A stretch of DNA of 64,000 nucleotides from Candidatus Blautia faecipullorum (lineage in GTDB: Bacteria; Bacillota; Clostridia; Lachnospirales; Lachnospiraceae): positions 62,001-126,000 of the forward strand of contig DXEG01000024.1 in the NCBI GenBank assembly GCA_019115125.1, given 5' to 3'. The position numbers and the translations under genes are program-made. The notes under the pieces are model-generated. The model was not told the origin of the DNA, did no database searches, and worked only from the letters and a program-made list of their open reading frames with translations. Positions 1-64,000 of this stretch are shown here, piece after piece (the first letter of the stretch is position 1; each line of letters opens with the position of its first letter).

Positions 1-302
1 AATTCTACATTTCGTCCCAAATCCTCAAAATGCTCGATGGTCTCCTTATCAATCTCAGATACATCTTCCGGCGGAATTGCGCTGACAATGTTTTCCACCT
101 GCATGATGCGCATTTTGAACAGCGTCTCAAAGTGGTGCTGTACCTGTGTGCTGATCCCCTCCATGTACGGAGTCGCTATGCTGGATGCCGATTTTTCATT
201 TTCATTCAGCATGATCTGCGCGATCAGGGCAAAAACGCTGATGCACAGAACCAGCAGCCCGATCAGACTGGTCCATAAAAATCGAAAAATCTTTTTATCC
301 AT
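1..302 (-). CDS. Membrane-anchored sensor protein, N-terminal part (cut by window edge)
   Basis: Reading the minus strand from the ATG at 302 gives about 100 residues with no stop before the window edge. A GGGGAGG ribosome site lies just upstream of the ATG. The protein begins MDKKIFRF and has one hydrophobic segment at about residues 9-30. A hydrophilic, probably extracytoplasmic region rich in E, Q and M follows. This is the usual front end of a Cache- or 4HB-type sensor such as a histidine kinase or diguanylate cyclase. The output domain lies outside the window, so the class cannot be named. It is transcribed away from the HAD gene. Confidence 0.6.
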   Translation of the reverse strand, partial: MDKKIFRFLWTSLIGLLVLCISVFALIAQIMLNENEKSASSIATPYMEGISTQVQHHFETLFKMRIMQVENIVSAIPPEDVSEIDKETIEHFEDLGRNVE

Positions 303-598
303 ATGTTTTTCCTCCCCTCAAAAAACTTTTCGTTTTAGAGATCTTTTGACCGCGGTAAAAGGTTGAGAACCACTGCTTCAAGTATAGCACAAGAAGGTTG
401 TGTTTTAAATATTTGAAATCCGGCATTTCAAAGTTCACACTATGCTTGAAACCGCTTGACTTTTCAGGGCCTTTCCTGTAGCCTGAAATCATGAGCGGAT
501 AAAGTACTGCGGCGTCCCAGGGCACGATGTCCCAAAGTGGGGCGTCTGTAAGGATACGGCGCCGGTACAGAAAAGATAAAATGCAGGAGGCAGAAGCT

Positions 599-1420
599 AT
601 GTCAGAAAATACGAGAATCTTATTTACGGACCTTGACGGAACGCTTTTGAATGATAAAAAAGAAATCACGCCGGGCAACCAGGCGGCCATCGACGAGGCG
701 CTGGAGGCGGGACATAAGGTAGTGGTGAGCACAGGACGTCCTCTTGCCAGCGGCATGATCATTGCGGAGCGGGCGGGTCTGGTAAAGGAAGGCTGTTATA
801 TTATCGCCTTCAACGGCGGCCAGATCTACGATCCCTTTCACAAAAAGACGATTTTTGGAAAGACGCTCCCCAGGGAGCTGGCGAAGTCCGTTTTTCAGGA
901 GGCGCTGAACCGGGGGTTACATATCCAGTCCTACTCGGACACGGAGGTGCTGGTATTAAAAGACACTATGGAGATCAAAAAATATGTGGCGGGGACGGAG
1001 CTTCCGTATAAGGTGGTTCCGGATCTGGACTCCGCTTTTCCCATGGATCCGTACAAAATCCTCGCCATCAGCTTTGACGACCGCCCCAGGATTGAAAAGT
1101 TTCAGAGAGAAGTGGTGGATCCTCTGGCAGGAACCGCCAGAAGCTTTTTCTCCAACGACGCTTATCTTGAGGTGGTGCCGGAGGGGATTTCCAAAGGCTT
1201 CGCGGTAAGGTGGATGTGTCAGTATCTGGGCGTACCCCTGGAAAATTCCGTGGGAGCGGGGGACGCGGAAAATGATGTGGAGATGCTGGAAGCAGCCCAT
1301 GTGGGCGCGGTTATGTGCAACGCTTTTCCGGGAGTGGCGGAACACGGCGATTATGTGACAGAGAACGACAATAACCACGACGGACTGGCGGAGATTATCC
1401 GCAGGTTTATCTTGATCTGA
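599..1420 (+). CDS. Cof-type HAD-superfamily sugar-phosphate phosphatase
   Basis: This is a 273-residue cytoplasmic hydrolase of the Cof/YidA subfamily (HAD class IIB). Members dephosphorylate sugar phosphates and related small metabolites. Motif I is FTDLDGTLL near residue 10, with the nucleophile Asp and the acid/base Asp two residues later. Motif II is the VVSTGRP segment near residue 42. The late GDAENDVEML motif carries the Mg-binding acidic residues. The cap between them is of the expected size. The ATG at 599 is chosen because CAGGAGG lies at about 583-589; a start at 581 or 527 would add residues that do not fit the family. The substrate cannot be predicted. The gene appears monocistronic. 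Confidence 0.9.
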   Translation: MSENTRILFTDLDGTLLNDKKEITPGNQAAIDEALEAGHKVVVSTGRPLASGMIIAERAGLVKEGCYIIAFNGGQIYDPFHKKTIFGKTLPRELAKSVFQEALNRGLHIQSYSDTEVLVLKDTMEIKKYVAGTELPYKVVPDLDSAFPMDPYKILAISFDDRPRIEKFQREVVDPLAGTARSFFSNDAYLEVVPEGISKGFAVRWMCQYLGVPLENSVGAGDAENDVEMLEAAHVGAVMCNAFPGVAEHGDYVTENDNNHDGLAEIIRRFILI

Positions 1421-1510
1421 GAATTTTCACGAATATTAAAATTATTTGATTTACTTATATTTTACCCTGTGATATCCTTACTTCATGAGTAATGGAAGGA
1501 GTATGGAGTT

Positions 1511-2902
1511 ATGAAGAAAAAATCAAATCATTTCTCGGGACAGATTGGGTTTGTCCTGGCTGCAGCCGGAAGCGCCGTGGGCGTGGGCAACCTGTGGAGA
1601 TTCCCTTACCTTGCCGCCAAGGACGGCGGCGGGCTGTTTTTGATCGTATATCTGGCGCTTGTTCTGACCTTTGGCTTTACTTTGCTTGTTTCGGATATCG
1701 CCATCGGACGCCGCACGAAAAAAAGCGCCATCGGCGCGTATACAGAAATGCATCCAAAATGGAAATTTCTGGGAATCCTCACCTTCCTTGTTCCGGTGCT
1801 GATCATGACCTACTACGCGGTGATCGGCGGCTGGATCACCAGATACGCGGTGGTCTATCTTACAGGAAGCGCGGAAGCGGCGGCAGGGGATAATTACTTT
1901 TCTGCTTTTATCAGCTCTCCGGTGTCTCCGGTGGTATATGCTCTGCTGTTTATGGGAGTGACAGCCGTGATCGTATATAAAGGAGTACAGGGAGGAATCG
2001 AGGCGGTATCCAAATGGATGATGCCGGTTCTTCTGGTACTGGTGGTGGTAGTGGCGCTTTATTCCCTGACAATCCGGCATACAGACGAGAGCGGACAGTT
2101 GAGGACCGGCCTGCAGGGATTCCTTTATTATCTTACCCCTCATGTGGAGGGGCTGACAGTCAGCCGTTTTCTTCAGATTTTACTGGACGCCATGAGCCAG
2201 CTTTTCTTTTCGCTGAGCGTATCTATGGGAATTATGATCACCTATGGCTCCTATGTGCGGCCTGAGGTTAATCTGAATAAGGCTGTGAATCAGATCGAGC
2301 TTTTTGACACAGGCGTCGCGCTGTTCGCGGGAGCAATGATCGTTCCGGCGGTGTTTGTGTTCTCTGGTACGGAGGGAATGAGCGCGGGTCCCAGCCTGAT
2401 GTTTGTTTCCCTGCCGAAGGTTTTTGCGGCAATGGGTAAAGCGGGAGTGTTTGTGGGAATCCTGTTTTTTGTGACGGCGATTTTCGCCACCCTCACCTCC
2501 TGTATTTCGGTTCTGGAGTCTATCGTGGCCAACTGTATGGAGATTTTTCACACCGGACGCAAAAAAACGGTGCATGTTCTGGCCGCTATCTATCTGGGGG
2601 CTTCGGCGGTCATCGCCCTGGGCTACAGCGCGTTTTATTTTGAGGCTGAGCTGCCAAACGGATCTACGGGACAGCTCCTGGACATCATGGATTATGTGAG
2701 CAACAGTGTGCTGATGCCGCTGATCGCTCTGCTTTCCACCATCCTGATCGGCTGGGTGAAAACGCCGGAATTTGTCATTGAGGAGATGGAGCGCGGCGGA
2801 CGGGCGTTTCACCGGAAGAAGGTTTATGTGATCATGATCCGCTACATCGCTCCGGTGATGATGCTGATACTCTTTTTGCAGTCAACGGGAATTCTTCAGT
2901 AA
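1511..2902 (+). CDS. Sodium-dependent transporter of the neurotransmitter:sodium symporter family
   Basis: This 463-residue integral membrane protein has about 11-12 hydrophobic segments. The first carries GSAVGVGNLWRFPY (residues about 20-33), the unwound TM1 Na+/substrate site of the SNF/LeuT family. Bacterial members import amino acids or related amines with Na+. Length matches bacterial NSS proteins. The ATG follows a GGAAGGAG site. A weak TTGATT...TGATAT promoter can be drawn at about 1446-1475. A hairpin just past the stop suggests a single-gene unit. The substrate is not inferable from what is visible. Confidence 0.92.
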   Translation: MKKKSNHFSGQIGFVLAAAGSAVGVGNLWRFPYLAAKDGGGLFLIVYLALVLTFGFTLLVSDIAIGRRTKKSAIGAYTEMHPKWKFLGILTFLVPVLIMTYYAVIGGWITRYAVVYLTGSAEAAAGDNYFSAFISSPVSPVVYALLFMGVTAVIVYKGVQGGIEAVSKWMMPVLLVLVVVVALYSLTIRHTDESGQLRTGLQGFLYYLTPHVEGLTVSRFLQILLDAMSQLFFSLSVSMGIMITYGSYVRPEVNLNKAVNQIELFDTGVALFAGAMIVPAVFVFSGTEGMSAGPSLMFVSLPKVFAAMGKAGVFVGILFFVTAIFATLTSCISVLESIVANCMEIFHTGRKKTVHVLAAIYLGASAVIALGYSAFYFEAELPNGSTGQLLDIMDYVSNSVLMPLIALLSTILIGWVKTPEFVIEEMERGGRAFHRKKVYVIMIRYIAPVMMLILFLQSTGILQ

Positions 2903-2909
2903 AAAAATT

Positions 2910-3257
2910 CTATAGTAAAAATAGAACGGGAGACGCACGATTTTGTGCAGTCTCCCGTTTTGGCGTTAAAGTGGGGCAGGGCGCCTCTTTATGCAGACCC
3001 TTGCAAAAAGCGATCCCTATTTTTTTATAGTTCATTTTTTTACAAAATTCGATGGTCTCCTTCAGACGCGGCCACTGCCCGTAGCCCTCCGCTTCTATGG
3101 AAGAACAGTTTATGTAAAAGCTGTGATAATCTTCCTTTGCATATTCCGGCAAAAATTCACGCCGCATATCGTATTTTCTCATAGGACAGTTTTGGGGGGC
3201 TTTCTCCGGCTCGCCTCCGGCACAGGATAAAATACTGCAGTCCGCGCATGTATACAT
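2910..3257 (-). pseudogene. Truncated DUF1847 metal-binding protein
   Basis: The first 90 or so residues, starting MYTCADCSILSCAGG at the ATG at 3257, match the N-terminal half of the Cys-rich DUF1847 family. The spaced cysteines and the FCKGLHKEA segment are present. Family members are, to my knowledge, about 200 residues or more. Here similarity stops near 2982 and the frame then runs through a Pro/Arg-rich tail translated from the symporter terminator. The C-terminal half, which should carry further cysteines and the GHD-type motif, is absent. A deletion has fused the remnant to the neighbour's terminator. It has a GGAG ribosome site. Function is probably lost. Confidence 0.7.
2925..2964. 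terminator. Intrinsic terminator after the symporter, bidirectional
   Basis: The arms AACGGGAGA (2925-2933) and TCTCCCGTT (2951-2959) pair, with an inner GCAC/GTGC pairing and a short T-tract. The open reading frame of the convergent DUF1847 remnant runs straight through this hairpin, which supports that gene being truncated. Confidence 0.75.
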
Positions 3258-3390
3258 TTTTATCACTCCGTTTCGTGTTTGATTTTATTTTCCCTCTCTG
3301 TACAGAGAAGGTACGCTCCCCTGTATAAAGAGGGCAGATACGTTATATATAAAATAGTGTATCTATTATGTGGATGAATGTAAAGAAAAA

Positions 3391-3440
3391 GTATCAGTTT
3401 AGCTCATACAGATGTCCGCTTGCAAAAACATGCGTTTTCC
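3391..3440. repeat. Dispersed intergenic repeat, type 1, truncated copy
   Basis: The stretch beginning GTATCAGTTTAGCTCATACA matches the reverse complement of 30998-30950 and the right half of the element at 46961-47123. Only the first 50 bp or so are retained. A short CAGCTCATACAGA echo occurs again at about 3487-3499. The fic -10 box lies just downstream, so the copy abuts or contributes to that promoter. Confidence 0.7.
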
Positions 3441-3443
3441 TGA

Positions 3444-3472
3444 TGTAAAAAAACAGAATTTTAATGTATAAT
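3444..3472 (+). promoter_or_regulatory. Probable fic promoter
   Basis: A consensus TATAAT is at 3467-3472. The best -35 at 17 bp spacing is TGTAAA (3444-3449), which is weak. The start codon is 48 bp further on, after a GAGG ribosome site. Confidence 0.45.
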
Positions 3473-3520
3473 GGTAGAAGTAACCGCAGCTCATACAGAC
3501 AGCAGGAATGAGGCGACGAA

Positions 3521-4747
3521 ATGAAAATAGATCCATTTAAAGAATATCTGAAAGAGACTGAGCCGGATAAAGCCGGCAAAGGATATGTCTGGAATACAGC
3601 AATCGGACTTCAGGCCGTAGATGGGCTTAAACCATCTGAATATTTGATTGATACTGCCGTTCAGAATATCGAGGGCAAAATCACCATAAAAGAAGCTCAG
3701 AAGCTTATTGACAACTACTATGAAGAAAGAATTACGCATGGGTCAGAAGACGACCGTACAGAAGAAGCGGATAAGGTGTCTTTGCGTATTGCGGAACTAC
3801 TTTCAGAATCAGGCTTTTCATTTTCACCCAATGAGTATATTTCTATCCACCGTAAGCTATTCCGGGGTATCTACAAACATGCCGGAAAGCTGCGAGACTA
3901 CAATATAACAAAAAAGGAGTGGGTTCTGGATGGAGCAACCGTTATATATGGCAGCGCTTCGGAATTAAGCGCTACATTAGAATATGATTTTGCGCAGGAG
4001 AAAGATTTTAGCTACCGCGGTCTTTCCATGGATGAGATTATCCATCATCTTGCTGTGTTTGTATCGAGACTCTGGCAGATTCATATCTTTGGCGAGGGAA
4101 ATACAAGAACAACGGCAGTATTTTTTATTAAATATCTGAGAACGCTTGGATTTTCAGCAACCAACAATATCTTTGCGGATAATGCGTGGTATTTCAGAAA
4201 TGCTCTTGTCCGTGCAAATTATACAAATCTGCAAAAGGGTATTCATGAAACTACAGAGTATCTGGAATTGTTTCTTAGAAATCTTCTTTTGAACGAGAAA
4301 AATACGCTTCGCAACAGGAATCTCCATATAAGCGGGCAATGGACGGCACAGGAAATAAAGATCGAGGAGACAGAAACGGATGATGAGATTAGAAGATCAG
4401 ATAAAGAAAAAGTAGACATTCGAGAGGGAAAAGCGGACATTGAAGGAAAAAAAGTAGACATTCGAGAGGAAAAAGCAGATATCGGAAGAGAGAAAATAGA
4501 CATTGAATTTTCGTTTGAAGAAAAAGCAAAAGAATTTTCCTCAAGGACAGCTTCACATATACGGAAGCTGTTTGACGTATTTGGATATGAAGAGATATTT
4601 GGAAGGAGAGAAATCGTGGCGCTTTTAGAACTGCGGAATTCAAGCGCTTCCAAGCTTTTGTCCAAGCTAGTACATTCCGGGGTGATCGAACCTGTATCCG
4701 GCTGTGGAAAAGGAAGATATAAATTCAGGATAGACAATACAGAATAA
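3521..4747 (+). CDS. fic: Fic-domain protein (AMP-transferase type) with heptad repeat and C-terminal winged helix
   Basis: This is a 408-residue Fic protein. Family members transfer AMP or another phosphate-containing group from a nucleotide to a hydroxyl of a target protein. The catalytic motif is HIFGEGNTRTTA at residues 188-199. The catalytic His188 and the E-G-N anion-binding loop are intact, but the last Arg of the canonical motif is Ala. An N-terminal VQNIEG near residue 47 resembles the class II inhibitory helix (S/TxxxEG) with Val in place of Ser/Thr; Glu51 is kept. Residues 297-331 are five exact-period heptads, K-[VAI]-D-I-x-x-x. The last 60 residues resemble a winged-helix DNA-binding domain. 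It is monocistronic and ends at a strong terminator. The target is unknown. Confidence 0.88.
   Translation: MKIDPFKEYLKETEPDKAGKGYVWNTAIGLQAVDGLKPSEYLIDTAVQNIEGKITIKEAQKLIDNYYEERITHGSEDDRTEEADKVSLRIAELLSESGFSFSPNEYISIHRKLFRGIYKHAGKLRDYNITKKEWVLDGATVIYGSASELSATLEYDFAQEKDFSYRGLSMDEIIHHLAVFVSRLWQIHIFGEGNTRTTAVFFIKYLRTLGFSATNNIFADNAWYFRNALVRANYTNLQKGIHETTEYLELFLRNLLLNEKNTLRNRNLHISGQWTAQEIKIEETETDDEIRRSDKEKVDIREGKADIEGKKVDIREEKADIGREKIDIEFSFEEKAKEFSSRTASHIRKLFDVFGYEEIFGRREIVALLELRNSSASKLLSKLVHSGVIEPVSGCGKGRYKFRIDNTE
4409..4513 (+). repeat. In-frame 21-bp tandem repeat inside fic
   Basis: Five 21-bp units encode K-[VAI]-D-I-x-x-x heptads with no interruption. The 17-mer AGTAGACATTCGAGAGG occurs exactly at about 4411 and again 42 bp later, so the units are arranged as alternating pairs. 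Gain or loss of a unit keeps the frame. It forms a charged linker between the Fic and winged-helix domains. Confidence 0.85.
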
Positions 4748-4825
4748 GATATAAAGTGAAAGGACAGCGGAAATCCGGCGATCCAGAAAAGCCTGGGAGG
4801 GATGGAACAGGTCTGGATATATGTG

Positions 4826-4884
4826 AAAAAGAGCGGGGGCAGCAAAATCATTGTTGAAATGATTTTGCTGCCCCCGCTCTTTTT
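4826..4884. terminator. Very strong bidirectional terminator after fic
   Basis: Arms 4826-4851 and 4859-4884 are perfect reverse complements over 26 bp with a 7-nt loop. They include GAGCGGGGGCAGC and are flanked by A and T tracts. It isolates fic from the nucleoside operon. Confidence 0.92.
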
Positions 4885-5006
4885 CTGTTTTGTGTTTTTT
4901 GTTATATAAATACATATACGAACAGATGATTCTGGAATATGTCACAAAAAGAAATGACCGAAATTATGCATATTTAACGAAAATGAATGGGATCAGAACA
5001 AAAGGA

Positions 5007-5035
5007 TTTACATATTTCACAACTTGTGTTATATA
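5007..5035 (+). promoter_or_regulatory. Promoter of the nucleoside ABC transporter operon
   Basis: TTTACA (5007-5012) is followed after 17 bp by TATATA (5030-5035). A near-palindrome CACAACTTGTG overlaps the spacer, consistent with repression by the linked GntR regulator. Confidence 0.65.
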
Positions 5036-5041
5036 TAAATT

Positions 5042-5078
5042 AACTTGTACAACAAGTAAAAATAAATGGTACAACAAG
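5042..5078 (+). promoter_or_regulatory. Putative GntR operator pair
   Basis: ACTTGTACAACAAGT (from 5043) has perfect ACTTGT/ACAAGT arms around three bases, just downstream of the -10. A half copy GGTACAACAAG follows at about 5068-5078. The motif recurs as an inverse copy upstream of gntR at 9625-9634. Assignment to that regulator is inference. Confidence 0.6.
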
Positions 5079-5097
5079 AACGAGAAGGAGGAGAAAA

Positions 5098-6132
5098 ATG
5101 AAGAGACAAAAGAAGCAGATCGCGTCGGCGGCTATGGCGGTCTGTCTGGCGGCGTCACTGACAGGATGCGGTATGGGCGGCGATGAAAAGGAAGGGACGC
5201 CGGGAGCTCCCCACATTGGGATCATCTTCACCCAGGCGGGATTGGGCGGCAATTCCTTTAACGACCTGGCTCTGGAGGGCGTGAAGCAGGCGGCGGAGGA
5301 TTTTGGGATCACCTTCGACCAGGTGGAGCCGAAATCGGTGGCTGACGAGGAGATCATCCAGGATGAGATGGCTTCCTCAGAGGAATACGACCTCATCATC
5401 TGCGTGGGCGACGAGCAGGTGGACGCGCTGGAAAACGTGGCGTCTGTCTATACGGATCAGAAATTCGCGCTTCTCGACGCGACCTCTGATCTGGAGAATG
5501 TGGCTTCCTATTCCTGCAAGGCCCAGGAAGGAAGCTTCATGGTAGGAGCGCTGGCAGCCCTGGCAAGCGAGGGAAAGATTGATGAGAAGCTTTCCGGCAG
5601 CGATACCGTAGGGTTTATCGGAGGCGTGGACAATCCGCTGATCAACCAATTCGCCGCAGGCTACAAGGCGGGCGCGGAGTATGTGGACGCGGACATCAAC
5701 GTACTGATCGATTACGCGGGCGGCTTTAACGATCCGACTACAGCGAAGACCATCGCCAACACCTTTACGGAGAGAGGCGCGGAGGTGATTTTCCACGCGG
5801 CGGGAGCCTCGGGAATGGGCGTATTCCAGGCGGCTCAGGAAAAAGGCTTTGTGGCCATCGGCGTAAATCTGAACCAGAACGGTATCGCGCCGGACTACAT
5901 TATGGCCAGTATGTTAAAGAAGCTTGATACCTGCGCGTACAAGGCCATTGCCAGCGTGGTGGACGACACATACACCGGAGAGAATCAGCTTCTGGGATTA
6001 AGCGACGGCGGTGTGGATTACACGGTAGAGGGAAGTAATATCCAGGTGCCGGATGAAATTATCGAGGAGCTTGACGAGATCAAAGAGGGGATCGTATCAG
6101 GAGAGATCGAGGTTCCCAGCGAGCTTGACTGA
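5098..6132 (+). CDS. BMP-family nucleoside-binding lipoprotein of an ABC importer
   Basis: This 344-residue extracellular solute-binding lipoprotein has a basic start MKRQKKQ, a hydrophobic segment and a lipobox LTGC giving a lipidated Cys near residue 24. The mature part matches the basic membrane protein (BMP/PnrA) family. It shows HIGIIFTQAGLGGNSFND at the start, and later FIGGVDNPLI and AAGASGMGVFQAA. BMP proteins in Firmicutes bind purine or pyrimidine nucleosides. GAGAAGGAGGAG lies just before the ATG. It is the first gene of a four-gene importer, and salvage enzymes downstream support a nucleoside substrate. Confidence 0.93.
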   Translation: MKRQKKQIASAAMAVCLAASLTGCGMGGDEKEGTPGAPHIGIIFTQAGLGGNSFNDLALEGVKQAAEDFGITFDQVEPKSVADEEIIQDEMASSEEYDLIICVGDEQVDALENVASVYTDQKFALLDATSDLENVASYSCKAQEGSFMVGALAALASEGKIDEKLSGSDTVGFIGGVDNPLINQFAAGYKAGAEYVDADINVLIDYAGGFNDPTTAKTIANTFTERGAEVIFHAAGASGMGVFQAAQEKGFVAIGVNLNQNGIAPDYIMASMLKKLDTCAYKAIASVVDDTYTGENQLLGLSDGGVDYTVEGSNIQVPDEIIEELDEIKEGIVSGEIEVPSELD

Positions 6133-6156
6133 TGCAGAGGAAGAGAGGTGACAGAC

Positions 6157-7662
6157 ATGGACGCAATTAAAATGACAGGAATCGTAAAATGCTTTGGGCC
6201 GGTAAGAGCCAACGACGGAATCGATTTTATTGTGAGGGAGCAGGAGATCCACTGTTTGCTCGGGGAAAACGGAACGGGAAAAAGTACGCTGATGAATATT
6301 CTTTTCGGGTTGTACCATCAGGATGAAGGCGAGATATTTATTCACGGAAAGAAAGCGGCTATCGCCAATCCCAACGATGCCTACGGACTGGGGATCGGAA
6401 TGGTTCATCAGCATTTTATGCTGGTAAATCAGCTCACTGTCCTGGAAAACATTATTATGGGAAACGAGCCGGGCGGGCTGTTTCTGGATAAGAAGAAATG
6501 TGAGGAAAAGGTCTCTGAGCTTGTGGAGAGATTCGGTTTTCAGATCGACCTTAAAGAGAAGGTAGTGAATCTTTCGGTGGGTATGCGCCAGAGGGTGGAG
6601 ATCCTGAAAACCCTGTACAGAGGCGCGGACATCATCATTCTGGATGAGCCCACGGCCGTGCTGACGCCACAGGAGGTGGACGAGCTGTTTAAGATTTTAA
6701 GGCAGCTGAAAAAGGAAGGCAGAACGATTGTATTTATTACGCATAAGCTGAATGAAACCATGGCCCTGTCAGACCGGATCACCGTACTGCGCAAGGGGAA
6801 GGTCGTATTCCAGTGCAGTACCTCCGACACCAATGAAAAGGAGCTTGCGGCGAAAATGGTGGGGAGGTCTGTGGAGACAGTTACCGCGAAAAAGGGACAG
6901 AAGAAAGGCGATGTGGTTCTTGAACTCCAGAATGTCCGGCTGCTGAAGAAAGCACGGGAAACGGTAAGCCTTACGGTTCACGGGGGAGAGATCCTGGGAA
7001 TTGCCGGGGTGGACGGGAACGGCCAGCAGGAGCTGGAGGAGCTCATCATCGGAAACCGGAAGATGAAGGAAGGGGTTCTCCGCATCAATGGGACGGAAGC
7101 CCAGAAAATGTCCGTGAAGGACCGGAAGAAGCTGGGGATCGGATACATTCCCTCTGACCGCCACAAAAACGCTATGGTGGCCGATTTTTCTATCGCCGAG
7201 AATTTTCTCCTGGGTTATCAGGAGGAAGAACGGTATAACAATCATGGATTTATCAATTTTGAAAATCTGAGAAAGGACGCCCAGGAGCAGACGGAACGCT
7301 TTGAAACAAAGCTGGCGGGACTGGATCAGCCGATCGGACAGCTTTCGGGAGGCAATCAGCAGAAGATCATCATGGGAAGAGAGACCAGCCATGATCCGTC
7401 CTTCATGCTCGTGGCTCAGCCGGTGCGGGGACTGGACATCGGAGCCATTGAGAAGGTACACAGGACCCTTCTGGAATTAAAGGAGCAGGGGAAAGCGATC
7501 CTTTTGATTTCAGCGGAGTTGTCGGATATTCTGAATCTCAGCGACCGCATAGCGGTTTTCTATGAGGGCAGAGTCAGCGCGCTGTTTGAGAACGGACAGT
7601 ATACAAAAGAAGAAATCGGCCTGTTTATGACCGGAAAAAGTGCAGGAGGTAAAAACTCATGA
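6157..7662 (+). CDS. Nucleoside ABC importer ATPase with two fused ABC domains
   Basis: This is about 501 residues with two ATP-binding cassettes in tandem, as in RbsA/YufO-type importers. The first domain has Walker A GENGTGKST, signature LSVGMRQRVEIL and Walker B IIILDEPTA. The second has a degenerate Walker A (GVDGNGQQEL, no Lys), signature LSGGNQQKIIMGRE and FMLVAQPVRGLD in place of a classical Walker B. That asymmetry is normal for the family. A GTG at 6148 in the same frame is an alternative start; the ATG at 6157 is preferred because GAGAGG at 6143-6148 is spaced 8 nt from it. Its stop overlaps the next start by ATGA. Confidence 0.93.
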   Translation: MDAIKMTGIVKCFGPVRANDGIDFIVREQEIHCLLGENGTGKSTLMNILFGLYHQDEGEIFIHGKKAAIANPNDAYGLGIGMVHQHFMLVNQLTVLENIIMGNEPGGLFLDKKKCEEKVSELVERFGFQIDLKEKVVNLSVGMRQRVEILKTLYRGADIIILDEPTAVLTPQEVDELFKILRQLKKEGRTIVFITHKLNETMALSDRITVLRKGKVVFQCSTSDTNEKELAAKMVGRSVETVTAKKGQKKGDVVLELQNVRLLKKARETVSLTVHGGEILGIAGVDGNGQQELEELIIGNRKMKEGVLRINGTEAQKMSVKDRKKLGIGYIPSDRHKNAMVADFSIAENFLLGYQEEERYNNHGFINFENLRKDAQEQTERFETKLAGLDQPIGQLSGGNQQKIIMGRETSHDPSFMLVAQPVRGLDIGAIEKVHRTLLELKEQGKAILLISAELSDILNLSDRIAVFYEGRVSALFENGQYTKEEIGLFMTGKSAGGKNS

Positions 7663-8690
7663 AAAAATGGGAGCAGATGAGTGAACTGAAGAAATCTCTG
7701 GCAGCCATCGGGATCGCCGTCCTGGTAGGCGCTCTGTTTATCCTGCTGTCGGGCGAGTCGCCGTTAGAGGCGTACGGAGCTCTTTTAAAGGGCGCTTTGG
7801 GAAGCCCGAAATCTATAGCGAATACGATCAGCAAGAGTATTCCGCTGGCATTTACCGGACTGGCGGTAGCGCTGGGCTCCCGCTGCGGTATGCTGAATAT
7901 CGGCGCAGAGGGACAGCTCCACGCGGGAGCCATGGCGGCGGTGCTCACCGCTTTGGGTCTGTCCTTTCTGCCGGCCCCGCTTCTTCTGATCGTCAGCATC
8001 CTGGCAGGGGTCGCCGCGGGTATGATCGTAGGGAGTATTCCGGGATTTTTTAAGGCAAAGCTGAATACCAGCGAGGTGATCGTGGCGATCATGCTGAACT
8101 ATATCTGTACGCTGTTTACCTCCTATCTTGTAAACGGCCCGGTGAAATCACAGGGCTCCACCGCTCAGACGGAGGTGATCCCGGAGGGAGTCTGGCTTGC
8201 CAGACTGGTTCCCCAGACACAGCTTACAGCGGCGTTGTTTATCCTGATCGCGGTGGCGGTCCTGATGTACATATTTTTATGGAAAACTTCCGTAGGCTAC
8301 CAGCTTCGGGCAGTGGGAGCCAATCCGTCCGCGGCGGGCACGGCGGGAATCCCGGTGAAGCGTTATATGATCTCCGCCATGGTGCTCAGCGGCGGGCTGG
8401 CGGCTCTTGCGGGAGTTACGGAGGTCTTTGGAAAATATCACCGCTTCATTGAAGGCTTTTCCCCGTCCTTCGGGTTTACCGGGATCGCGGTGGCGATTCT
8501 CGGGCGGAACCATCCGGCGGGAGTTCTGCTTACCTCGCTTCTGTTCGGAATTATGGATATGGGAGCCCTGCGTATGAGCCGGGTGACAAACGTGTCTACG
8601 AATATGGTAACGGTGGTTCAGAGCCTTGTCATCCTTCTGGTGGCGGCTCCGGAGCTGATCAAATGGAATAAGAAAAGAAAGAGAGGGTGA
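7659..8690 (+). CDS. Nucleoside ABC importer permease 1 (YufP/BmpC type)
   Basis: A 343-residue polytopic membrane protein of the BPD_transp_2 family with about 9-10 hydrophobic segments. The ALGSRCGMLNIGAEGQLHAGA segment is characteristic of the first permease of nucleoside importers (cut here to its recognisable core GMLNIGAEGQ). It overlaps the ATPase stop by ATGA, indicating coupled translation, and is followed at once by the second permease. It forms the heterodimeric channel with the next gene product. Confidence 0.92.
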   Translation: MKKWEQMSELKKSLAAIGIAVLVGALFILLSGESPLEAYGALLKGALGSPKSIANTISKSIPLAFTGLAVALGSRCGMLNIGAEGQLHAGAMAAVLTALGLSFLPAPLLLIVSILAGVAAGMIVGSIPGFFKAKLNTSEVIVAIMLNYICTLFTSYLVNGPVKSQGSTAQTEVIPEGVWLARLVPQTQLTAALFILIAVAVLMYIFLWKTSVGYQLRAVGANPSAAGTAGIPVKRYMISAMVLSGGLAALAGVTEVFGKYHRFIEGFSPSFGFTGIAVAILGRNHPAGVLLTSLLFGIMDMGALRMSRVTNVSTNMVTVVQSLVILLVAAPELIKWNKKRKRG

Positions 8691-8695
8691 ACATC

Positions 8696-9601
8696 ATGGC
8701 AGATATTAATAATTTCCTTGCACTTATGCTGCAGTTGTCGGTACCTATCGTTCTGGGCGCTCTGTGCGGAACCATTGCGGAGCGCGGCGGTATTATTCTG
8801 CTGGGTGTGGAAGGCCTTATGCTGATCGGCGCCTTCGCCGGAGTGGCGGGTTCCTTTTTCACAGGCTCCGCTTTTGCAGGAGCGGTGCTCTCCGTGGCTG
8901 CGGGCGCTCTTGCCGGATGGCTGTACGCGCTGTTCTGCCTGAAATGGAAGGCCCAGCAGTCGGTAGTAGGAGTCGGGATCAACCTTTTTGCAAGCGGCAT
9001 TACGGCGGTATTGCTGAAAGCCATCTGGCACACAGAGGGAATGTCCGATTCTGTGGCGGCGTTTTCCAGCTTTACTGTGCCGGGACTGTCCAGGATACCG
9101 GTGATCGGCGCGCTGTTTTATGAGCAGTCGCCATACCTGTATCTGATGATCCTTATCGTGGCGGCTGTATGGATATTGTTTTACCGGACAAAATACGGTG
9201 TCCGCTACCGGGCCATCGGAGACCAGCCCTACGCGGTACAGACCTGCGGAGTTCCGGTCAACCGTTACCGCTATATCGCCATGATGGCCGCGGGAGCTAT
9301 CGCGGGACTTGCAGGCTCCTATCTTTCCCTTGCTCAGAATAATCTTTTTGTTACCGATATGGTTTCAGGGCGGGGCTTCATGGGTCTGGCGGCAAATATT
9401 TTCGGCGGATGGGATCCCCTGGGCTCTCTTGGAGCGGGAATGGTATTCGCCGTAGCCCAGGCGGCAAGATTCTATCTGACTGATTTTGAGATTCCCTCCC
9501 AGATCGTTCAGATGCTGCCTTACATAGTTACTCTTTTGATCCTGCTCTTTGTGGGCAAACGGGTAAAAGGGCCGGAAGCTCTTGGCAAATTAGTGGATTA
9601 G
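8696..9601 (+). CDS. Nucleoside ABC importer permease 2 (YufQ/BmpD type)
   Basis: A 301-residue membrane protein related to permease 1. It has the short GTIAERGGIILLGVEGLM motif of the partner subunit, a mid-protein YRAIGDQPYAVQTCGVPVNR loop, and a C-terminal run of hydrophobic helices. The ATG at 8696 is chosen because GAGAGGG (8681-8687) is 8 nt upstream. An in-frame GTG at 8687 would overlap the preceding stop and is less well placed. It is the last gene of the importer, and no terminator was seen before the gntR control region. Confidence 0.92.
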   Translation: MADINNFLALMLQLSVPIVLGALCGTIAERGGIILLGVEGLMLIGAFAGVAGSFFTGSAFAGAVLSVAAGALAGWLYALFCLKWKAQQSVVGVGINLFASGITAVLLKAIWHTEGMSDSVAAFSSFTVPGLSRIPVIGALFYEQSPYLYLMILIVAAVWILFYRTKYGVRYRAIGDQPYAVQTCGVPVNRYRYIAMMAAGAIAGLAGSYLSLAQNNLFVTDMVSGRGFMGLAANIFGGWDPLGSLGAGMVFAVAQAARFYLTDFEIPSQIVQMLPYIVTLLILLFVGKRVKGPEALGKLVD

Positions 9602-9624
9602 TTTTATACTGGATATAAAGCTGC

Positions 9625-9651
9625 TGTACAAGTTGGGTTAAGTTGTACAAT
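9625..9651 (+). promoter_or_regulatory. Putative GntR autoregulatory operator
   Basis: TGTACAAGTT (9625-9634) and AGTTGTACAAT (9641-9651) lie in the gap before gntR. The reverse complement of the first gives AACTTGTACAGCA, differing at one base from AACTTGTACAACA in the transporter promoter region. This supports one regulator controlling both units. Confidence 0.6.
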
Positions 9652-9687
9652 GGCAATATCAAACAGTATAAGGAGAGTATAGCCTGT

Positions 9688-10428
9688 ATGGACAATATCA
9701 TTAATGAGAAGAATGTAAAGATACCATTATATGTAACGGTGTACGAAACCATCACCCAATGGCTGAGAGACGGGAAATATAAGCCGGGGGATAAGCTGCC
9801 TGGAGAAAATATCCTGGCGGAACAGTTTAAGGTGAGCAGAGGAACACTCAGACAGGCTATGCTCCTTCTTCAGGAGGACGGGCTGATCAGCAATCATCAG
9901 GGAAAGGGAAACATTGTCCTTTCCAATCAGGACGTACAAACAGGAGGACTGGAGAGGGTGGGAAATCCCATTATCGATTTTTGCCTCCAGCCTGTGGACG
10001 ACAAGCTGCTGACGATTGGATTTCAGCCGGCCACACAGAAGCATCAGGAAGTATTAAAGCTCAGGCCGTCCAGCATTGTGGCGGTGATAGACATCACATA
10101 CTACAGCCAGAAAATGCCGGTGGGATTTGCCATGATTTACATGCCGTATTCTATTTTGGAAAAAAGCAGCGTAGATTTGGAAAATACAGACAGCGTGTAT
10201 GAATATTATATGAAGATCCTTGTCTCATCCGGGATTTACAGCGATACGAAACTTCGCATGAGAAAGGCCAGAGAGCGCCTTGCGAAAATTCTTGAAATCC
10301 CAGAGGAGGAAGCGATCCTGATCCTTGAGGAGGAATTATATACACAGTACGACACGCCTGTTTTGTCCCAAAAATTATACATGACGGCAGATCTCTACGA
10401 ATTGAGCCTGAGGAGGAAGAATAAATGA
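9688..10428 (+). CDS. GntR/HutC-family transcriptional regulator of nucleoside uptake
   Basis: A 246-residue repressor-type protein. The N-terminal winged helix spans residues about 10-75 and shows the GntR signature GKYKPGDKLPGENILAEQF and VSRGTLRQAMLLLQEDGLI. The rest resembles a UTRA ligand-binding domain with the MPVGFAMIYMP and typical IYSDTKLRMRKA segments. The start at 9688 follows AAGGAGAG at about 9670-9677; an in-frame ATG at 9643 lacks a site. It stands between the importer and salvage genes, so the ligand is probably a nucleoside or a product such as a sugar phosphate (inference). Confidence 0.9.
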   Translation: MDNIINEKNVKIPLYVTVYETITQWLRDGKYKPGDKLPGENILAEQFKVSRGTLRQAMLLLQEDGLISNHQGKGNIVLSNQDVQTGGLERVGNPIIDFCLQPVDDKLLTIGFQPATQKHQEVLKLRPSSIVAVIDITYYSQKMPVGFAMIYMPYSILEKSSVDLENTDSVYEYYMKILVSSGIYSDTKLRMRKARERLAKILEIPEEEAILILEEELYTQYDTPVLSQKLYMTADLYELSLRRKNK

Positions 10429-10443
10429 TTGGAGTAAAAAAAT

Positions 10444-11157
10444 ATGAAAACTTTTCACAACGAGGCGGAACCGGGCCAGATCGCGAAGACGGTCCTTATG
10501 CCGGGAGATCCGCTGCGGGCAAAATATATCGCGGAAAATTATCTGGAGGACGCGATCTGTTATAACCGTGTCCGGGGAATGAACGGATACACGGGAACCT
10601 ACAAAGGCGTTCCGGTGTCCGTCCAGGGCAGCGGAATGGGAATTCCTTCCATGGGGATCTATTCCTACGAGCTGTTTCAGGAATATGGCGTAGACAATAT
10701 CATCCGTATCGGAACAGCAGGAGCGGTCAGCAGGAAAGTACATGTGGGAGAACTCATTTTTGCCATGGGCTGCTGTACCAACTCTAATTTTGCGGCCCAG
10801 TACCATCTTCCGGGAACCTTTGCCGCGGTGGCGGATTACGGCCTTTTGGAGCAGGCGGTAAATAAGGCCCGCAGGGAGCAGGCCGGGTTCCATGTGGGAA
10901 ATGTATTCAGCTCGGACGTATTCTATGAGGATCAGGCCGGTGAGAAGGGCGCCTGGGAAAAAATGGGCGTCCTGGTTCAGGAAATGGAGACCTTTTCTCT
11001 GTACTGCACGGCGGCAAGAACAGGTAAACGGGCGCTGAGTATGCTGACGGCGGGAAGCAGCCTGCACACCAGTGAGGCCCTGACCAACGAACAGCGGGAG
11101 AAGAGTCTGGATATGATGATCCGCTGTGCTCTTGAGCTGGCTGTGGAGAACTGCTGA
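10444..11157 (+). CDS. deoD: DeoD-type purine nucleoside phosphorylase with altered catalytic Asp position
   Basis: A 237-residue enzyme aligned along its length with trimeric/hexameric DeoD. It cleaves purine (deoxy)nucleosides with phosphate to base and (deoxy)ribose 1-phosphate. Phosphate-binding features are conserved: LMPGDPLRAKYIAE, VRGMNGYTGTYKG and IIRIGTAGAV. The EMET segment keeps the ribose-contacting Met-Glu. The base-site Asp of E. coli DeoD (Asp204 in TVSDHI) aligns with Ser here, in TAGSSL. The downstream Arg of the ER/QRE segment is retained. The change may shift base preference or reduce activity. A stop/start overlap (TGATG) links it to the hydrolase gene. Confidence 0.88.
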   Translation: MKTFHNEAEPGQIAKTVLMPGDPLRAKYIAENYLEDAICYNRVRGMNGYTGTYKGVPVSVQGSGMGIPSMGIYSYELFQEYGVDNIIRIGTAGAVSRKVHVGELIFAMGCCTNSNFAAQYHLPGTFAAVADYGLLEQAVNKARREQAGFHVGNVFSSDVFYEDQAGEKGAWEKMGVLVQEMETFSLYCTAARTGKRALSMLTAGSSLHTSEALTNEQREKSLDMMIRCALELAVENC

Positions 11158-12101
11158 TGAAAGTACTTTTTGATGTGGATACAGGGGTGGACGACGCGGC
11201 GGCCCTTCTTTACGCGCTGTTCAAGCCCCGGTATGAGATCGTGGGGATCGGTACGGTCTGCGGCAATGTGGAAGCGGCGCTGGCAGCGGAAAACACCCTG
11301 AAAATTCTCGATCTCGCGGACGCCCCGGATATTCCGGTGGCAGTAGGAGCGGAAGCGCCGTTGGCGGGAAGCTGGCCCGGGCGGGTGCGGAAGATCCACG
11401 GAGACAACGGGCTGGGAAATGTGGAGCTGCCTGTAAGCAGCCGCAGACTTCTCGGAGAAGCGGTGGAGGATTTTTATATGCGGACGGCGGAGCAGTATGA
11501 AGGAGAGCTTACTCTGATTACTCTTGGGCCCCTCACCAATATTGCGCGCACACTGGAAAAATACCCTTCCTTTGCCCGGAGGATACGAAAAATGATCATG
11601 ATGGGCGGCACAGTAGCAATGAGGGGCAATGTGTCGCCCCTGGGCGAGGCGAATGTGGCCGGGGATCCGGAAGCCTGCGACAGGGTATTTCTCTCGGGAA
11701 TGGACATCACGGCGGTAGGGCTGGATGTCACCATGAAGGTCCGGCTCAGAAGAGAGCATCTGGAATGGCTGAAAAGCTGCCGGAGTCCCCGGCGGGCGAA
11801 AGCAGTGAACTTCCTGAGCCGGGCGCTGGAATACTACGGGGAGGGAAACCGCTGGCAGAATTACTGTATCGGAGACTGTCCTCTTCACGATCCCCTCGCC
11901 GTTATACACGCAGGTACAGGAGGCGTTCTGCGCACAGAAAAAAGAAGGGCCCGGGTGGAATGCCGGGGAACCTACACCAGGGGTATGATCGTGACGGATC
12001 TAAGAGAGCATCCCATACCCGGAGAAGATATTGATTTTGCGGTGGAAGCGGACGCGGAGAGAGCGGTACGGGAGTTTTTGTCCGCGTTCTGGGAAGAATA
12101 A
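11157..12101 (+). CDS. Nucleoside hydrolase (IunH/RihB family)
   Basis: A 314-residue hydrolase that splits nucleosides into base and ribose without phosphate. The N-terminal DVDTGVDDA motif supplies the Ca2+-binding and catalytic Asp residues. MGGTVAMRGNVSPLGEANV and the DPLAV(I) His-Asp region near residue 242 (CPLHDPLAVIH) complete the active site. Length is standard. It starts inside the stop of deoD. Having both a phosphorylase and a hydrolase in one operon suggests a broad nucleoside range or a substitute for the altered phosphorylase. Confidence 0.92.
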   Translation: MKVLFDVDTGVDDAAALLYALFKPRYEIVGIGTVCGNVEAALAAENTLKILDLADAPDIPVAVGAEAPLAGSWPGRVRKIHGDNGLGNVELPVSSRRLLGEAVEDFYMRTAEQYEGELTLITLGPLTNIARTLEKYPSFARRIRKMIMMGGTVAMRGNVSPLGEANVAGDPEACDRVFLSGMDITAVGLDVTMKVRLRREHLEWLKSCRSPRRAKAVNFLSRALEYYGEGNRWQNYCIGDCPLHDPLAVIHAGTGGVLRTEKRRARVECRGTYTRGMIVTDLREHPIPGEDIDFAVEADAERAVREFLSAFWEE

Positions 12102-12124
12102 GGATTCAGAAAGGATGATCTGAA

Positions 12125-13315
12125 ATGGAGAGATTTAAGAGAGTATTTGTGATCGTTATGGATTCCCTCGGCGTGGGGCAGATGGAGGATTCCCCGGAGT
12201 TCGGGGATGTGGGCGTCAACACGCTGGGGCACATTTCTGAAGCAGCGGAGAGCTTTCGTATAGAGAACCTTCAGAAGCTGGGAATGGCGAACCTGACACC
12301 CCTGAAGCAGGTGAAGCCGATGGAAAAAAGTCTTGGATATTATGGAAAGCTGAGAGAGAGAAGCAAGGGAAAGGACACCATGACCGGGCACTGGGAGCTG
12401 ATGGGCCTGGAGGTGAAGACTCCCTTTAAGACCTTCTCTGAGCACGGTTTTCCGCCGGAGCTGATCGCGGAGCTGGAGAAGCGTACCGGCCGTAAGATCA
12501 TAGGAAATAAAAGCGCCAGCGGAACGGAGATCCTGGAAGAGCTGGCGGAGGAGGAGATCGCCACAGGTCATATGATCGTCTATACCTCTGCGGATTCCGT
12601 TCTGCAGATCTGCGGCAACGAGGAAACCTTCGGGCTGGAGGAGCTGTACCGCTGCTGCGAAATTGCCCGGGAGATCACGATGAAGGACGAGTGGAGAGTG
12701 GGACGTGTGATCGCCCGCCCCTATGTTGGAAAAAAGAAGGGGCAGTTCAGGCGCACCAGCAACCGCCACGATTACGCGCTGAAGCCCTTCGGCCCCACAG
12801 CCCTGAACGCGCTGAAGGACGCCGGGCTGGATGTGATCTCTGTGGGAAAGATCAAGGATATTTTTGACGGAGAAGGGATCACCGAGGCTTACAAGTCAAA
12901 AAGCTCCGTTCATGGTATGGAGCAGACCATTGAGCTGGCCCATAAGGATTTTCATGGACTTTGCTTTGTGAATCTGGTGGATTTTGACGCTTTGTGGGGA
13001 CACCGGAGAGACCCGGAGGGCTACGCGGCGGAAATCGAGCGGTTTGACGTATTGCTGGGAGAGCTTCTGAAGCTCCTGAAGGAAGAGGATCTGCTGATCA
13101 TCACGGCGGATCATGGAAACGACCCCACTTATACAGGCACGGACCACACCAGAGAAAAGGTGCCCTTCCTGGCCTATTCGCCCTCGATGGAAGGCAGCGG
13201 CGAGCTGCCGGAGGGAGATACCTTCGCCGCGGTGGGAGCCACTGTGGCGGCCAATTTCGGAGTACCCATGCCGGAGGGAACCATCGGGGAGTCCGTACTG
13301 GAGAAGCTAAGATAA
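12125..13315 (+). CDS. deoB: Phosphopentomutase
   Basis: A 396-residue alkaline-phosphatase-superfamily enzyme that converts (deoxy)ribose 1-phosphate to the 5-phosphate, linking nucleoside breakdown to the pentose phosphate pool. [15 protein letters not shown] at the N-terminus carries the first metal Asp. [12 protein letters not shown] contains the phosphothreonine region. [19 protein letters not shown], and the C-terminal [20 protein letters not shown] with its metal ligands, are intact. AGAAAGGA precedes the start. It uses the product of the phosphorylase two genes upstream. No clear hairpin terminator follows. Confidence 0.96.
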
Positions 13316-13534
13316 TCAATACAGCGGTATTCCTCTCGCTGGAGATTTTTGTTTCCGATAGCTATAACGGCTGTTTTTTGGAAAGAAAGCTGTTACAATT
13401 TTATCAGAAAACAGACAGAGAGTTTAATACGAATTTGTATGAAAAGGCCGGAGAAGGGGGAAAAATGGTCTTTGAGAAAGAAGAATAGAAGAAAATAGTA
13501 ATGAAAATTTTATGGTATATTTTCTTGCTTGATA

Positions 13535-13563
13535 TTGAACTTTTTGAGAAATCTGCTTATAAT
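13535..13563 (+). promoter_or_regulatory. Promoter of the toxin-antitoxin pair
   Basis: TTGAAC (13535-13540), 17 bp, TATAAT (13558-13563). The antitoxin ATG is 27 bp downstream. Longer reading frames from 13501 would start upstream of the promoter and are rejected. Confidence 0.75.
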
Positions 13564-13590
13564 AAAGAAAAAGGAAATGAGGTGTTGACT

Positions 13591-13914
13591 ATGGCAAATG
13601 CAGCAAATATCCTAAATAGTTTAGTGCCGATTTCCCAGTTTAGCAAAGGGAAGGCCACCCAGATTTTTGATCGGCTCCGGACAGAAAAAGAACTGGTGGT
13701 GCTTAAAAACAACCAGCCTTCTGCGATTATCCTGTCACCGGAGGAATACACGAGACTCACAGAGATTGAAGAAAATTATGCGCTGCTCTTAGAGGCAAGT
13801 AAAAGGCTGGAGGCGGCTGGAGACCAACCAGGGATTCCATTTAAAGACGTGCTTGCCGATTTGGGAATCAGTGAAAAAGAACTGGAAGAAACGGAGGAAG
13901 CGGTAATCGAATGA
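13591..13914 (+). CDS. Phd/YefM-type antitoxin
   Basis: A 107-residue antitoxin. The N-terminal half (ILNSLVPISQFSKGKATQIF, then VVLKNNQPSAIILSPEEY) is the Phd/YefM DNA-binding fold that binds the operon's own promoter. The C-terminal acidic part (KDVLADLGISEKELEETEEA) is the toxin-neutralising tail. The start at 13591 follows a GAGGTG site. Its stop overlaps the toxin ATG (ATGA), the usual arrangement for tight coupling. An ALLLEASKRLEAAGD segment is echoed in the downstream remnant at 14278. Confidence 0.88.
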   Translation: MANAANILNSLVPISQFSKGKATQIFDRLRTEKELVVLKNNQPSAIILSPEEYTRLTEIEENYALLLEASKRLEAAGDQPGIPFKDVLADLGISEKELEETEEAVIE

Positions 13915-14240
13915 CCTGGAGTATTGAATTTTTGGAAGAAGCGAAAAAAGATTTAAAGAAGCTTGACCATTCTGCCCAGCTCCAGGTTTTAAAGGGAATC
14001 CAGAAAGTAAGCCAGAACCCTCTTTCGGTGAAAGAAGGGGGATATGGCAAACCGTTAGGAAATAAAACGGGAGTGAACCTTACCAGCCTTTTAAAAATTA
14101 AGTTCCGGGATTTAGGAATCCGGGTGGTTTATAAGACTATCCGTGTGGACAATGTTATGAAGATAATTGTGGTCTCGGCAAGGACGGATGAGCAGGTTTA
14201 TAAAGAGGCGGCGAAACGTAGGGAGAAGCATCAGTTATAG
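13911..14240 (+). CDS. RelE/ParE-superfamily toxin
   Basis: A 109-residue basic protein that begins MTWSIEFLEEAKKDLKKL, the typical RelE/ParE start. Residues about 75-95 give the core strand segment IRVVYKTIRVDNVMKIIVVSA in short form (RVVYKT, KIIVVSAR). RelE-type members cleave mRNA on the ribosome; ParE-type members poison gyrase. The basic residues allow either, though RelE is favoured by the Phd/YefM partner. It is translated from an ATG inside the antitoxin stop. Confidence 0.87.
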   Translation: MTWSIEFLEEAKKDLKKLDHSAQLQVLKGIQKVSQNPLSVKEGGYGKPLGNKTGVNLTSLLKIKFRDLGIRVVYKTIRVDNVMKIIVVSARTDEQVYKEAAKRREKHQL

Positions 14241-14277
14241 TTTTACAATCTGCATATCAATATAATTATATTTTGAC

Positions 14278-14340
14278 ATGTCTACATTTTCCGCGCTGCT
14301 CCTTGAGACCAGCAAAAGGCTGGAGGCGGAGGATGGATTA
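14278..14340 (+). pseudogene. Scrap of a second antitoxin gene
   Basis: Translation from 14278 gives SALLLETSKRLEAEDG, matching ALLLEASKRLEAAGD of the intact antitoxin 0.5 kb upstream. The codons differ at several positions, so this is a divergent paralogue fragment and not a recent copy. Similarity ends where the stop codon of the convergent kinase gene begins. It marks past recombination at this site. Confidence 0.6.
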
Positions 14341-15618
14341 AGGTATATAAAGAAACAGGATAAACCTTCCGTCCTCTCTTTTCAGCTCCAGCTTTCCATC
14401 ATATTTCTTCACAGATTTCTCAATGCTTTTCAGTCCGTATCCATGAGCGCGGGCACCTTTTTTTGAGGTTCCGGGAATTCCCGGAGCCTCTTTTTGCCGG
14501 TTATCCCGGGCAGGATTTACTATTTTAAGGACGAACATTCCTTTTGCGTACCTGGCTTCCAGACGGACATACCTTTCCTCCGGCGGAAAAGCCTCCGCCG
14601 CTTCGGCGGCGTTGTCCAGAGCGTTCCCCAAAATGGCGCAGAGATCCGGCTTTTCCAGAGGAAGAGTCTGGGAGATATCCGCGTTTACATCAAAACGGAT
14701 CTGTTTCCGTTCCATTGCGGACGCTTTGACAGAAAGAACGATGTTTACGGTTTCGTCGGCGCAGTAGCGCATGGTTTTATAGGCCACAGGGTTTTCCAGA
14801 AGCTGTTTTACATAATGGTTCTTTTCCTCCCCGGACAGAGACAAAAGCGTCTGCAGATGGTTGGAAAGATCATGCTTCAGCCTTCTGACCTCAAAATTCT
14901 GCTCCTCCATGGCCTTATAATATTGTTGGTTCATTTCCAGGAGATTCCTTGATTCCTCCATTTCTCTCCAGCGCGCAAGAAGAGCTGTGGTCGCCAGAAG
15001 CCCGGCGAAGGAAAACAGCGCCAGACCCAGTAAGGAGACGTTCTGAACATCATTCCGAAAGGGTGCGTATCTGGACAAAAGTACCGTACAGAGTACGATC
15101 CCCACGGGAGCGGCAGTCAGAAGCAGAAGGATTTTCCACAGAGTTCCGGTAAGCTCAAAATCATGTTCAGGGGCCAGACGCCTGGCTCCGCCGTACAGGA
15201 TGAACGCGCATATGATCCGGAGCCCAGCCTGCGCCGGATAAAAGGACAGAAAAAAACGGTCGATCAGAGCGTTGTAGGTAAAGACGGTCCCCGCGAGGAT
15301 CAGCGCCATGGAGATCCGTTTGAGGCGGCTTCCCTGGCAGGACAGCCACACAGCCGCTGTGAACAGCAGAAGCGTAGGCGGCAGATTGTCCATGTCGGAC
15401 AGGATAATGACCATTATACCCAGCAGCATACAGGCTGCCGCCAGAAAAATACGGGCGGGCAGTCTCTTTTTTATAATCAGGAAGCAGCCAGCCGTCCTGT
15501 AAATAAAAAATATCAACAGAACCATTTCTATAAAGAAAACTCCCCATTTCACAGCGGTACTTTCATAAGACAGCTTTGTGATATGCATACTGCTCAGACA
15601 GGCGCACAGTTTTATCAT
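14338..15618 (-). CDS. GHKL sensor histidine kinase (AgrC/NatK-like)
   Basis: A 426-residue membrane kinase. The first ~210 residues hold about six hydrophobic segments. A coiled region leads to the H-box EVRRLKHDLSNHLQTLLSL with the phospho-accepting His. The N-box LGNALDNAAEAAEA and G-box AHGYGLKSIEKSV form the GHKL ATP site. Polytopic input domains of this type usually sense peptides. It overlaps the response regulator gene (ATGA) as a second cistron. The divergent Bce-type exporter suggests a peptide-antibiotic detoxification circuit. Confidence 0.9.
   Translation of the reverse strand: MIKLCACLSSMHITKLSYESTAVKWGVFFIEMVLLIFFIYRTAGCFLIIKKRLPARIFLAAACMLLGIMVIILSDMDNLPPTLLLFTAAVWLSCQGSRLKRISMALILAGTVFTYNALIDRFFLSFYPAQAGLRIICAFILYGGARRLAPEHDFELTGTLWKILLLLTAAPVGIVLCTVLLSRYAPFRNDVQNVSLLGLALFSFAGLLATTALLARWREMEESRNLLEMNQQYYKAMEEQNFEVRRLKHDLSNHLQTLLSLSGEEKNHYVKQLLENPVAYKTMRYCADETVNIVLSVKASAMERKQIRFDVNADISQTLPLEKPDLCAILGNALDNAAEAAEAFPPEERYVRLEARYAKGMFVLKIVNPARDNRQKEAPGIPGTSKKGARAHGYGLKSIEKSVKKYDGKLELKREDGRFILFLYIP
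14465..14495 (+). terminator. Terminator-like hairpin inside the kinase coding region
   Basis: A 26-bp near-perfect palindrome (14465-14490, GAGGTTCCGGGAA/TTCCCGGAGCCTC) is followed by TTTTT on the plus strand. It would stop rightward transcripts from the toxin-antitoxin pair. It lies within the 3' end of the minus-strand kinase gene, encoding part of its last ATP-site loop. Confidence 0.6.
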
Positions 15619-16328
15619 TGGTTTTCCTCCAGTATAAGTCTGGCGAAAGCGGCTTCAGCCTCCGGCCGCATATTCCGGCTGACCGGCAGACGGATACCGC
15701 GCAGCTCCACCTCGTTTTTTCCGATATGCTCCACCTTCCGGGCGTTTACCAGGTATCTTTGATGGATGCGGACAAAGCTTCCGCCCAGAGCCATTTGAAC
15801 CTCGTCCATTTTTCCATAAAAGGGATATTCCTTCTCTCCGGTAACCGCCGTGACCTTCCGGCGGTCGCTGTAAAAATACAGGATCCGTCCCAGAGGCATC
15901 CGGTAAGTCCCGTCAGTATTCCGAAAGACAAAGAACTGTTCCTGGTTTCTGAAAAGGATCGTCCGGGCGCGCTCCATGACCTGCTTCAGTTTTTCCGGCG
16001 CCGCGGGCTTTAGAATATAATCCAGAGCCCCCGTCTCGTATCCCGCGAAAACATAGTCCCGGTGCCCGGTCACAAAGACAATAAGAAGCTCCTGATCAAA
16101 GGAGCGTATGAGCCTGGCGGTTTCCATGCCGTCCGGCTCCTTCATTTCCACATCCAGGAACAGGAGATCGATTTCTCCAGGATGTTTTTTCAGCCAGTTC
16201 GCGGCGTTTTTCCCGGAGACAAATTCATATACGATTTCCTCCGTTTCCTCCTGAAGCACTTTTTCCAACGCAAAGCGCAGCGTATCTCTCGCGGCGGTTT
16301 CGTCGTCGCACAGACCGATTCTGATCAT
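15615..16328 (-). CDS. LytTR-family response regulator
   Basis: A 237-residue regulator. The receiver domain starts IRIGLCDDE, has the phosphorylation Asp in LFLDVEM and the conserved Lys in ILKP. The C-terminal LytTR DNA-binding domain contains the FVRIHQRYLVNARKVEHI signature and the terminal strand region with MPLGRI. It precedes the kinase and is divergent from the ABC exporter. Three AACTTTACA direct repeats in the intergenic region are its probable sites. Confidence 0.92.
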   Translation of the reverse strand: MIRIGLCDDETAARDTLRFALEKVLQEETEEIVYEFVSGKNAANWLKKHPGEIDLLFLDVEMKEPDGMETARLIRSFDQELLIVFVTGHRDYVFAGYETGALDYILKPAAPEKLKQVMERARTILFRNQEQFFVFRNTDGTYRMPLGRILYFYSDRRKVTAVTGEKEYPFYGKMDEVQMALGGSFVRIHQRYLVNARKVEHIGKNEVELRGIRLPVSRNMRPEAEAAFARLILEENQ

Positions 16329-16408
16329 ACTTTTTTCTCCTGACAGCCGATTTATTCTGTAATTATTTTATCATTCATCGGGTTTTCTGGAAAGGAGGCT
16401 TTCTTTCA

Positions 16409-16467
16409 AACTTTACATAAACGGAACCGAACTTTACATTTTCTGCACGGGCCGTCCAAACTTTACA
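16409..16467. promoter_or_regulatory. LytTR-type direct repeats between regulator and exporter
   Basis: AACTTTACA occurs at 16409-16417, 16430-16438 and 16459-16467. The first two are 21 bp apart, two helical turns, as expected for LytTR dimers. The third is 29 bp further. They lie between the divergent regulator and exporter genes; a poor -35 and a TATGCT-like -10 at about 16518 suggest activator dependence. Confidence 0.65.
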
Positions 16468-16629
16468 AAAATCCGCACAGGGATTACAGCCAAAATTTTT
16501 CGGGGCTTCGGGAGTGCTATGCTGTTCTTACAAAGAAGAAGCGCTTCCGGAGGTGGATTCCGGATATGCCCTCAGGACTGCTCAATATTGCGGGGAGAGG
16601 GTTGCAGTAAAAAAGAAAGGGGATGCAAT

Positions 16630-17370
16630 ATGTTATATGTTAAAGATCTGAAAAAATCATACACGGTGGGAAAAGAAGTTTATTCTGTTCTGAAGGGAGT
16701 GAGCCTGTCGGTGGCAAAGGGAGAATTTGCCGCTGTTATGGGACCGTCGGGATCGGGAAAGAGCACGCTTTTAAACTGTATTTCCTGCTATATTCCCTTT
16801 GACGGGGGACGGATCACCCTGGGAGGACGGGAGCTGAAGGGAATGAACGAAGGAGAGCTGGCCAGAGTGAGAAATGAAAAGCTGGGCTTTGTGTTCCAGG
16901 ATTTTATGCTGCTGGACGGACTTACCATAAAAGAAAATATCCTTGTTCCCAGAATCATACAGGGAAAGGCGGACAGAAAGGCCGACGCCTTTGCCGGACA
17001 GCTTATGGAGCTGTTTGGAATTACGCATATCGCCGGAAAATATCCGGCGGAGGTGTCCGGCGGCGAGCGTCAGAGAACCGCCGTGGCCCGCAGTCTGATC
17101 AACCGCCCGCTGATGATCCTCGCGGACGAGCCCACGGGAAACCTGGACAGCCGTTCCAGCCGTACAGTTATAGAATCCTTTGAAAACGCCCGGGAGCAGA
17201 TGGGGGCAACTGTTTTTATGGTGACCCACGACAGCTTTTCCGCCTCTTTCTGCGATAAAGTGGTCCTCCTGAAGGACGGCTGTGTATACCGCCAGCTAGT
17301 CAATCCCGGAAATCAGAAGCTTTTTCACAACATGCTTCTGGACGCGATCCGGGAAATGAGTCAGGAATGA
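16630..17370 (+). CDS. Bce-type ABC exporter ATPase
   Basis: A 246-residue MacB/LolD/BceA-family ATPase. Walker A is GPSGSGKST, the signature is VSGGERQRTAVARS, and Walker B is LMILADEPTGNLDS followed by the H-loop MVTHDS. The ATG at 16630 follows AGAAAGGGG; the upstream in-frame extension to 16519 is rejected because it has no site and overlaps the promoter. It is paired with the large FtsX-like permease. Such pairs remove or sense peptide antibiotics at the membrane. Confidence 0.93.
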   Translation: MLYVKDLKKSYTVGKEVYSVLKGVSLSVAKGEFAAVMGPSGSGKSTLLNCISCYIPFDGGRITLGGRELKGMNEGELARVRNEKLGFVFQDFMLLDGLTIKENILVPRIIQGKADRKADAFAGQLMELFGITHIAGKYPAEVSGGERQRTAVARSLINRPLMILADEPTGNLDSRSSRTVIESFENAREQMGATVFMVTHDSFSASFCDKVVLLKDGCVYRQLVNPGNQKLFHNMLLDAIREMSQE

Positions 17371-17407
17371 ATAGCTGCCGCCCTTTGGCAGAGAAAGGAA
17401 GTCTACT

Positions 17408-19519
17408 ATGAATATGCCGGTTTTAGAAAAAAAGTTACGAAAAGCGGATAAAAAACAGGCGGTTTTGTATCTATTCTGTAATTTTCTTTCGCTTATGCTG
17501 ATCACCGCCTATTCCGCCATGATGTTTTCGCCCACAGTGCAGAATATTCTCCCTGAAGGCGGGGACAGCAGAAAGCAGATGTACATGATCTTTGTCCTTG
17601 CCCTGTCGGGCTGTCTGGTTTTTACTGTTTATGCATCTACTCTGTTCTTCCGCAAAAAGTCCAGACAGCTTGGTATCCTTATGGCGCTGGGAGCTTCCAG
17701 AAAACGGCTGGCTCCGGGGCTGTTCAGGGAGGTGCTGCTTTTGAGCTGCGCTTCCTCGGTTCTCGGGATTCTGGCGGGGATCCCCGTTGTCCTCCTGCTC
17801 TGGAGCTTTTTCCGTATTTTTCTGGTAAACACGGCGGAGATGGTTTTTACGCTGAATTTCCAGTGTCTGTATATTTCAGCAGGGATGTTTCTCGCGGCCA
17901 CGTCTTCTGTATGTGTGCTGGCTTTCTTGTATCTGAGGAAAACAAACATCATTGACGTGGTGCAGGAGGAGCATAAAAACGAGCCTGTAAAGGAGCTGGG
18001 AAAATGGTGCGGCCCCGTGGGGATTCTGGTCATGATGGCCGGGGCAGTCCTCGGATACTATCATCCTCAGATCTATGAGGCGCTTTTTAACAAATACGCT
18101 CCCGGATGGGCCAATGCTGCCTATCTGCCTGTTTTTGCCGGCCTTTATATGGTCATGCTTCACACGGTGGTTCACGGCTGGAGCTCCCGCAGGAAGCACC
18201 CCTACAGGAATATCATTGCCAGAAGCATGATGAAGTTTCAGGGAAAACAGACGGTAAACAGTCTGATCGTATGCACGGTGCTGATTGCCGGAGGCTGCTT
18301 TGCCGTCTTTTATCTTCCGATCCTCAGCGTCAGTTCACTGGAGGAGGCAAAAGCCCGCCCATATGATTATGGCTTTCATTACCGGGCGGATCAGGAGCTG
18401 CCCGGAAAAGACGAGATTGCCGGAAAGGCAGGGGAATATGGGATATCTATAAAAGACTGGACAGAAGCGTCCTATATTAGTCTGGCGGTAGACGGCAGAT
18501 ATGAAACTCTGGCGGAGGATGGGACTATTGTACATGAGTACCGGGAAATGAACGCTGAGGCAAAGATTCTTTCAGAAACAGCCTATAACACTGTTACGGG
18601 ACAAAATGCGGACGTTCCCCGCGGCTGTTTTTCGCCCATATCCAATGACGAGGAAACAGGAACCTACAGGGTATCCTCGTCGGATTCTGTTTTTACCAAT
18701 CCGGAGACACGGCGGAAGCTTCCGCTGAAATTCAACGGCTTTCTCCATTTTGGGATGCTGACAGATCAGATCGGGTATTATGTTCTGGATGACGCGGATT
18801 ATAAGGAGCTGGCCCGGGGGATCACGCCCTGCTGGAGCGGAAATCTGGTGTATTTTAACGCGGATGGGAAAGACAGCTATGCGTTCGCGGATGATCTGTA
18901 CCACATGCTGTCCGGCGCTTATGACAGGGACTGTCTGGTATCTGTATACTATAACCGGATTAAGACGGCTCTTATGCGGGAGCAGGGACTGACGGAGGAA
19001 GCGGCCCGGGAGCTTGAAAGTAATGATATGTCGGCTCTGGACCCTGACGCCACGGATTTTCGGCTTTACTGGGCCTATATGCCGAAATTCCGGATACTGG
19101 ATACAAGTGATTTTATGGAAACCTTCGCTGTATTTCTTATGACCTTTTTATTTATCAGCATCATCTGCCTGACGGCCGCCCTGGTGATCGCATATACCCG
19201 CTGTCAGACCATAGCCGTCAATAACCGTTATGTGTTTGACGACCTGAAGCGGCTGGGAGGCTCTCCGGGATATCTGAAAAAGGAGCTCCGCCGCCAGTGT
19301 ACGGACGTGTTCCGGATTCCTGCGGCTTCGGGTATGGGCGCCATGTCTTTTTTGTATCTGATGATTCTTTTCGCAAACGACGGGAGGCTTACCATGTCGG
19401 AGATTCTGGGATTCCTTATATGCATGGGAATTATAGCAGCGGTGGGCGCGCTTTTTTACGGGATCTACACCCATACCCTCCGGATCATCAGCCTGCAGTT
19501 GGAAATTGACAGAAAATAG
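17408..19519 (+). CDS. Bce-type FtsX-domain ABC exporter permease
   Basis: A 703-residue permease with about ten hydrophobic segments. One FtsX domain lies near the N-terminus (TLFFRKKSRQLGILMALGAS) and one near the C-terminus. The large hydrophilic domain at residues about 310-555 sits between membrane segments, the hallmark of BceB/VraG permeases that recognise cell-wall-active peptides. It follows the ATPase by 37 nt with an AGAAAGGAAG ribosome site. Together with the divergent two-component pair it makes a Bce-like resistance module. Here the kinase is a GHKL type instead of the usual short BceS type. Confidence 0.9.
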   Translation: MNMPVLEKKLRKADKKQAVLYLFCNFLSLMLITAYSAMMFSPTVQNILPEGGDSRKQMYMIFVLALSGCLVFTVYASTLFFRKKSRQLGILMALGASRKRLAPGLFREVLLLSCASSVLGILAGIPVVLLLWSFFRIFLVNTAEMVFTLNFQCLYISAGMFLAATSSVCVLAFLYLRKTNIIDVVQEEHKNEPVKELGKWCGPVGILVMMAGAVLGYYHPQIYEALFNKYAPGWANAAYLPVFAGLYMVMLHTVVHGWSSRRKHPYRNIIARSMMKFQGKQTVNSLIVCTVLIAGGCFAVFYLPILSVSSLEEAKARPYDYGFHYRADQELPGKDEIAGKAGEYGISIKDWTEASYISLAVDGRYETLAEDGTIVHEYREMNAEAKILSETAYNTVTGQNADVPRGCFSPISNDEETGTYRVSSSDSVFTNPETRRKLPLKFNGFLHFGMLTDQIGYYVLDDADYKELARGITPCWSGNLVYFNADGKDSYAFADDLYHMLSGAYDRDCLVSVYYNRIKTALMREQGLTEEAARELESNDMSALDPDATDFRLYWAYMPKFRILDTSDFMETFAVFLMTFLFISIICLTAALVIAYTRCQTIAVNNRYVFDDLKRLGGSPGYLKKELRRQCTDVFRIPAASGMGAMSFLYLMILFANDGRLTMSEILGFLICMGIIAAVGALFYGIYTHTLRIISLQLEIDRK

Positions 19520-19579
19520 AATCATAAAATATTATGCGCCCTTCACCTTGCCTTCTTTGTCCGCTTCATTTACAATAGC

Positions 19580-19603
19580 GCTATAAATAAAGCTATAAAT
19601 AAA
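19580..19603 (+). repeat. 12-bp tandem duplication upstream of the methyltransferase
   Basis: GCTATAAATAAA is repeated exactly twice, 19580-19591 and 19592-19603, each copy offering a TATAAA -10-like hexamer. TTTACA at 19569-19574 is 19 bp from the second. It could set alternative promoter spacing. Confidence 0.6.
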
Positions 19604-19624
19604 GCTGGGTGGAGGCAAAAGATT

Positions 19625-20338
19625 ATGACAAAAATCAGTGACAAGTATGCGGAATATTTTGACGACAGATTTCTGATGGGGCCGAACAGTATTTATCTGC
19701 TGGAGGAGCTTCTGACAAAATATCCTGTCCATATGAGCAGGAAGCAGACGGTTCTGGATCTGGGCTGCGGCAAGGGACTGACAAGCTTATTTCTTGCCAG
19801 AGAAGTGGGAGCCTCTGTTTACGCGAATGATCTTTGGGTAGGCGCGGAGGATAATCTGAAGCAGTTTATCCAGTGGGGGATCCAGGATGTGGTTATTCCG
19901 AGCCGCGAGGACGCGAATCATCTTTCCTTTGAGCCGGAGATCTTCGACGGGGTGTTTTCTGTGGACGCCTATCACTATTTTGCCGGAAAGAAAGGCTTCT
20001 TTGAGAAAAACATACTGCCTCTTGTAAAAAAGGGCGGAATCGTTCTGATTTCCGTGCCCGGCATAAAAGATAGATACGAAGGCCGCCAGAAGGAGCTGCT
20101 GGGGCCATGGCTGGGAGAAGAAGCAGAGATGCTTCGCAGTCCCGGCTGGTGGCGGCAGCTCATCGGAGAAGGCGGGGAAGCGGCGGCCGTAGATGTCTGG
20201 GAAATGGACAGCTTCCATTCGGCATGGGAATCCTGGCTGTCTGTGGATAATAAATTCGCGGCAGGGGATAAGCTCCACTATGAATCGATCATTGAGAAAT
20301 ACACAGATTTTGTCGGAATCGCAGTAAAAAAATATTGA
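19625..20338 (+). CDS. SAM-dependent class I methyltransferase
   Basis: A 237-residue cytoplasmic methyltransferase. Motif I VLDLGCGKGLTSLFLA (about residue 44) binds the methionine moiety of SAM. The acidic end of strand 2 is in YANDLW, and FDGVFSVDAYHYF is motif IV. It resembles cyclopropane/small-molecule methyltransferases of the Methyltransf_11/25 group. A GGTGGAGG site precedes the ATG. It stands alone between the exporter and a terminator. The substrate is not evident. Confidence 0.85.
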   Translation: MTKISDKYAEYFDDRFLMGPNSIYLLEELLTKYPVHMSRKQTVLDLGCGKGLTSLFLAREVGASVYANDLWVGAEDNLKQFIQWGIQDVVIPSREDANHLSFEPEIFDGVFSVDAYHYFAGKKGFFEKNILPLVKKGGIVLISVPGIKDRYEGRQKELLGPWLGEEAEMLRSPGWWRQLIGEGGEAAAVDVWEMDSFHSAWESWLSVDNKFAAGDKLHYESIIEKYTDFVGIAVKKY

Positions 20339-20368
20339 CCGCAGCAGGCGCGGGACAGAAATTCAGAG

Positions 20369-20413
20369 ACAGGCAATCCGTGACATAATAGTTGCAATGG
20401 ACTGCCTGTTTTT
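20369..20413 (+). terminator. Terminator after the methyltransferase
   Basis: ACAGGCAATCC (20369-20379) pairs with GGACTGCCTGT (20399-20409) with one A-G mismatch, followed by a T-run. Confidence 0.7.
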
Positions 20414-20562
20414 GCATAGTTTTATAAGCATAATGTTTGGCATAATCTATCTGAAACAGGCAGCCGTATAAAATATCTAAAATCAGTGATATGGATTTTA
20501 AGTGAAAGTACGGATTGGGTTTATGATATAATCCGGCAGATATGCGGAGGTGGAAAGACGTT

Positions 20563-20715
20563 ATGAGAAATGTGGCAAAGCTGTCCGACATTGATCGGTG
20601 GGAACTGTTTAGAAATACAGCAGATAAAATGGGAAAGCGGCGGGCTGAACTGCTGCTTGAAAATTTCTTTATCTCTTATTTTTATAGCTTATTTGCTGAA
20701 AACGTGATAAAATAA
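20563..20715 (+). pseudogene. Remnant of an AbiEii/AbiGii nucleotidyltransferase toxin
   Basis: A 50-codon frame starts MRNVAKLSDIDRWELF and continues RNTADKMG, which I recognise as the N-terminus of the AbiEii/AbiGii toxin family found in type IV toxin-antitoxin and abortive infection loci. After residue 24 the family sequence (normally leading to an EKDFWV motif) is lost, and an unrelated tail ends at 20715. It retains an extended -10 (TGATATAAT, 20524-20532) and GGAGGTGG ribosome site. No antitoxin gene is adjacent. It is a decayed defence gene. Confidence 0.65.
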
Positions 20716-20776
20716 AAAGAAAAAGCAGACGACATCCGGAGTATATCGGTTTAATATATTAAGAAAATATTACGGA

Positions 20777-20836
20777 GGGACATTTAAAGCGTTTTAAGGG
20801 ACAGTTTTGTTGATAAAGGACGAAATGTGGTAAAGT
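20777..20836 (+). promoter_or_regulatory. LytTR-type direct repeats and promoter of the lanthipeptide operon
   Basis: GGGACATTT (20777) and GGGACAGTT (20798) are 21 bp apart, and a weaker AGGACGAAA follows at 20817. Around the last repeat lie TTGATA (20810-20815) and TAAAGT (20831-20836) with a short 15-bp spacer, the kind of promoter that needs an activator. The response regulator encoded next is the obvious candidate, implying autoinduction. Confidence 0.6.
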
Positions 20837-20981
20837 AATTTTAGAAAAACGGTGCGGCAGGCAGCCGAAAATCGACAATCAGGAGTAATACAGAGGGAAA
20901 ATCGTTGGTATGACAAAGACACGGCGCCGCCTTAAAAAGTGAGCGCAGAGATATCCTTAGAAACCGGAAGGAGAAAAGAAC

Positions 20982-21686
20982 ATGCTGAAAATAGCGATTC
21001 TCGAGGATGAAGAATATTGTTTGAAGAAAGAAATGTCGATTATAAAGCAATATTTCCAGGAAAAGAGAATTGCTCATGAAATAGCCGCTCACATGAATGT
21101 GGAATGGTTCCTTCTGGGGCTGAAGGAAGAGATCTACGATCTGTATATTCTGGATATAGAGATGCCGTTCAGGAACGGACTGGATGCGGCGAGAGAAATA
21201 CGAAAACTCTATCCGGATCCGGTGATCATCTTTGTGACCAACTATATTGATTACGCGGTAGACGCCTATGAGGTGAATACTTACCGCTATATTTCAAAAG
21301 AAAAAATGGAAGAGAAGCTGCCCGCGGCCTTCGACAGTCTGCTCCCCTCTATTTTGACAAAGGATGAACGGTATTATATGGTCGAGAAAAGAGGAGAGGT
21401 CGAAAAAATTTCCTATGCTGATGTCTATTATCTGAAGAAGGAGGGCAAATATGTCAATCTGGTTCATCGTCATGGAGAGACGAAAGTGAGGGGAACTCTG
21501 GTCGGGATTTTTCAGAAGCTGAACGGAAAGGAATTTCTGTCGGTAGAGAAAAGCTATGTGGTGAACATCAGACATGTGATGAAAATAAAGGGATACGATC
21601 TGATCATGAGGGACGGAGCCGCGGTTCCGGTAGGTATGTCGCGTATAAAGGGAGTAAAGAAGGCAATTCTGGATTACTGGGGGTAA
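20982..21686 (+). CDS. LytTR-family response regulator of the lanthipeptide locus
   Basis: A 234-residue AgrA-like regulator. The receiver domain has the acidic pocket in AILEDEE, phospho-acceptor Asp in LYILDIEMPF, Thr in FVTNYIDYA and Lys in YISKEKM. The LytTR domain includes EGKYVNLVHRHGETKVRGTL in shortened form (YLKKEGKYVNLV) and FLSVEKSYVVNIRHVMKI. A GAAGGAGAA site precedes the ATG. The kinase gene starts 6 nt after its stop. With the precursor and synthetase it forms one transcription unit under repeats at 20777-20821. Confidence 0.92.
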   Translation: MLKIAILEDEEYCLKKEMSIIKQYFQEKRIAHEIAAHMNVEWFLLGLKEEIYDLYILDIEMPFRNGLDAAREIRKLYPDPVIIFVTNYIDYAVDAYEVNTYRYISKEKMEEKLPAAFDSLLPSILTKDERYYMVEKRGEVEKISYADVYYLKKEGKYVNLVHRHGETKVRGTLVGIFQKLNGKEFLSVEKSYVVNIRHVMKIKGYDLIMRDGAAVPVGMSRIKGVKKAILDYWG

Positions 21687-21692
21687 AGGCTC

Positions 21693-23192
21693 ATGGGAGT
21701 TGCAGTGTTATATGGAATTGCCGCCTTTATGGAAACAGGGATCGGGATCTGGATATTTGGACAGGCGTTTCCAAAAAGAGAGCGGATGGAGAAAAGGCAC
21801 ATATGCAGCGAGTGGATATTATTTTTGGGGATTTCAATGTGCGTCTATACATTTCCGAATCTGTTTTTTGAAATCAAGGACAATAAGAAATATATCGGGA
21901 ATCTTCTGGCTGCTCATATGATTGTAACGATCATCTACGCAGCTTACAAAACGAAAAAGACAGCCTGGGGAAAGCGGGAAGCGGATATGATTCGGGGTGT
22001 ATTGTTTAGCGGAATGACTGTGTGCATGTGGTGCCAGTTCTGGAATTCATACCAGTCTTATATGATGACCCTGGCTGGAAATGTTATCCCTGTGCTTTAT
22101 TTATGGGCTTTTTACCGATGCACTTTCGCACAGGCTTATCTTTGGCAGTTTGTGTATGCCACAAACCTGGGAATGTTAAAAAATATCTATATTACTTTCA
22201 ACGGGCTTTATAATGACAGGAGCTTTGAGGACTTTTTTTACTGGCCCCGCAATCATACATACGGGGAAATCCTCTATCTTCTGGTCATCTTTATGATCTT
22301 GATACTGGCGGGCAGATATATTCCCGTAAAGGATACCTTTGCAAAATTGCTGGAGGAGCATAAAAAGGTATTATTTATGTTCGCGTTAGTGGAATGGGGA
22401 ATCCTCATAATAACTGTGGACAATGGACTGGGTGGCAGCGGGGCGGACAAGCTTGCCGCTTCCCTGATCATCACAGGATTTATTACGTTTTGTGTGATGA
22501 TTTTATATGTCAGAGCCATCGTCAGGACGGCAGACGCGGAGAAGATGCTGTTGGACATGCGCAACGAGATTGTGGAGAATCAATATTATGAAATAAAGGA
22601 GGCCTACGAGCGCTACAGATGCATGATCCACGACGAGAAGCATATGCTTCTTTATCTGAAGGAGTGTCTGGACAATGGGGATCTTCTTCATGCGAGAAAA
22701 TTAGTAAACAGCTATCAGAGAGAGCTTCATGAAAACGGCAGATGCAGGTGGACGGGGATCCAGAAGGTGGATTTTATCCTGAGCATCAAGAAACAGAAGC
22801 TGGAGGAGCTGTCCATAAAATTGGAGGTGGACTGCCAGGCGGAGAACATCCCCATGGACGACGCGGATTTCGTGGTGGTCTTCAGCAACCTGCTGGACAA
22901 CGCCATAGAGGCGGCGGAAAAGTGCGGCGTCAGCGACAGAAGGATAGAGGTGATACTGAAAAACATTAACTCGATGTTTTATTTCAAGATGGCGAACGGC
23001 TGCAGCAGCGAACCAACCGTGCGGAATCAGAGATTTCAGACCAGCAAGAAGGAGGGAAAAGGACATGGATGGGGCTTAGAGAGCGTGAAACACATCATAG
23101 AAAAATATAAAGGAGAGCTGTCCTTTAAGTATTCCGATGTGTATTTTGAGGTAAGTATCATAATGAATGTAAACGAAAGAAAAGGAGGGTAA
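21693..23192 (+). CDS. Polytopic GHKL receptor histidine kinase of the lanthipeptide locus
   Basis: A 499-residue AgrC-like kinase, longer than staphylococcal AgrC. Roughly the first 285 residues are membrane-embedded, with seven or so hydrophobic segments and short loops. A dimerisation helix follows. The H-box is YRCMIHDEKHMLLYL, a variant of the usual HDxxNH. The N-box is NLLDNAIEAAEK and the G-box is GHGWGLESVKHI. Such receptors detect cyclic peptides. Its last codons (AAAGGAGGG) double as the ribosome site of the precursor gene that starts 4 nt after its stop, which ties receptor and ligand expression together. Confidence 0.9.
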   Translation: MGVAVLYGIAAFMETGIGIWIFGQAFPKRERMEKRHICSEWILFLGISMCVYTFPNLFFEIKDNKKYIGNLLAAHMIVTIIYAAYKTKKTAWGKREADMIRGVLFSGMTVCMWCQFWNSYQSYMMTLAGNVIPVLYLWAFYRCTFAQAYLWQFVYATNLGMLKNIYITFNGLYNDRSFEDFFYWPRNHTYGEILYLLVIFMILILAGRYIPVKDTFAKLLEEHKKVLFMFALVEWGILIITVDNGLGGSGADKLAASLIITGFITFCVMILYVRAIVRTADAEKMLLDMRNEIVENQYYEIKEAYERYRCMIHDEKHMLLYLKECLDNGDLLHARKLVNSYQRELHENGRCRWTGIQKVDFILSIKKQKLEELSIKLEVDCQAENIPMDDADFVVVFSNLLDNAIEAAEKCGVSDRRIEVILKNINSMFYFKMANGCSSEPTVRNQRFQTSKKEGKGHGWGLESVKHIIEKYKGELSFKYSDVYFEVSIIMNVNERKGG

Positions 23193-23195
23193 AAA

Positions 23196-23327
23196 ATGGA
23201 TTATATTACAGGAAGTATTGAGAGAGAGCTGGAAGAGCTGGAGAAGCTGGAAATAGAAGGACGCGGCGAGGAGGAACCGGGATCGCTGTCAGGCGGACTT
23301 TTATCACTGATTTGTTGCTGGGCATAA
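23196..23327 (+). CDS. lanA: Class II lanthipeptide precursor with a nine-residue core
   Basis: This 43-codon gene was found by eye. The leader is Glu-rich (ERELEELEKLEIEG at 9-22), as LanM-recognised leaders are, and ends LSGG at residues 31-34, a double-glycine cleavage site. The predicted core is LLSLICCWA. It contains one dehydratable residue (Ser37) and two Cys (40 and 41), so only one lanthionine, SxxC or SxxxC, can form. AAAGGAGGG lies 5 nt before the ATG. The position between receptor kinase and LanM, and the tiny hydrophobic core resembling Agr pheromones, suggest a signal peptide. The leader Ser30 and Ser32 precede the GG site. Mature structure is not known from sequence. Confidence 0.88.
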   Translation: MDYITGSIERELEELEKLEIEGRGEEEPGSLSGGLLSLICCWA

Positions 23328-23352
23328 AAACAGGCAGACTTTATGATTGGAA

Positions 23353-26127
23353 ATGACAATGTTCGAAAACTTATATAAATACGCGGTCGGAAAATTTTTA
23401 TCTCATCGGGGGAGCGCTTATAGTTTTCTGTCATTGTACGGGATGGGTGCGCAGGTGCGGAAACAGGCTTTTATGGAGCTGGAAAAAATCGCTCTGCGCA
23501 CCCTCATTCTGGATATTCACAGAAAAAAAGAGGCAGGCGTTCTTTCAGGGCGGACCTCCGGGGAACAGTACCGTTACTACAATGAGGTCTGGCTGGGAGA
23601 AGCGTCAAACATAGAGAGCCTGTTTGAAGAATTTCCGGAATTGCGGAGACTTCTTTTCCTGGAGCTGGAGCGGGTTTATTCCGCTGCGGAGGAGATCTGC
23701 GCCCGCCTGGAAACAGACAGGGAGGAGATCAGAGAGCGGCTCTGCGGCGGAGAAAATTTTGTAAAGATCACCGCCTTTGACTTCCGGGGAGACTCCCACA
23801 GGGGAGGGAAACGCGCGGCCCGGATCAAGCTGGACAATGGAACCGTGCTTTACTACAAGCCCCACACGCTCCTGAGGAACGAACAGTATCAGGAAATATA
23901 CGGCTATCTCTGCCGAAGCGCCGGCATAGCATGTAAAAAGGTGCGGTATCTGTCCCGGGAAACTTATGGCTGGGAGGAAAATATCGAGAATCAGAGCTGC
24001 AGCCGTAAGGAGGAGGTGGAGGCCTATTACTTCCGGACAGGGATACACCTTTTTCTGGGCTATGCCCTGTCGGCCACAGATCTTCACGGGGAAAATATTA
24101 TCGCCTGCGGAGAGCATCCCGTCATCATAGATATGGAAACCTTTCCCGGTTATGCTGTGAGTACAGAGGAAAGCAGCGCGGAAAAGAAAATAGAAAAGCT
24201 CCTGGCCGGATCTGTTCTCCGCACGGGGATGCTCCCGGTTCTTTCCTGGGGAAAGGCGGAGAACGCGGTGCTTGTCAGCGCCATAGGGAATGGCGATACG
24301 GTTGTCACACCTTTTTCACTTCCGGTGGTAAAGAATCGGGATACGGCGGATGTCTGTATCCAATATGAGACTATAAACGTAAAGATAAAAGAGTGCGTGG
24401 TGAAATGTGGGGGAAAGACGGTCTGCGCGGGAGATTACGCGCGGGAGCTGACCGATGGCTTCCGGGCGGCTTATGGGACTGTACTGAAGGATGAAAAAGC
24501 CAGAGCGCTTCTGGCGGCCTTTTTTGACGGGAGAGCGCGGATCATCCTCCGCCATACGCAGCAGTACGCCATGTATCAGATTCTTTCCTTTCATCCTGAG
24601 CTTATGGGAGAAGGGGAGCGCAGAAGAAAAATTCTCGGATCCCTTCACCGGGAAGGTGACACGGAGCAGCAGAGAAGGATAAAGGACTGTGAAATAGACG
24701 GTCTTATGGACTTGGACATTCCGTACTTTGAAATGGAGGGGGACAGCCGCTGCCTTTATGGAGACGGGGAGCGCTGTTTTGAGGATTATTTTTCCCGCAC
24801 GCCCAGAGAAGCGTGGGAAGAGCGTATGCGGAATCTCAGTGAAAAAGATATGGAGGATCAATGCGGCTTTATCCGCCTGTCCATGGCGATGCTTGAGAAG
24901 AGCTCCGGGGCTTCCGGAGAAGTGACGCGCTCATTTTCTTCTTCGGAAAAAACGGAGGAAATCCCTGCTCAGACCGGAAAGATGATATCCCGGCTCTGCG
25001 GCGCCGCCATAACTGCGGGAGAGGATATCGGCTGGGCGGGCCTTAAGTTCTACCATAAGAACCGCTGGAGCCTGAAGCCGGTGGATCTGTATCTGTACGG
25101 AGGCATTGCGGGGATCACTCTGGTTCTGGCGAAATATCAGCAGCTTTTTCCTGATGAAAAGGCAGGGCGGATTTTTTCTCTGGCAGCGGAGAAGATGATG
25201 AGCCACACCGACGCTCTGGCCAAAACGGATCGCCACGAAAAGGTGCGGACAGGTTTGTTGGAGGGGGAAGGATCCTTTGTTCCCGCGTATTTATTTCTCT
25301 ATGATATTACAAAAAACGACAGGTATCTGCTTTATGCCGGAAGGCATTATAAGGCTATGGAGCCCTTCATATGGCAGGACGGCTGCCCGGATTATCTGAG
25401 CGGAATTGCCGGCGCTGGCGCGGCCGCCCTCCTTCTGTTCCAGAGGACGGGGGAAAAAGAATACCTTCTGTCTGCCGTAAAAACAGAAAAAAGGCTGTGG
25501 GCTATGGGAAAGGAGCAAAAAACAGGAGTCGGCTGGATTCTGGAGAATATGGAGCGGCCTTTGGCAGGGATGGCTCACGGCGGCAGCGGAATCCTAATCC
25601 TTTACTGCGGCCTGTATGAAGCCACAGGAGAAAAAGAATATCTGCAGAAGGCAAAGGCCGTTATGGATTATGAGGATTCACTGTTCAGCGAAGAGCTGGG
25701 AAACTGGCTGGATCTCAGAGCGCCGGAAAAGGACGCCCGTGTGATGAACGCGTGGTGCCACGGGGCACCGGGGATTCTCCTGGCCCGTCTCCGGCTTTCG
25801 AAAATAACGGATGACAAACAGGCTTCTGTGGATATTGAGCGGTGTGTGAAAGCGCTTTTTGAAAAAAACACAGACCAACAGCTATGCCTGTGCCATGGGC
25901 TTGCCGGAAACCTTCTGATCATGCGGGAATATTTGAAACATAATCATGATCAGAGGCTTCGGGATATTTATGAAAACTACTGTAAAGAATTTTTATCTGA
26001 GGCTATAGAAGTCTATGACAGCCATAATAATGTGGAATTCCTGAATCCCGCTTTTATGAATGGTTTATCAGGAATCATATATGCTCTCATGATACTTTAT
26101 GAGGATGCGGAGGCTCCGGGATACTGA
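23353..26127 (+). CDS. lanM: Class II lanthionine synthetase LanM
   Basis: About 924 residues, the normal LanM length. The N-terminal dehydratase domain (DUF4135, residues about 60-560) phosphorylates and eliminates Ser/Thr. It shows YYKPHTLLRN and the kinase-like DLHGENIIA with IIDMETF. The C-terminal LanC-like cyclase (from about 590) has GMAHGGSGI and the zinc ligands in NAWCHGAPG and LCLCHGLAGN, all intact. The start is uncertain: ATG at 23353 or 23359, or TTG at 23347, none with a good ribosome site; an 11-codon frame at 23343 overlaps it. It follows lanA by 25 nt. No protease-exporter (LanT) or second precursor was seen. Confidence 0.95.
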   Translation: MTMFENLYKYAVGKFLSHRGSAYSFLSLYGMGAQVRKQAFMELEKIALRTLILDIHRKKEAGVLSGRTSGEQYRYYNEVWLGEASNIESLFEEFPELRRLLFLELERVYSAAEEICARLETDREEIRERLCGGENFVKITAFDFRGDSHRGGKRAARIKLDNGTVLYYKPHTLLRNEQYQEIYGYLCRSAGIACKKVRYLSRETYGWEENIENQSCSRKEEVEAYYFRTGIHLFLGYALSATDLHGENIIACGEHPVIIDMETFPGYAVSTEESSAEKKIEKLLAGSVLRTGMLPVLSWGKAENAVLVSAIGNGDTVVTPFSLPVVKNRDTADVCIQYETINVKIKECVVKCGGKTVCAGDYARELTDGFRAAYGTVLKDEKARALLAAFFDGRARIILRHTQQYAMYQILSFHPELMGEGERRRKILGSLHREGDTEQQRRIKDCEIDGLMDLDIPYFEMEGDSRCLYGDGERCFEDYFSRTPREAWEERMRNLSEKDMEDQCGFIRLSMAMLEKSSGASGEVTRSFSSSEKTEEIPAQTGKMISRLCGAAITAGEDIGWAGLKFYHKNRWSLKPVDLYLYGGIAGITLVLAKYQQLFPDEKAGRIFSLAAEKMMSHTDALAKTDRHEKVRTGLLEGEGSFVPAYLFLYDITKNDRYLLYAGRHYKAMEPFIWQDGCPDYLSGIAGAGAAALLLFQRTGEKEYLLSAVKTEKRLWAMGKEQKTGVGWILENMERPLAGMAHGGSGILILYCGLYEATGEKEYLQKAKAVMDYEDSLFSEELGNWLDLRAPEKDARVMNAWCHGAPGILLARLRLSKITDDKQASVDIERCVKALFEKNTDQQLCLCHGLAGNLLIMREYLKHNHDQRLRDIYENYCKEFLSEAIEVYDSHNNVEFLNPAFMNGLSGIIYALMILYEDAEAPGY

Positions 26128-26146
26128 TTGTCCCGGAGCCTTTGAA
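26111..26146 (+). terminator. Hairpin at the end of lanM
   Basis: AGGCTCCGGGA (26111-26121) and TCCCGGAGCCT (26131-26141) are perfect 11-bp arms that enclose the lanM stop codon. The trailing T-run is short (TTTG), so termination may be partial. Confidence 0.65.
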
Positions 26147-26378
26147 TGTCGTTGATATTATCACGGTTGACCGATATAATGACGATAATTGTTAAAACAA
26201 AAGGCGATAGCAGAAGCTATCCCTGAATTTATGCGGTTTAATATTGTAGAAAGCGAAGTGCGGAATGTCATCTGAAAATACGAATTATTTCACAAAAGAT
26301 AAGAGCAATATGTTCTAACCTGCATTCTGGTTTATAATCTTCTTAAAGGGACAAAAAAGCCTGAGTTAATGACCACTT
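26147..26378. other. Intergenic stretch with a possible decayed coding scrap
   Basis: No intact gene. A 28-codon frame at 26189-26275 starting from TTG (reads AIAEAIPEFMRFNIVESE in part) has protein-like composition but no ribosome site and no family I recognise. A GGGACA at 26348 preceded by TTAAA resembles the repeats upstream of the lanthipeptide operon. Confidence 0.35.
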
Positions 26379-26408
26379 TTGTTCTAAAACCGAAATTCAT
26401 GGTACAAT
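26379..26408 (+). promoter_or_regulatory. Promoter of the unknown gene after lanM
   Basis: TTGTTC (26379-26384), 18 bp, TACAAT (26403-26408). It is bracketed by an inverted repeat CCTGAGTT (26360-26367) and AACTCAGG (26418-26425). A TTAAAGGGACA-like motif lies about 30 bp upstream. Confidence 0.5.
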
Positions 26409-26451
26409 TTACGGGAAAACTCAGGGTATGCCGGAAAGAAGGGAGAACGCG

Positions 26452-27195
26452 ATGCAGGAAAAGAAAAACAGCCGGACGGGACTGTCGGGGGGGACGGATG
26501 CCGTTCAGGAAGAAGAGCAGACGCTCATGGATAAGTATGTACAGTTGACCCATATGAAGGCCTGGCAGGTTATGCGGGAAAAGACGGATCTTCTTATAGA
26601 AACAGCGGCGGGCAGAGAGAGGGAGGAAAACGACGGGTATTTTTACGACATACCCGGCTACCTTGTTCTTGTGTGCCGCAGGCTGCGGTCGCTGCTGGGA
26701 GGGATCACAGAAATAGACAGCAGAAATATCTCGCTGGATATGATTTACCGGATCGGCCCGCAGGCAGGAGGATGGAAGCATATACAGGTAAATGAAAGAA
26801 AGACGGGGATTGTATACGATGCGAAGAAATTTCTGGAAAATCAAAGTCAGGAAATAAACGAGGTGATGCAGGGCAAATGCCATCATATTTATATTTCCGA
26901 GCAGGAACCGGAAAAGAGGGGATTTTTCTGCGCCAATGTGAACTTTGAAGAATATGGAAAAAAAAGCGCGGACGGCTGCCTGCTGGTTACGGTTTCCGGA
27001 GATGATTTCTCGAGGGCGGAAACCCGGTGCCGGGAACAGGGCAGAAGATTTGAGGATGTTTTGTTTTATTTTGTCATGCCGTATTTTACGCAGTTGATCC
27101 AGAATGAGCTGGGAAGCATGTATCTATGGAAAATGTGGAAGAGAAGAAAAACGGTAGGCAGATATAAAACGGACAGGACAAAATTGAAAAATTAA
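26452..27195 (+). CDS. Unrecognised 247-residue cytoplasmic protein next to the lanthipeptide operon
   Basis: I do not recognise a family. The ATG at 26452 follows GAAGGGAG; an in-frame ATG at 26428 lacks a site. The protein has no signal peptide or membrane segment. It is charged and probably alpha/beta, with a His- and Cys-containing stretch GKCHHIYISEQEPEKRGFF in the middle, a conserved-looking VTVSGDDFSRAE, and a basic end KMWKRRKTVGRYK. It has its own promoter preceded by a motif like that of the lanthipeptide operon and ends at a terminator. A role in the response to the peptide is possible, not shown. Confidence 0.7.
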   Translation: MQEKKNSRTGLSGGTDAVQEEEQTLMDKYVQLTHMKAWQVMREKTDLLIETAAGREREENDGYFYDIPGYLVLVCRRLRSLLGGITEIDSRNISLDMIYRIGPQAGGWKHIQVNERKTGIVYDAKKFLENQSQEINEVMQGKCHHIYISEQEPEKRGFFCANVNFEEYGKKSADGCLLVTVSGDDFSRAETRCREQGRRFEDVLFYFVMPYFTQLIQNELGSMYLWKMWKRRKTVGRYKTDRTKLKN

Positions 27196-27213
27196 TAGTG
27201 TAAACAAATATCC

Positions 27214-27251
27214 AGACAGGATGCGGGAATAACCGTACCCTGTCTTTTTTT
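27214..27251 (+). terminator. Terminator after the unknown gene
   Basis: AGACAGG (27214-27220) pairs with CCTGTCT (27239-27245), followed by seven T. An imperfect internal GCGGGAATAACCGT loop separates the arms. Confidence 0.8.
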
Positions 27252-27283
27252 GTTCAATAAAACCGAGAAAAACGTTGTAAAAA

Positions 27284-27313
27284 TGCACAAAAACAGCAAA
27301 CTTAAATTGTGCA
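27284..27313 (+). promoter_or_regulatory. Inverted repeat upstream of the ascorbate operon
   Basis: TGCACAA (27284-27290) and TTGTGCA (27307-27313) are perfect inverted arms 16 bp apart, upstream of the ulaG promoter. A candidate operator for the DeoR-type regulator encoded in the operon (inference). Confidence 0.45.
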
Positions 27314-27368
27314 AATCATAAAAAATAAAAGAACGATCATATAAAAGAGAATAGTTCATATAAATTGC

Positions 27369-27397
27369 TTGATATAATTCGTAAATCGTGATATAAC
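27369..27397 (+). promoter_or_regulatory. Promoter of the ascorbate PTS operon
   Basis: TTGATA (27369-27374), 17 bp, TATAAC (27392-27397). The ulaG ATG is 72 bp downstream. Confidence 0.65.
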
Positions 27398-27469
27398 ACA
27401 TATAAAGAAACAAAAAGCTCAAAAAAAGTAACTAATAAATGAATTTTTAAGAGGAAAAGGAGGATTTTT

Positions 27470-28573
27470 ATGAGCAAAATTGACGAGATCACCAGAGAGA
27501 GCTGGATCATGGGAACCTTCCCGGAATGGGGAACCTGGCTCAACGAGGAGATTGAGAACGAGGAGGTGAAGCCGGGAACGGTAGCTATGTGGTGGCTTGG
27601 ATGTACCGGCATGTGGTTCAAAACTCCCGGCAACTGCAACATTACCGTAGATCTCTGGTGCGGCAACGGCAAGAGAACCCATGGCGACGGCAAAATGAAG
27701 GTGGGTCATCAGATGGCGAACATGTGCGGAGCGAGAGCCATGCAGCCGAACCTTCGCGCGGTTCCTTTCGTGATCGATCCCTTTGCCATCAAACAGGTGG
27801 ACGCGGTTCTTGCGACCCATTACCATCAGGACCATATGAGCGCGGAATATGCGGCTCATGTGATCAAATCCGGCATGACCACTGTAAATGACGAAGGAAA
27901 GGAAATTCCGGTTCCCTTCATCGGACCGAAAAAATCTGTGGAGCTGTGGCAGAAATGGGGAGTTCCGGCGGACCGCTGCATAACGGTAAAGCCCGGCGAC
28001 AGCATTAAGATCAAGGATATTGAGATCGTCGCTCTTGATTCCTTTGACAGAACTTGCCTGGTTACTACAGATTCCACCGGACCGGACAGAGAAGAGCTGA
28101 CAGGCAAATGCCCTACAGATATGGACGACAAGGCTGTAAACTATCTGATCAAAACTCCTGGCGGAAATATCTATCACAGCGGTGATTCCCACTATTCCAT
28201 CTACTTCGCGAAGCATGGAAAGGATTACGATATCGACGTCGCCTTTGGTTCTTACGGAGAAAATCCTGTAGGTATGGCTGACAAGATGACGTCCTGTGAT
28301 ATACTGAGAATGGCGGAGGCCTTAAGGTGCAAGGTTGTGATCCCGATCCACTACGACGTATGGACAAACTTTATGGCCGACGTGAATGAAATCCGTGTGC
28401 TTTATGATATGAAGAAGGACCGCCTGGATTATAAATTCCATCCGTTCTTCTGGGAAGTGGGCGGAAAATATGTATATCCTACCGATAAGGACAAAAAGGC
28501 ATATCATCACAGAAGAGGATTTGAGGACTGCTTTGAGGCGCCTCAGAATATTCCGTTCCGTTCCTGCCTGTAA
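27470..28573 (+). CDS. ulaG: L-ascorbate 6-phosphate lactonase
   Basis: A 367-residue metallo-beta-lactamase-fold hydrolase. It opens L-ascorbate 6-phosphate to 3-keto-L-gulonate 6-phosphate in the cytoplasm. ATHYHQDHM near residue 113 is the HxHxDH metal motif. YHSGDSHYS supplies the later metal Asp, and VIPIHYDVW the final His. AGAGGAAAAGGAGG precedes the ATG. It leads an operon with three PTS components, which produce its substrate during uptake. Length and motifs match E. coli UlaG. Confidence 0.95.
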
Positions 28574-28588
28574 TTAGGAGAGAAGAAT

Positions 28589-29041
28589 ATGTTAAAAGAA
28601 TTTGTGGAGAAAAAACATTATAAGTTTGCGGACAGCGCCAGAGACTGGCGCGAGGCCGTCCGCATGAGCTGCGAGGTCCTGGAGGCCGACGGCACTGTAG
28701 AAGAAAACTACAAAGAAGATATTATCAAATGTGTGGAGAAATACGGCCCTTACATTGTTATCATGCCCGATGTGGCCATGCCGCATTCTCAGGAATGTGC
28801 GAAGGGCGTACATAAGACGGCAATCGCTTTTATGAAGCTGGAGAAGCCGGTAAGCTTTGATCCGGAGGATCCGGAAAAGGACGCGGTTCTGTTTTTTACA
28901 CTGGCCTCCTGCAATCCGGATCAGCACCTGGACAATATGGCGAGACTGGCCGATATGCTTTCCAATGAAGAGCTGATGGAGGGATTGAAAAAGGCGTCAT
29001 GTCCCGAGGACCTGATCGCTCTTGAAGAAAAATACCTATAG
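28589..29041 (+). CDS. ulaC: Ascorbate PTS enzyme IIA component
   Basis: A 150-residue PTS IIA domain of the fructose/mannitol-like fold used by the ascorbate (L-Asc) family. The active-site His is in IMPDVAMPHSQE near residue 69. It accepts phosphate from HPr and hands it to the IIB subunit encoded two genes on. AGGAGAGAAG precedes the ATG. It lies 15 nt after ulaG and 19 nt before IIC, so the genes are co-transcribed. Confidence 0.92.
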   Translation: MLKEFVEKKHYKFADSARDWREAVRMSCEVLEADGTVEENYKEDIIKCVEKYGPYIVIMPDVAMPHSQECAKGVHKTAIAFMKLEKPVSFDPEDPEKDAVLFFTLASCNPDQHLDNMARLADMLSNEELMEGLKKASCPEDLIALEEKYL

Positions 29042-29060
29042 GGAAAGAGGGGAAGATCAT

Positions 29061-30551
29061 ATGAATATTTTAATGAATATATGGACCTACTTTGCGACGA
29101 ATATATTGCAGCAGCCGGCGTTTATGATCGGTCTGATCGTAATGCTTGGATATATTCTGCTGAAGAAGCCGTGGTATGATGTGCTTGCGGGTGTGATCAA
29201 GGCCATCGTCGGATATCTGATCCTGACAGTAGGTTCCTCAGGCCTGGTAAACAATTTCCGGCCTGTACTGGTAGGACTGAAGGATGTATTTAATATCGAC
29301 GCTATGGTAATCGACCCTTATTTCGGGCAGAACGCGGTTACCGCAGGCGTTGAGGAGGTATTCGGAAAGGGCTTCGGCGACGCCATGATCCTTCTTCTGA
29401 TCGCCTTTATCGTAAATATCCTTCTGGTGCGCTTCAGTAAATACACAAAGCTCCGCGCGCTGTTTACCACAGGACATGTGCAGGTGCAGCAGGCGGCTAC
29501 CGCTTACTGGTTGATCATGTTCGCCCTTCCCGGCCTGATCACCCACAATGTGGCCCTGATCGTAGTTATGGCCGTGATCCTGGGCGCTTACTGGGCGGTG
29601 GGCTCCAACATTCTGATCAAACCCTGTCAGGAGGTTACTGACGGAGCCGGCTTTACCCTGGCGCATCAGCAGATGTTCGGCGTCGCGCTGAATTACTGGC
29701 TTGCGGAAAAGCTGTTCGGAAAGAAAAAGAATGGTAAAGAAGTAAAGAAAATTGACGACATCGAGCTTCCGGGCTTCATGTCCATCTTCAACGAGAATAT
29801 GGTATGTACCTCCATCCTCATGCTGATCTTTTTCGGCGCGATCCTCTGTATTCTCGGAAGGGATTATCTGGTAGAGGGCGGCTTTATGGCGGAAGGACAG
29901 TCCATGGTATTTTATGTGATCCAGACCTGTCTGTACTTCTCCGTATATCTTGCGATCCTGCAGCTTGGCGTCCGCACCTTCGTGACAGAGCTGACGGCGT
30001 CCTTCCAGGGTATTGCGGATAAGCTGCTTCCCGGCTCCGTACCTGGAGTTGACTGCGCGGTTATCTTCGGTTTTGGTTCCGCAAACGCGGTTCCTCTTGG
30101 ATTCCTTGCCGGTTTCCTGGGACAGATCATCGCCATTGCGGCGCTGATCCTTCTGAAGAGCCCTACCCTTGTAATCTGCGGATTTGTACCTGTATTTTTC
30201 GATAATGCCACCATCGCTATCTTCGCCAATGAAAAAGGCGGTATCAAGGCGGCGCTGATCCTGCCGTTTATTTCCGGTCTGTGCCAGGTGTTCGGTTCGG
30301 CTCTTATCGCCGGATGGGTAGGAATGGCCGCGTACGGCGGATATCTTGGAATGTGGGACTGGGCTGTCGTATGGCCGGTGATGACGGTGGTTATGAAGTT
30401 CTTAAGCTACGCGGGCGTTGTGATCGTGGCGCTGGCCCTTTTGATCATACCGCAGCTTCAGTACCGTGCTGACAAAGAAGGCTATTTTATGATCACAGAA
30501 GATTATGAAGCATATAAAGAGTTAAAAGCAAAACGTGAGGCAGCAAAATAA
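29061..30551 (+). CDS. ulaA: Ascorbate PTS enzyme IIC permease
   Basis: A 496-residue membrane permease of the UlaA/SgaT family with about 10-11 hydrophobic segments. It moves L-ascorbate across the membrane while IIB phosphorylates it. Recognisable pieces are VQQAATAYWLIMFALPGLI and VPGVDCAVIFGFGSANAVP in part. The ATG at 29061 follows GAGGGGA; the longer frame from 29022 overlaps IIA and is rejected. It ends 22 nt before the IIB gene. Confidence 0.93.
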   Translation: MNILMNIWTYFATNILQQPAFMIGLIVMLGYILLKKPWYDVLAGVIKAIVGYLILTVGSSGLVNNFRPVLVGLKDVFNIDAMVIDPYFGQNAVTAGVEEVFGKGFGDAMILLLIAFIVNILLVRFSKYTKLRALFTTGHVQVQQAATAYWLIMFALPGLITHNVALIVVMAVILGAYWAVGSNILIKPCQEVTDGAGFTLAHQQMFGVALNYWLAEKLFGKKKNGKEVKKIDDIELPGFMSIFNENMVCTSILMLIFFGAILCILGRDYLVEGGFMAEGQSMVFYVIQTCLYFSVYLAILQLGVRTFVTELTASFQGIADKLLPGSVPGVDCAVIFGFGSANAVPLGFLAGFLGQIIAIAALILLKSPTLVICGFVPVFFDNATIAIFANEKGGIKAALILPFISGLCQVFGSALIAGWVGMAAYGGYLGMWDWAVVWPVMTVVMKFLSYAGVVIVALALLIIPQLQYRADKEGYFMITEDYEAYKELKAKREAAK

Positions 30552-30573
30552 TCTGCCGGAAAGGAAGAAAAAA

Positions 30574-30879
30574 ATGGCAAAAGAGAATATGAGTTTTTTA
30601 GTATGCTGCGCGAATGGAGCCGGCTCCAGTCTGATGATGAAAATGACCATGCAGAAGGTTCTTGACAAGGTGGGCCTGAAGCCCGGAAAGGTACATCACT
30701 GCGCCCTGTCCGAGGGAAAGACGGCCGCTTCTCAGTTTGACGTAGTATTCTGCGCCCAGAATTTTGTAAATATGTTTAAGGACGCGGAGAAAAAAGGAAC
30801 GATCGTGATCGGGCTGAGGAATATCATGTCCGCCCAGGAAATTGAACAGAAAATGAGAGAACACGGCATCATTGATTAA
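30574..30879 (+). CDS. ulaB: Ascorbate PTS enzyme IIB component
   Basis: A 101-residue IIB protein. The phosphocysteine lies in the P-loop-like LVCCANGAGSSLMMKM at about residues 9-24. A second conserved stretch is FDVVFCAQNFVNMF. The ATG at 30574 follows AAAGGAAG. It completes the three-part PTS. A dispersed repeat follows before the regulator gene. Confidence 0.92.
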   Translation: MAKENMSFLVCCANGAGSSLMMKMTMQKVLDKVGLKPGKVHHCALSEGKTAASQFDVVFCAQNFVNMFKDAEKKGTIVIGLRNIMSAQEIEQKMREHGIID

Positions 30880-30910
30880 TTTAAGCACAGCTCTGTTTCC
30901 GGATGTATGT

Positions 30911-30998
30911 CCTACAGCTCAGCCATACAGTGGTCGGGAAGCATAAAACATGCTTGCATGTTTTTGCGAGCGGACATCTGTATGAGCTGAACTGATAC
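30911..30998. repeat. Dispersed intergenic repeat, type 1, complete copy
   Basis: An 88-bp element between ulaB and the DeoR gene. Its ends are imperfect inverted repeats: CCTACAGCTCAGCCATACAG on the left, and on the right CTGTATGAGCTGAACTGATA. An inner AAAACATGCTTGCATGTTTT palindrome makes a stable hairpin. The reverse complement matches 3391-3440 and 47044-47123 at most positions. Confidence 0.8.
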
Positions 30999-31029
30999 TT
31001 CGGGTTATGATCAATCCTTCAAAAAATAA

Positions 31030-31057
31030 TGACGAAAATCATATATAGTGATATAAT
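31030..31057 (+). promoter_or_regulatory. Probable internal promoter for the DeoR gene
   Basis: An extended -10 TGATATAAT ends at 31057, with a weak TGACGA at 31030-31035. It would allow separate transcription of the regulator and downstream genes. Confidence 0.45.
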
Positions 31058-31108
31058 TTATAATAATTGATGTGAAAAGATCTTAACTGACGCGAAGGAG
31101 GAGGACAA

Positions 31109-31882
31109 ATGAAACGGGAAAAGGCGTATGTGGACGGACGAAGACAACAGGTTCTGGAACTTCTGAGAGAAAATCCCAGGATCCGCGCGGACGAGCTGGC
31201 GGAGATCATGGGAGTCTCAGTTGTGACGATACGCAGAGATCTCCGTGTCCTGGAAGAAGAAAAGCAGGTAACGCGTTTCTACGGCGGCGCAAAAGTGACG
31301 GCGGATCGCGCCCAGGGGGAGGATGAGATTACCGTATGCAGAAATCTCATTGCCCGGTATGCGGCGGCCCTTGTGGAGGATGGGGATACGATCTTTATTA
31401 ACACAAGCAGAAACGCTCTGGAGCTGATCGCCTATGTGAAGAGTAGCAATGTTACGGTGATCACCAACAACGGAAAAGCCATCAACCACGATAAGGCGGA
31501 CGGAGTGAGCATCATTCTCACCGGAGGAGAGCTGCGGTACCCGAAAGAAGCCATGGTAGGCGATTTTGCGGTGCGCAATCTTCAGAACATTTTTGCCAAA
31601 AAAGCCTTTGTGGGATGCTCCGGGATCAGTGTCAAAACCGGAATGACTACAGAAATAGCCAACGAGGTGAACGTAAATCAGTTAATGATCGAACATGCCA
31701 CCCAGGAGGTCTATATTCTGGCGGATCATACGAAGATCGGGCACAGCAGCAGCTTCATAAGCTGCGGAATCGATAAGGTGAAGCATCTGATCACAGACGA
31801 ATTCGCGCCGGAGGAGGAGCTGGAGCAGATGAGAGCCCGGGGAGTTCAGATCCATCAGGTAAAGAAACGTGATTTTTTATAA
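31109..31882 (+). CDS. DeoR-family transcriptional regulator (UlaR-like)
   Basis: A 257-residue regulator. The N-terminal helix-turn-helix is RADELAEIMGVSVVTIRRDL, and the C-terminal DeoRC sensor domain has the ITNNGKAI and LTGGELRYPKEAMVGDFA segments of sugar-phosphate-binding members. GAAGGAGGAGG precedes the ATG. Its place between PTS and epimerase genes points to control of ascorbate use, with ascorbate 6-phosphate a likely effector as in E. coli UlaR. It is 24 nt from the ulaE start. Confidence 0.9.
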   Translation: MKREKAYVDGRRQQVLELLRENPRIRADELAEIMGVSVVTIRRDLRVLEEEKQVTRFYGGAKVTADRAQGEDEITVCRNLIARYAAALVEDGDTIFINTSRNALELIAYVKSSNVTVITNNGKAINHDKADGVSIILTGGELRYPKEAMVGDFAVRNLQNIFAKKAFVGCSGISVKTGMTTEIANEVNVNQLMIEHATQEVYILADHTKIGHSSSFISCGIDKVKHLITDEFAPEEELEQMRARGVQIHQVKKRDFL

Positions 31883-31906
31883 TTGAATATAACAGGAGGC
31901 AGCAAT

Positions 31907-32770
31907 ATGAAGGCATATTTGCTGGGACTTTATGAAAAGGCGATGCCTGCCTGGCTTTCGTGGAGGGAAAAGCTGAAAGCCGCAGGGGAAGCAGGCTACG
32001 ATTATGTGGAGATCAGCATTGATGAGACAGAAGAAAAGATCAGCCGCCTTGATATGACAAAGGAGGAGCGTTTGGATCTGGTTTCCGCCATGTATGAGAC
32101 AGATATGCCGATCCGTACTATGTGCGTCAGCGCTCTGACAAAATATACCCTTGGGAACGACGATCCGGAATACTGCGCCAGAGGAATGGAGATCCTGGAA
32201 AAATCCATCCGTCTGGCGGACGATCTGGGAATCCGGGTGGTGATGATCCCCGGATACGACGTTTATTATAAGCCCTCCAGCCTGGAGACAAAACGCAGAT
32301 ATCTGAAAAATCTGAAAAAGGCAGCGGAGATGGCGGAGACCGCAGGTGTAATCCTTGGTCTTGAGACAATGGAAAACGAGTTTATGAACACGGTGGAAAA
32401 GGCCATGAAGTATGTGACTCTGTGCGGCTCCAATTATCTCAAGGTTTATCCGGATATCGGAAATCTGACAAACGCGGCTGTCCAGTATCAGTCGGATGTT
32501 CTGGAGGATCTGGAGCTGGGTCGGGGCAACATTACCTCTCTCCACCTGAAGGAGACTCTTCCGGGAAGATACAGAGAGGTGCCCTACGGAACCGGCCACG
32601 CGGATTTTGAGAGCGCTATCGCCAAAGCCTGGGATATGGGGGTCCGCAGATACGTTGCGGAATTTTGGTATAAAGGAAAAGAAAACTGGAAGGAAGATCT
32701 TGTTTTTGCGAATAAAATGATGTCGGAGATTCTGGACAGACAGATAAAAGGAGCAGGAGAAGCATGCTGA
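31907..32770 (+). CDS. ulaE: L-ribulose-5-phosphate 3-epimerase (L-xylulose-5-phosphate 3-epimerase)
   Basis: A 287-residue TIM-barrel epimerase of the AP_endonuc_2 superfamily. It interconverts L-xylulose 5-phosphate and L-ribulose 5-phosphate. Characteristic parts are YLLGLYEKAMP at the N-terminus, YDYVEISIDE, the metal Glu in LGLETMENEFM, and YPDIGNLTNA. The ATG at 31907 follows an AGGAGG site; the frame from 31883 is an artefact. Its last 7 nt overlap the next gene. Confidence 0.92.
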   Translation: MKAYLLGLYEKAMPAWLSWREKLKAAGEAGYDYVEISIDETEEKISRLDMTKEERLDLVSAMYETDMPIRTMCVSALTKYTLGNDDPEYCARGMEILEKSIRLADDLGIRVVMIPGYDVYYKPSSLETKRRYLKNLKKAAEMAETAGVILGLETMENEFMNTVEKAMKYVTLCGSNYLKVYPDIGNLTNAAVQYQSDVLEDLELGRGNITSLHLKETLPGRYREVPYGTGHADFESAIAKAWDMGVRRYVAEFWYKGKENWKEDLVFANKMMSEILDRQIKGAGEAC

Positions 32771-33819
32771 AGACAGAAAAGAAAGTGATTTCTAATTTAA
32801 CAAAATGTTATTCCATCGCGCCGCTTTTTTACCAGGGAAAGGAGCATTTCCTTGTTGCGGCGGAAAAAGTGGATAAATGCCTTCTTTTTGACGCGGACGG
32901 CAATCAGAAGGATGTGGTATGGGAAGAACCAGGCGGGGTTATGACTATGGCGCAGGTGCCGGGAACAGACGGACAGTTCCTTGCCACCCACAAATTTTAT
33001 TCGCCCAATGATTCCAGGGAGGCGAAGATCGTAAAGGTTACGCCGGACGGAAAAGGGAATTGGGAGGTGAAAACTCTTGTGGATCTTCCTTTCGTACACC
33101 GCTTCGATATTCTGGAAAGAAACGGCGTGAGATATCTGATCGCCTGCGCCCTGAAATCAGATCATGAATACAAGGACGACTGGAGATTTCCGGGCAAGGT
33201 ATACGCGGCGGTGCTGCCGGAGGATCTCAGTGGCTATGACGAAGATCATCAGCTTGAGCTTACTGTATTAAAGGACAACATGCTGAAAAACCACGGATAT
33301 TATAAAGTGGAGGATGAGGGCGTGCAGACGTCGGTGATTTCCTGCGATAACGGTATTTTCCAGTTTATCCCCCCTGAAGAGAAGGATGGAGAATGGGAGA
33401 TCCGCACGCTTACGGAGGACGCGGCCAGCGACGCGGTCCTGGTTGATTTTGACGGCGACGGAGAGAAGGAGATTGCGGCTATCGCTCCTTTCCATGGGGA
33501 CAAAGTACGTTTCTACAAAAAAGTAAACGATTCCTATGAGATGGTCTTTGAATTCGGAGAGTCCAGGGAGTTCCTTCATTCTATTTACGGCGGGATGCTC
33601 TGCGGCCGTCCGGCCTTTGTGACAGGCCACAGGAAAGGCCAGAGAGATCTGATGGTATTTTTCTACAATAAGGAAAAGGCCGCTTACGAGATGGAATATA
33701 TCGACCGAGACTGCGGTTCGGCCAATGTTTACCACTATGTGAAGGACGGAAAGGATATGCTGGTGTCCACCAACCGGGAGATTGACCAGGTGGCGCTTTA
33801 TACTATTACAGAAGCATAA
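32764..33819 (+). CDS. Unknown 351-residue beta-propeller-like protein in the ascorbate operon
   Basis: No signal peptide or membrane segment, so probably cytoplasmic. The sequence is made of repeated beta-strand-rich units of about 50 residues. One holds VDFDGDGEKEIAAI (around residue 227), the DxDxDG calcium loop of FG-GAP/VCBS repeats. This suggests a seven-bladed propeller. It overlaps ulaE by 7 nt and is therefore translationally coupled to sugar-phosphate metabolism. I cannot name an activity; a lactonase, isomerase or sugar-acid binding role would fit a propeller in this setting, but no catalytic residues are recognised. Confidence 0.75.
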   Translation: MLKTEKKVISNLTKCYSIAPLFYQGKEHFLVAAEKVDKCLLFDADGNQKDVVWEEPGGVMTMAQVPGTDGQFLATHKFYSPNDSREAKIVKVTPDGKGNWEVKTLVDLPFVHRFDILERNGVRYLIACALKSDHEYKDDWRFPGKVYAAVLPEDLSGYDEDHQLELTVLKDNMLKNHGYYKVEDEGVQTSVISCDNGIFQFIPPEEKDGEWEIRTLTEDAASDAVLVDFDGDGEKEIAAIAPFHGDKVRFYKKVNDSYEMVFEFGESREFLHSIYGGMLCGRPAFVTGHRKGQRDLMVFFYNKEKAAYEMEYIDRDCGSANVYHYVKDGKDMLVSTNREIDQVALYTITEA

Positions 33820-33931
33820 ACGTCCTGCGGTACAGAGCGTGTGAAGCTTCGGAGGCTGACCGGAAGAATTTTTTCACTTCGGCAGAAACTTTTTCAGCCG
33901 GACGGCACAGAGGAGATCAGGGAGAGACGAA

Positions 33932-34672
33932 ATGATAAAAGCGGTGATTTTTGATATTGACAATACCATGTACAATTTTGACCGGGCACACAGGACGGCT
34001 ATGGATGCTCTGCTGGACTGTGGAAAAAAAGAGCTTGGCCTTGAGCCGGAGCTTTTGGGCGGTCTTATCAAAGAAACCCAGCAGAAGATCATATCTCGTC
34101 TCGGCATGAACGACTCGGCCATCCACAACCGTCTGATCCGGTTTCAGTGTGTTCTTGAAACCTTGAAAGACAGAGACCTTACGAAAGCCCTGGGCATGTA
34201 TCACGCGTACTGGGATACCATTCTGGACGTTATGAAGCCGGAGCCGGGTCTGACAGAGCTGATCTCAGCCCTCCATGCTGCCGGGATCTCTGTGGGAGTC
34301 GGCTCCGACATGACGGCTTATATACAGTTTCAGAAGCTGGCCAGGCTGAACGTGCTGAAGGATATGAGTTTTATTGTCACAAGCGAGGAGGCGGGGGCGG
34401 AGAAGCCCTCCGCGGAATTTTTCCGGCTGTGTGTGGAAAAGGCCGGGTGTCTCCCCGGGGAATGTGTATTCATCGGAGACAGCCTGAAAAAGGATGTGGA
34501 AGGAGCAGAAGCCTTCGGGCTCCATGGGATATGGTACTGTCCCGGGGAGAATTCCCCTGAGGGAAATGGGCGAATAGAGGCCGGGCGTAGGATCACTTCC
34601 TTCCGGGACTGCCTCAGAGAGGACAGGATCCTGCTGGGGGATTATGAGGTGAAGCGATGTTTGAGGGATTAA
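33932..34672 (+). CDS. HAD-superfamily phosphatase (YjjG-like)
   Basis: A 246-residue class IA HAD hydrolase. Motif I is FDIDNTMYNFD with the Asp nucleophile at about residue 8. An alpha-helical cap (residues about 15-95) follows. Motif II is VGSDMT, motif III is the Lys in GAEKPSAEFF, and motif IV is FIGDSLKKDVEGA. AGGAGATCAGGGAGAG precedes the ATG. It is 112 nt after the propeller gene and ends at a terminator, so it is probably the last gene of the ascorbate operon. Likely substrates are nucleotide or sugar phosphates. Confidence 0.88.
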   Translation: MIKAVIFDIDNTMYNFDRAHRTAMDALLDCGKKELGLEPELLGGLIKETQQKIISRLGMNDSAIHNRLIRFQCVLETLKDRDLTKALGMYHAYWDTILDVMKPEPGLTELISALHAAGISVGVGSDMTAYIQFQKLARLNVLKDMSFIVTSEEAGAEKPSAEFFRLCVEKAGCLPGECVFIGDSLKKDVEGAEAFGLHGIWYCPGENSPEGNGRIEAGRRITSFRDCLREDRILLGDYEVKRCLRD

Positions 34673-34690
34673 CGATACTTGACTGTATCT

Positions 34691-34728
34691 GCGCTGGATG
34701 TTCATTATTTGGACATCCAGCGCTTTTA
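34691..34728 (+). terminator. Terminator of the ascorbate operon
   Basis: GCGCTGGATGT (34691-34701) pairs perfectly with ACATCCAGCGC (34713-34723), followed by TTTT. A second small hairpin GTGCGCC/GGCGCAC lies at about 34733-34750. Confidence 0.88.
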
Positions 34729-34866
34729 TATGTGCGCCTTGCGGCGCACGTCGCTAAGGGGTGAAAGTGTCGGCTATCCTATAATAGAAAAATATTCCGA
34801 AGAAGATTTCAGCCTCATGCAGCAAAGGCGAATTCTAAATGGGCCGCGGATGGTAAAATAAGAATA

Positions 34867-34895
34867 TTGTGCAAACTTATGTTCAGGTGTATAAT
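34867..34895 (+). promoter_or_regulatory. Promoter with a LexA-like box before the Y-family polymerase
   Basis: TTGTGC (34867-34872), 17 bp, TATAAT (34890-34895). Within the spacer, AAACTTATGTTC (34873-34884) differs at one base from the Firmicutes LexA core GAAC-N4-GTTC. This placement would block polymerase until the SOS response. Confidence 0.6.
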
Positions 34896-34921
34896 AGAAA
34901 AAGAAATGGAGGTGAACCGTC

Positions 34922-36451
34922 ATAGAGAAAAAAGAACGAAGCTATATCGCCATTGATCTGAAATCCTTCTATGCCTCTGTGGAGTGCCGCGAGAGGGGAC
35001 TTGATCCTATGACGGCGAATCTTGTGGTGGCGGACGCCAGCCGTACGTCAAAAACTATCTGTCTGGCGGTTTCTCCGTCTCTGAAGGCCTATGGGATCCC
35101 GGGACGGCCCCGGCTTTTTGAAGTGGAGGAGAAGGTCAGGGAGATCAACGCCGGAAGGCGGAGACGGGCGCCGGGAGGGCGGCTGGAGGGTTCTTCTTAT
35201 ATGGCCCCGGAGCTGGAGAAATATCCGGAGCTTGCGCTTTCCTATATCGCGGCGCCTCCCAGGATGGCCTTTTATATGGAGTACAGCACCAGGATCTACG
35301 AAATTTACCTGAAATATATTGCGCCGGAGGATATCCATGTGTATTCTATTGACGAGGTGTTTATTGACGCCACCCATTATCTGAATACCTACGGGATGAC
35401 GGTCCGGGAGCTGGCGGAAAGGATGATCCGGGACGTGCTCCAGCGCACGGGGATCACCGCCACGGCGGGGATCGGTTCCAATCTGTACCTCTGCAAGGTC
35501 GCCATGGACATTGTGGCGAAGCATATGCCGCCGGACAAAAACGGGGCGCGGATCGCCAGTCTGGATGAAATGTCCTACCGGGAGCTTTTGTGGGCCCATC
35601 AGCCGCTCACGGATTTCTGGCGGGTAGGGAAGGGATACGAGAAAAAGCTGAAGGCTCACGGCCTTTATACTATGGGGGATATTGCCCGCTGTTCGCTGGG
35701 AAAGCCGGGGGAATATTATAATGAAGAGCTTTTGTATAAGCTTTTTGGAGTCAACGCGGAGCTTCTCATCGATCACGCCTGGGGCTGGGAGCCCTGCACC
35801 ATAGCGGAGATCAAGGCCTATAAGCCGGAAAACAACAGCCTGGGCTCCGGTCAGGTCCTGCACTGCGCTTATACCTTCGAAAAGGCCAGACTGGTAGTCC
35901 GGGAGATGACGGATCTGCTGGTGCTGGATCTGGTAGAGAAGCAGCTTGTGACGGATCAGATGACTCTCACGGTGGGGTATGATATTGAGAACCTCACAGA
36001 TCCCCGGCGGCGGAAGGATTACAGGGGCGAGGTAACTACAGACCGTTATGGACGCAGGATCCCCCGGCATGCTCACAGCACCGCGAATCTGGACAGACAG
36101 ACCTCCTCCACGGAGCTGATCACAGAGGCCGTACTGGAGCTTTACGACAGGATCGTGGATAAAAGCCTTCTGGTCAGACGGATCTCTGTCACCGCCAATA
36201 AGGTGGTGAGAGAGGATTCCATAAAAAAAGAAGATACTTTTGAACAGCTTGATCTCTTTACGGATTACAGAGCCCTGGAAAAACAGAAGGAAGAGGAGGA
36301 GAAGCGGCTGCGCAAGGAAAGAAAAATGCAGGAGGCAGTTCTGGATATTAAAAAGAAATTTGGAAAAAATGCTGTCTTAAAAGGAATGAATCTTGAAGAG
36401 GGCGCTACCGCCAGAGACCGGAATCAGCAGATCGGAGGCCATAAGGCCTGA
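34922..36451 (+). CDS. Y-family DNA polymerase (UmuC-like), apparent ATA start
   Basis: A 509-residue error-prone polymerase for translesion synthesis. The N-terminal catalytic motif IAIDLKSFYASVEC (from about residue 9) is encoded upstream of the first GTG (34979), so the true start must be earlier. An in-frame stop lies at 34913. GGAGGTGA (34908-34915) is 6 nt before ATA at 34922, the only well-placed initiator. Other motifs are YSIDEVFIDAT with the catalytic acidic pair, and TATAGIGSNLYLCKVAMD. The C-terminal little-finger region and an EQLDLFTDY clamp-binding-like motif near residue 440 are present. The YolD-like gene follows by 13 nt. Confidence 0.88.
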   Translation: MEKKERSYIAIDLKSFYASVECRERGLDPMTANLVVADASRTSKTICLAVSPSLKAYGIPGRPRLFEVEEKVREINAGRRRRAPGGRLEGSSYMAPELEKYPELALSYIAAPPRMAFYMEYSTRIYEIYLKYIAPEDIHVYSIDEVFIDATHYLNTYGMTVRELAERMIRDVLQRTGITATAGIGSNLYLCKVAMDIVAKHMPPDKNGARIASLDEMSYRELLWAHQPLTDFWRVGKGYEKKLKAHGLYTMGDIARCSLGKPGEYYNEELLYKLFGVNAELLIDHAWGWEPCTIAEIKAYKPENNSLGSGQVLHCAYTFEKARLVVREMTDLLVLDLVEKQLVTDQMTLTVGYDIENLTDPRRRKDYRGEVTTDRYGRRIPRHAHSTANLDRQTSSTELITEAVLELYDRIVDKSLLVRRISVTANKVVREDSIKKEDTFEQLDLFTDYRALEKQKEEEEKRLRKERKMQEAVLDIKKKFGKNAVLKGMNLEEGATARDRNQQIGGHKA

Positions 36452-36464
36452 AAGGATACAGAGC

Positions 36465-36935
36465 ATGAAGAATTATTTCGGAGATACCAGCCGGTACGAG
36501 GAGATTATGAGGCTTCCCCATCCGGTGTCAAAAACCCATCCCCAGATGCCGAGGGAGGACAGGGCGGCCCAGTTCGCTCCCTTTGCCGCGCTGACGGGAT
36601 ACGGGGACGCCATCAAAGAGACGGGAAGGCTCACGGAAGAAAAGCGGCTGCCGGATGAGGAACGGATGGAAGTTCTTGACAGGACGGTAAGCTTTTTGAA
36701 AGAACAGATAAAAAAGCAGCCCCTTATTACCGTCACCTGTTTTCAGGCAGATGAAAGAAAGTCGGGAGGAGCTTACCGGACGGTGGGGGGACGGTTGAAA
36801 AGATTTGACGACTACAGGCGATCCCTGGTGATGACAGACGGAACGGAGATTTTTTTTGACGATATTCTGGAAATTTACTGCGGGGACGAAGCAGAAATGG
36901 AGCGAAAAGAGGAAAAATATGGAAGAGATCAATAG
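36465..36935 (+). CDS. YolD-like protein
   Basis: A 156-residue protein typical of the small partner encoded after Y-family polymerases in Firmicutes. It contains REDRAAQFAPFAALTGYGDA near residue 30 and a beta-rich end with FFDDILEIYC. The ATG at 36465 follows GAAAGGA; the frame from 36393 is an overlap artefact. The 3' end overlaps the next gene by 17 nt. The family is proposed to act with UmuC-type polymerases, but the activity is not established. Confidence 0.8.
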   Translation: MKNYFGDTSRYEEIMRLPHPVSKTHPQMPREDRAAQFAPFAALTGYGDAIKETGRLTEEKRLPDEERMEVLDRTVSFLKEQIKKQPLITVTCFQADERKSGGAYRTVGGRLKRFDDYRRSLVMTDGTEIFFDDILEIYCGDEAEMERKEEKYGRDQ

Positions 36936-38490
36936 GAACGGACTGAGCGGCAAGGTTTTTCTGTCCCTGGAGCCTCCCACGGAGGAGGAACACGCCAGCG
37001 ACCAGATGAGGATCACGCGGGGACTGCGGGAAATGGGATATGAGAACATCCGCTTCTCCCTGGAGGCGCTGCGGGAGCTTTATCCTCTGTGCCGGGACGG
37101 ACAGTGGGAGATCACAGTGACCCTTGTCCATGAGGAGCAGGGAATTCTGGTACTGTCTGTGGAAAAAGGGGATCAGAGAGCGCGGCATTATGGGCTGGCT
37201 GTGGATTATGGCTCCACAACAATCGTTATGCAGATGGTGGATATGAACTCGGGCAGGGTGCTGGCGGAGGACAGCGAAACCAACGGACAGGCCGCCTATG
37301 GCGCGGATATCCTCACCAGGATCACCTATGCCATGGAAAGCGGGGAGCATAAGCGCCGGCTTCAGGAAGCCACAGCCGGAACCTTTCAGACACTGATCCG
37401 CAGGCTGACGGAAAAGACGGGGATCCAGGCGCGGGAATGTCCGGTTATGGTGATCTCGGGAAATACCACCATGGTGCATTTCCTTCTGGGGCTGGACGCA
37501 TGGACCGTGTTTTCCTCGCCCTACGCCCCGGTGACTACGGAACCGGGATTTTTCCGGGGCCGCGAGCTGGGAATGGATTTCCCGGGACAGGTGTTTTTTA
37601 TGCCGGGGATTTCCAACTATGTGGGCGGAGACATTGTCAGCGGACTTCTTTTACTGGATTTTTATAAGAAGGATGAGATCGGGCTTTTTTTTGATATCGG
37701 AACCAACGGAGAGCTTGTGATCGGCAACAGAGAATGGCTGCTGGCAGGAGCCGGGGCGGCGGGCCCTGCTCTGGAGGGCGATATCAGCCGCTATGGGATC
37801 CGGGCCTGCGAGGGGGCCATTGATACGGTCTGTATCGAGGGGGAAGAACTGTCCTTTACCACCATCGGAGGGAAAAGGCCGGTGGGGATCTGCGGATCGG
37901 GTATTATAGACCTTCTGGCGCAGATGAGGCTGAACGGCTGGGTGGATATCACGGGGACTTTGAATCCGGAGGCCTCATCCCGGATCGTGTTTCTTGAGGA
38001 AGAAGGAGAATACGGGGCGGTTTACGCCTTGAAGGAGGAGTCGGCAATAGGAAAGCCGCTCTATTTTTCCCAGACGGATATCCGGCAGTATATTAATACT
38101 AAGGCGGCGGCCCACACAATGCTGGACTGCCTTCTGGAGAGCGCGGGATATACGGAGGAGGAGATCGGCCATTATTATCTGTCCGGCGCCTTCTGCGCTC
38201 ACGGAAACCTGGAATCCGCCATCACCATAGGAATCTTTCCCGATGTGCCTCTGGAACGGTATTCCGCTCTCCGCAATTCTTCTCTGGACGGAGCCAGGAC
38301 GCTGCTTCTGGACAGGAGCCGTATGGAGGATATCCGTTATCTGCGGGAAAACGTGTACAGCGTGCAGTTTGCGTCCATGCCGGATTTTCTTGTGCGGATG
38401 CAGGCGGCGAAATTTATTCCCCATACAGATATGGAAAAATATCCTAACGTAAAGAAGAAACTGGAAGAAAGAATAAAAAGAAAAAGATAA
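36919..38490 (+). CDS. RACo-like ASKHA ATPase (DUF4445) lacking the iron-sulfur domain
   Basis: A 523-residue protein of the corrinoid-activator group. The ATPase core starts at about residue 97 with LAVDYGSTTIVMQMVD, followed by GISNYVGGDIVSG, LFFDIGTNGELVIG and GICGSGIIDLLAQM. The end has YYLSGAFCAHGNLESAITIG. Canonical RACo has an N-terminal 2Fe-2S ferredoxin domain; here the first 95 residues have only one Cys and no CxxxxCxxC pattern. RACo reduces Co(II) corrinoid proteins using ATP. Without Fe-S, this may have another role or take electrons from a partner. It overlaps the YolD-like gene. Confidence 0.78.
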   Translation: MEEINRNGLSGKVFLSLEPPTEEEHASDQMRITRGLREMGYENIRFSLEALRELYPLCRDGQWEITVTLVHEEQGILVLSVEKGDQRARHYGLAVDYGSTTIVMQMVDMNSGRVLAEDSETNGQAAYGADILTRITYAMESGEHKRRLQEATAGTFQTLIRRLTEKTGIQARECPVMVISGNTTMVHFLLGLDAWTVFSSPYAPVTTEPGFFRGRELGMDFPGQVFFMPGISNYVGGDIVSGLLLLDFYKKDEIGLFFDIGTNGELVIGNREWLLAGAGAAGPALEGDISRYGIRACEGAIDTVCIEGEELSFTTIGGKRPVGICGSGIIDLLAQMRLNGWVDITGTLNPEASSRIVFLEEEGEYGAVYALKEESAIGKPLYFSQTDIRQYINTKAAAHTMLDCLLESAGYTEEEIGHYYLSGAFCAHGNLESAITIGIFPDVPLERYSALRNSSLDGARTLLLDRSRMEDIRYLRENVYSVQFASMPDFLVRMQAAKFIPHTDMEKYPNVKKKLEERIKRKR

Positions 38491-38512
38491 AAAAGAGAAA
38501 GGAGCTCCGCTT

Positions 38513-39265
38513 ATGAAGATCATAATTTCCCCGGCGAAAAAAATGAATCAGGATACCGATTTTCCCGCGTCTCCCGGGACTCCGGTGTTTTTGGAACAGG
38601 CGGCTGTGCTTATGGAGACAGTGCGGCGGCTTTCTCTTTCGGAGGCAAAGGCTGTCTGGAAATGCAGCGATAAGCTTGCGGAGCTGAATTACAGGCGCTT
38701 TCAGAGGATGGATCTGGAGCGGGGACTGACGCCGGCGGTTCTTTCCTACGAGGGACTTCAGTATCAGCATATGGCTCCGGCTGTTTTTTCGGAAGAAGCC
38801 CTTGATTACATAGAAGCCCATCTGCGTATTTTGTCCGGCTTTTACGGTGTGCTGAAGCCTTTTGACGGAGTGACGCCCTACCGTCTGGAGATGCAGGCGG
38901 CCCTGCCTGTGCAGGGCAAAAAGGATCTCTATGAATTCTGGGGCGGCAGCCTCTATCAGGAGTTGACTAGGGACGGTGAGCATACGATCCTGAACCTTGC
39001 TTCGAAAGAGTATTCCAGGGCCGTGGAGAAATATCTGACGCCGGAGGACCGTTTTCTGACGGTGGAATTTGGAGAGCTTACAGGCGGGAAGGTGAAGCAG
39101 AAGGGAACCCTCGCCAAAATGGCCCGGGGAGAAATGGTGCGGTTTATGGCGGAAAATCAGGTGGAGGATACAGAAAAGCTCAGGGATTTTCATGAGCTGG
39201 GATTCTCCTTCCGCGAAGCCCTCTCGGATGAGCGCAGGCTGGTCTTCCTTCGGGAACCGGAGTGA
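38513..39265 (+). CDS. yaaA: Peroxide stress protein YaaA (DUF328)
   Basis: A 250-residue cytoplasmic protein that matches YaaA over its length. KIIISPAKKMN at the start, YEGLQYQHM, LRILSGFYGVLKPFDGVTPYRLEMQ in part, and NLASKEYSRAV are family blocks. E. coli YaaA limits intracellular iron during peroxide stress and binds DNA. AGAAAGGAG precedes the ATG. It follows the RACo-like gene by 22 nt and probably shares its transcript. Confidence 0.93.
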   Translation: MKIIISPAKKMNQDTDFPASPGTPVFLEQAAVLMETVRRLSLSEAKAVWKCSDKLAELNYRRFQRMDLERGLTPAVLSYEGLQYQHMAPAVFSEEALDYIEAHLRILSGFYGVLKPFDGVTPYRLEMQAALPVQGKKDLYEFWGGSLYQELTRDGEHTILNLASKEYSRAVEKYLTPEDRFLTVEFGELTGGKVKQKGTLAKMARGEMVRFMAENQVEDTEKLRDFHELGFSFREALSDERRLVFLREPE

Positions 39266-39273
39266 GAGGGAGG

Positions 39274-39309
39274 CGGCGGTTTTACGAATGGCGCGGGCTG
39301 AACTGTTAC
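39274..39309. repeat. Dispersed intergenic repeat, type 2, partial copy
   Basis: GGTTTTACGAATGGCGCGGG followed by CTGAACTGTTAC matches the reverse complement of the left half of the 46961 element and the copy at 63930. It sits just after yaaA and upstream of a promoter. Confidence 0.7.
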
Positions 39310-39338
39310 ATAGTTCATCCGCACAGTGGCGGGCGCTA

Positions 39339-39368
39339 TTGACAAGCTGGCGGCAGGGCGGGTAGAAT
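39339..39368 (+). promoter_or_regulatory. Promoter upstream of the small 82-residue gene
   Basis: TTGACA (39339-39344), 18 bp, TAGAAT (39363-39368). The transcript would have a 110-nt leader before the ATG at 39480. Confidence 0.6.
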
Positions 39369-39479
39369 AGTGGCAGTACCGCAGCCGCATGGAAGAATGG
39401 AAAGAGCCGGGAGATAAAAAGCCGGGAAACAGCCGGAAAGCAGGGCGGCTGGAATTATGTTTCGCAGGGAGGAATTACA

Positions 39480-39728
39480 ATGAGACTGCAGACAGTGCAG
39501 GAGGCATTAAAAAAGAAAAACATTGAATATGAATATACTGAGGAGGACGGTTGCGGCAGCATTGATTTTTTGTTCCGGGGCCTGTCCTTTCATGTGTGGG
39601 AATACTGCGACCGGGTTTGGGGCGCGGAGACCAATATCTTCGCCGCGGGGAGAAGCCGGGATATAGAAGGCGACTATGAGGAGGTTATTTCCCGGGAGAT
39701 TCTTTCCTGGCCGGATATGGCGGGCTGA
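39480..39728 (+). CDS. Small unknown protein, 82 residues
   Basis: A short acidic cytoplasmic protein with an excellent AGGGAGGAAT ribosome site. It has an aromatic centre (FRGLSFHVWEYCDRVWGAE) and ends EILSWPDMAG. I have the impression of similar small proteins in Lachnospiraceae, but cannot assign a family or function. It is 40 nt upstream of the acetyltransferase and probably co-transcribed with it. Confidence 0.65.
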   Translation: MRLQTVQEALKKKNIEYEYTEEDGCGSIDFLFRGLSFHVWEYCDRVWGAETNIFAAGRSRDIEGDYEEVISREILSWPDMAG

Positions 39729-39768
39729 TCCGTCGGCGCACACTGACGAAAGGAAAAAAGACACATCA

Positions 39769-40323
39769 ATGGAGCTGCAGAATATTCAAAAAGAAGGAAA
39801 ACAATACAGGGATCAGGTATATGAGCTGTACCACCAGGCATTTCCGCAAATAGAGCGGAAGCCCTTCGCTCTGATGGAGGAGCTTTCAGCGCAGGGTAAA
39901 ATGGAGCTGCTGGCGGTGACAGAAAATGAGGAATTTTTGGGCCTTGCCGTCAATATGATGCATGGAGATACGGCCATTCTGGATTATTTCGCCATTGCTC
40001 CGGAACGCAGAGGGGGAGGTGTCGGCAGCAGTAGCCTGGCGCTTCTTCTGGAGAAATTTCGCGGCCGGAGATATATATTTGAGATTGAAAAACAGGACGA
40101 CGCCGCGGACAACGCGGCGGAGCGGAGCCGCCGAAAGGCTTTTTACCTGAGAAACGGGCTGAAGGAGACGGGGCTTTTTGTAAATGTGTACGGCACGGAT
40201 TTTGAGCTTCTGACGCCGGACGGCGAGCTTTCCTACGAGGCGTACACCGGAATTTTGGAAGCAGTTCTGGGAAAAGAGGGCGTCGGCGTGCTGAATCCCC
40301 GGCTGCTTTCCGCTCAGAGGTGA
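39769..40323 (+). CDS. GNAT-family N-acetyltransferase
   Basis: A 184-residue acetyltransferase. The acetyl-CoA pyrophosphate loop is the APERRGGGVGSS segment near residue 85, preceded by the strand AILDYFAI. The FEIEKQDDA region and a following arginine-rich helix fit GNAT motif B. The ATG at 39769 is preferred; AAAGGA lies rather far upstream, so translation may be modest. It overlaps the next frame only through an unused GTG. The substrate is unknown. Confidence 0.85.
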   Translation: MELQNIQKEGKQYRDQVYELYHQAFPQIERKPFALMEELSAQGKMELLAVTENEEFLGLAVNMMHGDTAILDYFAIAPERRGGGVGSSSLALLLEKFRGRRYIFEIEKQDDAADNAAERSRRKAFYLRNGLKETGLFVNVYGTDFELLTPDGELSYEAYTGILEAVLGKEGVGVLNPRLLSAQR

Positions 40324-40343
40324 GAACAGGGAGGACGTTTATT

Positions 40344-41951
40344 ATGGAGGCAGTTTACGCCGCGCATTTGAAAATCCGCGGATCAAAATTATATCTGACT
40401 CTGAATTCCCGCGGCGGGCTGGAAGACATGGGAGCTTATCTGGTGAGAAGAGAGGCGGATCCTTCTGTGAAGGAACGGCAGTTTCTTCCCTTCCAGCGTA
40501 TCTTTCAGTCTGAGCAGGAGATAAAGGCGGTGCTGGACACCTCCGTTCTGCCCCTGGACAAGGCGGACTGGGCGGTTATGGTGAGCGGCCGCGGGGAGAT
40601 TGCAGAAAAACAGAGGGCGGACGCGTCCTTTTTTCAGCCGGTGATCCTGAGCGGGAAGCTGAGGGCTCTTCTGATCCTTGGGGATTATCAGATCAGAAGA
40701 AGCGGGCAGATCCTTTTTCCCATGGGAAGCGCCGGACATCAGATGATCCTCCGCTGCCGTCCGGAGACGAAATATGACGGGCAGGGCACGAGGTTCAGAG
40801 AATTCCTGGCCTACGGGCTGTACAGGCTGCTGAGGCCCGTCTGGAAAAAGAAGCGCGTCTGGATCATTTATGAAAAATACTGCGTTTCCGCCCAGGACAA
40901 TGGATTTTATTTTTTTCAGTACTGTATGGAGCATCTGGAGGAGCGGGACAAAAAGCGTATCTTTTTTGTGCTGGACCGGAATTCCGAACAGTGGGACGAA
41001 ATAAAGAACTACCGGAAAAACGTGCTTCCCTTTATGAGCTTCCGGCATATGCTTTATATGCTGGCGGCCAGCCTGTATGTGGCTTCTGACAGCGGAATCC
41101 ACGGGTATCTCTGGCAGCCCAGGCCGAATCTTATTTCCCGGGAGATCAACAGACATGAAATTTATTTTCTGCAGCACGGTGTGCTGGGAATGAAGCGGGT
41201 GGAAGATCTTTTTGGAAAAAACGGCGTCAGCCCTGTGACCTATTTTACCGTCTCGTCAAAGTACGAGCAGGATATTGTAGTGAGGGAGTTCGGGTACGCC
41301 CGGGAAAATGTTCCCATTACAGGACTGGCCCGCTGGGATGTTCTGGAAAATAAGGCGGAAAAGGGCGCCGCCCGGATCCTGGTGATGCCCACCTGGCGGT
41401 CCTGGCTGGAATATTCAAGTGATGAGGAATTCTGCGGAAGCGATTATTACAGGCATTATATGTCTCTTCTGCAGAACCGGCGGCTTTTGTCTGTTTTAAG
41501 AGAAACGGGAACGGACCTGATCTTTTATATTCATCCCAAGCTTCGCGGCTTTATGAGCAATTTTCATTCGGACAGCGGCCAGGTGACTCTGGTTTCCTTC
41601 GGCCAGGAGCCTTTAAATGAGCTGCTCATGAAATGCTCCATGATGGTTACAGATTATTCCAGCGCCTGCTGGGACGTCTATTACCAGGAAAAGCCGGTTC
41701 TCTTTTATCAGTTTGACCTGGAGTCGTACATGGAAACAAATGGAAGCTACATGGATATGGAAACGGAGCTGTTTGGAGAACGGTGTACAGAGGAGTCCGC
41801 GCTGGTGGAGAGACTGGAAGCATATATCGCGGAGGGATTTCAGGAAAAAGAGGCCTTTGCCGCAATGCGTGATCATTATTTTGCTTACCGGGATCATCAT
41901 AACTGTGAGAGGATTTATGCCTATATCAGAGGGGATGCGCAGGAAAAGTAG
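40344..41951 (+). CDS. CDP-glycerol glycerophosphotransferase-family protein
   Basis: A 535-residue TagF/TarF-like enzyme. The first ~150 residues are a beta-rich accessory domain. The catalytic Glyphos_transf domain follows, with YFLQHGVLGMKRV, ITGLARWDVL, VMPTWRSWL, FYIHPKL and MVTDYSSACWDVYYQEKPV in part; the two catalytic His residues and the acidic site are present. Family members transfer glycerol phosphate or ribitol phosphate from CDP-activated donors to wall polymers at the inner membrane face. The ATG at 40344 follows GGGAGGA. A longer paralogue is encoded convergently at 43270-45369. Confidence 0.9.
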   Translation: MEAVYAAHLKIRGSKLYLTLNSRGGLEDMGAYLVRREADPSVKERQFLPFQRIFQSEQEIKAVLDTSVLPLDKADWAVMVSGRGEIAEKQRADASFFQPVILSGKLRALLILGDYQIRRSGQILFPMGSAGHQMILRCRPETKYDGQGTRFREFLAYGLYRLLRPVWKKKRVWIIYEKYCVSAQDNGFYFFQYCMEHLEERDKKRIFFVLDRNSEQWDEIKNYRKNVLPFMSFRHMLYMLAASLYVASDSGIHGYLWQPRPNLISREINRHEIYFLQHGVLGMKRVEDLFGKNGVSPVTYFTVSSKYEQDIVVREFGYARENVPITGLARWDVLENKAEKGAARILVMPTWRSWLEYSSDEEFCGSDYYRHYMSLLQNRRLLSVLRETGTDLIFYIHPKLRGFMSNFHSDSGQVTLVSFGQEPLNELLMKCSMMVTDYSSACWDVYYQEKPVLFYQFDLESYMETNGSYMDMETELFGERCTEESALVERLEAYIAEGFQEKEAFAAMRDHYFAYRDHHNCERIYAYIRGDAQEK

Positions 41952-42039
41952 AAATCCGCCGCATACGGGAACGCGTACGCGCGGCCCGGCGGGAGAGAGG
42001 TCTGATACATTTGCTCAGGATAAGAGAGGAAGTATGGAA

Positions 42040-43152
42040 ATGGAGAATAAGCTGAGATTTACGAAACAAAATACGCTGGCGGTGAAGGGCATTGCCGTGA
42101 TCTTTCTGCTGACCTATCATTGCTTTTCCAACGAATCGAGACTGTACGGCCATCAGGTGGAGTTCTGGCCGCTGTCCCAGGATATGGCTATGATGATCAG
42201 CCGCTGCATGGTGCAGTGCGTGGGGCTTTTTGCCTTTTTGTCCGTGTACGGACTTACCCTGTCCCTGAAAAAGCAGTATGAGCAGTTTCAGTTTACGGGG
42301 AAGGATGCGGCGCTTTTTGTTTTTAAAAGATATGTGAATCTTGTGCTTCTGTTCCTTCTTCCCTTCATCTTCTGCGCGGCCATCACGCTGCTCACAGGAA
42401 CCTCGCGTTACTCCAACGGCTTCTGGGCCAATATTACCAGTGTGATCATGGATATTCTCTGCCTGGGCCATCTGTTTGGAACCCAGCCTCTGATCTCCAC
42501 CTGGTGGTATCTCAGTCTGGAGGTTCTGCTGATCGTGTTTCTTCCCTTTGCCATCCGTTTTTATAAACGGTACGGATGGCTGACGATCGCCATGGCTCTT
42601 CTTCCGGGAAGCTTTCTTCTGGAAAAGCATGTGCATCTGACAAAGTATCTTTTCGTAGTGCCCTTTGCGGTGTGCTTCGCGGACAGGCAGGTGCTGGAAC
42701 GGCTGAAGAATTTTTCGATCGTCAAGAACAGATTTTGGAACAAGCTATTGAAATTTGTGATCACCACAGGCCTTCTTATCCTGATGTTTTTGCTCTTTGA
42801 CAGCCGATGGGGGATCCAGCGGTTTGAGTTCCTTCTGAACGGTCTGATCCCTGTGGTGCTGATCTACTGGGCCTATGAATTTATTATTGAGCTTCCCGTA
42901 CTCCGGCAGTTTTTGGAATTCCTTGGGAAAAGATCCTCGGATATTTTTTATACCCATACCTTTGTAAGAGCTATGTGGCTGAAGGATGTGACCTATTCCT
43001 TCAAATACGCGGTTCTGATCTGGCTGTTCCTGCTGGGAGTCAGCATCGTGATCTCCTTTATTCTGGACGGGCTCCGCAGGCTGCTGCGCTACCGTCAGGT
43101 AACCGGGGCCGTTTCCGGCTGGCTTGTGAGCTGGGCGGAGAGAACGATTTAA
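42040..43152 (+). CDS. Acyltransferase-3-family membrane protein
   Basis: About 370 residues with roughly ten hydrophobic segments. The N-terminal NTLAVKGIAVIFLLTYHCFS contains the acyltransferase-3 His motif that follows the first helix. Members O-acetylate wall polymers or surface polysaccharides. The ATG at 42040 is 9 nt after AGAGAGGA; an ATG at 42034 is too close to it. It sits between two glycerophosphotransferase-like genes, consistent with decoration of a teichoic-type polymer. Confidence 0.85.
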   Translation: MENKLRFTKQNTLAVKGIAVIFLLTYHCFSNESRLYGHQVEFWPLSQDMAMMISRCMVQCVGLFAFLSVYGLTLSLKKQYEQFQFTGKDAALFVFKRYVNLVLLFLLPFIFCAAITLLTGTSRYSNGFWANITSVIMDILCLGHLFGTQPLISTWWYLSLEVLLIVFLPFAIRFYKRYGWLTIAMALLPGSFLLEKHVHLTKYLFVVPFAVCFADRQVLERLKNFSIVKNRFWNKLLKFVITTGLLILMFLLFDSRWGIQRFEFLLNGLIPVVLIYWAYEFIIELPVLRQFLEFLGKRSSDIFYTHTFVRAMWLKDVTYSFKYAVLIWLFLLGVSIVISFILDGLRRLLRYRQVTGAVSGWLVSWAERTI

Positions 43153-43168
43153 GCGAAAATGAAAATAA

Positions 43169-43236
43169 AAACAAAAACCTGTGCGTAAGCTCCGGCCGGA
43201 CTGTCCGTTCCGGGGATAAAGCACAGGTTTTTGTTT
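43169..43236. terminator. Bidirectional terminator between convergent wall genes
   Basis: AAACAAAAACCTGTGC (43169-43184) and GCACAGGTTTTTGTTT (43221-43236) are perfect 16-bp arms. The long loop has its own CCGG-rich inner pairing. Confidence 0.85.
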
Positions 43237-43269
43237 GGTTCATACGCCGTATTTTTGTTCAGTCGGCCC

Positions 43270-45369
43270 TTACAGAGATTTTTTGATATACTCACAGATC
43301 TGACGGCTGTGGGTGTGGTTGGTGCTTTTGAAGTATCTCCGGCGCATTTTTTCGTATTCAGGCTTCATGCGGAAATCGTTTTTGATCTGTGCCTCCAGCA
43401 TATCGAGAAGCTCTCCGCAGTGCTCCGCCCGGTCGCCGAAAAGCTCTGTGCGCATATTGAGGTAGCTTCCCTGAGCCTCCTCGTATTTATCCAGGTCGAA
43501 CTGGTAAAAGAGGATCGGCTTGTCCTGGTAAAGGACGTCCCAGCATACGCTGGAATAATCTGTGATCAGCATCCGGCAGCGCATCAGCATCTCGTTTACG
43601 GCCACCTCGCCGAAAGAGATCAGATGGATACGGCTCTCCTTAGCGCGGAAGTTTTCTACATAGTCCTGGAATTTCGCGTGAAGATAAAAATTTACCTGCA
43701 GATCATATTTTTCCAGAATATCCGCGAAACGCCGGGAATTCAGAAGCTCCATATAGCTGCGGAAATAGTCGCTCTGTTCAAAATCCTCGTCGGGCACAGA
43801 GTCCAGCCAGTTGCGCCAGGTGGGCATAATGAGGATTTCTCTCTGGTTCTGAGACTTGTCGTGGAGAACGTCCCAGCGGGGAAGTCCGGTATTGATCACT
43901 TCGTCAGGAAGATAACCGAAATTGTCCACGATAATCTTTTTTTCGTCCTCCGTGGAGACTACAAAAAGATTACAGCCTCCCCGTTTTCCTTTTCCATAAA
44001 AGAAATCCACCTGCTTCAGGGCGATCACTCCATGCTGAAGGAAAACGAAGGGGATTTTCTTTATATAGCGGTTAAAAATGCTGTGCCGGCTCTGCATGGC
44101 GTAGGTGTGATATCTGGAATCTGAGCTTACGATCAGATCGGCGGCCAGCAGATAGCACATGTGGCGGATCGTCATGAAATCCAGCAGGCGGTCTTTGTAG
44201 GGTTCCAGCTTCTGACGGTCCGGAGAGTCCTTTGTGATGATGTAATAAATCTGTTTTCCCAGATAACTTTCCTCGTCCTCCTCCATACAGTGTCTGAAGA
44301 AGTAATATCCGTTGTCCTGAGCCATTTCGGAAAATTTTTCACAGACAAGACAGATATGGCGCTTTTTCCAGTAGGGCTTCGTGAGCCTGTAAAATAGAAT
44401 GGCGGCAAATTCCTTCAGGACAATATCCATGCCGTCGTATTTTCCTTTCTGGCGATAGACAAAAGCCAGGGTCTGCTTTCCTGTATAATAAGGATAGAGG
44501 AAAAAGCCGTTTTCTCCTGGAAACGAGCCGTTGTACAGGAATTTGTGGAACATCCTGCATTTTGTATCCATGGTAATGGGGAGCTGGCACGCGTAAGGCT
44601 TTCCGGGAAGAGACAGAAGCAGCCTTACATCCCAGTACAGACTTTTCCATTCGATTTTGTTCAGGTCAAGAGTGACGGCGATCCGGAGAAAATTTCCGTT
44701 CCGGGAAGTTTTTTTCGTCTCAAAATCATACTGGGCCGCGTCCTCCGCCAGCTTATTGCGGAAATGAAAAACAGTTTTTTCGTAGGAATAGGGGCCTGCG
44801 TCAAGATCGAATTTCAGGGTCAGGATCCCTTTTCTGATTTTCAGAGAACGGAGAAAACAGGAAAGGGTGTCTTCCGCAAGGGCGTTCCGGCTGCACAGTA
44901 CGGCGCCGATATGTCCGTCCTGATTCGGATAGACGGCGGCCAGGTATTCTGTGGGTTCTGGCTCACCTTCCTCCTGAAACCAGATTTCATCAGCCCATAT
45001 TTTGTAGTCGGGTTTTCCGTCCCCGCGGCGGCGGTTATCGGTCAGTAAAAAAAGCTTCGAGGCTTCTTTCGTCTGATATTCCAGAAAAAAACAGTAATCT
45101 TTTTTGCGTTTGTATTCCGCCTGTCCTTCTAATAAGGAAAGATTTATGGTAAACTGATGGGGCGCTGTCTGTTCCGTGTCAAAATAAAGCATATTCTCAG
45201 TGTTTCTTTCCTGAGCGATAAAACGAACCGTGTCCGCCGGTTCTGCCGCGAAGGATTCTATGGAAAAGGTGAGCCGGCGCTCCGGGGAAACAGAAACCTC
45301 CGCCGGGAGACTGCCTGCCGTATTCTTTTCGAGAGAATAGGCGGATGTAATTGAAGCTGTCTGATTCAT
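43270..45369 (-). CDS. Large CDP-glycerol glycerophosphotransferase-family protein
   Basis: A 699-residue paralogue of the enzyme at 40344. The N-terminal ~330 residues are beta-rich, with two Ig-like or substrate-holding units. The C-terminal catalytic domain has PFVFLQHGVIALKQV, VINTGLPRWDVL, IMPTWRNWL, NFYLHAKF and LITDYSSVCWDVLYQDKPI in part. The start at 45369 follows ATGGAGGAACATAC; the longer frame from 45444 lacks a site. It is likely to polymerise or prime a polyol-phosphate chain. Transcribed towards the acyltransferase and separated from it by a shared terminator. Confidence 0.9.
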   Translation of the reverse strand: MNQTASITSAYSLEKNTAGSLPAEVSVSPERRLTFSIESFAAEPADTVRFIAQERNTENMLYFDTEQTAPHQFTINLSLLEGQAEYKRKKDYCFFLEYQTKEASKLFLLTDNRRRGDGKPDYKIWADEIWFQEEGEPEPTEYLAAVYPNQDGHIGAVLCSRNALAEDTLSCFLRSLKIRKGILTLKFDLDAGPYSYEKTVFHFRNKLAEDAAQYDFETKKTSRNGNFLRIAVTLDLNKIEWKSLYWDVRLLLSLPGKPYACQLPITMDTKCRMFHKFLYNGSFPGENGFFLYPYYTGKQTLAFVYRQKGKYDGMDIVLKEFAAILFYRLTKPYWKKRHICLVCEKFSEMAQDNGYYFFRHCMEEDEESYLGKQIYYIITKDSPDRQKLEPYKDRLLDFMTIRHMCYLLAADLIVSSDSRYHTYAMQSRHSIFNRYIKKIPFVFLQHGVIALKQVDFFYGKGKRGGCNLFVVSTEDEKKIIVDNFGYLPDEVINTGLPRWDVLHDKSQNQREILIMPTWRNWLDSVPDEDFEQSDYFRSYMELLNSRRFADILEKYDLQVNFYLHAKFQDYVENFRAKESRIHLISFGEVAVNEMLMRCRMLITDYSSVCWDVLYQDKPILFYQFDLDKYEEAQGSYLNMRTELFGDRAEHCGELLDMLEAQIKNDFRMKPEYEKMRRRYFKSTNHTHSRQICEYIKKSL

Positions 45370-45577
45370 GTATGTTCCTCCATATTGGGATGCCGCTGAT
45401 ATTTCAGCGGCACTTAATGCGGAAATCTGCCTGTTTATACTCATCGGCCCGTCCGCATCACCGGCGGCCGGGAGTTTCGTGGTGGTTTCGCGATAGTTAT
45501 TACATAAGTATAACAGAAATTTTACACAAATAAAATGTTATATGCAATATAAAATATAAATTTTTTGAAAGAAATTC

Positions 45578-45606
45578 TTGACATCCCTCTTTTGGCATGA
45601 TATGTT
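45578..45606 (+). promoter_or_regulatory. Promoter of the rplJ operon
   Basis: TTGACA (45578-45583), 17 bp, TATGTT (45601-45606). It drives the L10 leader. Confidence 0.85.
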
Positions 45607-45610
45607 ATTA

Positions 45611-45731
45611 CAGAACGCTGCCGAAGACAGTAGGTGCCGTAAGGCATAAGGATTAAAACGCCTACCGAGGACTTAGTATTCTGATGAGATTCAGGACCCC
45701 TTGTTGTCATATGCAGCAGGGGCTTTTTTAT
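45611..45731 (+). promoter_or_regulatory. Ribosomal protein L10 leader with attenuator
   Basis: The transcript start region carries the L10-leader signature: GCCGAAGACAGTAGGTGCC, then TTAAAACGCCTACCGAGGA. A GC-rich hairpin CCCC...GGGG (45697-45722) followed by seven T is the attenuator. In Firmicutes, free L10 or the L10(L12)4 complex binds this leader and reduces rplJL expression. Confidence 0.92.
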
Positions 45732-45777
45732 GTTCATAACGGCGGTATATCAAAATCTATAAGGAGGTGTACCATTT

Positions 45778-46284
45778 ATGGCAAAAGTTGAACTGAAGAA
45801 ACCAATCGTAGAAGAAATCGCAAATAACATTAAAGATGCACAGGCCGTAGTACTGGTAAATTACAGTGGTCTGACAGTGGAACAGGATACCATTCTGCGT
45901 AGGGAATTAAGGGAAGCTGGCGTGAACTACAAGGTTTACAAAAACACGATGATGAGCCGTGCTTTTGAAGGAACAGCCTGTGAAGAGCTTCGTCAGCATC
46001 TGGAAGGCACCAATGCTCTGGCTATCTCTGATACAGACGCGACAGCGCCGGCCAGAATCCTTGCAAAATTTGCAAAGCAGTATCCGGCTCTGGAGCTGGT
46101 TGCAGGTGTTGTTGAAGGCACCTACAACGATCAGGCGGGTATTCAGGCACTTTCTCAGGTTCCGTCCAGAGAAGAGCTTCTTGGCAAGCTGCTCGGAAGC
46201 ATCCAGTCTCCGATCGCGAACTTCGCTCGTGTGCTTAATCAGATCGCTGAGGCACAGGGAGGAAGCGCAGAGGCGGCAGAATAA
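45778..46284 (+). CDS. rplJ: 50S ribosomal protein L10
   Basis: A 168-residue stalk-base protein that anchors L7/L12 dimers on 23S rRNA. MAKVELKKPIVEEI at the start, VVLVNYSGLTVEQ, and NTMMSRAFEGT are typical. The C-terminal helix, NFARVLNQIAEAQG, binds L12. AAGGAGGTG precedes the ATG. It is controlled by the leader just upstream, and rplL follows after 136 nt that contain a small CACAAAGTCCG/CGGAGTTTGTG hairpin. Confidence 0.97.
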   Translation: MAKVELKKPIVEEIANNIKDAQAVVLVNYSGLTVEQDTILRRELREAGVNYKVYKNTMMSRAFEGTACEELRQHLEGTNALAISDTDATAPARILAKFAKQYPALELVAGVVEGTYNDQAGIQALSQVPSREELLGKLLGSIQSPIANFARVLNQIAEAQGGSAEAAE

Positions 46285-46420
46285 AGAAAAATTTCACGAA
46301 GTGAAGTTTTTGCTGCACAAAGTCCGTGAAGCGGAGTTTGTGGAACCCCAGATATGAAGTGAGATTAATTGCTTCTATATTATTAAAGAAATAAAATAAG
46401 TATAATGGAGGGAAATTAAA

Positions 46421-46795
46421 ATGGCAAAATTAACAACAGAAGAATTTATTGCAGCAATCAAAGAGTTATCTGTATTAGAATTAAATGAATTAGTAAAAGC
46501 TTGCGAAGAAGAGTTCGGTGTTTCCGCAGCAGCAGGCGTTGTAGTTGCAGCAGCAGGCGGCGCAGCAGAAGCAGCAGAAGAGAAAGACGAATTCGACGTA
46601 GAGCTGACAGAGGTAGGCCCGAACAAGGTTAAGGTTATTAAAGTTGTTCGTGAAGTTACCGGCTTAGGACTGAAGGAAGCAAAAGCAGTAGTTGACGGTG
46701 CTCCGAAGGTTGTTAAGGAAGCAGCTTCCAAGGCAGAGGCAGAGGACATCAAGACAAAACTGGAAGCAGAGGGAGCAAAGGTTACTCTGAAATAA
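46421..46795 (+). CDS. rplL: 50S ribosomal protein L7/L12
   Basis: A 124-residue stalk protein that recruits translational GTPases. The N-terminal dimerisation helix pair, the Ala-rich hinge ([19 protein letters not shown] in part), and the C-terminal domain with [20 protein letters not shown]-like sequence (here [17 protein letters not shown]) are all present. ATGGAGGGAAA precedes the ATG. It ends at a strong terminator, so rpoB is read from its own promoter. Confidence 0.98.
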
Positions 46796-46818
46796 TCTTT
46801 CCGGACAGAATAGAGCAC

Positions 46819-46854
46819 GCAGGAACGCCAGGAGCGTTCCTGCGTTTTCTTTTT
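46819..46854 (+). terminator. Terminator after rplL
   Basis: CGCAGGAACGC (46819-46829) pairs with GCGTTCCTGCG (46834-46844), followed by TTTTCTTTTT. Confidence 0.92.
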
Positions 46855-46862
46855 ACGGAAGG

Positions 46863-46955
46863 CAGTTCAGCCCGGGTGCTCTGCTCATCTGTCTGTCAGC
46901 AGCCGGATTCTAATGCAAGCATAAATCCGTCTTCTGACGTCAGATGGCTGAACTG
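46863..46955. repeat. Dispersed intergenic repeat, type 3
   Basis: A 93-bp element bounded by CAGTTCAGC (46863-46871) and GCTGAACTG (46947-46955). An inner TCTGACGTCAGA palindrome is near its right end. It shares ends, but not the middle, with types 1 and 2. Confidence 0.65.
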
Positions 46956-46960
46956 AAAAA

Positions 46961-47123
46961 GTAACAGTTCAGCCGCGCCATTCGTAAAACCGCACTGCGT
47001 GCTTACTGTGGCTGACGCCACTGTTTTACTCATCAATGGGCGCTCAGCTCATACAGTTGTCCGCTCGCAAAAACATGCAAGCGTGTTTTACGCTTCCCGA
47101 CCACTGTATGGCTGAACTGTTAC
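46961..47123. mobile_element. MITE-like composite element with perfect 14-bp terminal inverted repeats
   Basis: 163 bp starting GTAACAGTTCAGCC and ending GGCTGAACTGTTAC, exact reverse complements. The left half is type 2 (also at 39274 and 63930), the right half type 1 (also at 3391 and 30911). CTGAAAAA flanks both sides (46953-46960 and 47124-47131), a possible 8-bp target duplication. No coding capacity. It ends 22 bp before the rpoB -35 box. Confidence 0.7.
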
Positions 47124-47144
47124 CTGAAAAAAATAAATTTCTTG

Positions 47145-47173
47145 TTGACAGCTTGACAGCGGTGTGCTATAGT
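47145..47173 (+). promoter_or_regulatory. rpoB promoter
   Basis: TTGACA (47145-47150), 17 bp, TATAGT (47168-47173). A second TTGACA at 47153 has no matching -10. Confidence 0.8.
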
Positions 47174-47266
47174 GAAAAATGCTATATTATGGCAAGATAT
47201 GCCTGTTTGCAAAAAAAGCGGACGGGATCATGTTGTAATAAATAAAAAAACAGGGGTGAAACGTCA

Positions 47267-50200
47267 ATGGAAAAAAACAGAATTCGTTCTGTAAAAACTG
47301 GAAAAAGCATGCGTATGAGCTACCAGAGACAAAAAGAAGTCCTGGAAATGCCGAACCTGATCGAAGTCCAGAAGGATTCCTACCAGTGGTTCCTTGATGA
47401 AGGACTGAATGAGGTATTTGATGATATCTCTCCGATCGCTGATTACGGCGGAAAGCTCAGCTTGGAATTCATCGACTTTACATTTGACGCAAAGGATGCG
47501 AAATACACCATTGAACAGTGTAAAGAACGCGACGTGACTTATGCCGCGCCTTTGAAGGTTCGAGTGCGGTTGATTAACAAGGAAACAGAAGAGATCAATG
47601 AACACGAGATTTTCATGGGAGATCTTCCGTTAATGACAGAGACGGGTACTTTTGTGATTAATGGCGCAGAACGTGTTATTGTCAGCCAGTTAGTGCGTTC
47701 CCCTGGAATCTATTATGCGATCGCGCATGATAAAGTTGGTAAGAGGTTGTTTTCCAGTACCGTAATCCCCAACAGAGGCGCATGGCTGGAATACGAAACG
47801 GATTCCAACGACGTGTTCTATGTACGAGTAGACAGAACCAGAAAGGTTCCGATCACCGTTCTGATCCGTGCCCTTGGCATTGGCTCCAACGCGGAGATCG
47901 TAGAGCTGTTCGGCGAGGAGCCGAAGATCCTTGCAAGCTTCGCGAAGGATACCTCTACGAATTACCAGGAAGGCCTTCTGGAATTATATAAGAAGATCCG
48001 TCCGGGCGAGCCGCTGGCCGTGGAGAGCGCGGAAAGCCTGATTATGTCTATGTTTTTTGACCCGAGAAGATATGATCTTGCCAAAGTAGGACGTTATAAA
48101 TTCAATAAAAAGCTTCATTTTAATAAGAGAATCGCGGGCCATAAGCTGGCGGAAACCGTTGTGGATCCCACTACCGGAGAAATCCTCGCGGAAGAGGGAA
48201 CCAATGTCACGAAGGAGCTGGCGGAGGATATTCAGAACGCGGCTGTTCCTTATGTCTGGATCCAGGGAGAGGAGAGAAAGATCAAGGTGCTCTCCAGCCT
48301 CATGGTGGATATCCGCAGACATGTGGAGCTCGACTGCGACCCGAAAACCCTTGGCGTTACAGAGTTAGTATATTATCCTGTGCTGCAGAAAATTCTGGAA
48401 GAAAATGACAATCTGGAAGATATTAAGGCAGCCATTAAGAGAGATATCCACGACCTGATTCCGAAGCATATTACAAAAGAAGACATTCTGGCTTCCATTA
48501 ACTACAATATGCATCTGGAATACGGCCTTGGAAACGACGACGATATCGACCACCTGGGCAACCGCCGTATCCGTTCCGTAGGAGAGCTGCTCCAGAATCA
48601 GTACCGCATCGGTCTGTCCAGACTGGAGAGAGTGGTGCGCGAGCGTATGACTACACAGGATACGGAGAATATTTCTCCTCAGTCTCTGGTCAATATCAAA
48701 CCGGTAACTGCGGCAGTGAAGGAATTCTTCGGTTCCTCACAGCTTTCTCAGTTTATGGATCAGAACAACCCGCTGGGCGAGCTGACCCATAAGAGACGTC
48801 TTTCCGCGCTGGGACCCGGCGGTCTGTCACGAGACAGAGCGGGATTCGAGGTGCGTGACGTTCATTATTCTCATTACGGACGTATGTGCCCTATTGAGAC
48901 CCCTGAAGGTCCGAACATCGGTCTGATCAACTCTCTGGCGTCCTATGCGAGAATCAATCAGTATGGATTCGTTGAGGCTCCATACCGCAAAATTGACAAA
49001 ACAGATCCGGAAAATCCGGTTGTAACAGATGAAGTTGTCTACATGACGGCGGATGAGGAAGATAATTACCATGTGGCGCAGGCCAATGAGCCGCTGGATG
49101 CCGAAGGACATTTTGTCCATAAGAACGTATCCGGCCGTTTCCGCGAAGAGACCCAGGAGTATGAGAAGCACATGTTTGATTACATGGACGTATCTCCTAA
49201 GATGGTGTTCTCCGTAGCGACGGCGCTGATCCCCTTCCTTCAGAACGACGACGCCAACCGTGCGCTGATGGGATCCAACATGCAGCGTCAGGCGGTTCCG
49301 CTCCTGACCACAGAGGCTCCTGTAGTGGGAACCGGTATGGAGACTAAGACTGCCGTTGACTCCGGGGTCTGCATTGTGGCGAAGAAGGCCGGGACAGTCC
49401 TTCGTTCCACCTCCACTGACATCAGCATCAAGAATGACGACGGAACAAAGGATGATTATCACCTGACGAAGTTCCTGCGCAGCAACCAGAGCAACTGCTA
49501 CAATCAGAAACCGATCGTGTTCCAGGGCGAGCATGTAGAGGCGGGACAGGTGATCGCGGACGGTCCTTCCACCGCCAACGGCGAGCTTGCGCTGGGTAAG
49601 AATCCACTGATCGGATTTATGACCTGGGAAGGCTATAACTACGAGGACGCTGTCCTTTTAAGTGAAAAGCTTGTTCAGGATGATGTTTATACATCCATCC
49701 ACATGGAAGAATATGAAGCGGAAGCCAGAGACACGAAGCTGGGACCGGAAGAGATCACCAGAGACGTGCCCGGCGTAGGCGACGACGCGCTGAAGGATCT
49801 GGACGAGCGCGGAATCATCCGTATTGGAGCGGAGGTTCGCGCGGGAGATATCCTTGTAGGCAAGGTAACGCCTAAGGGAGAGACGGAGCTTACTGCCGAG
49901 GAGAGACTGCTCCGCGCTATTTTCGGCGAGAAGGCAAGAGAGGTGAGAGATACGTCTCTCAAGGTTCCTCACGGAGAATATGGAATTATCGTGGACGCCA
50001 AGGTATTCACCAGAGAGAACGGCGACGAGCTTTCTCCTGGCGTAAACCAGTCCGTGCGTATTTATATCGCTCAGAAACGTAAGATTTCCGTAGGAGATAA
50101 GATGGCCGGACGTCACGGAAACAAGGGTGTCGTTTCCCGTGTGCTCCCTGTGGAGGATATGCCGTTCCTTCCCAACGGCCGTCCCCTGGATATCGTTCTG

Positions 50201-51115
50201 AACCCGCTGGGCGTGCCGTCCCGTATGAACATCGGACAGGTGCTGGAGATCCATCTGAGCCTTGCCGCGAAAGCCCTGGGCTTCAATGTGGCTACGCCTG
50301 TATTCGACGGCGCCAACGAGGCGGATATCCAGGATACTCTTGAGCTGGCCAACGACTATGTAAATACAGAAGATTTCGAGGAGTTCCGCGCGAAATACCA
50401 GGATATCCTTGCTCCGGACGTGATGCAGTATCTGGATGAGAACAAAGACCACAGAGCGCTGTGGAAAGGCGTTCCGATCTCCAGAGACGGTAAAGTACGC
50501 CTTCGCGACGGACGTACCGGAGAATATTTCGACAGTCCAGTAACCATCGGACACATGCATTATCTGAAGCTGCATCACCTGGTAGACGACAAGATCCACG
50601 CGCGTTCTACCGGCCCATACTCCCTGGTAACGCAGCAGCCGCTGGGCGGAAAAGCGCAGTTCGGCGGACAGCGTTTCGGAGAGATGGAGGTTTGGGCTCT
50701 GGAGGCGTACGGCGCTTCCTATACGCTGCAGGAGATCCTGACAGTAAAATCAGACGACGTTGTAGGACGTGTTAAGACTTATGAAGCGATCATCAAGGGG
50801 GACAATATTCCGGAGCCGGGTATTCCGGAATCCTTCAAGGTGCTTCTGAAAGAGCTTCAGTCCCTTGGCCTCGATGTAAAAGTCCTCAGAGACGACAATA
50901 CAGAGGTGGAGATTATGGAAACAGTGGATTACGGAGATACCGATCTGCGTTCTGTGATCGAGGGAGACAGACACTCACGGGAGGAAGAATCTTTTGGCCG
51001 TCACGGATATACGCAGCAGGAATTCGAAGGCGAGGAGCTTGTTGACGTAGAAGAGGACGACGAAGAGGATGATGGTTTCCTGGAGTTTGACGAAACTCTT
51101 GGTGATGAAGAATAG
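47267..51115 (+). CDS. rpoB: DNA-directed RNA polymerase beta subunit
   Basis: A 1282-residue core polymerase subunit. The rifampicin-binding cluster [20 protein letters not shown], with [12 protein letters not shown] following, is wild type with no known resistance change. Downstream are the GHKGV-type motif ([16 protein letters not shown]) and [20 protein letters not shown] near the end. The last ~30 residues are a very acidic extension ending DETLGDEE, as in other Lachnospiraceae. Start after a GGGGTGAAACGTC leader with a moderate ribosome site. rpoC begins 17 nt after the stop. Confidence 0.99.
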
Positions 51116-51131
51116 AAAGGGGAAAGAATAC

Positions 51132-54863
<3,732 letters not shown>

Positions 54864-54893
54864 AAAGAATATCAGAAGTGATAAATAATCCAG

Positions 54894-54930
54894 GAAAGCT
54901 GCAGACGAAACTCTGCGGCTTTCTTTTTTT
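54894..54930 (+). terminator. Terminator after rpoC
   Basis: GAAAGCTGCAGA (54894-54905) pairs with TCTGCGGCTTTC (54912-54923) with one mismatch, followed by seven T. Confidence 0.88.
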
Positions 54931-55001
54931 CTGTTCCCTTTCAGGATAAAATTGTATTTATTAAGATTGTATGAAAAATTCTGGAAGAAAATCGAAAAAT
55001 A

Positions 55002-55030
55002 CAGACAGCGGTAAAATGCCGTGATATAAT
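55002..55030 (+). promoter_or_regulatory. Promoter of the kinase-phosphatase operon
   Basis: Extended -10 TGATATAAT ending at 55030; the -35 at 17 bp is a weak CAGACA (55002-55007). Confidence 0.6.
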
Positions 55031-55098
55031 GAGGTCACTTAAACATACGGAATATAGAAGAGTACAAAAAGATAAAAGGGTAAAGGGGGGAGTTCAGA

Positions 55099-56865
55099 AT
55101 GGAAAAACAGCTTCCGGTTTCAGTGTGGCCGGAATGGCAGATCATTGAGAAGATCGGCGAAGGCTCTTTTGGAAAGGTCTATAAGGCCCAGCGTACTGAA
55201 CAGGGAAAGTCGTTTTATTCAGCCATTAAGGTGATCACGATACCTTCCAGTCAGGGCGAGCTGAGCAGCGTCCGTTCTGAGATTCCCGACGAAAAATCCG
55301 TAAAGGAATATTTCTACAGCTTTGTGGAGGACTGTATACAGGAAGTCAGTACGATGGAATATTTCCGGGGAAACTCCCATGTGGTCGCCGTTGAGGACTA
55401 TAAGGTGGTGGAGTATCTGGATGATATCGGATGGGATATTTATATCCGTATGGAGTATCTCACAAGCTTTCTCGATTACTGTGCGGGAAAAGCCCTGACA
55501 GAGGAGGAGGTCATTCATCTGGGCATTGATCTCTGCCGTGCTTTGGAGTATTGCCAGAAGCAGAGTATCATCCACCGGGACATTAAGCCGGAAAATATTT
55601 TTGTATCCAGGTTCGGGGAGTTTAAGCTGGGAGACTTCGGTATTGCCAGGGAGCTGGACCGGAGTGCCAGCGGCCTTTCCAAAAAAGGAACCTTTTCCTA
55701 TATGGCGCCCGAGATGTACAAGGGGGAGGCTTATGACAGCAGGGTTGATATTTATTCTCTTGGAATCGTGCTGTACAAGCTGAGAAATCATAACCGGATT
55801 CCTTTTATTAATCTGGAAAAGCAGCTTATTACATACAGAGACAAGGAAAACGCTCTCACAAGGAGAATGTCGGGGGAGGAGCTTCCCTATCCTGTGGACG
55901 CGGGAGAGGGACTGGCCGCTGTGATCCTGAAGGCCTGCGCCTATAACCGGGAGGACAGGTATGAGACTGCGGAGGAATTCCGGGAAGCTCTGGAAGCTCT
56001 GAAATACCGCAGGGAGGAAAAGTCTTTCCGCGCTCCGCGCCGGAGAGAGCCGGGAAAGGGCGAACATTCCGGAACAAAAGCAAAGGCTCCGGCCAGAAAT
56101 ACCGGACGCTCTGAAACAGGAAGGAGCCGGGAGAAGTCAGAGGATCCCCGTACGGTCCGCCGCCTGGAGAAGGTTTCCTCCTCCGCCCGGACAAAGGACA
56201 AAAACCAGAAGCTTCCCAGATCTGCATCAAATTCCCGGAAGAAAAAAAGGAAGATTGTTTTCGATCCTCTGGTTGCCGCTGTTATTGTAATGTTTGCCGC
56301 GGTATGCGTGATCGTTGGGGTGTTTATCTGGCTTGTCAGGGAAAACGCTGAGCTGCAGCGCCTGAAACAGTCTGTGACAGAAACCGTACAGTCGGCGGAA
56401 AACAAACAGCTTCAGGATACCCTTGAGACGATTCAAGAGCAGGCTACATGGATCACGGATAATTTGAATAATTATAACTGGATCGGTTCCGAACAGGAAG
56501 GAAAAATAAGTTATCTTGATCAGGACGGACAGGTCATGAAGGTGCTGGTCTATCCAAGTCTATCAGAGGACGGATATTACGAGGAATATTATTACTGGAA
56601 CGGTGAATTGTTCTTTGCTTATATATGGGCGGATCACAACTGCATTCCTGAACTTGAAGAGGACGAATTAAAGATCAACTTTTACTACTATGAGGACGGA
56701 AGTCTCATCCGGTGGATCGATGATAAAAACGTCTGTCACGACGGTGAAAAGGATAATAAGGAATATATAAGCCGCGAGGAGAAGTACTGGAATCAGGCGG
56801 CAGAATTTGAGAAGGAACTGGGTGCGGTCTCGGAAGAAAGGACAGAGGATGGCGTATCAGATTGA
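55099..56865 (+). CDS. Membrane-anchored Ser/Thr protein kinase (Hanks type)
   Basis: 588 residues. The kinase domain (about 10-300) has the P-loop IGEGSFGKV, the Lys in SAIKVI, the catalytic loop IIHRDIKPENIF, DFG in KLGDFGIA and YMAPEMYKG. A basic Arg/Lys-rich juxtamembrane linker follows. A single membrane segment (VAAVIVMFAAVCVIVGVFIW) lies near residue 395. The outer ~170 residues are acidic and Tyr-rich with no PASTA repeats, so it is not a PrkC/PknB wall sensor of the usual kind. GGGGGGAG precedes the ATG. The phosphatase gene starts inside its 3' end. Confidence 0.93.
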   Translation: MEKQLPVSVWPEWQIIEKIGEGSFGKVYKAQRTEQGKSFYSAIKVITIPSSQGELSSVRSEIPDEKSVKEYFYSFVEDCIQEVSTMEYFRGNSHVVAVEDYKVVEYLDDIGWDIYIRMEYLTSFLDYCAGKALTEEEVIHLGIDLCRALEYCQKQSIIHRDIKPENIFVSRFGEFKLGDFGIARELDRSASGLSKKGTFSYMAPEMYKGEAYDSRVDIYSLGIVLYKLRNHNRIPFINLEKQLITYRDKENALTRRMSGEELPYPVDAGEGLAAVILKACAYNREDRYETAEEFREALEALKYRREEKSFRAPRRREPGKGEHSGTKAKAPARNTGRSETGRSREKSEDPRTVRRLEKVSSSARTKDKNQKLPRSASNSRKKKRKIVFDPLVAAVIVMFAAVCVIVGVFIWLVRENAELQRLKQSVTETVQSAENKQLQDTLETIQEQATWITDNLNNYNWIGSEQEGKISYLDQDGQVMKVLVYPSLSEDGYYEEYYYWNGELFFAYIWADHNCIPELEEDELKINFYYYEDGSLIRWIDDKNVCHDGEKDNKEYISREEKYWNQAAEFEKELGAVSEERTEDGVSD

Positions 56866-57676
56866 GTATGCGTATTCGTGCCATGTAGGCAAGGTGCGCA
56901 ATAATAATGAAGATAATTTCTGGTGCTGCGGCGAGATGCTCGCCGCGGAGAATCAGGGAATAGATCATATTCGGACAGGGTGCGTTCTCCAGTCGGAATT
57001 TCCTCTTCTGGCCGTATTCGACGGTATGGGAGGAGAGAGCTGCGGGGAGATGGCGTCCTATCTGGCAGCCCGGTCCTGTGGGGAATTTTACTGGAAAAAC
57101 AAGCGCCGGCTCAGAGAGGCTCCGGAGGCTTTCCTGGAAGATATGTGCCTGCAGATGAACCGCGCTGTATGCGGTTACAGCAGTGAGAACAAGATCCAGA
57201 GCATGGGTACTACGGCTGCGCTTATTGTTTTTGGAAAAGACGCGGTGTACGGCTGCAATTTAGGAGACAGCCGGATCTATCAGTCCAGAGACGGGCAGTT
57301 CCGGCAGATTTCCATAGATCATGTGCTGGGAGGCGGACTGTTCCGGAAATCTCCGCTTACCCAGTTTGTGGGAATACCGGAGGAGCATATGACACTGGAG
57401 CCTTCTATTGTGCGGGAAGCCAGCGAGGAGGGGATACGCTATCTGATCTGTTCCGACGGCGTTACGGATATGCTTACGGACGGTGAGATCGCGGATATTC
57501 TTACAAGAGAGATTCCGGTGGAGGAAACGGTGGAAATTCTTTTGGACCGGGCCCTCAAAAAAGGCGGAAGAGATAACGCGACGATCGTACTGTGCGAGGT
57601 TAAGAAAAAAAAGAGATACAGTCTGAAAGGGCTGCTGGACAGAATAATGAGAAGAGACGGGGGTGACGCGGGATGA
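56849..57676 (+). CDS. PP2C-family protein phosphatase
   Basis: A 275-residue metal-dependent Ser/Thr phosphatase. Motifs are VRNNNEDNF, LLAVFDGMGGESCGE with the metal Asp-Gly pair, GCNLGDSRIYQS, YLICSDGVTDMLTDGEI and GGRDNATIVL. The ATG at 56849 overlaps the kinase gene by 17 nt, preceded by AAGGACAGAGG within it. It should reverse the kinase's phosphorylation. Its stop overlaps the next start (ATGA), so three proteins are made in a coupled way. Confidence 0.93.
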   Translation: MAYQIEYAYSCHVGKVRNNNEDNFWCCGEMLAAENQGIDHIRTGCVLQSEFPLLAVFDGMGGESCGEMASYLAARSCGEFYWKNKRRLREAPEAFLEDMCLQMNRAVCGYSSENKIQSMGTTAALIVFGKDAVYGCNLGDSRIYQSRDGQFRQISIDHVLGGGLFRKSPLTQFVGIPEEHMTLEPSIVREASEEGIRYLICSDGVTDMLTDGEIADILTREIPVEETVEILLDRALKKGGRDNATIVLCEVKKKKRYSLKGLLDRIMRRDGGDAG

Positions 57677-58908
57677 ATAACCGGATGCAGGATCTGGACT
57701 TTGAACAGACAGTAGCGTTTGATACAGTGAAGGATTTCGAGTTTACCCGCAAGGCGGTTCAGAGGTTTCGCCAGGTAGTCAGCCTGGAGGGGTTTGAGGA
57801 TGAAGACGCGGATGTGATCTTTCATTATCTCTATAAAGAAATGGAGCTTGTCTCCTTCGGAGATCACCTGAAGCGGTACATCTATGAGAGGGCCGGACTT
57901 GAAGAGCCTTACGGAGAGGTTACTCAGGATATTTACCGGGATATCGTGGTGGAATCCTTCCATGAAACATGCACGCCGAAATCCATGAATCCTACCTCCA
58001 CAAAGCTTACATCCCTGGTGAACAACTGGCTTACCCAGGCCTCTGTGAAAAGAGAAACAGTTTTTCTTCTTGGGTTCGGACTCCGCATGAGCGCGGATGA
58101 TGTGTCGGATTTTCTTACCCGTGTGCTCCGGGAGCAGGATTTTGATTTTCATAATCCCGAGGAGGTTATATACTGGTACTGTTATTTCCGGCAGCTTGGC
58201 TATCACAAGGCTGAAGAATACAAACAGAAATACGGCGAGCTTGAACCTGATGAGAACTATAGGGAGGCGTCCCGGGTATATTCCGGAGGGCTGTGTCTTG
58301 ACACAGAGGAGAAGCTGTTTCAGTATCTGGCTTATCTGAAGGCCGGGAGGGACGATCCGATGTCTGAGAAAAGCCAGGCCTTTCAGGAGTTTGTGCGCCT
58401 TCTTGGCAGAGCGAAGCAGATCATTGCCGCTATGTACCAGGGGGACGAGGAGGAGAAGGACAGGAATAAGATCTGGAGCGTGGAGGATATCAGTGATTCG
58501 GATGTAGAAAAGGTGATCTGCAGCGGGATCCCCGTCAACAAGATGGGCAACCTCAAAAAGATGTCGGCCTCTATCCTGGCGAAGCATTTCAGCCAGAAGC
58601 GTTTCAGCCGGCAGCGGATCAACAGCATCATGAACCACAAATTTCCTGTGGAGCGTTTTGATCTGATCACCCTGGAGTTTTTTATTGTTTCTCAGGAGAT
58701 GCAGGATGAAGACCCTTACAACAGATATAAATATTTCCTGGATGAAATTCAGGGCATCCTGCACAGGTGCGGAATGAGCGAGATTTACATAGTGAACCCT
58801 TACGAGTGCTTTTTGCTCATGTGCCTTCTGACCGACTGTCCTCTGGCTGTGTTCGCGGATATCTGGGAGATGTCCTACGGGGAATCCCACAATACAGAAA
58901 AAAAATAA
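57673..58908 (+). CDS. Unknown 411-residue partner of the kinase-phosphatase pair
   Basis: I recognise no domain. The protein is soluble, acidic and largely helical. An early Thr-containing segment (DFEQTVAFDTVKDFEFTRKA) could be a phosphorylation site, as FHA-type substrates often carry such a motif. A second half, from about residue 265, has IPVNKMGNLKKMSASILAKH and a basic KRFSRQRINSIM. The start sits in the phosphatase stop (ATGA) with GGGGGTGACG upstream. Obligate coupling suggests it is a substrate or adaptor of the kinase (inference). It ends at a terminator. Confidence 0.75.
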   Translation: MNNRMQDLDFEQTVAFDTVKDFEFTRKAVQRFRQVVSLEGFEDEDADVIFHYLYKEMELVSFGDHLKRYIYERAGLEEPYGEVTQDIYRDIVVESFHETCTPKSMNPTSTKLTSLVNNWLTQASVKRETVFLLGFGLRMSADDVSDFLTRVLREQDFDFHNPEEVIYWYCYFRQLGYHKAEEYKQKYGELEPDENYREASRVYSGGLCLDTEEKLFQYLAYLKAGRDDPMSEKSQAFQEFVRLLGRAKQIIAAMYQGDEEEKDRNKIWSVEDISDSDVEKVICSGIPVNKMGNLKKMSASILAKHFSQKRFSRQRINSIMNHKFPVERFDLITLEFFIVSQEMQDEDPYNRYKYFLDEIQGILHRCGMSEIYIVNPYECFLLMCLLTDCPLAVFADIWEMSYGESHNTEKK

Positions 58909-58923
58909 ATCCAATACTCCAAT

Positions 58924-58974
58924 GCAGAAAAACGGCTTCCGTCTGAAATGGCGGGAGCTTTTTCTGCTTTTTTC
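58924..58974 (+). terminator. Terminator after the kinase operon
   Basis: GCAGAAAAA...TTTTTCTGC outer arms with an inner GCTTCCGTC/GGCGGGAGC stem containing G-T pairs, then TTTTTT. Confidence 0.8.
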
Positions 58975-59010
58975 GTTCTGAAAAAAATACAAAAGAATTT
59001 AGCATTTTAC

Positions 59011-59039
59011 TTGATTAAAGAGGAAAAGGGTGATATAAT
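59011..59039 (+). promoter_or_regulatory. liv operon promoter
   Basis: TTGATT (59011-59016), 17 bp, TATAAT (59034-59039), 67 bp before livJ. Confidence 0.82.
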
Positions 59040-59106
59040 TCTTGCATGTTTGACAGGTGGAGACACTTGTCTTTGATATGGGAACAGGAAAAGGAGGAGT
59101 TCTATT

Positions 59107-60267
59107 ATGAAGAAAAAAATATTATCTGTAATCCTGACCGCAGTCATGACTGTGGCCTGCGCGGCTCCCGTAATGGCGGCTGAGACAGTGAAGATCGGCG
59201 TTTACGAGCCCGCGTCCGGAGACAATGGAGCAGGCGGAAAGCAGGAGACGCTGGGAATTCAGTATGCGAACCAGGTGCAGCCTACGGTTGAGATCGACGG
59301 CACAGAATATGAAGTGGAGCTGGATATCGTGGATAATCAGTCCTCCAACGACAAAGGACCGTCCGCGGCGTCTCAGCTTGTCAGCGACGGCGTATCCATT
59401 GTTCTTGGATCCTACGGATCCGGCGTATCTATCGCGGCTTCCGATATTTTCAAGGACGCAGGTGTTCCGGCCCTTGGCGTGACCTGTACGAATCCCCAGA
59501 TCACTCTTGGAAATACACATTATTTCCGGATCTGCTTCCTGGATCCCTTCCAGGGCACCGTACTTGCCAACTTTGCCAACGATAATTTCGAGGCGAAGAA
59601 AGCTTACGTTCTGACGAAGCTCGGCGACGACTATTCCGCAGGTCTGGGACATTATTTTACACAGGCTTTTGAGGAGCTTGGAGGAGAAGTGGTAGCGGAG
59701 ACCTTCCCGGAAGGAAACAGTGACTTTACATCCTACATCACCTCCGCGAAAAACGCGGGAGCAGAAGTATTCTTCGCGCCGGTGTCCACAGAGGCCGCCG
59801 CTCTTATCATCGAGCAGGCAGCGGCTCAGGGCCTGGGAATGCCGATCATGGCGGGCGATACCTGGGATTCCAACGTAATCCTGAACGCAGCGAAAGGCAA
59901 AGACGTAGAAATTTATGTAACGACCTTCTATCAGGAAGGCGGTAATCAGGAATTTGACGAAGGCATCAAGGAGTACATCAATTCCGATTCCACAGCAAAG
60001 GCCAACAACGGAGGAGACGATACAGTCGCAGCCGTTTCCGCAATGGGATATGACGCATATTTTGTAGCTCTTGAGGCTCTGAAGGCAGCCGGTTCCACAG
60101 ATCCTGCAGATGTCATGGAAGCTCTCTGGGGCGTTGAGTACACAGGCGTAACCGGAGAGATCGCCTTCGATCAGGAAAATGGCGACGCACTTCGCGACAC
60201 AGCGTATGTGAAGGTTGCGAATACAGAAACCGGCGCTTGGGATTTCGTGGCAGAACAGGGTGTATAA
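59107..60267 (+). CDS. livJ: Branched-chain amino acid-binding protein of the liv ABC importer
   Basis: A 386-residue secreted binding protein. The N-terminal signal has KKK, a hydrophobic run and a VMAA cleavage region; TVAC just before could serve as a poor lipobox, so anchoring is uncertain. The mature part (KIGVYEPASGDNGAGGKQE) is a type I periplasmic-binding fold with VLGSYGSGVSIAASDIF. It captures Leu/Ile/Val or a related amino acid outside the cell. AAAAGGAGG precedes the ATG. It heads livHMGF. Confidence 0.94.
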   Translation: MKKKILSVILTAVMTVACAAPVMAAETVKIGVYEPASGDNGAGGKQETLGIQYANQVQPTVEIDGTEYEVELDIVDNQSSNDKGPSAASQLVSDGVSIVLGSYGSGVSIAASDIFKDAGVPALGVTCTNPQITLGNTHYFRICFLDPFQGTVLANFANDNFEAKKAYVLTKLGDDYSAGLGHYFTQAFEELGGEVVAETFPEGNSDFTSYITSAKNAGAEVFFAPVSTEAAALIIEQAAAQGLGMPIMAGDTWDSNVILNAAKGKDVEIYVTTFYQEGGNQEFDEGIKEYINSDSTAKANNGGDDTVAAVSAMGYDAYFVALEALKAAGSTDPADVMEALWGVEYTGVTGEIAFDQENGDALRDTAYVKVANTETGAWDFVAEQGV

Positions 60268-60351
60268 CAACCTGTCTGACCCTGAATAAGTGAGACACAG
60301 CGGGGCGGGGATATCCCGCCTCGCAATGCGTTTTCAGATGGGAGGATTTTC

Positions 60352-61236
60352 ATGGATTTTTTCAGCAGAAATATACCGTATCTGCTTGCGGGTATTTCCG
60401 TGGGCGGCCAGTATGCCCTGATCGCGATCGGCTATACCATGGTATACGGTATTCTACGACTTATTAACTTTGCTCATGGGGACATCTTTATGGTGGCGGG
60501 ACTCATTATGGTTTATGCCTGCGCAAGTATGCCCATGTATGTGGCCATTCCTCTTGTGATCGTGGCGACGGTCATCATCGGCTTCCTGATCGAACGGGTG
60601 GCTTATAAACCGCTCCGTCAGGCGCCCCGTATGTCCGTTATGATCTCGGCTATCGGCGTCTCTTACCTGCTCCAGAATCTGGCCCTTTATGTGACCGGCG
60701 GACTTGCGCAGCAGTATCCGGCGATTCCCTGGGTCAGCGACAGCATCACTCTGTTCGGTGCCAGCACAAAGCGGGTGACGGTGATCACTCCGGTTCTTAC
60801 GTTAGTGCTTGTGTTCGCTCTGGTAGCGCTGATCAAATATACCAAGATCGGCATGGCCATGCGCGCGGCGTCGAAGGATTTTGAAACCTCTCAGCTTATG
60901 GGGATCAAGATCAATTCCGTCATCAGTACCACGTTTATCATCGGATCGTTTCTGGCGGCCGTGGGAAGCCTTCTGTATTTTACAAACTACACGGGCGTTG
61001 TTCCCACATCCGGCGCCATGCCAGGACTGAAGGCGTTCGTCGCCGCGGTATTCGGCGGCATTGGCTCCATTCCCGGCGCTGTGATCGGAGCGTTTATCAT
61101 TGGTATCTGCGAGAATATCATCAAGGGCCTCGGCTGGACCACCTTCTCAGACGCGTTCACCTTCGTGCTTTTGATTCTTATTCTGATCGTGAAGCCCACC
61201 GGCCTGTTCGGTGAAAAGGCAACAGACAAAGTATAA
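60352..61236 (+). CDS. livH: Branched-chain amino acid ABC permease
   Basis: A 294-residue membrane protein with about eight hydrophobic segments. GGQYALIAIGYTMVYGILRL and INFAHGDIFM are hallmarks of LivH. AVFGGIGSIPGAVIGAFIIG near the end is the conserved inner loop region contacting the ATPases. GGGAGG precedes the ATG. The LivM gene follows 12 nt after the stop. It pairs with LivM to make the channel. Confidence 0.95.
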   Translation: MDFFSRNIPYLLAGISVGGQYALIAIGYTMVYGILRLINFAHGDIFMVAGLIMVYACASMPMYVAIPLVIVATVIIGFLIERVAYKPLRQAPRMSVMISAIGVSYLLQNLALYVTGGLAQQYPAIPWVSDSITLFGASTKRVTVITPVLTLVLVFALVALIKYTKIGMAMRAASKDFETSQLMGIKINSVISTTFIIGSFLAAVGSLLYFTNYTGVVPTSGAMPGLKAFVAAVFGGIGSIPGAVIGAFIIGICENIIKGLGWTTFSDAFTFVLLILILIVKPTGLFGEKATDKV

Positions 61237-61248
61237 GGAGGCGATGTT

Positions 61249-62331
61249 ATGACAAAGAAGAAAGAAACAATCATAAACGTTGCCTGTATTGTAGCGCTTC
61301 TGGTTGTCCTGTTCGTGATGGAGCGGATGCTTCCCTCCACCAGCATGATTTTTACAGTTTTGAAAAAGGGAGCGATTTATGCTCTGGTCGCAGTTTCCAT
61401 GAACCTGCTGAATGGATTTACCGGGCTGTTTTCTCTGGGCCAGGCAGGATTTATGCTTCTGGGCGCTTATACATACGGTATTCTCACCATTCCCGCGGAG
61501 GACCGCGCGAATGTGTTTATGTATTATGACGGCGGTATCGTTCAGTTCGCGGTTCCCGTGTTCGTTGGTATTCTGGCGGCAGGCGTGGTCGCGGCGATTT
61601 TTGCTTATCTGATCGGACTTCCGGTTCTGCGTCTGAAGAGCGACTATCTGGCAATCGCCACGCTGGGATTCGCAGAGATCATCCGCGCGTTTTTCCAGTG
61701 GGATAAGCTCGGACCCCTTACAAACGGTTCCAACCTTCTCAGAAGCTATCCTGCTTTTAAGAGCGTACTGTTTCCATTTGTGGTTTCCGGTATCTGCATC
61801 GCGGTGATCGTGATGATGATCAATTCCACCTACGGACGCGCCTTTAAGGCTATCCGGGACGATGAGATCGCGGCGGAGGCCATGGGAATTAACCTGGCTC
61901 ATCACAAGAAGATCGCTTTTGTGGTAAGTTCCTTTTTCGCGGGGATTTCGGGAGCTCTTCTGGCGATGTACCAGACGACCATCCAGGCTTCTATGTTTAA
62001 ATCCGCTATGACCTATGAGATCCTTCTCATTGTGGTAATCGGCGGGATCGGCTCCATTACCGGAAGCTGCATCAGTTCCTTTTTGTTTATAGCGCTGTCT
62101 GAATGGATCCTGCGTTTCCTGGACAACGATACCTACATCGGGGATTTCCATGTACCGTTTCTGCGGGCTGGATTCCGAATGGTCGTGTTCTCCGTTGTGA
62201 TCATGATCGTGGTGCTGTTTTTCCGGAAGGGAATCATGGGCGATAAAGAATTTTCCGTGCGGGGTATCTATAATTTCTTTACAGGAAGATCAAAAAAGAA
62301 AACGTCTCAGGAGGTGAAGCCAAATGAGTGA
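61249..62331 (+). CDS. livM: Branched-chain amino acid ABC permease
   Basis: A 360-residue partner permease with about nine to ten hydrophobic segments. FSLGQAGFMLLGAYTYGI and YLAIATLGFAEIIR are LivM blocks; GGIGSITGSCISSFLF is the coupling loop. AAGGAGGCG precedes the ATG. Its 3' end overlaps livG by 8 nt. Confidence 0.95.
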   Translation: MTKKKETIINVACIVALLVVLFVMERMLPSTSMIFTVLKKGAIYALVAVSMNLLNGFTGLFSLGQAGFMLLGAYTYGILTIPAEDRANVFMYYDGGIVQFAVPVFVGILAAGVVAAIFAYLIGLPVLRLKSDYLAIATLGFAEIIRAFFQWDKLGPLTNGSNLLRSYPAFKSVLFPFVVSGICIAVIVMMINSTYGRAFKAIRDDEIAAEAMGINLAHHKKIAFVVSSFFAGISGALLAMYQTTIQASMFKSAMTYEILLIVVIGGIGSITGSCISSFLFIALSEWILRFLDNDTYIGDFHVPFLRAGFRMVVFSVVIMIVVLFFRKGIMGDKEFSVRGIYNFFTGRSKKKTSQEVKPNE

Positions 62332-63166
62332 AAGTGTTTTAAAAGTGGAAAATGTCACCATGCAGTTTGGCGGAGTCCTTGCTGTTGACAATATGAACAT
62401 TGAAGTAAATAAAGGGGAGATCGTTTCTCTGATCGGCCCCAACGGCGCTGGAAAGACGACGGCGTTCAATGTCATTACCGGCGTGTACGCCCCCACAAAC
62501 GGGGCCGTATATTTCAACGGAAACCGGATTATAGAGAACCATCCCCAGGGTAAAATGAAAAAGCTGTACCAGGGCGAGAACAACGGACGTTACAGTCACG
62601 CCGTCGCGCCTACCCCGGACAAGATCACCAAGCTCGGCATTGCAAGAACTTTTCAGAATATCCGTCTTTTTAAAAGCCAGACAGTGTTCGACAATATCCT
62701 TATTGCCAAGCATCTGCGCAGGACCAGCAATCTTTTTACCGCGACCTTCCATCTGAATGGAAAAGAGGAGGCGCAGATGCGCCGCGAGACGGAAGAGCTT
62801 CTTCATATTCTGGAGCTGGACGACGTGCGGAATGAACTGGCGACCTCTCTCCCCTACGGAAAGCAGCGCCGCCTGGAGATTGCCCGGGCGCTCGCCACAA
62901 AACCGGAGCTTCTGCTTCTGGATGAGCCGGCGGCCGGAATGAATCCCCAGGAGACAGATGAGCTGACCGCGTTCATCGGCAGGATCCGCGATGAATTCGG
63001 CCTGACGATCTTTATGATCGAGCATCATATGGATCTGGTTATGGAGATTTCCGACAGGATTTATGTTCTGGATTTCGGAAAACCTATCGCGGAGGGAACT
63101 CCGGAGGAAATTCAGAATAATCCGAGGGTAATTGAAGCATATCTGGGAGGTGCCGTAGATGAGTAA
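62324..63166 (+). CDS. livG: Branched-chain amino acid ABC importer ATPase
   Basis: A 280-residue ATPase. Walker A is GPNGAGKTT, the signature region is LPYGKQRRLEIARAL (Gly-Lys in place of the canonical SGGQ, as in LivG), Walker B is LLLLDEPAAGMNP and the H-loop is MIEHHMD. A ~25-residue insertion after the Walker A strand (KMKKLYQGENNGRYS) is somewhat unusual. It overlaps livM and livF by 8 nt each. Confidence 0.95.
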   Translation: MSESVLKVENVTMQFGGVLAVDNMNIEVNKGEIVSLIGPNGAGKTTAFNVITGVYAPTNGAVYFNGNRIIENHPQGKMKKLYQGENNGRYSHAVAPTPDKITKLGIARTFQNIRLFKSQTVFDNILIAKHLRRTSNLFTATFHLNGKEEAQMRRETEELLHILELDDVRNELATSLPYGKQRRLEIARALATKPELLLLDEPAAGMNPQETDELTAFIGRIRDEFGLTIFMIEHHMDLVMEISDRIYVLDFGKPIAEGTPEEIQNNPRVIEAYLGGAVDE

Positions 63167-63881
63167 CATATTGGAAGTAAAAGATCTGAGTGTGTCTTAC
63201 GGCGGGATCAAGGCCGTGAAGGGGATCAGCTTTGAGGTGCCGAAAGGCGAGGTTGTGACGCTGATCGGCGCCAACGGAGCCGGAAAAAGTTCTACGCTGC
63301 GTTCTATCGTAGGGCTTGTGAAGCCTGCGGGCGGAAGCATTCTTTTAAACGGCGAGGAAATCGCGGGGAAAGCGCCGGAACAGATCGTGAAAAAGGGAAT
63401 CACTCTGGTTCCTGAGGGAAGAAGGGTTTTCGCGGATCTGACAGTGCTGGAAAACCTGAAGATCGGCGCATATATGCGAAAGGATCATCTGGACGAGGAT
63501 ATCCGCTGGTGCTATGATCTGTTTCCGAGACTGAAAGAGCGGCACTGGCAGCTTGCCGGAACGCTTTCAGGAGGCGAACAGCAGATGCTCGCCATTGCCC
63601 GGGCGCTTATGAGCCGGCCGCAGATCATCATGATGGACGAACCGTCCCTGGGCCTGGCGCCTATCATTGTGCAGGGCGTATTCGATATTATCCGTGAGAT
63701 CAACAAGCAGGGCGTGACGATCCTTCTTGTAGAGCAAAATGCGAATATGGCTCTTCACGCCGCCCATCACGGCTGTGTAATGGAGACCGGAGCCATCACC
63801 CTGAAGGGAACCGGAGCAGAGCTTGCGGCCAATGAGGATGTAAAGGCTGCGTACCTCGGAAAAGCCAGAAACAAAAAATGA
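63159..63881 (+). CDS. livF: Branched-chain amino acid ABC importer ATPase
   Basis: A 240-residue ATPase. Walker A is GANGAGKSS, the signature is LSGGEQQMLAIARAL, Walker B is IIMMDEPSLGLAP and the H-loop region LLVEQN. It forms the ATPase pair with LivG. TGGGAGGTG within livG is its ribosome site. It closes the operon and is followed by a terminator. Confidence 0.96.
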   Translation: MSNILEVKDLSVSYGGIKAVKGISFEVPKGEVVTLIGANGAGKSSTLRSIVGLVKPAGGSILLNGEEIAGKAPEQIVKKGITLVPEGRRVFADLTVLENLKIGAYMRKDHLDEDIRWCYDLFPRLKERHWQLAGTLSGGEQQMLAIARALMSRPQIIMMDEPSLGLAPIIVQGVFDIIREINKQGVTILLVEQNANMALHAAHHGCVMETGAITLKGTGAELAANEDVKAAYLGKARNKK

Positions 63882-63893
63882 AAAGGATATACC

Positions 63894-63923
63894 CAGCCCG
63901 GTTTCGCAGACCGGGCTGTTTTT
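63894..63923 (+). terminator. Terminator of the liv operon
   Basis: CAGCCCGGT (63894-63902) pairs with ACCGGGCTG (63910-63918), followed by TTTTT. Confidence 0.92.
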
Positions 63924-63929
63924 CTGCAG

Positions 63930-63985
63930 CAGCGTCAGCACAGTAAGCACGCAGTGCGGTTTTACGAATGACGAGGGCTGAACTG
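63930..63985. repeat. Dispersed intergenic repeat, type 2
   Basis: CACAGTAAGCACGCAGTGCG followed by GTTTTACGAATGACG and ending GGGCTGAACTG matches the reverse complement of 46961-47015. It carries the GCACGCAGTGC hairpin. The element may continue past the window edge. Confidence 0.75.
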
Positions 63986-64000
63986 CTGTGAGCTTTCTTA

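Follow-up and report, generated by a model that had tools for sequence, protein, structure and literature searches.

The locus described here raises the question of whether a lanthipeptide synthetase can occupy, in a quorum-sensing circuit, the place that AgrB holds in Agr systems. It lies in a 64,000-nucleotide stretch of the genome of Candidatus Blautia faecipullorum (the window), where a LytTR regulator, a GHKL kinase, a short precursor, and a class II synthetase (LanM) follow one another. The original prediction, made from the letters alone, had taken these genes for one tight unit, and this is confirmed: all four genes are where they were placed and are of the families named.

Composition of the window locus

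The elements of the locus are as follows.

20778..20806, + strand: candidate LytTR-type operator, direct repeat GGACATTT-N13-GGACAGTT with 21-bp spacing
20831..20836, + strand: candidate -10 hexamer TAAAGT, 32 nt from the start of the second repeat, 4/6 match to TATAAT
20982..21686, + strand: LytTR-family response regulator (RR), 234 aa, Pfam Response_reg and LytTR
21693..23192, + strand: polytopic GHKL (AgrC-type) histidine kinase (HK), 499 aa, Pfam HATPase_c_5
23196..23327, + strand: lanthipeptide precursor LanA, 43 aa, core ...SLSGGLLSLICCWA, without double-glycine leader
23347..26127, + strand: class II lanthipeptide synthetase LanM, 926 aa, TTG start with an in-frame ATG at 23353
26108..26144, + strand: strong 16-bp hairpin over the LanM stop; fold of 26096-26160, -31.9 kcal/mol

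The regulator is recognized by Response_reg (E 2.9e-15) and LytTR (E 8.3e-17) and the kinase by the GHKL domain HATPase_c_5 (E 1.6e-23), with the H-box HDEKH, the N-box NLLDNAIEA, and the G-box GHGWGL. A simple hydropathy count gives the kinase 6 hydrophobic segments, in line with the polytopic architecture proposed for it. LanM matches DUF4135 (E 1.6e-93) and LANC_like (E 1.6e-58) in Pfam, and its TIGR03897 score of 680.7 bits against a cut-off of 304 indicates that both the dehydratase and the LanC-like cyclase domains are present. In particular, the stretches WCHG, LCHG, GDSH, KPH, TDLHGEN, IDMET, and RHT align with LicM2 6st5, and C804, C849, H850, D245, H247, and N250 are invariant across 12 LanMs; catalytic and zinc-ligand (Cys, Cys-His) roles are presumed for the aligned residues. 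The enzyme, which is the sole DUF4135 match across the window's genome, looks complete, with the predicted active-site residues and zinc ligands in place.

The regulator stop and the kinase start are separated by 6 nt, as had been claimed, and the kinase stop and the precursor start by 3 nt rather than the claimed 4. The gap between LanA and LanM, put at about 25 nt, is 25 nt when counted to the ATG at 23353 and 19 nt when counted to the TTG. The ribosome site of the precursor (GGAGG) does sit within the last codons of the kinase (AAA GGA GGG TAA AAA ATG). The hairpin over the LanM stop, which has a short T-run and is absent from the terminator-scan list, is likely the operon end.

The last 16 residues of LanA, PGSLSGGLLSLICCWA, hold three Ser and two Cys, which leaves room for as many as three dehydrations and two rings; the single ring and the loss of one water originally foreseen are not dictated by the sequence. 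The start region of LanA has no hydrophobic signal-peptide-like stretch, and neither Pfam (E<=0.001) nor NCBIfam (E<=0.1) returned a family match for it, AgrD included. The original prediction had noted the lack of an adjacent LanT, and a LanT (C39) exporter is indeed absent within 6 kb of the window LanM, as is a double-glycine match in the precursor. Peptidase_C39 was matched twice in the window's genome, each time barely above the cut-off, by ORFs of 302 and 389 aa. The AgrB profile (PF04647) found 0 matches in this genome, which is 97% complete; the sensitivity of this search is little tested, given that its control gave a signal in a single genome out of 14, below the cut-off.

Positions 14338-19519, just upstream of the cassette, encode an ABC transporter whose permease is of the FtsX type, together with a separate, divergent LytTR/GHKL pair; the original prediction had missed this neighbor.

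A recurring cassette and its operator

When the gene order was followed across genomes, as originally suggested, the kinase-precursor-LanM arrangement without LanT within 6 kb was found in 42 non-redundant loci among those examined; one of the cassettes, L053, belongs to the culturable Blautia caecimuris DSM 29492. A recognized LytTR gene lies upstream in 39 of them, and L034, L064, and L076, which are cut upstream, are counted within the 42 and outside the 39. Redundant loci (L063, L069, L070, L072, L077, and L085, as well as L061 for the tree and motif counts) were removed. Since one relative search kept the best 80 of 523 relatives, the sample leans toward window-like LanMs. Loci at contig ends (e.g., L038, L042, and L046) may conceal downstream genes, and at least 2.5 kb follows LanM in 35 of the 42 cassettes.

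Together with seven other rows, the LanMs of the 42 cassettes form one clade (SH-aLRT 98 in a quick tree) beside LanT-bearing LanMs, and the cassette label requires 8 changes on the tree versus a shuffled mean of 32, with 0/500 shuffles that low. LanT occurs within 6 kb of 1/43 LanMs with an upstream kinase, whereas it accompanies 34/55 of those without one. Moreover, the RR, HK, and LanM distances are correlated (rho 0.44-0.64; 0/500 permutations), and the kinase H-box reads HD in 37/39 loci and HE in L059 and L060. The precursor ends in [ST]-x-x-CC in 40/42 cassettes, and the double-glycine leader motif matches in 1/42, not in the window's precursor.

The original prediction had pointed to homologous loci lacking the short precursor as evidence that would count against it. 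A precursor-like ORF is present in 42/42 cassettes, whereas three of the seven other LanMs of the clade show no recognized one. In L032 and L062, the long upstream flanks contain no kinase and no small ORF ending in CC; L079 shows neither in the 1.2 kb available upstream. These may be decayed or reused copies, and the lack of kinase and precursor weakens the case for a signal circuit a little. A neighboring gene used as an empty-site anchor found no match in the same-genus genome G263.

The LytTR repeats proposed upstream of the regulator are present at 20778-20806, and their form recurs. GGACA-N16-GGACA is found exactly upstream of RR in 15/39 loci, and none of the other spacings from 6 to 63 gives more than 2 loci; at 9/10 positions or better it is found in 27/39 loci, against 0-10 at other spacings from 10 to 39, and it falls below 9/10 in the remaining 12/39. 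Among LanM loci without a kinase, it was found in 1/56. Furthermore, TATAAT-like hexamers (at least 5/6) peak 31-33 nt after the operator, with 16 matches for 27 sites and no more than 4 at other distances. We regard this paired direct repeat as a predicted LytTR-type binding site, conserved across the family upstream of its own operon.

A second exact operator follows LanM in L043, L045, L060, L074, L093, and L097, and a secreted-looking ORF comes next in five of these; in the region after LanM, exact copies occur in 7 loci (L037 included) at spacing 21, versus 0-1 at other spacings from 16 to 27. The GGACA sites about 1 kb past LanM in L037 and L040 are palindromic GGACATGTCC copies and were excluded from the count of outputs. 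The window operator is the sole 0-mismatch copy of its form in the whole genome. Looser genome-wide searches remained at background level (20 GGACA-N16-GGACA sites versus 24 for the reversed control; 41 sites of the 29-base operator form with up to 3 mismatches versus 43 in the control), so that only the exact window site is taken as meaningful, no other site is claimed as a target, and no output gene is assigned in the window genome. Two further candidates were rejected as second operators: the three-fold 21-bp repeat at 4414-4463, which is part of an ORF whose protein is built of seven-residue repeats, and the site at 26349, too weak with an 8/10 match.

Relation to lantibiotic and Agr loci

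The nearest LanMs outside the clade belong to LanT-type loci of Lachnospiraceae (L073, L080, L084, L086, and L100) and, further out, of Clostridium (L101). Their precursors can resemble those of the cassettes, and L080 CTWTSECDHLRTLLCC aligns by eye, without gaps, with the cassette L044 YTITVGCSGFLTLICC. Different from the cassettes, all six keep LanT, and in all five with a detected precursor (L086 excepted) the leader is of the double-glycine type and the core of the CTxTxEC type. The CTxTxEC-type lipid II motif, searched as C[ST]x[ST]x(1-2)[ED]C, is missing in 42/42 cassettes, versus 12 occurrences in 41 other LanM loci with candidate precursors. The Glu of this motif is essential for the activity of haloduracin A1 (PMC7269505). 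The cassettes probably have a single origin, in which a lantibiotic locus would have lost the LanT exporter, the double-glycine leader, and the lipid II-binding motif.

Autoinduced lantibiotics encode dedicated transport and immunity. Nisin (NisRK) and bovicin HJ50 share with the cassette a lanthipeptide that is controlled by a two-component system and presumably switches on the operon encoding it; their kinases are HisKA-type and their regulators OmpR-type (PMC10663231). The cassette differs in having GHKL and LytTR proteins instead, no LanT, and no recognized immunity; the neighbor survey, which does not cover LanFEG as a family, found no immunity-like family common to more than 5/42 loci. 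The peptide could nevertheless be an antibacterial that, like nisin, induces its own synthesis, depends on shared transporters and proteases of the host cell for export and trimming, and uses signaling just to time production. Such autoinduction is established for NisK-NisR (PMC8895600), the nisin O cluster lacks a protease (PMC11811420), and the nearest LanT-bearing relatives carry lantibiotic-type cores. Moreover, an ABC ATPase, which could serve immunity or export, lies within 8 kb downstream in 11/42 cassettes and upstream in four, including the window with its FtsX-type permease. With the lipid II motif gone from every cassette and no immunity-like neighbor family common to more than 5/42 loci in the survey, we consider this antibacterial role unlikely.

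Agr (AgrBDCA) resembles the cassette in its polytopic GHKL kinase, its LytTR regulator, its short precursor, whose C-terminal ring region is hydrophobic, and the direct-repeat operator upstream of its own operon. However, AgrB makes a thiolactone there, whereas a thioether made by LanM is predicted here, with no AgrB found in the window's genome; the cassette precursor has no AgrD-family match, and the NCBIfam scores for AgrA (34.7 of 400 bits) and AgrC (24.5 of 500 bits) are far from the cut-offs. A further related system is CA_C0082 of Clostridium acetobutylicum, a LanM-like Agr effector whose gene adjoins an Agr-type kinase and regulator controlling it; proteins of this type are without zinc ligands, catalytic residues, and precursor and are mostly found beside complete agrBD/agrCA (PMC10301443). 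The cassette LanM, in contrast, looks complete, with zinc ligands and precursor present and no AgrB found. Among the matches listed in a search of open-licence literature without preprints, we found no description of a LytTR-GHKL-LanA-LanM signaling cassette.

Signal recognition and the proposed circuit

The raw correlation between core and kinase-sensor distances is slight (rho 0.11, with 22/500 permutations as high) and disappears when the LanM distance is controlled (partial correlation -0.001, 260/500 permutations); for this reason, it is not counted as support for signaling. The only lean is that of the core toward the kinase domain, given the sensor (0.13, 16/500), opposite to what is expected of a receptor. 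L040 was omitted from the test because its kinase frame is split.

This lack of co-evolution would fit a kinase that sensed another cue, such as cell-wall stress or a molecule from the host or a competitor, with the lanthipeptide as just one of the products controlled. The partner protein P185 (185 aa) bears on the same point. It was found at E<=1e-8 in 6 of 150 family genomes, reaches the cut-off of none of the Pfam and NCBIfam families, and gives a confident model (pLDDT 90) for which a PDB search at E<=0.001 returned no fold. L192, where the operator is present, and L193, where P185 is broken, carry P185-RR-HK units but no LanM there, as a kinase with another cue would allow; an orphan receptor fits eavesdropping equally well, however, and 5 of the 6 P185-bearing genomes carry the protein at a LanM cassette. 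With kinase and precursor-LanM remaining joined in 42 loci, we find a separate cue improbable.

The absence of a recognized exporter, a double-glycine leader, and a signal-peptide-like stretch would also agree with a modified peptide that stays unexported and acts in the cytoplasm or at the membrane, where it might reach the kinase from inside. The peptides sensed by polytopic GHKL kinases such as AgrC and ComD come from outside the cell, however, and we hold this location to be very improbable.

We favor, with a probability of roughly 0.58, an autoregulated peptide-signal circuit in which LanM would take the ring-forming role of AgrB. LanM would dehydrate Ser and form one or two thioether rings where the precursor ends in ...S-L-I-C-C; the modified peptide would leave the cell by a route encoded outside the locus and bind the polytopic kinase, and the phosphorylated LytTR regulator would bind the 21-bp-spaced GGACA repeats at 20778-20806, activating the RR-HK-LanA-LanM operon. 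In several relatives, it would also activate a second operon just downstream, whose products are secreted-looking proteins and, in some cases, an ABC transporter. The sensor and regulator thus probably respond to the operon's own peptide. The self-activating Agr-like circuit originally proposed is thus partly supported: the recurring order, the conserved operator, and the absence of LanT and the lipid II motif fit it, whereas the co-evolution test does not. Also counting against it are the lack of a recognized exporter and leader protease, the clade LanMs with neither kinase nor recognized precursor, the ABC ATPases near some cassettes, the 12/39 loci in which the operator falls below 9/10, and the absence of an assigned output gene in the window genome. 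What the sequences themselves establish are the parts and the order in which they recur, the geometry of operator and promoter, the clade, and the missing features.

These features suggest an antibiotic-making system turned into a cell-to-cell signal. More tentatively, at somewhat less than even odds, it is possible to hypothesize that in a clade of gut-type Lachnospiraceae and near relatives, a lantibiotic locus became a pheromone system, losing exporter, leader site, and lipid II residues and joining GHKL/LytTR, with the thioether ring as autoinducer, secreted outputs in some members, and P185 in half.

The Agr and Fsr signals are a thiolactone and a lactone, respectively, and, if the proposed circuit is true, a family of thioether-ringed autoinducers would join them, in a group of gut bacteria about whose peptide signaling little is known. 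It would also provide a traceable example of how an antibiotic can turn into a signal. Through the 21-bp operator, target genes could be sought in the genomes of the clade, and the stable ring chemistry could, if the circuit is confirmed, help to read or block communication in the gut.

Organization of the cassette and its surroundings

The four genes of the window's cassette and the elements surrounding them are listed below.

Features of the window
14338-16328, minus strand, second LytTR/GHKL pair just upstream of the cassette, facing the ABC transporter
16519-19519, ABC transporter with an FtsX-type permease
20778-20806, putative operator (GGACA-N16-GGACA direct repeat), the sole exact 29-base match in the window genome, with TAAAGT 32 nt further
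20982-21686, plus strand, LytTR response regulator
21693-23192, plus strand, polytopic GHKL histidine kinase
23196-23327, plus strand, lanthipeptide precursor of 43 aa, ending in Cys
23347-26127, plus strand, complete class II lanthipeptide synthetase (LanM)
26108-26144, 16-bp hairpin overlapping the LanM stop (-31.9 kcal/mol for folded 26096-26160)

The tight spacing described in the original prediction was found, with 6, 3 and 19 nt between the four genes (25 to the next in-frame LanM ATG), except that the kinase and the precursor are separated by 3 and not 4 nt, and the sequence bears out the location of the precursor's Shine-Dalgarno inside the last codons of the kinase. A search of the 3.5-Mb window genome returned LanM as the only DUF4135 match. 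This protein can be aligned with LicM2 along its length and, since the catalytic and zinc-ligand stretches are retained, it looks active. In the core of the precursor, SLSGGLLSLICCWA, the only Cys residues are the final two.

Copies of AACTTTACA at 16409 and 16430 (21 bp apart), with a third near 16459, lie between the second LytTR/GHKL pair and the transporter, which we take to be BceAB-like by gene size and order. This repeat is of the LytTR type, differing from the cassette operator but equal to it in spacing, and the block from 14338 to 19519 might serve in immunity or export. Another 21-bp DNA repeat (4414-4463) was rejected as an operator, being mimicked by the seven-residue protein repeats of the ORF at 3521-4747. 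This ORF is Fic-like, by a motif recognised by eye.

Distribution of the cassette and origin of its LanM

A LanM match at E<=1e-30 was present in 26 of the 397 same-family genomes scanned, the window genome counted in. The loci compared were 20 stretches from 19 of these genomes plus 80 relatives, the best of 523 found in a scan with one genome per species; these 100 loci and the window yielded 105 LanM rows longer than 600 aa, and six redundant loci were removed before counting. The predicted gene order recurred in 42 non-redundant loci, where a GHKL kinase lies directly upstream of LanM, with a small Cys-ending ORF between them and no LanT (exporter with a Peptidase_C39 domain) recognised within 6 kb. 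A LytTR regulator was recognised 5' of the kinase in 39 of them, the remaining three (L034, L064 and L076) being truncated at contig ends. The ending [ST]-x-x-CC, followed by no more than three residues, is found in 40 of the 42 precursors, and the form C-x3-4-[ST]-x2-CC is missing from 15, including that of the window. Cassette records naming a family are mostly Lachnospiraceae; the remaining titles report only Clostridia, Eubacteriales or uncultured bacterium, together with an uncultured Ruminococcus (L083) and a Candidatus Onthocola (L093). Among the best 80 of 523, the closest loci belong to a Eubacteriales MAG (L052, 49% identity) and Blautia caecimuris (L053, 47%), followed by a Lachnospiraceae MAG (L054) and Blautia wexlerae (L055), both at 45%. 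A small regulator, XRE-like by look, was seen next to the cassette at 10 loci; nine copies are divergent (L035, L039, L053, L054, L055, L066, L068, L071 and L083), and that of L090 is codirectional.

In a LanM tree computed quickly from 98 rows, subject to a long-branch warning that includes L122 and L127, all 42 cassettes and seven other rows form a single clade (SH-aLRT 98), whose neighbours are five Lachnospiraceae LanMs with LanT. Of 43 LanMs with an upstream kinase, 1 has LanT within 6 kb, versus 34 of 55 without (Fisher p 9e-11, relatedness and cut contigs being ignored). A double-glycine-type motif occurs in 1 of 42 cassette precursors versus 17 of the 27 LanT loci where candidate ORFs were found, and the CTxTxEC-type lipid II-binding motif in 0 of 42 cassettes versus 12 of the 41 other LanM loci that have candidate ORFs. 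One paper calls this motif essential for contact with lipid II (PMC3857288), and another reports that its Glu is indispensable for haloduracin A1 (PMC7269505). In a gap-free alignment made by eye, the LanT relative L080 (...CTWTSECDHLRTLLCC) and the cassette L044 (...YTITVGCSGFLTLICC) are in register, except that the first Cys and the Glu are missing from the latter. Judging from these comparisons, the cassette probably had one origin, with losses of LanT, the double-glycine leader and the lipid II motif.

As for the non-cassette rows of the clade, the contigs of L058 and L092 end shortly before LanM, and L047 is an interrupted, decaying copy, with LanM in pieces and transposase-like ORFs separating the end of the kinase from what is left of LanM. 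No kinase was found in the 1.8 and 1.2 kb upstream of LanM in L078 and L079, nor in L032 and L062, where at least 8 kb is present; a CC-ending precursor is present at L078 and L092. The expectation that homologous loci keep the short precursor held for 42 of 42 cassettes and failed for L032, L062 and L079, where none was recognised. Given also the missing kinases of L032 and L062, the cassette is not retained by every LanM of the clade; these three loci are either decayed copies or LanMs with another substrate.

Operator, candidate outputs and units without LanM

In the 1.3 kb 5' of the regulator (39 loci), exact GGACA pairs at spacing 21 occur in 15 loci, and in at most two at every other spacing from 6 to 63; GGACA ranks first among 1024 five-mers at spacing 21. 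With one mismatch allowed, the operator is found in 27 of 39 loci versus 0-10 at other spacings (10-39), and in kinase-less LanM loci in 1 of 56 at >=9/10 and 0 of 56 exactly. TATAAT-like hexamers (>=5/6) peak 31-33 nt past the start of the second repeat, with 16 matches at 27 sites, at most four at any other distance and 0.42 expected per distance. In AgrA and ComE promoters, the LytTR activator replaces the -35 box. By analogy, the cassette layout has the shape of a LytTR-activated promoter and, on the strength of these results, autoregulation of the operon via the predicted operator is well supported.

A second exact operator lies 3' of LanM in six loci, at 14-138 nt in L043, L045, L060, L074 and L097 and at 914 nt in L093. 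An ORF opening with a hydrophobic, signal-peptide-like stretch begins 104-402 nt past it in five of the six, the contig of L060 ending there, and these ORFs are candidate outputs of the circuit. A related protein of L041, likewise secreted-looking, is a DUF2712 member, and five loci have permease-like ORFs downstream that group in one cluster.

P185, a 185-aa protein, is encoded at 21 of 42 cassettes (19 upstream of the regulator, 2 downstream of LanM). It matched no Pfam or NCBIfam family, and its confident AlphaFold model (pLDDT 90) no PDB fold. P185 occurs in 6 of 150 family genomes, in five at a LanM cassette, and had no match in the window genome. Units of P185, regulator and kinase without LanM were found at L192, with the operator, and at L193, where P185 is broken. 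The genome of L192 (G030) also holds a full cassette, at L045, and L192 may be an orphan receptor, a candidate for eavesdropping.

P185 loci outside the window
L053, 5008-5556, example of a P185 gene
L192, 5268-7950, P185, regulator and kinase with operator and a divergent small ORF resembling an HTH regulator; no LanM

Signal circuit or autoinduced bacteriocin

We infer that the cassette is an autoregulated peptide-signal circuit, with a probability of about 0.58. LanM would close one or more thioether rings in the hydrophobic CC terminus of the precursor, the modified peptide would exit via a shared host route and be bound by the GHKL kinase, and the phosphorylated LytTR regulator on the 21-bp repeats would then promote transcription of the operon. 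Several results count against this reading: no AgrB was found in the window genome, in a search with a weak control, and Peptidase_C39 there is limited to ORFs of 302 and 389 aa, barely over the cut-off, so that these searches do not account for export or leader removal; covariation between core and kinase sensor showed nothing beyond the part explained by LanM; and no output gene was found in the window genome.

The main rival, an autoinduced bacteriocin using shared transport, would be compatible with the ABC transporters close to about one quarter of the cassettes, which could confer immunity; an ABC ATPase lies within 8 kb downstream in 11 of 42 and upstream in four. The stand-alone LanMs of the clade also count against a signal circuit and, with these ATPases, move slightly more weight to the bacteriocin, which we consider less likely than the signal circuit.

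As a signal circuit, the cassette would work like Agr, except that LanM takes the ring-forming role of AgrB; because AgrB and an AgrD-type precursor were both looked for and not found, we do not count it among the Agr systems. Its peptide would be made like other class II lanthipeptides, but without LanT and the leader motif. The nearest paper describes CA_C0082, a LanM-like protein without zinc ligands, located beside complete agr genes in all but one species and required for granulose but not for active signal (PMC10301443). A survey of 1,412 class II clusters (PMC12715929) used precursor, transport machinery and LanM to classify them, and this scheme may be the reason why LanT-less cassettes were missed. 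No description of such a signalling cassette was found among the open-licence PMC papers that the searches listed. It is conceivable, at somewhat short of even odds, that a lantibiotic locus of this clade was converted to a pheromone system with a thioether-ring autoinducer.
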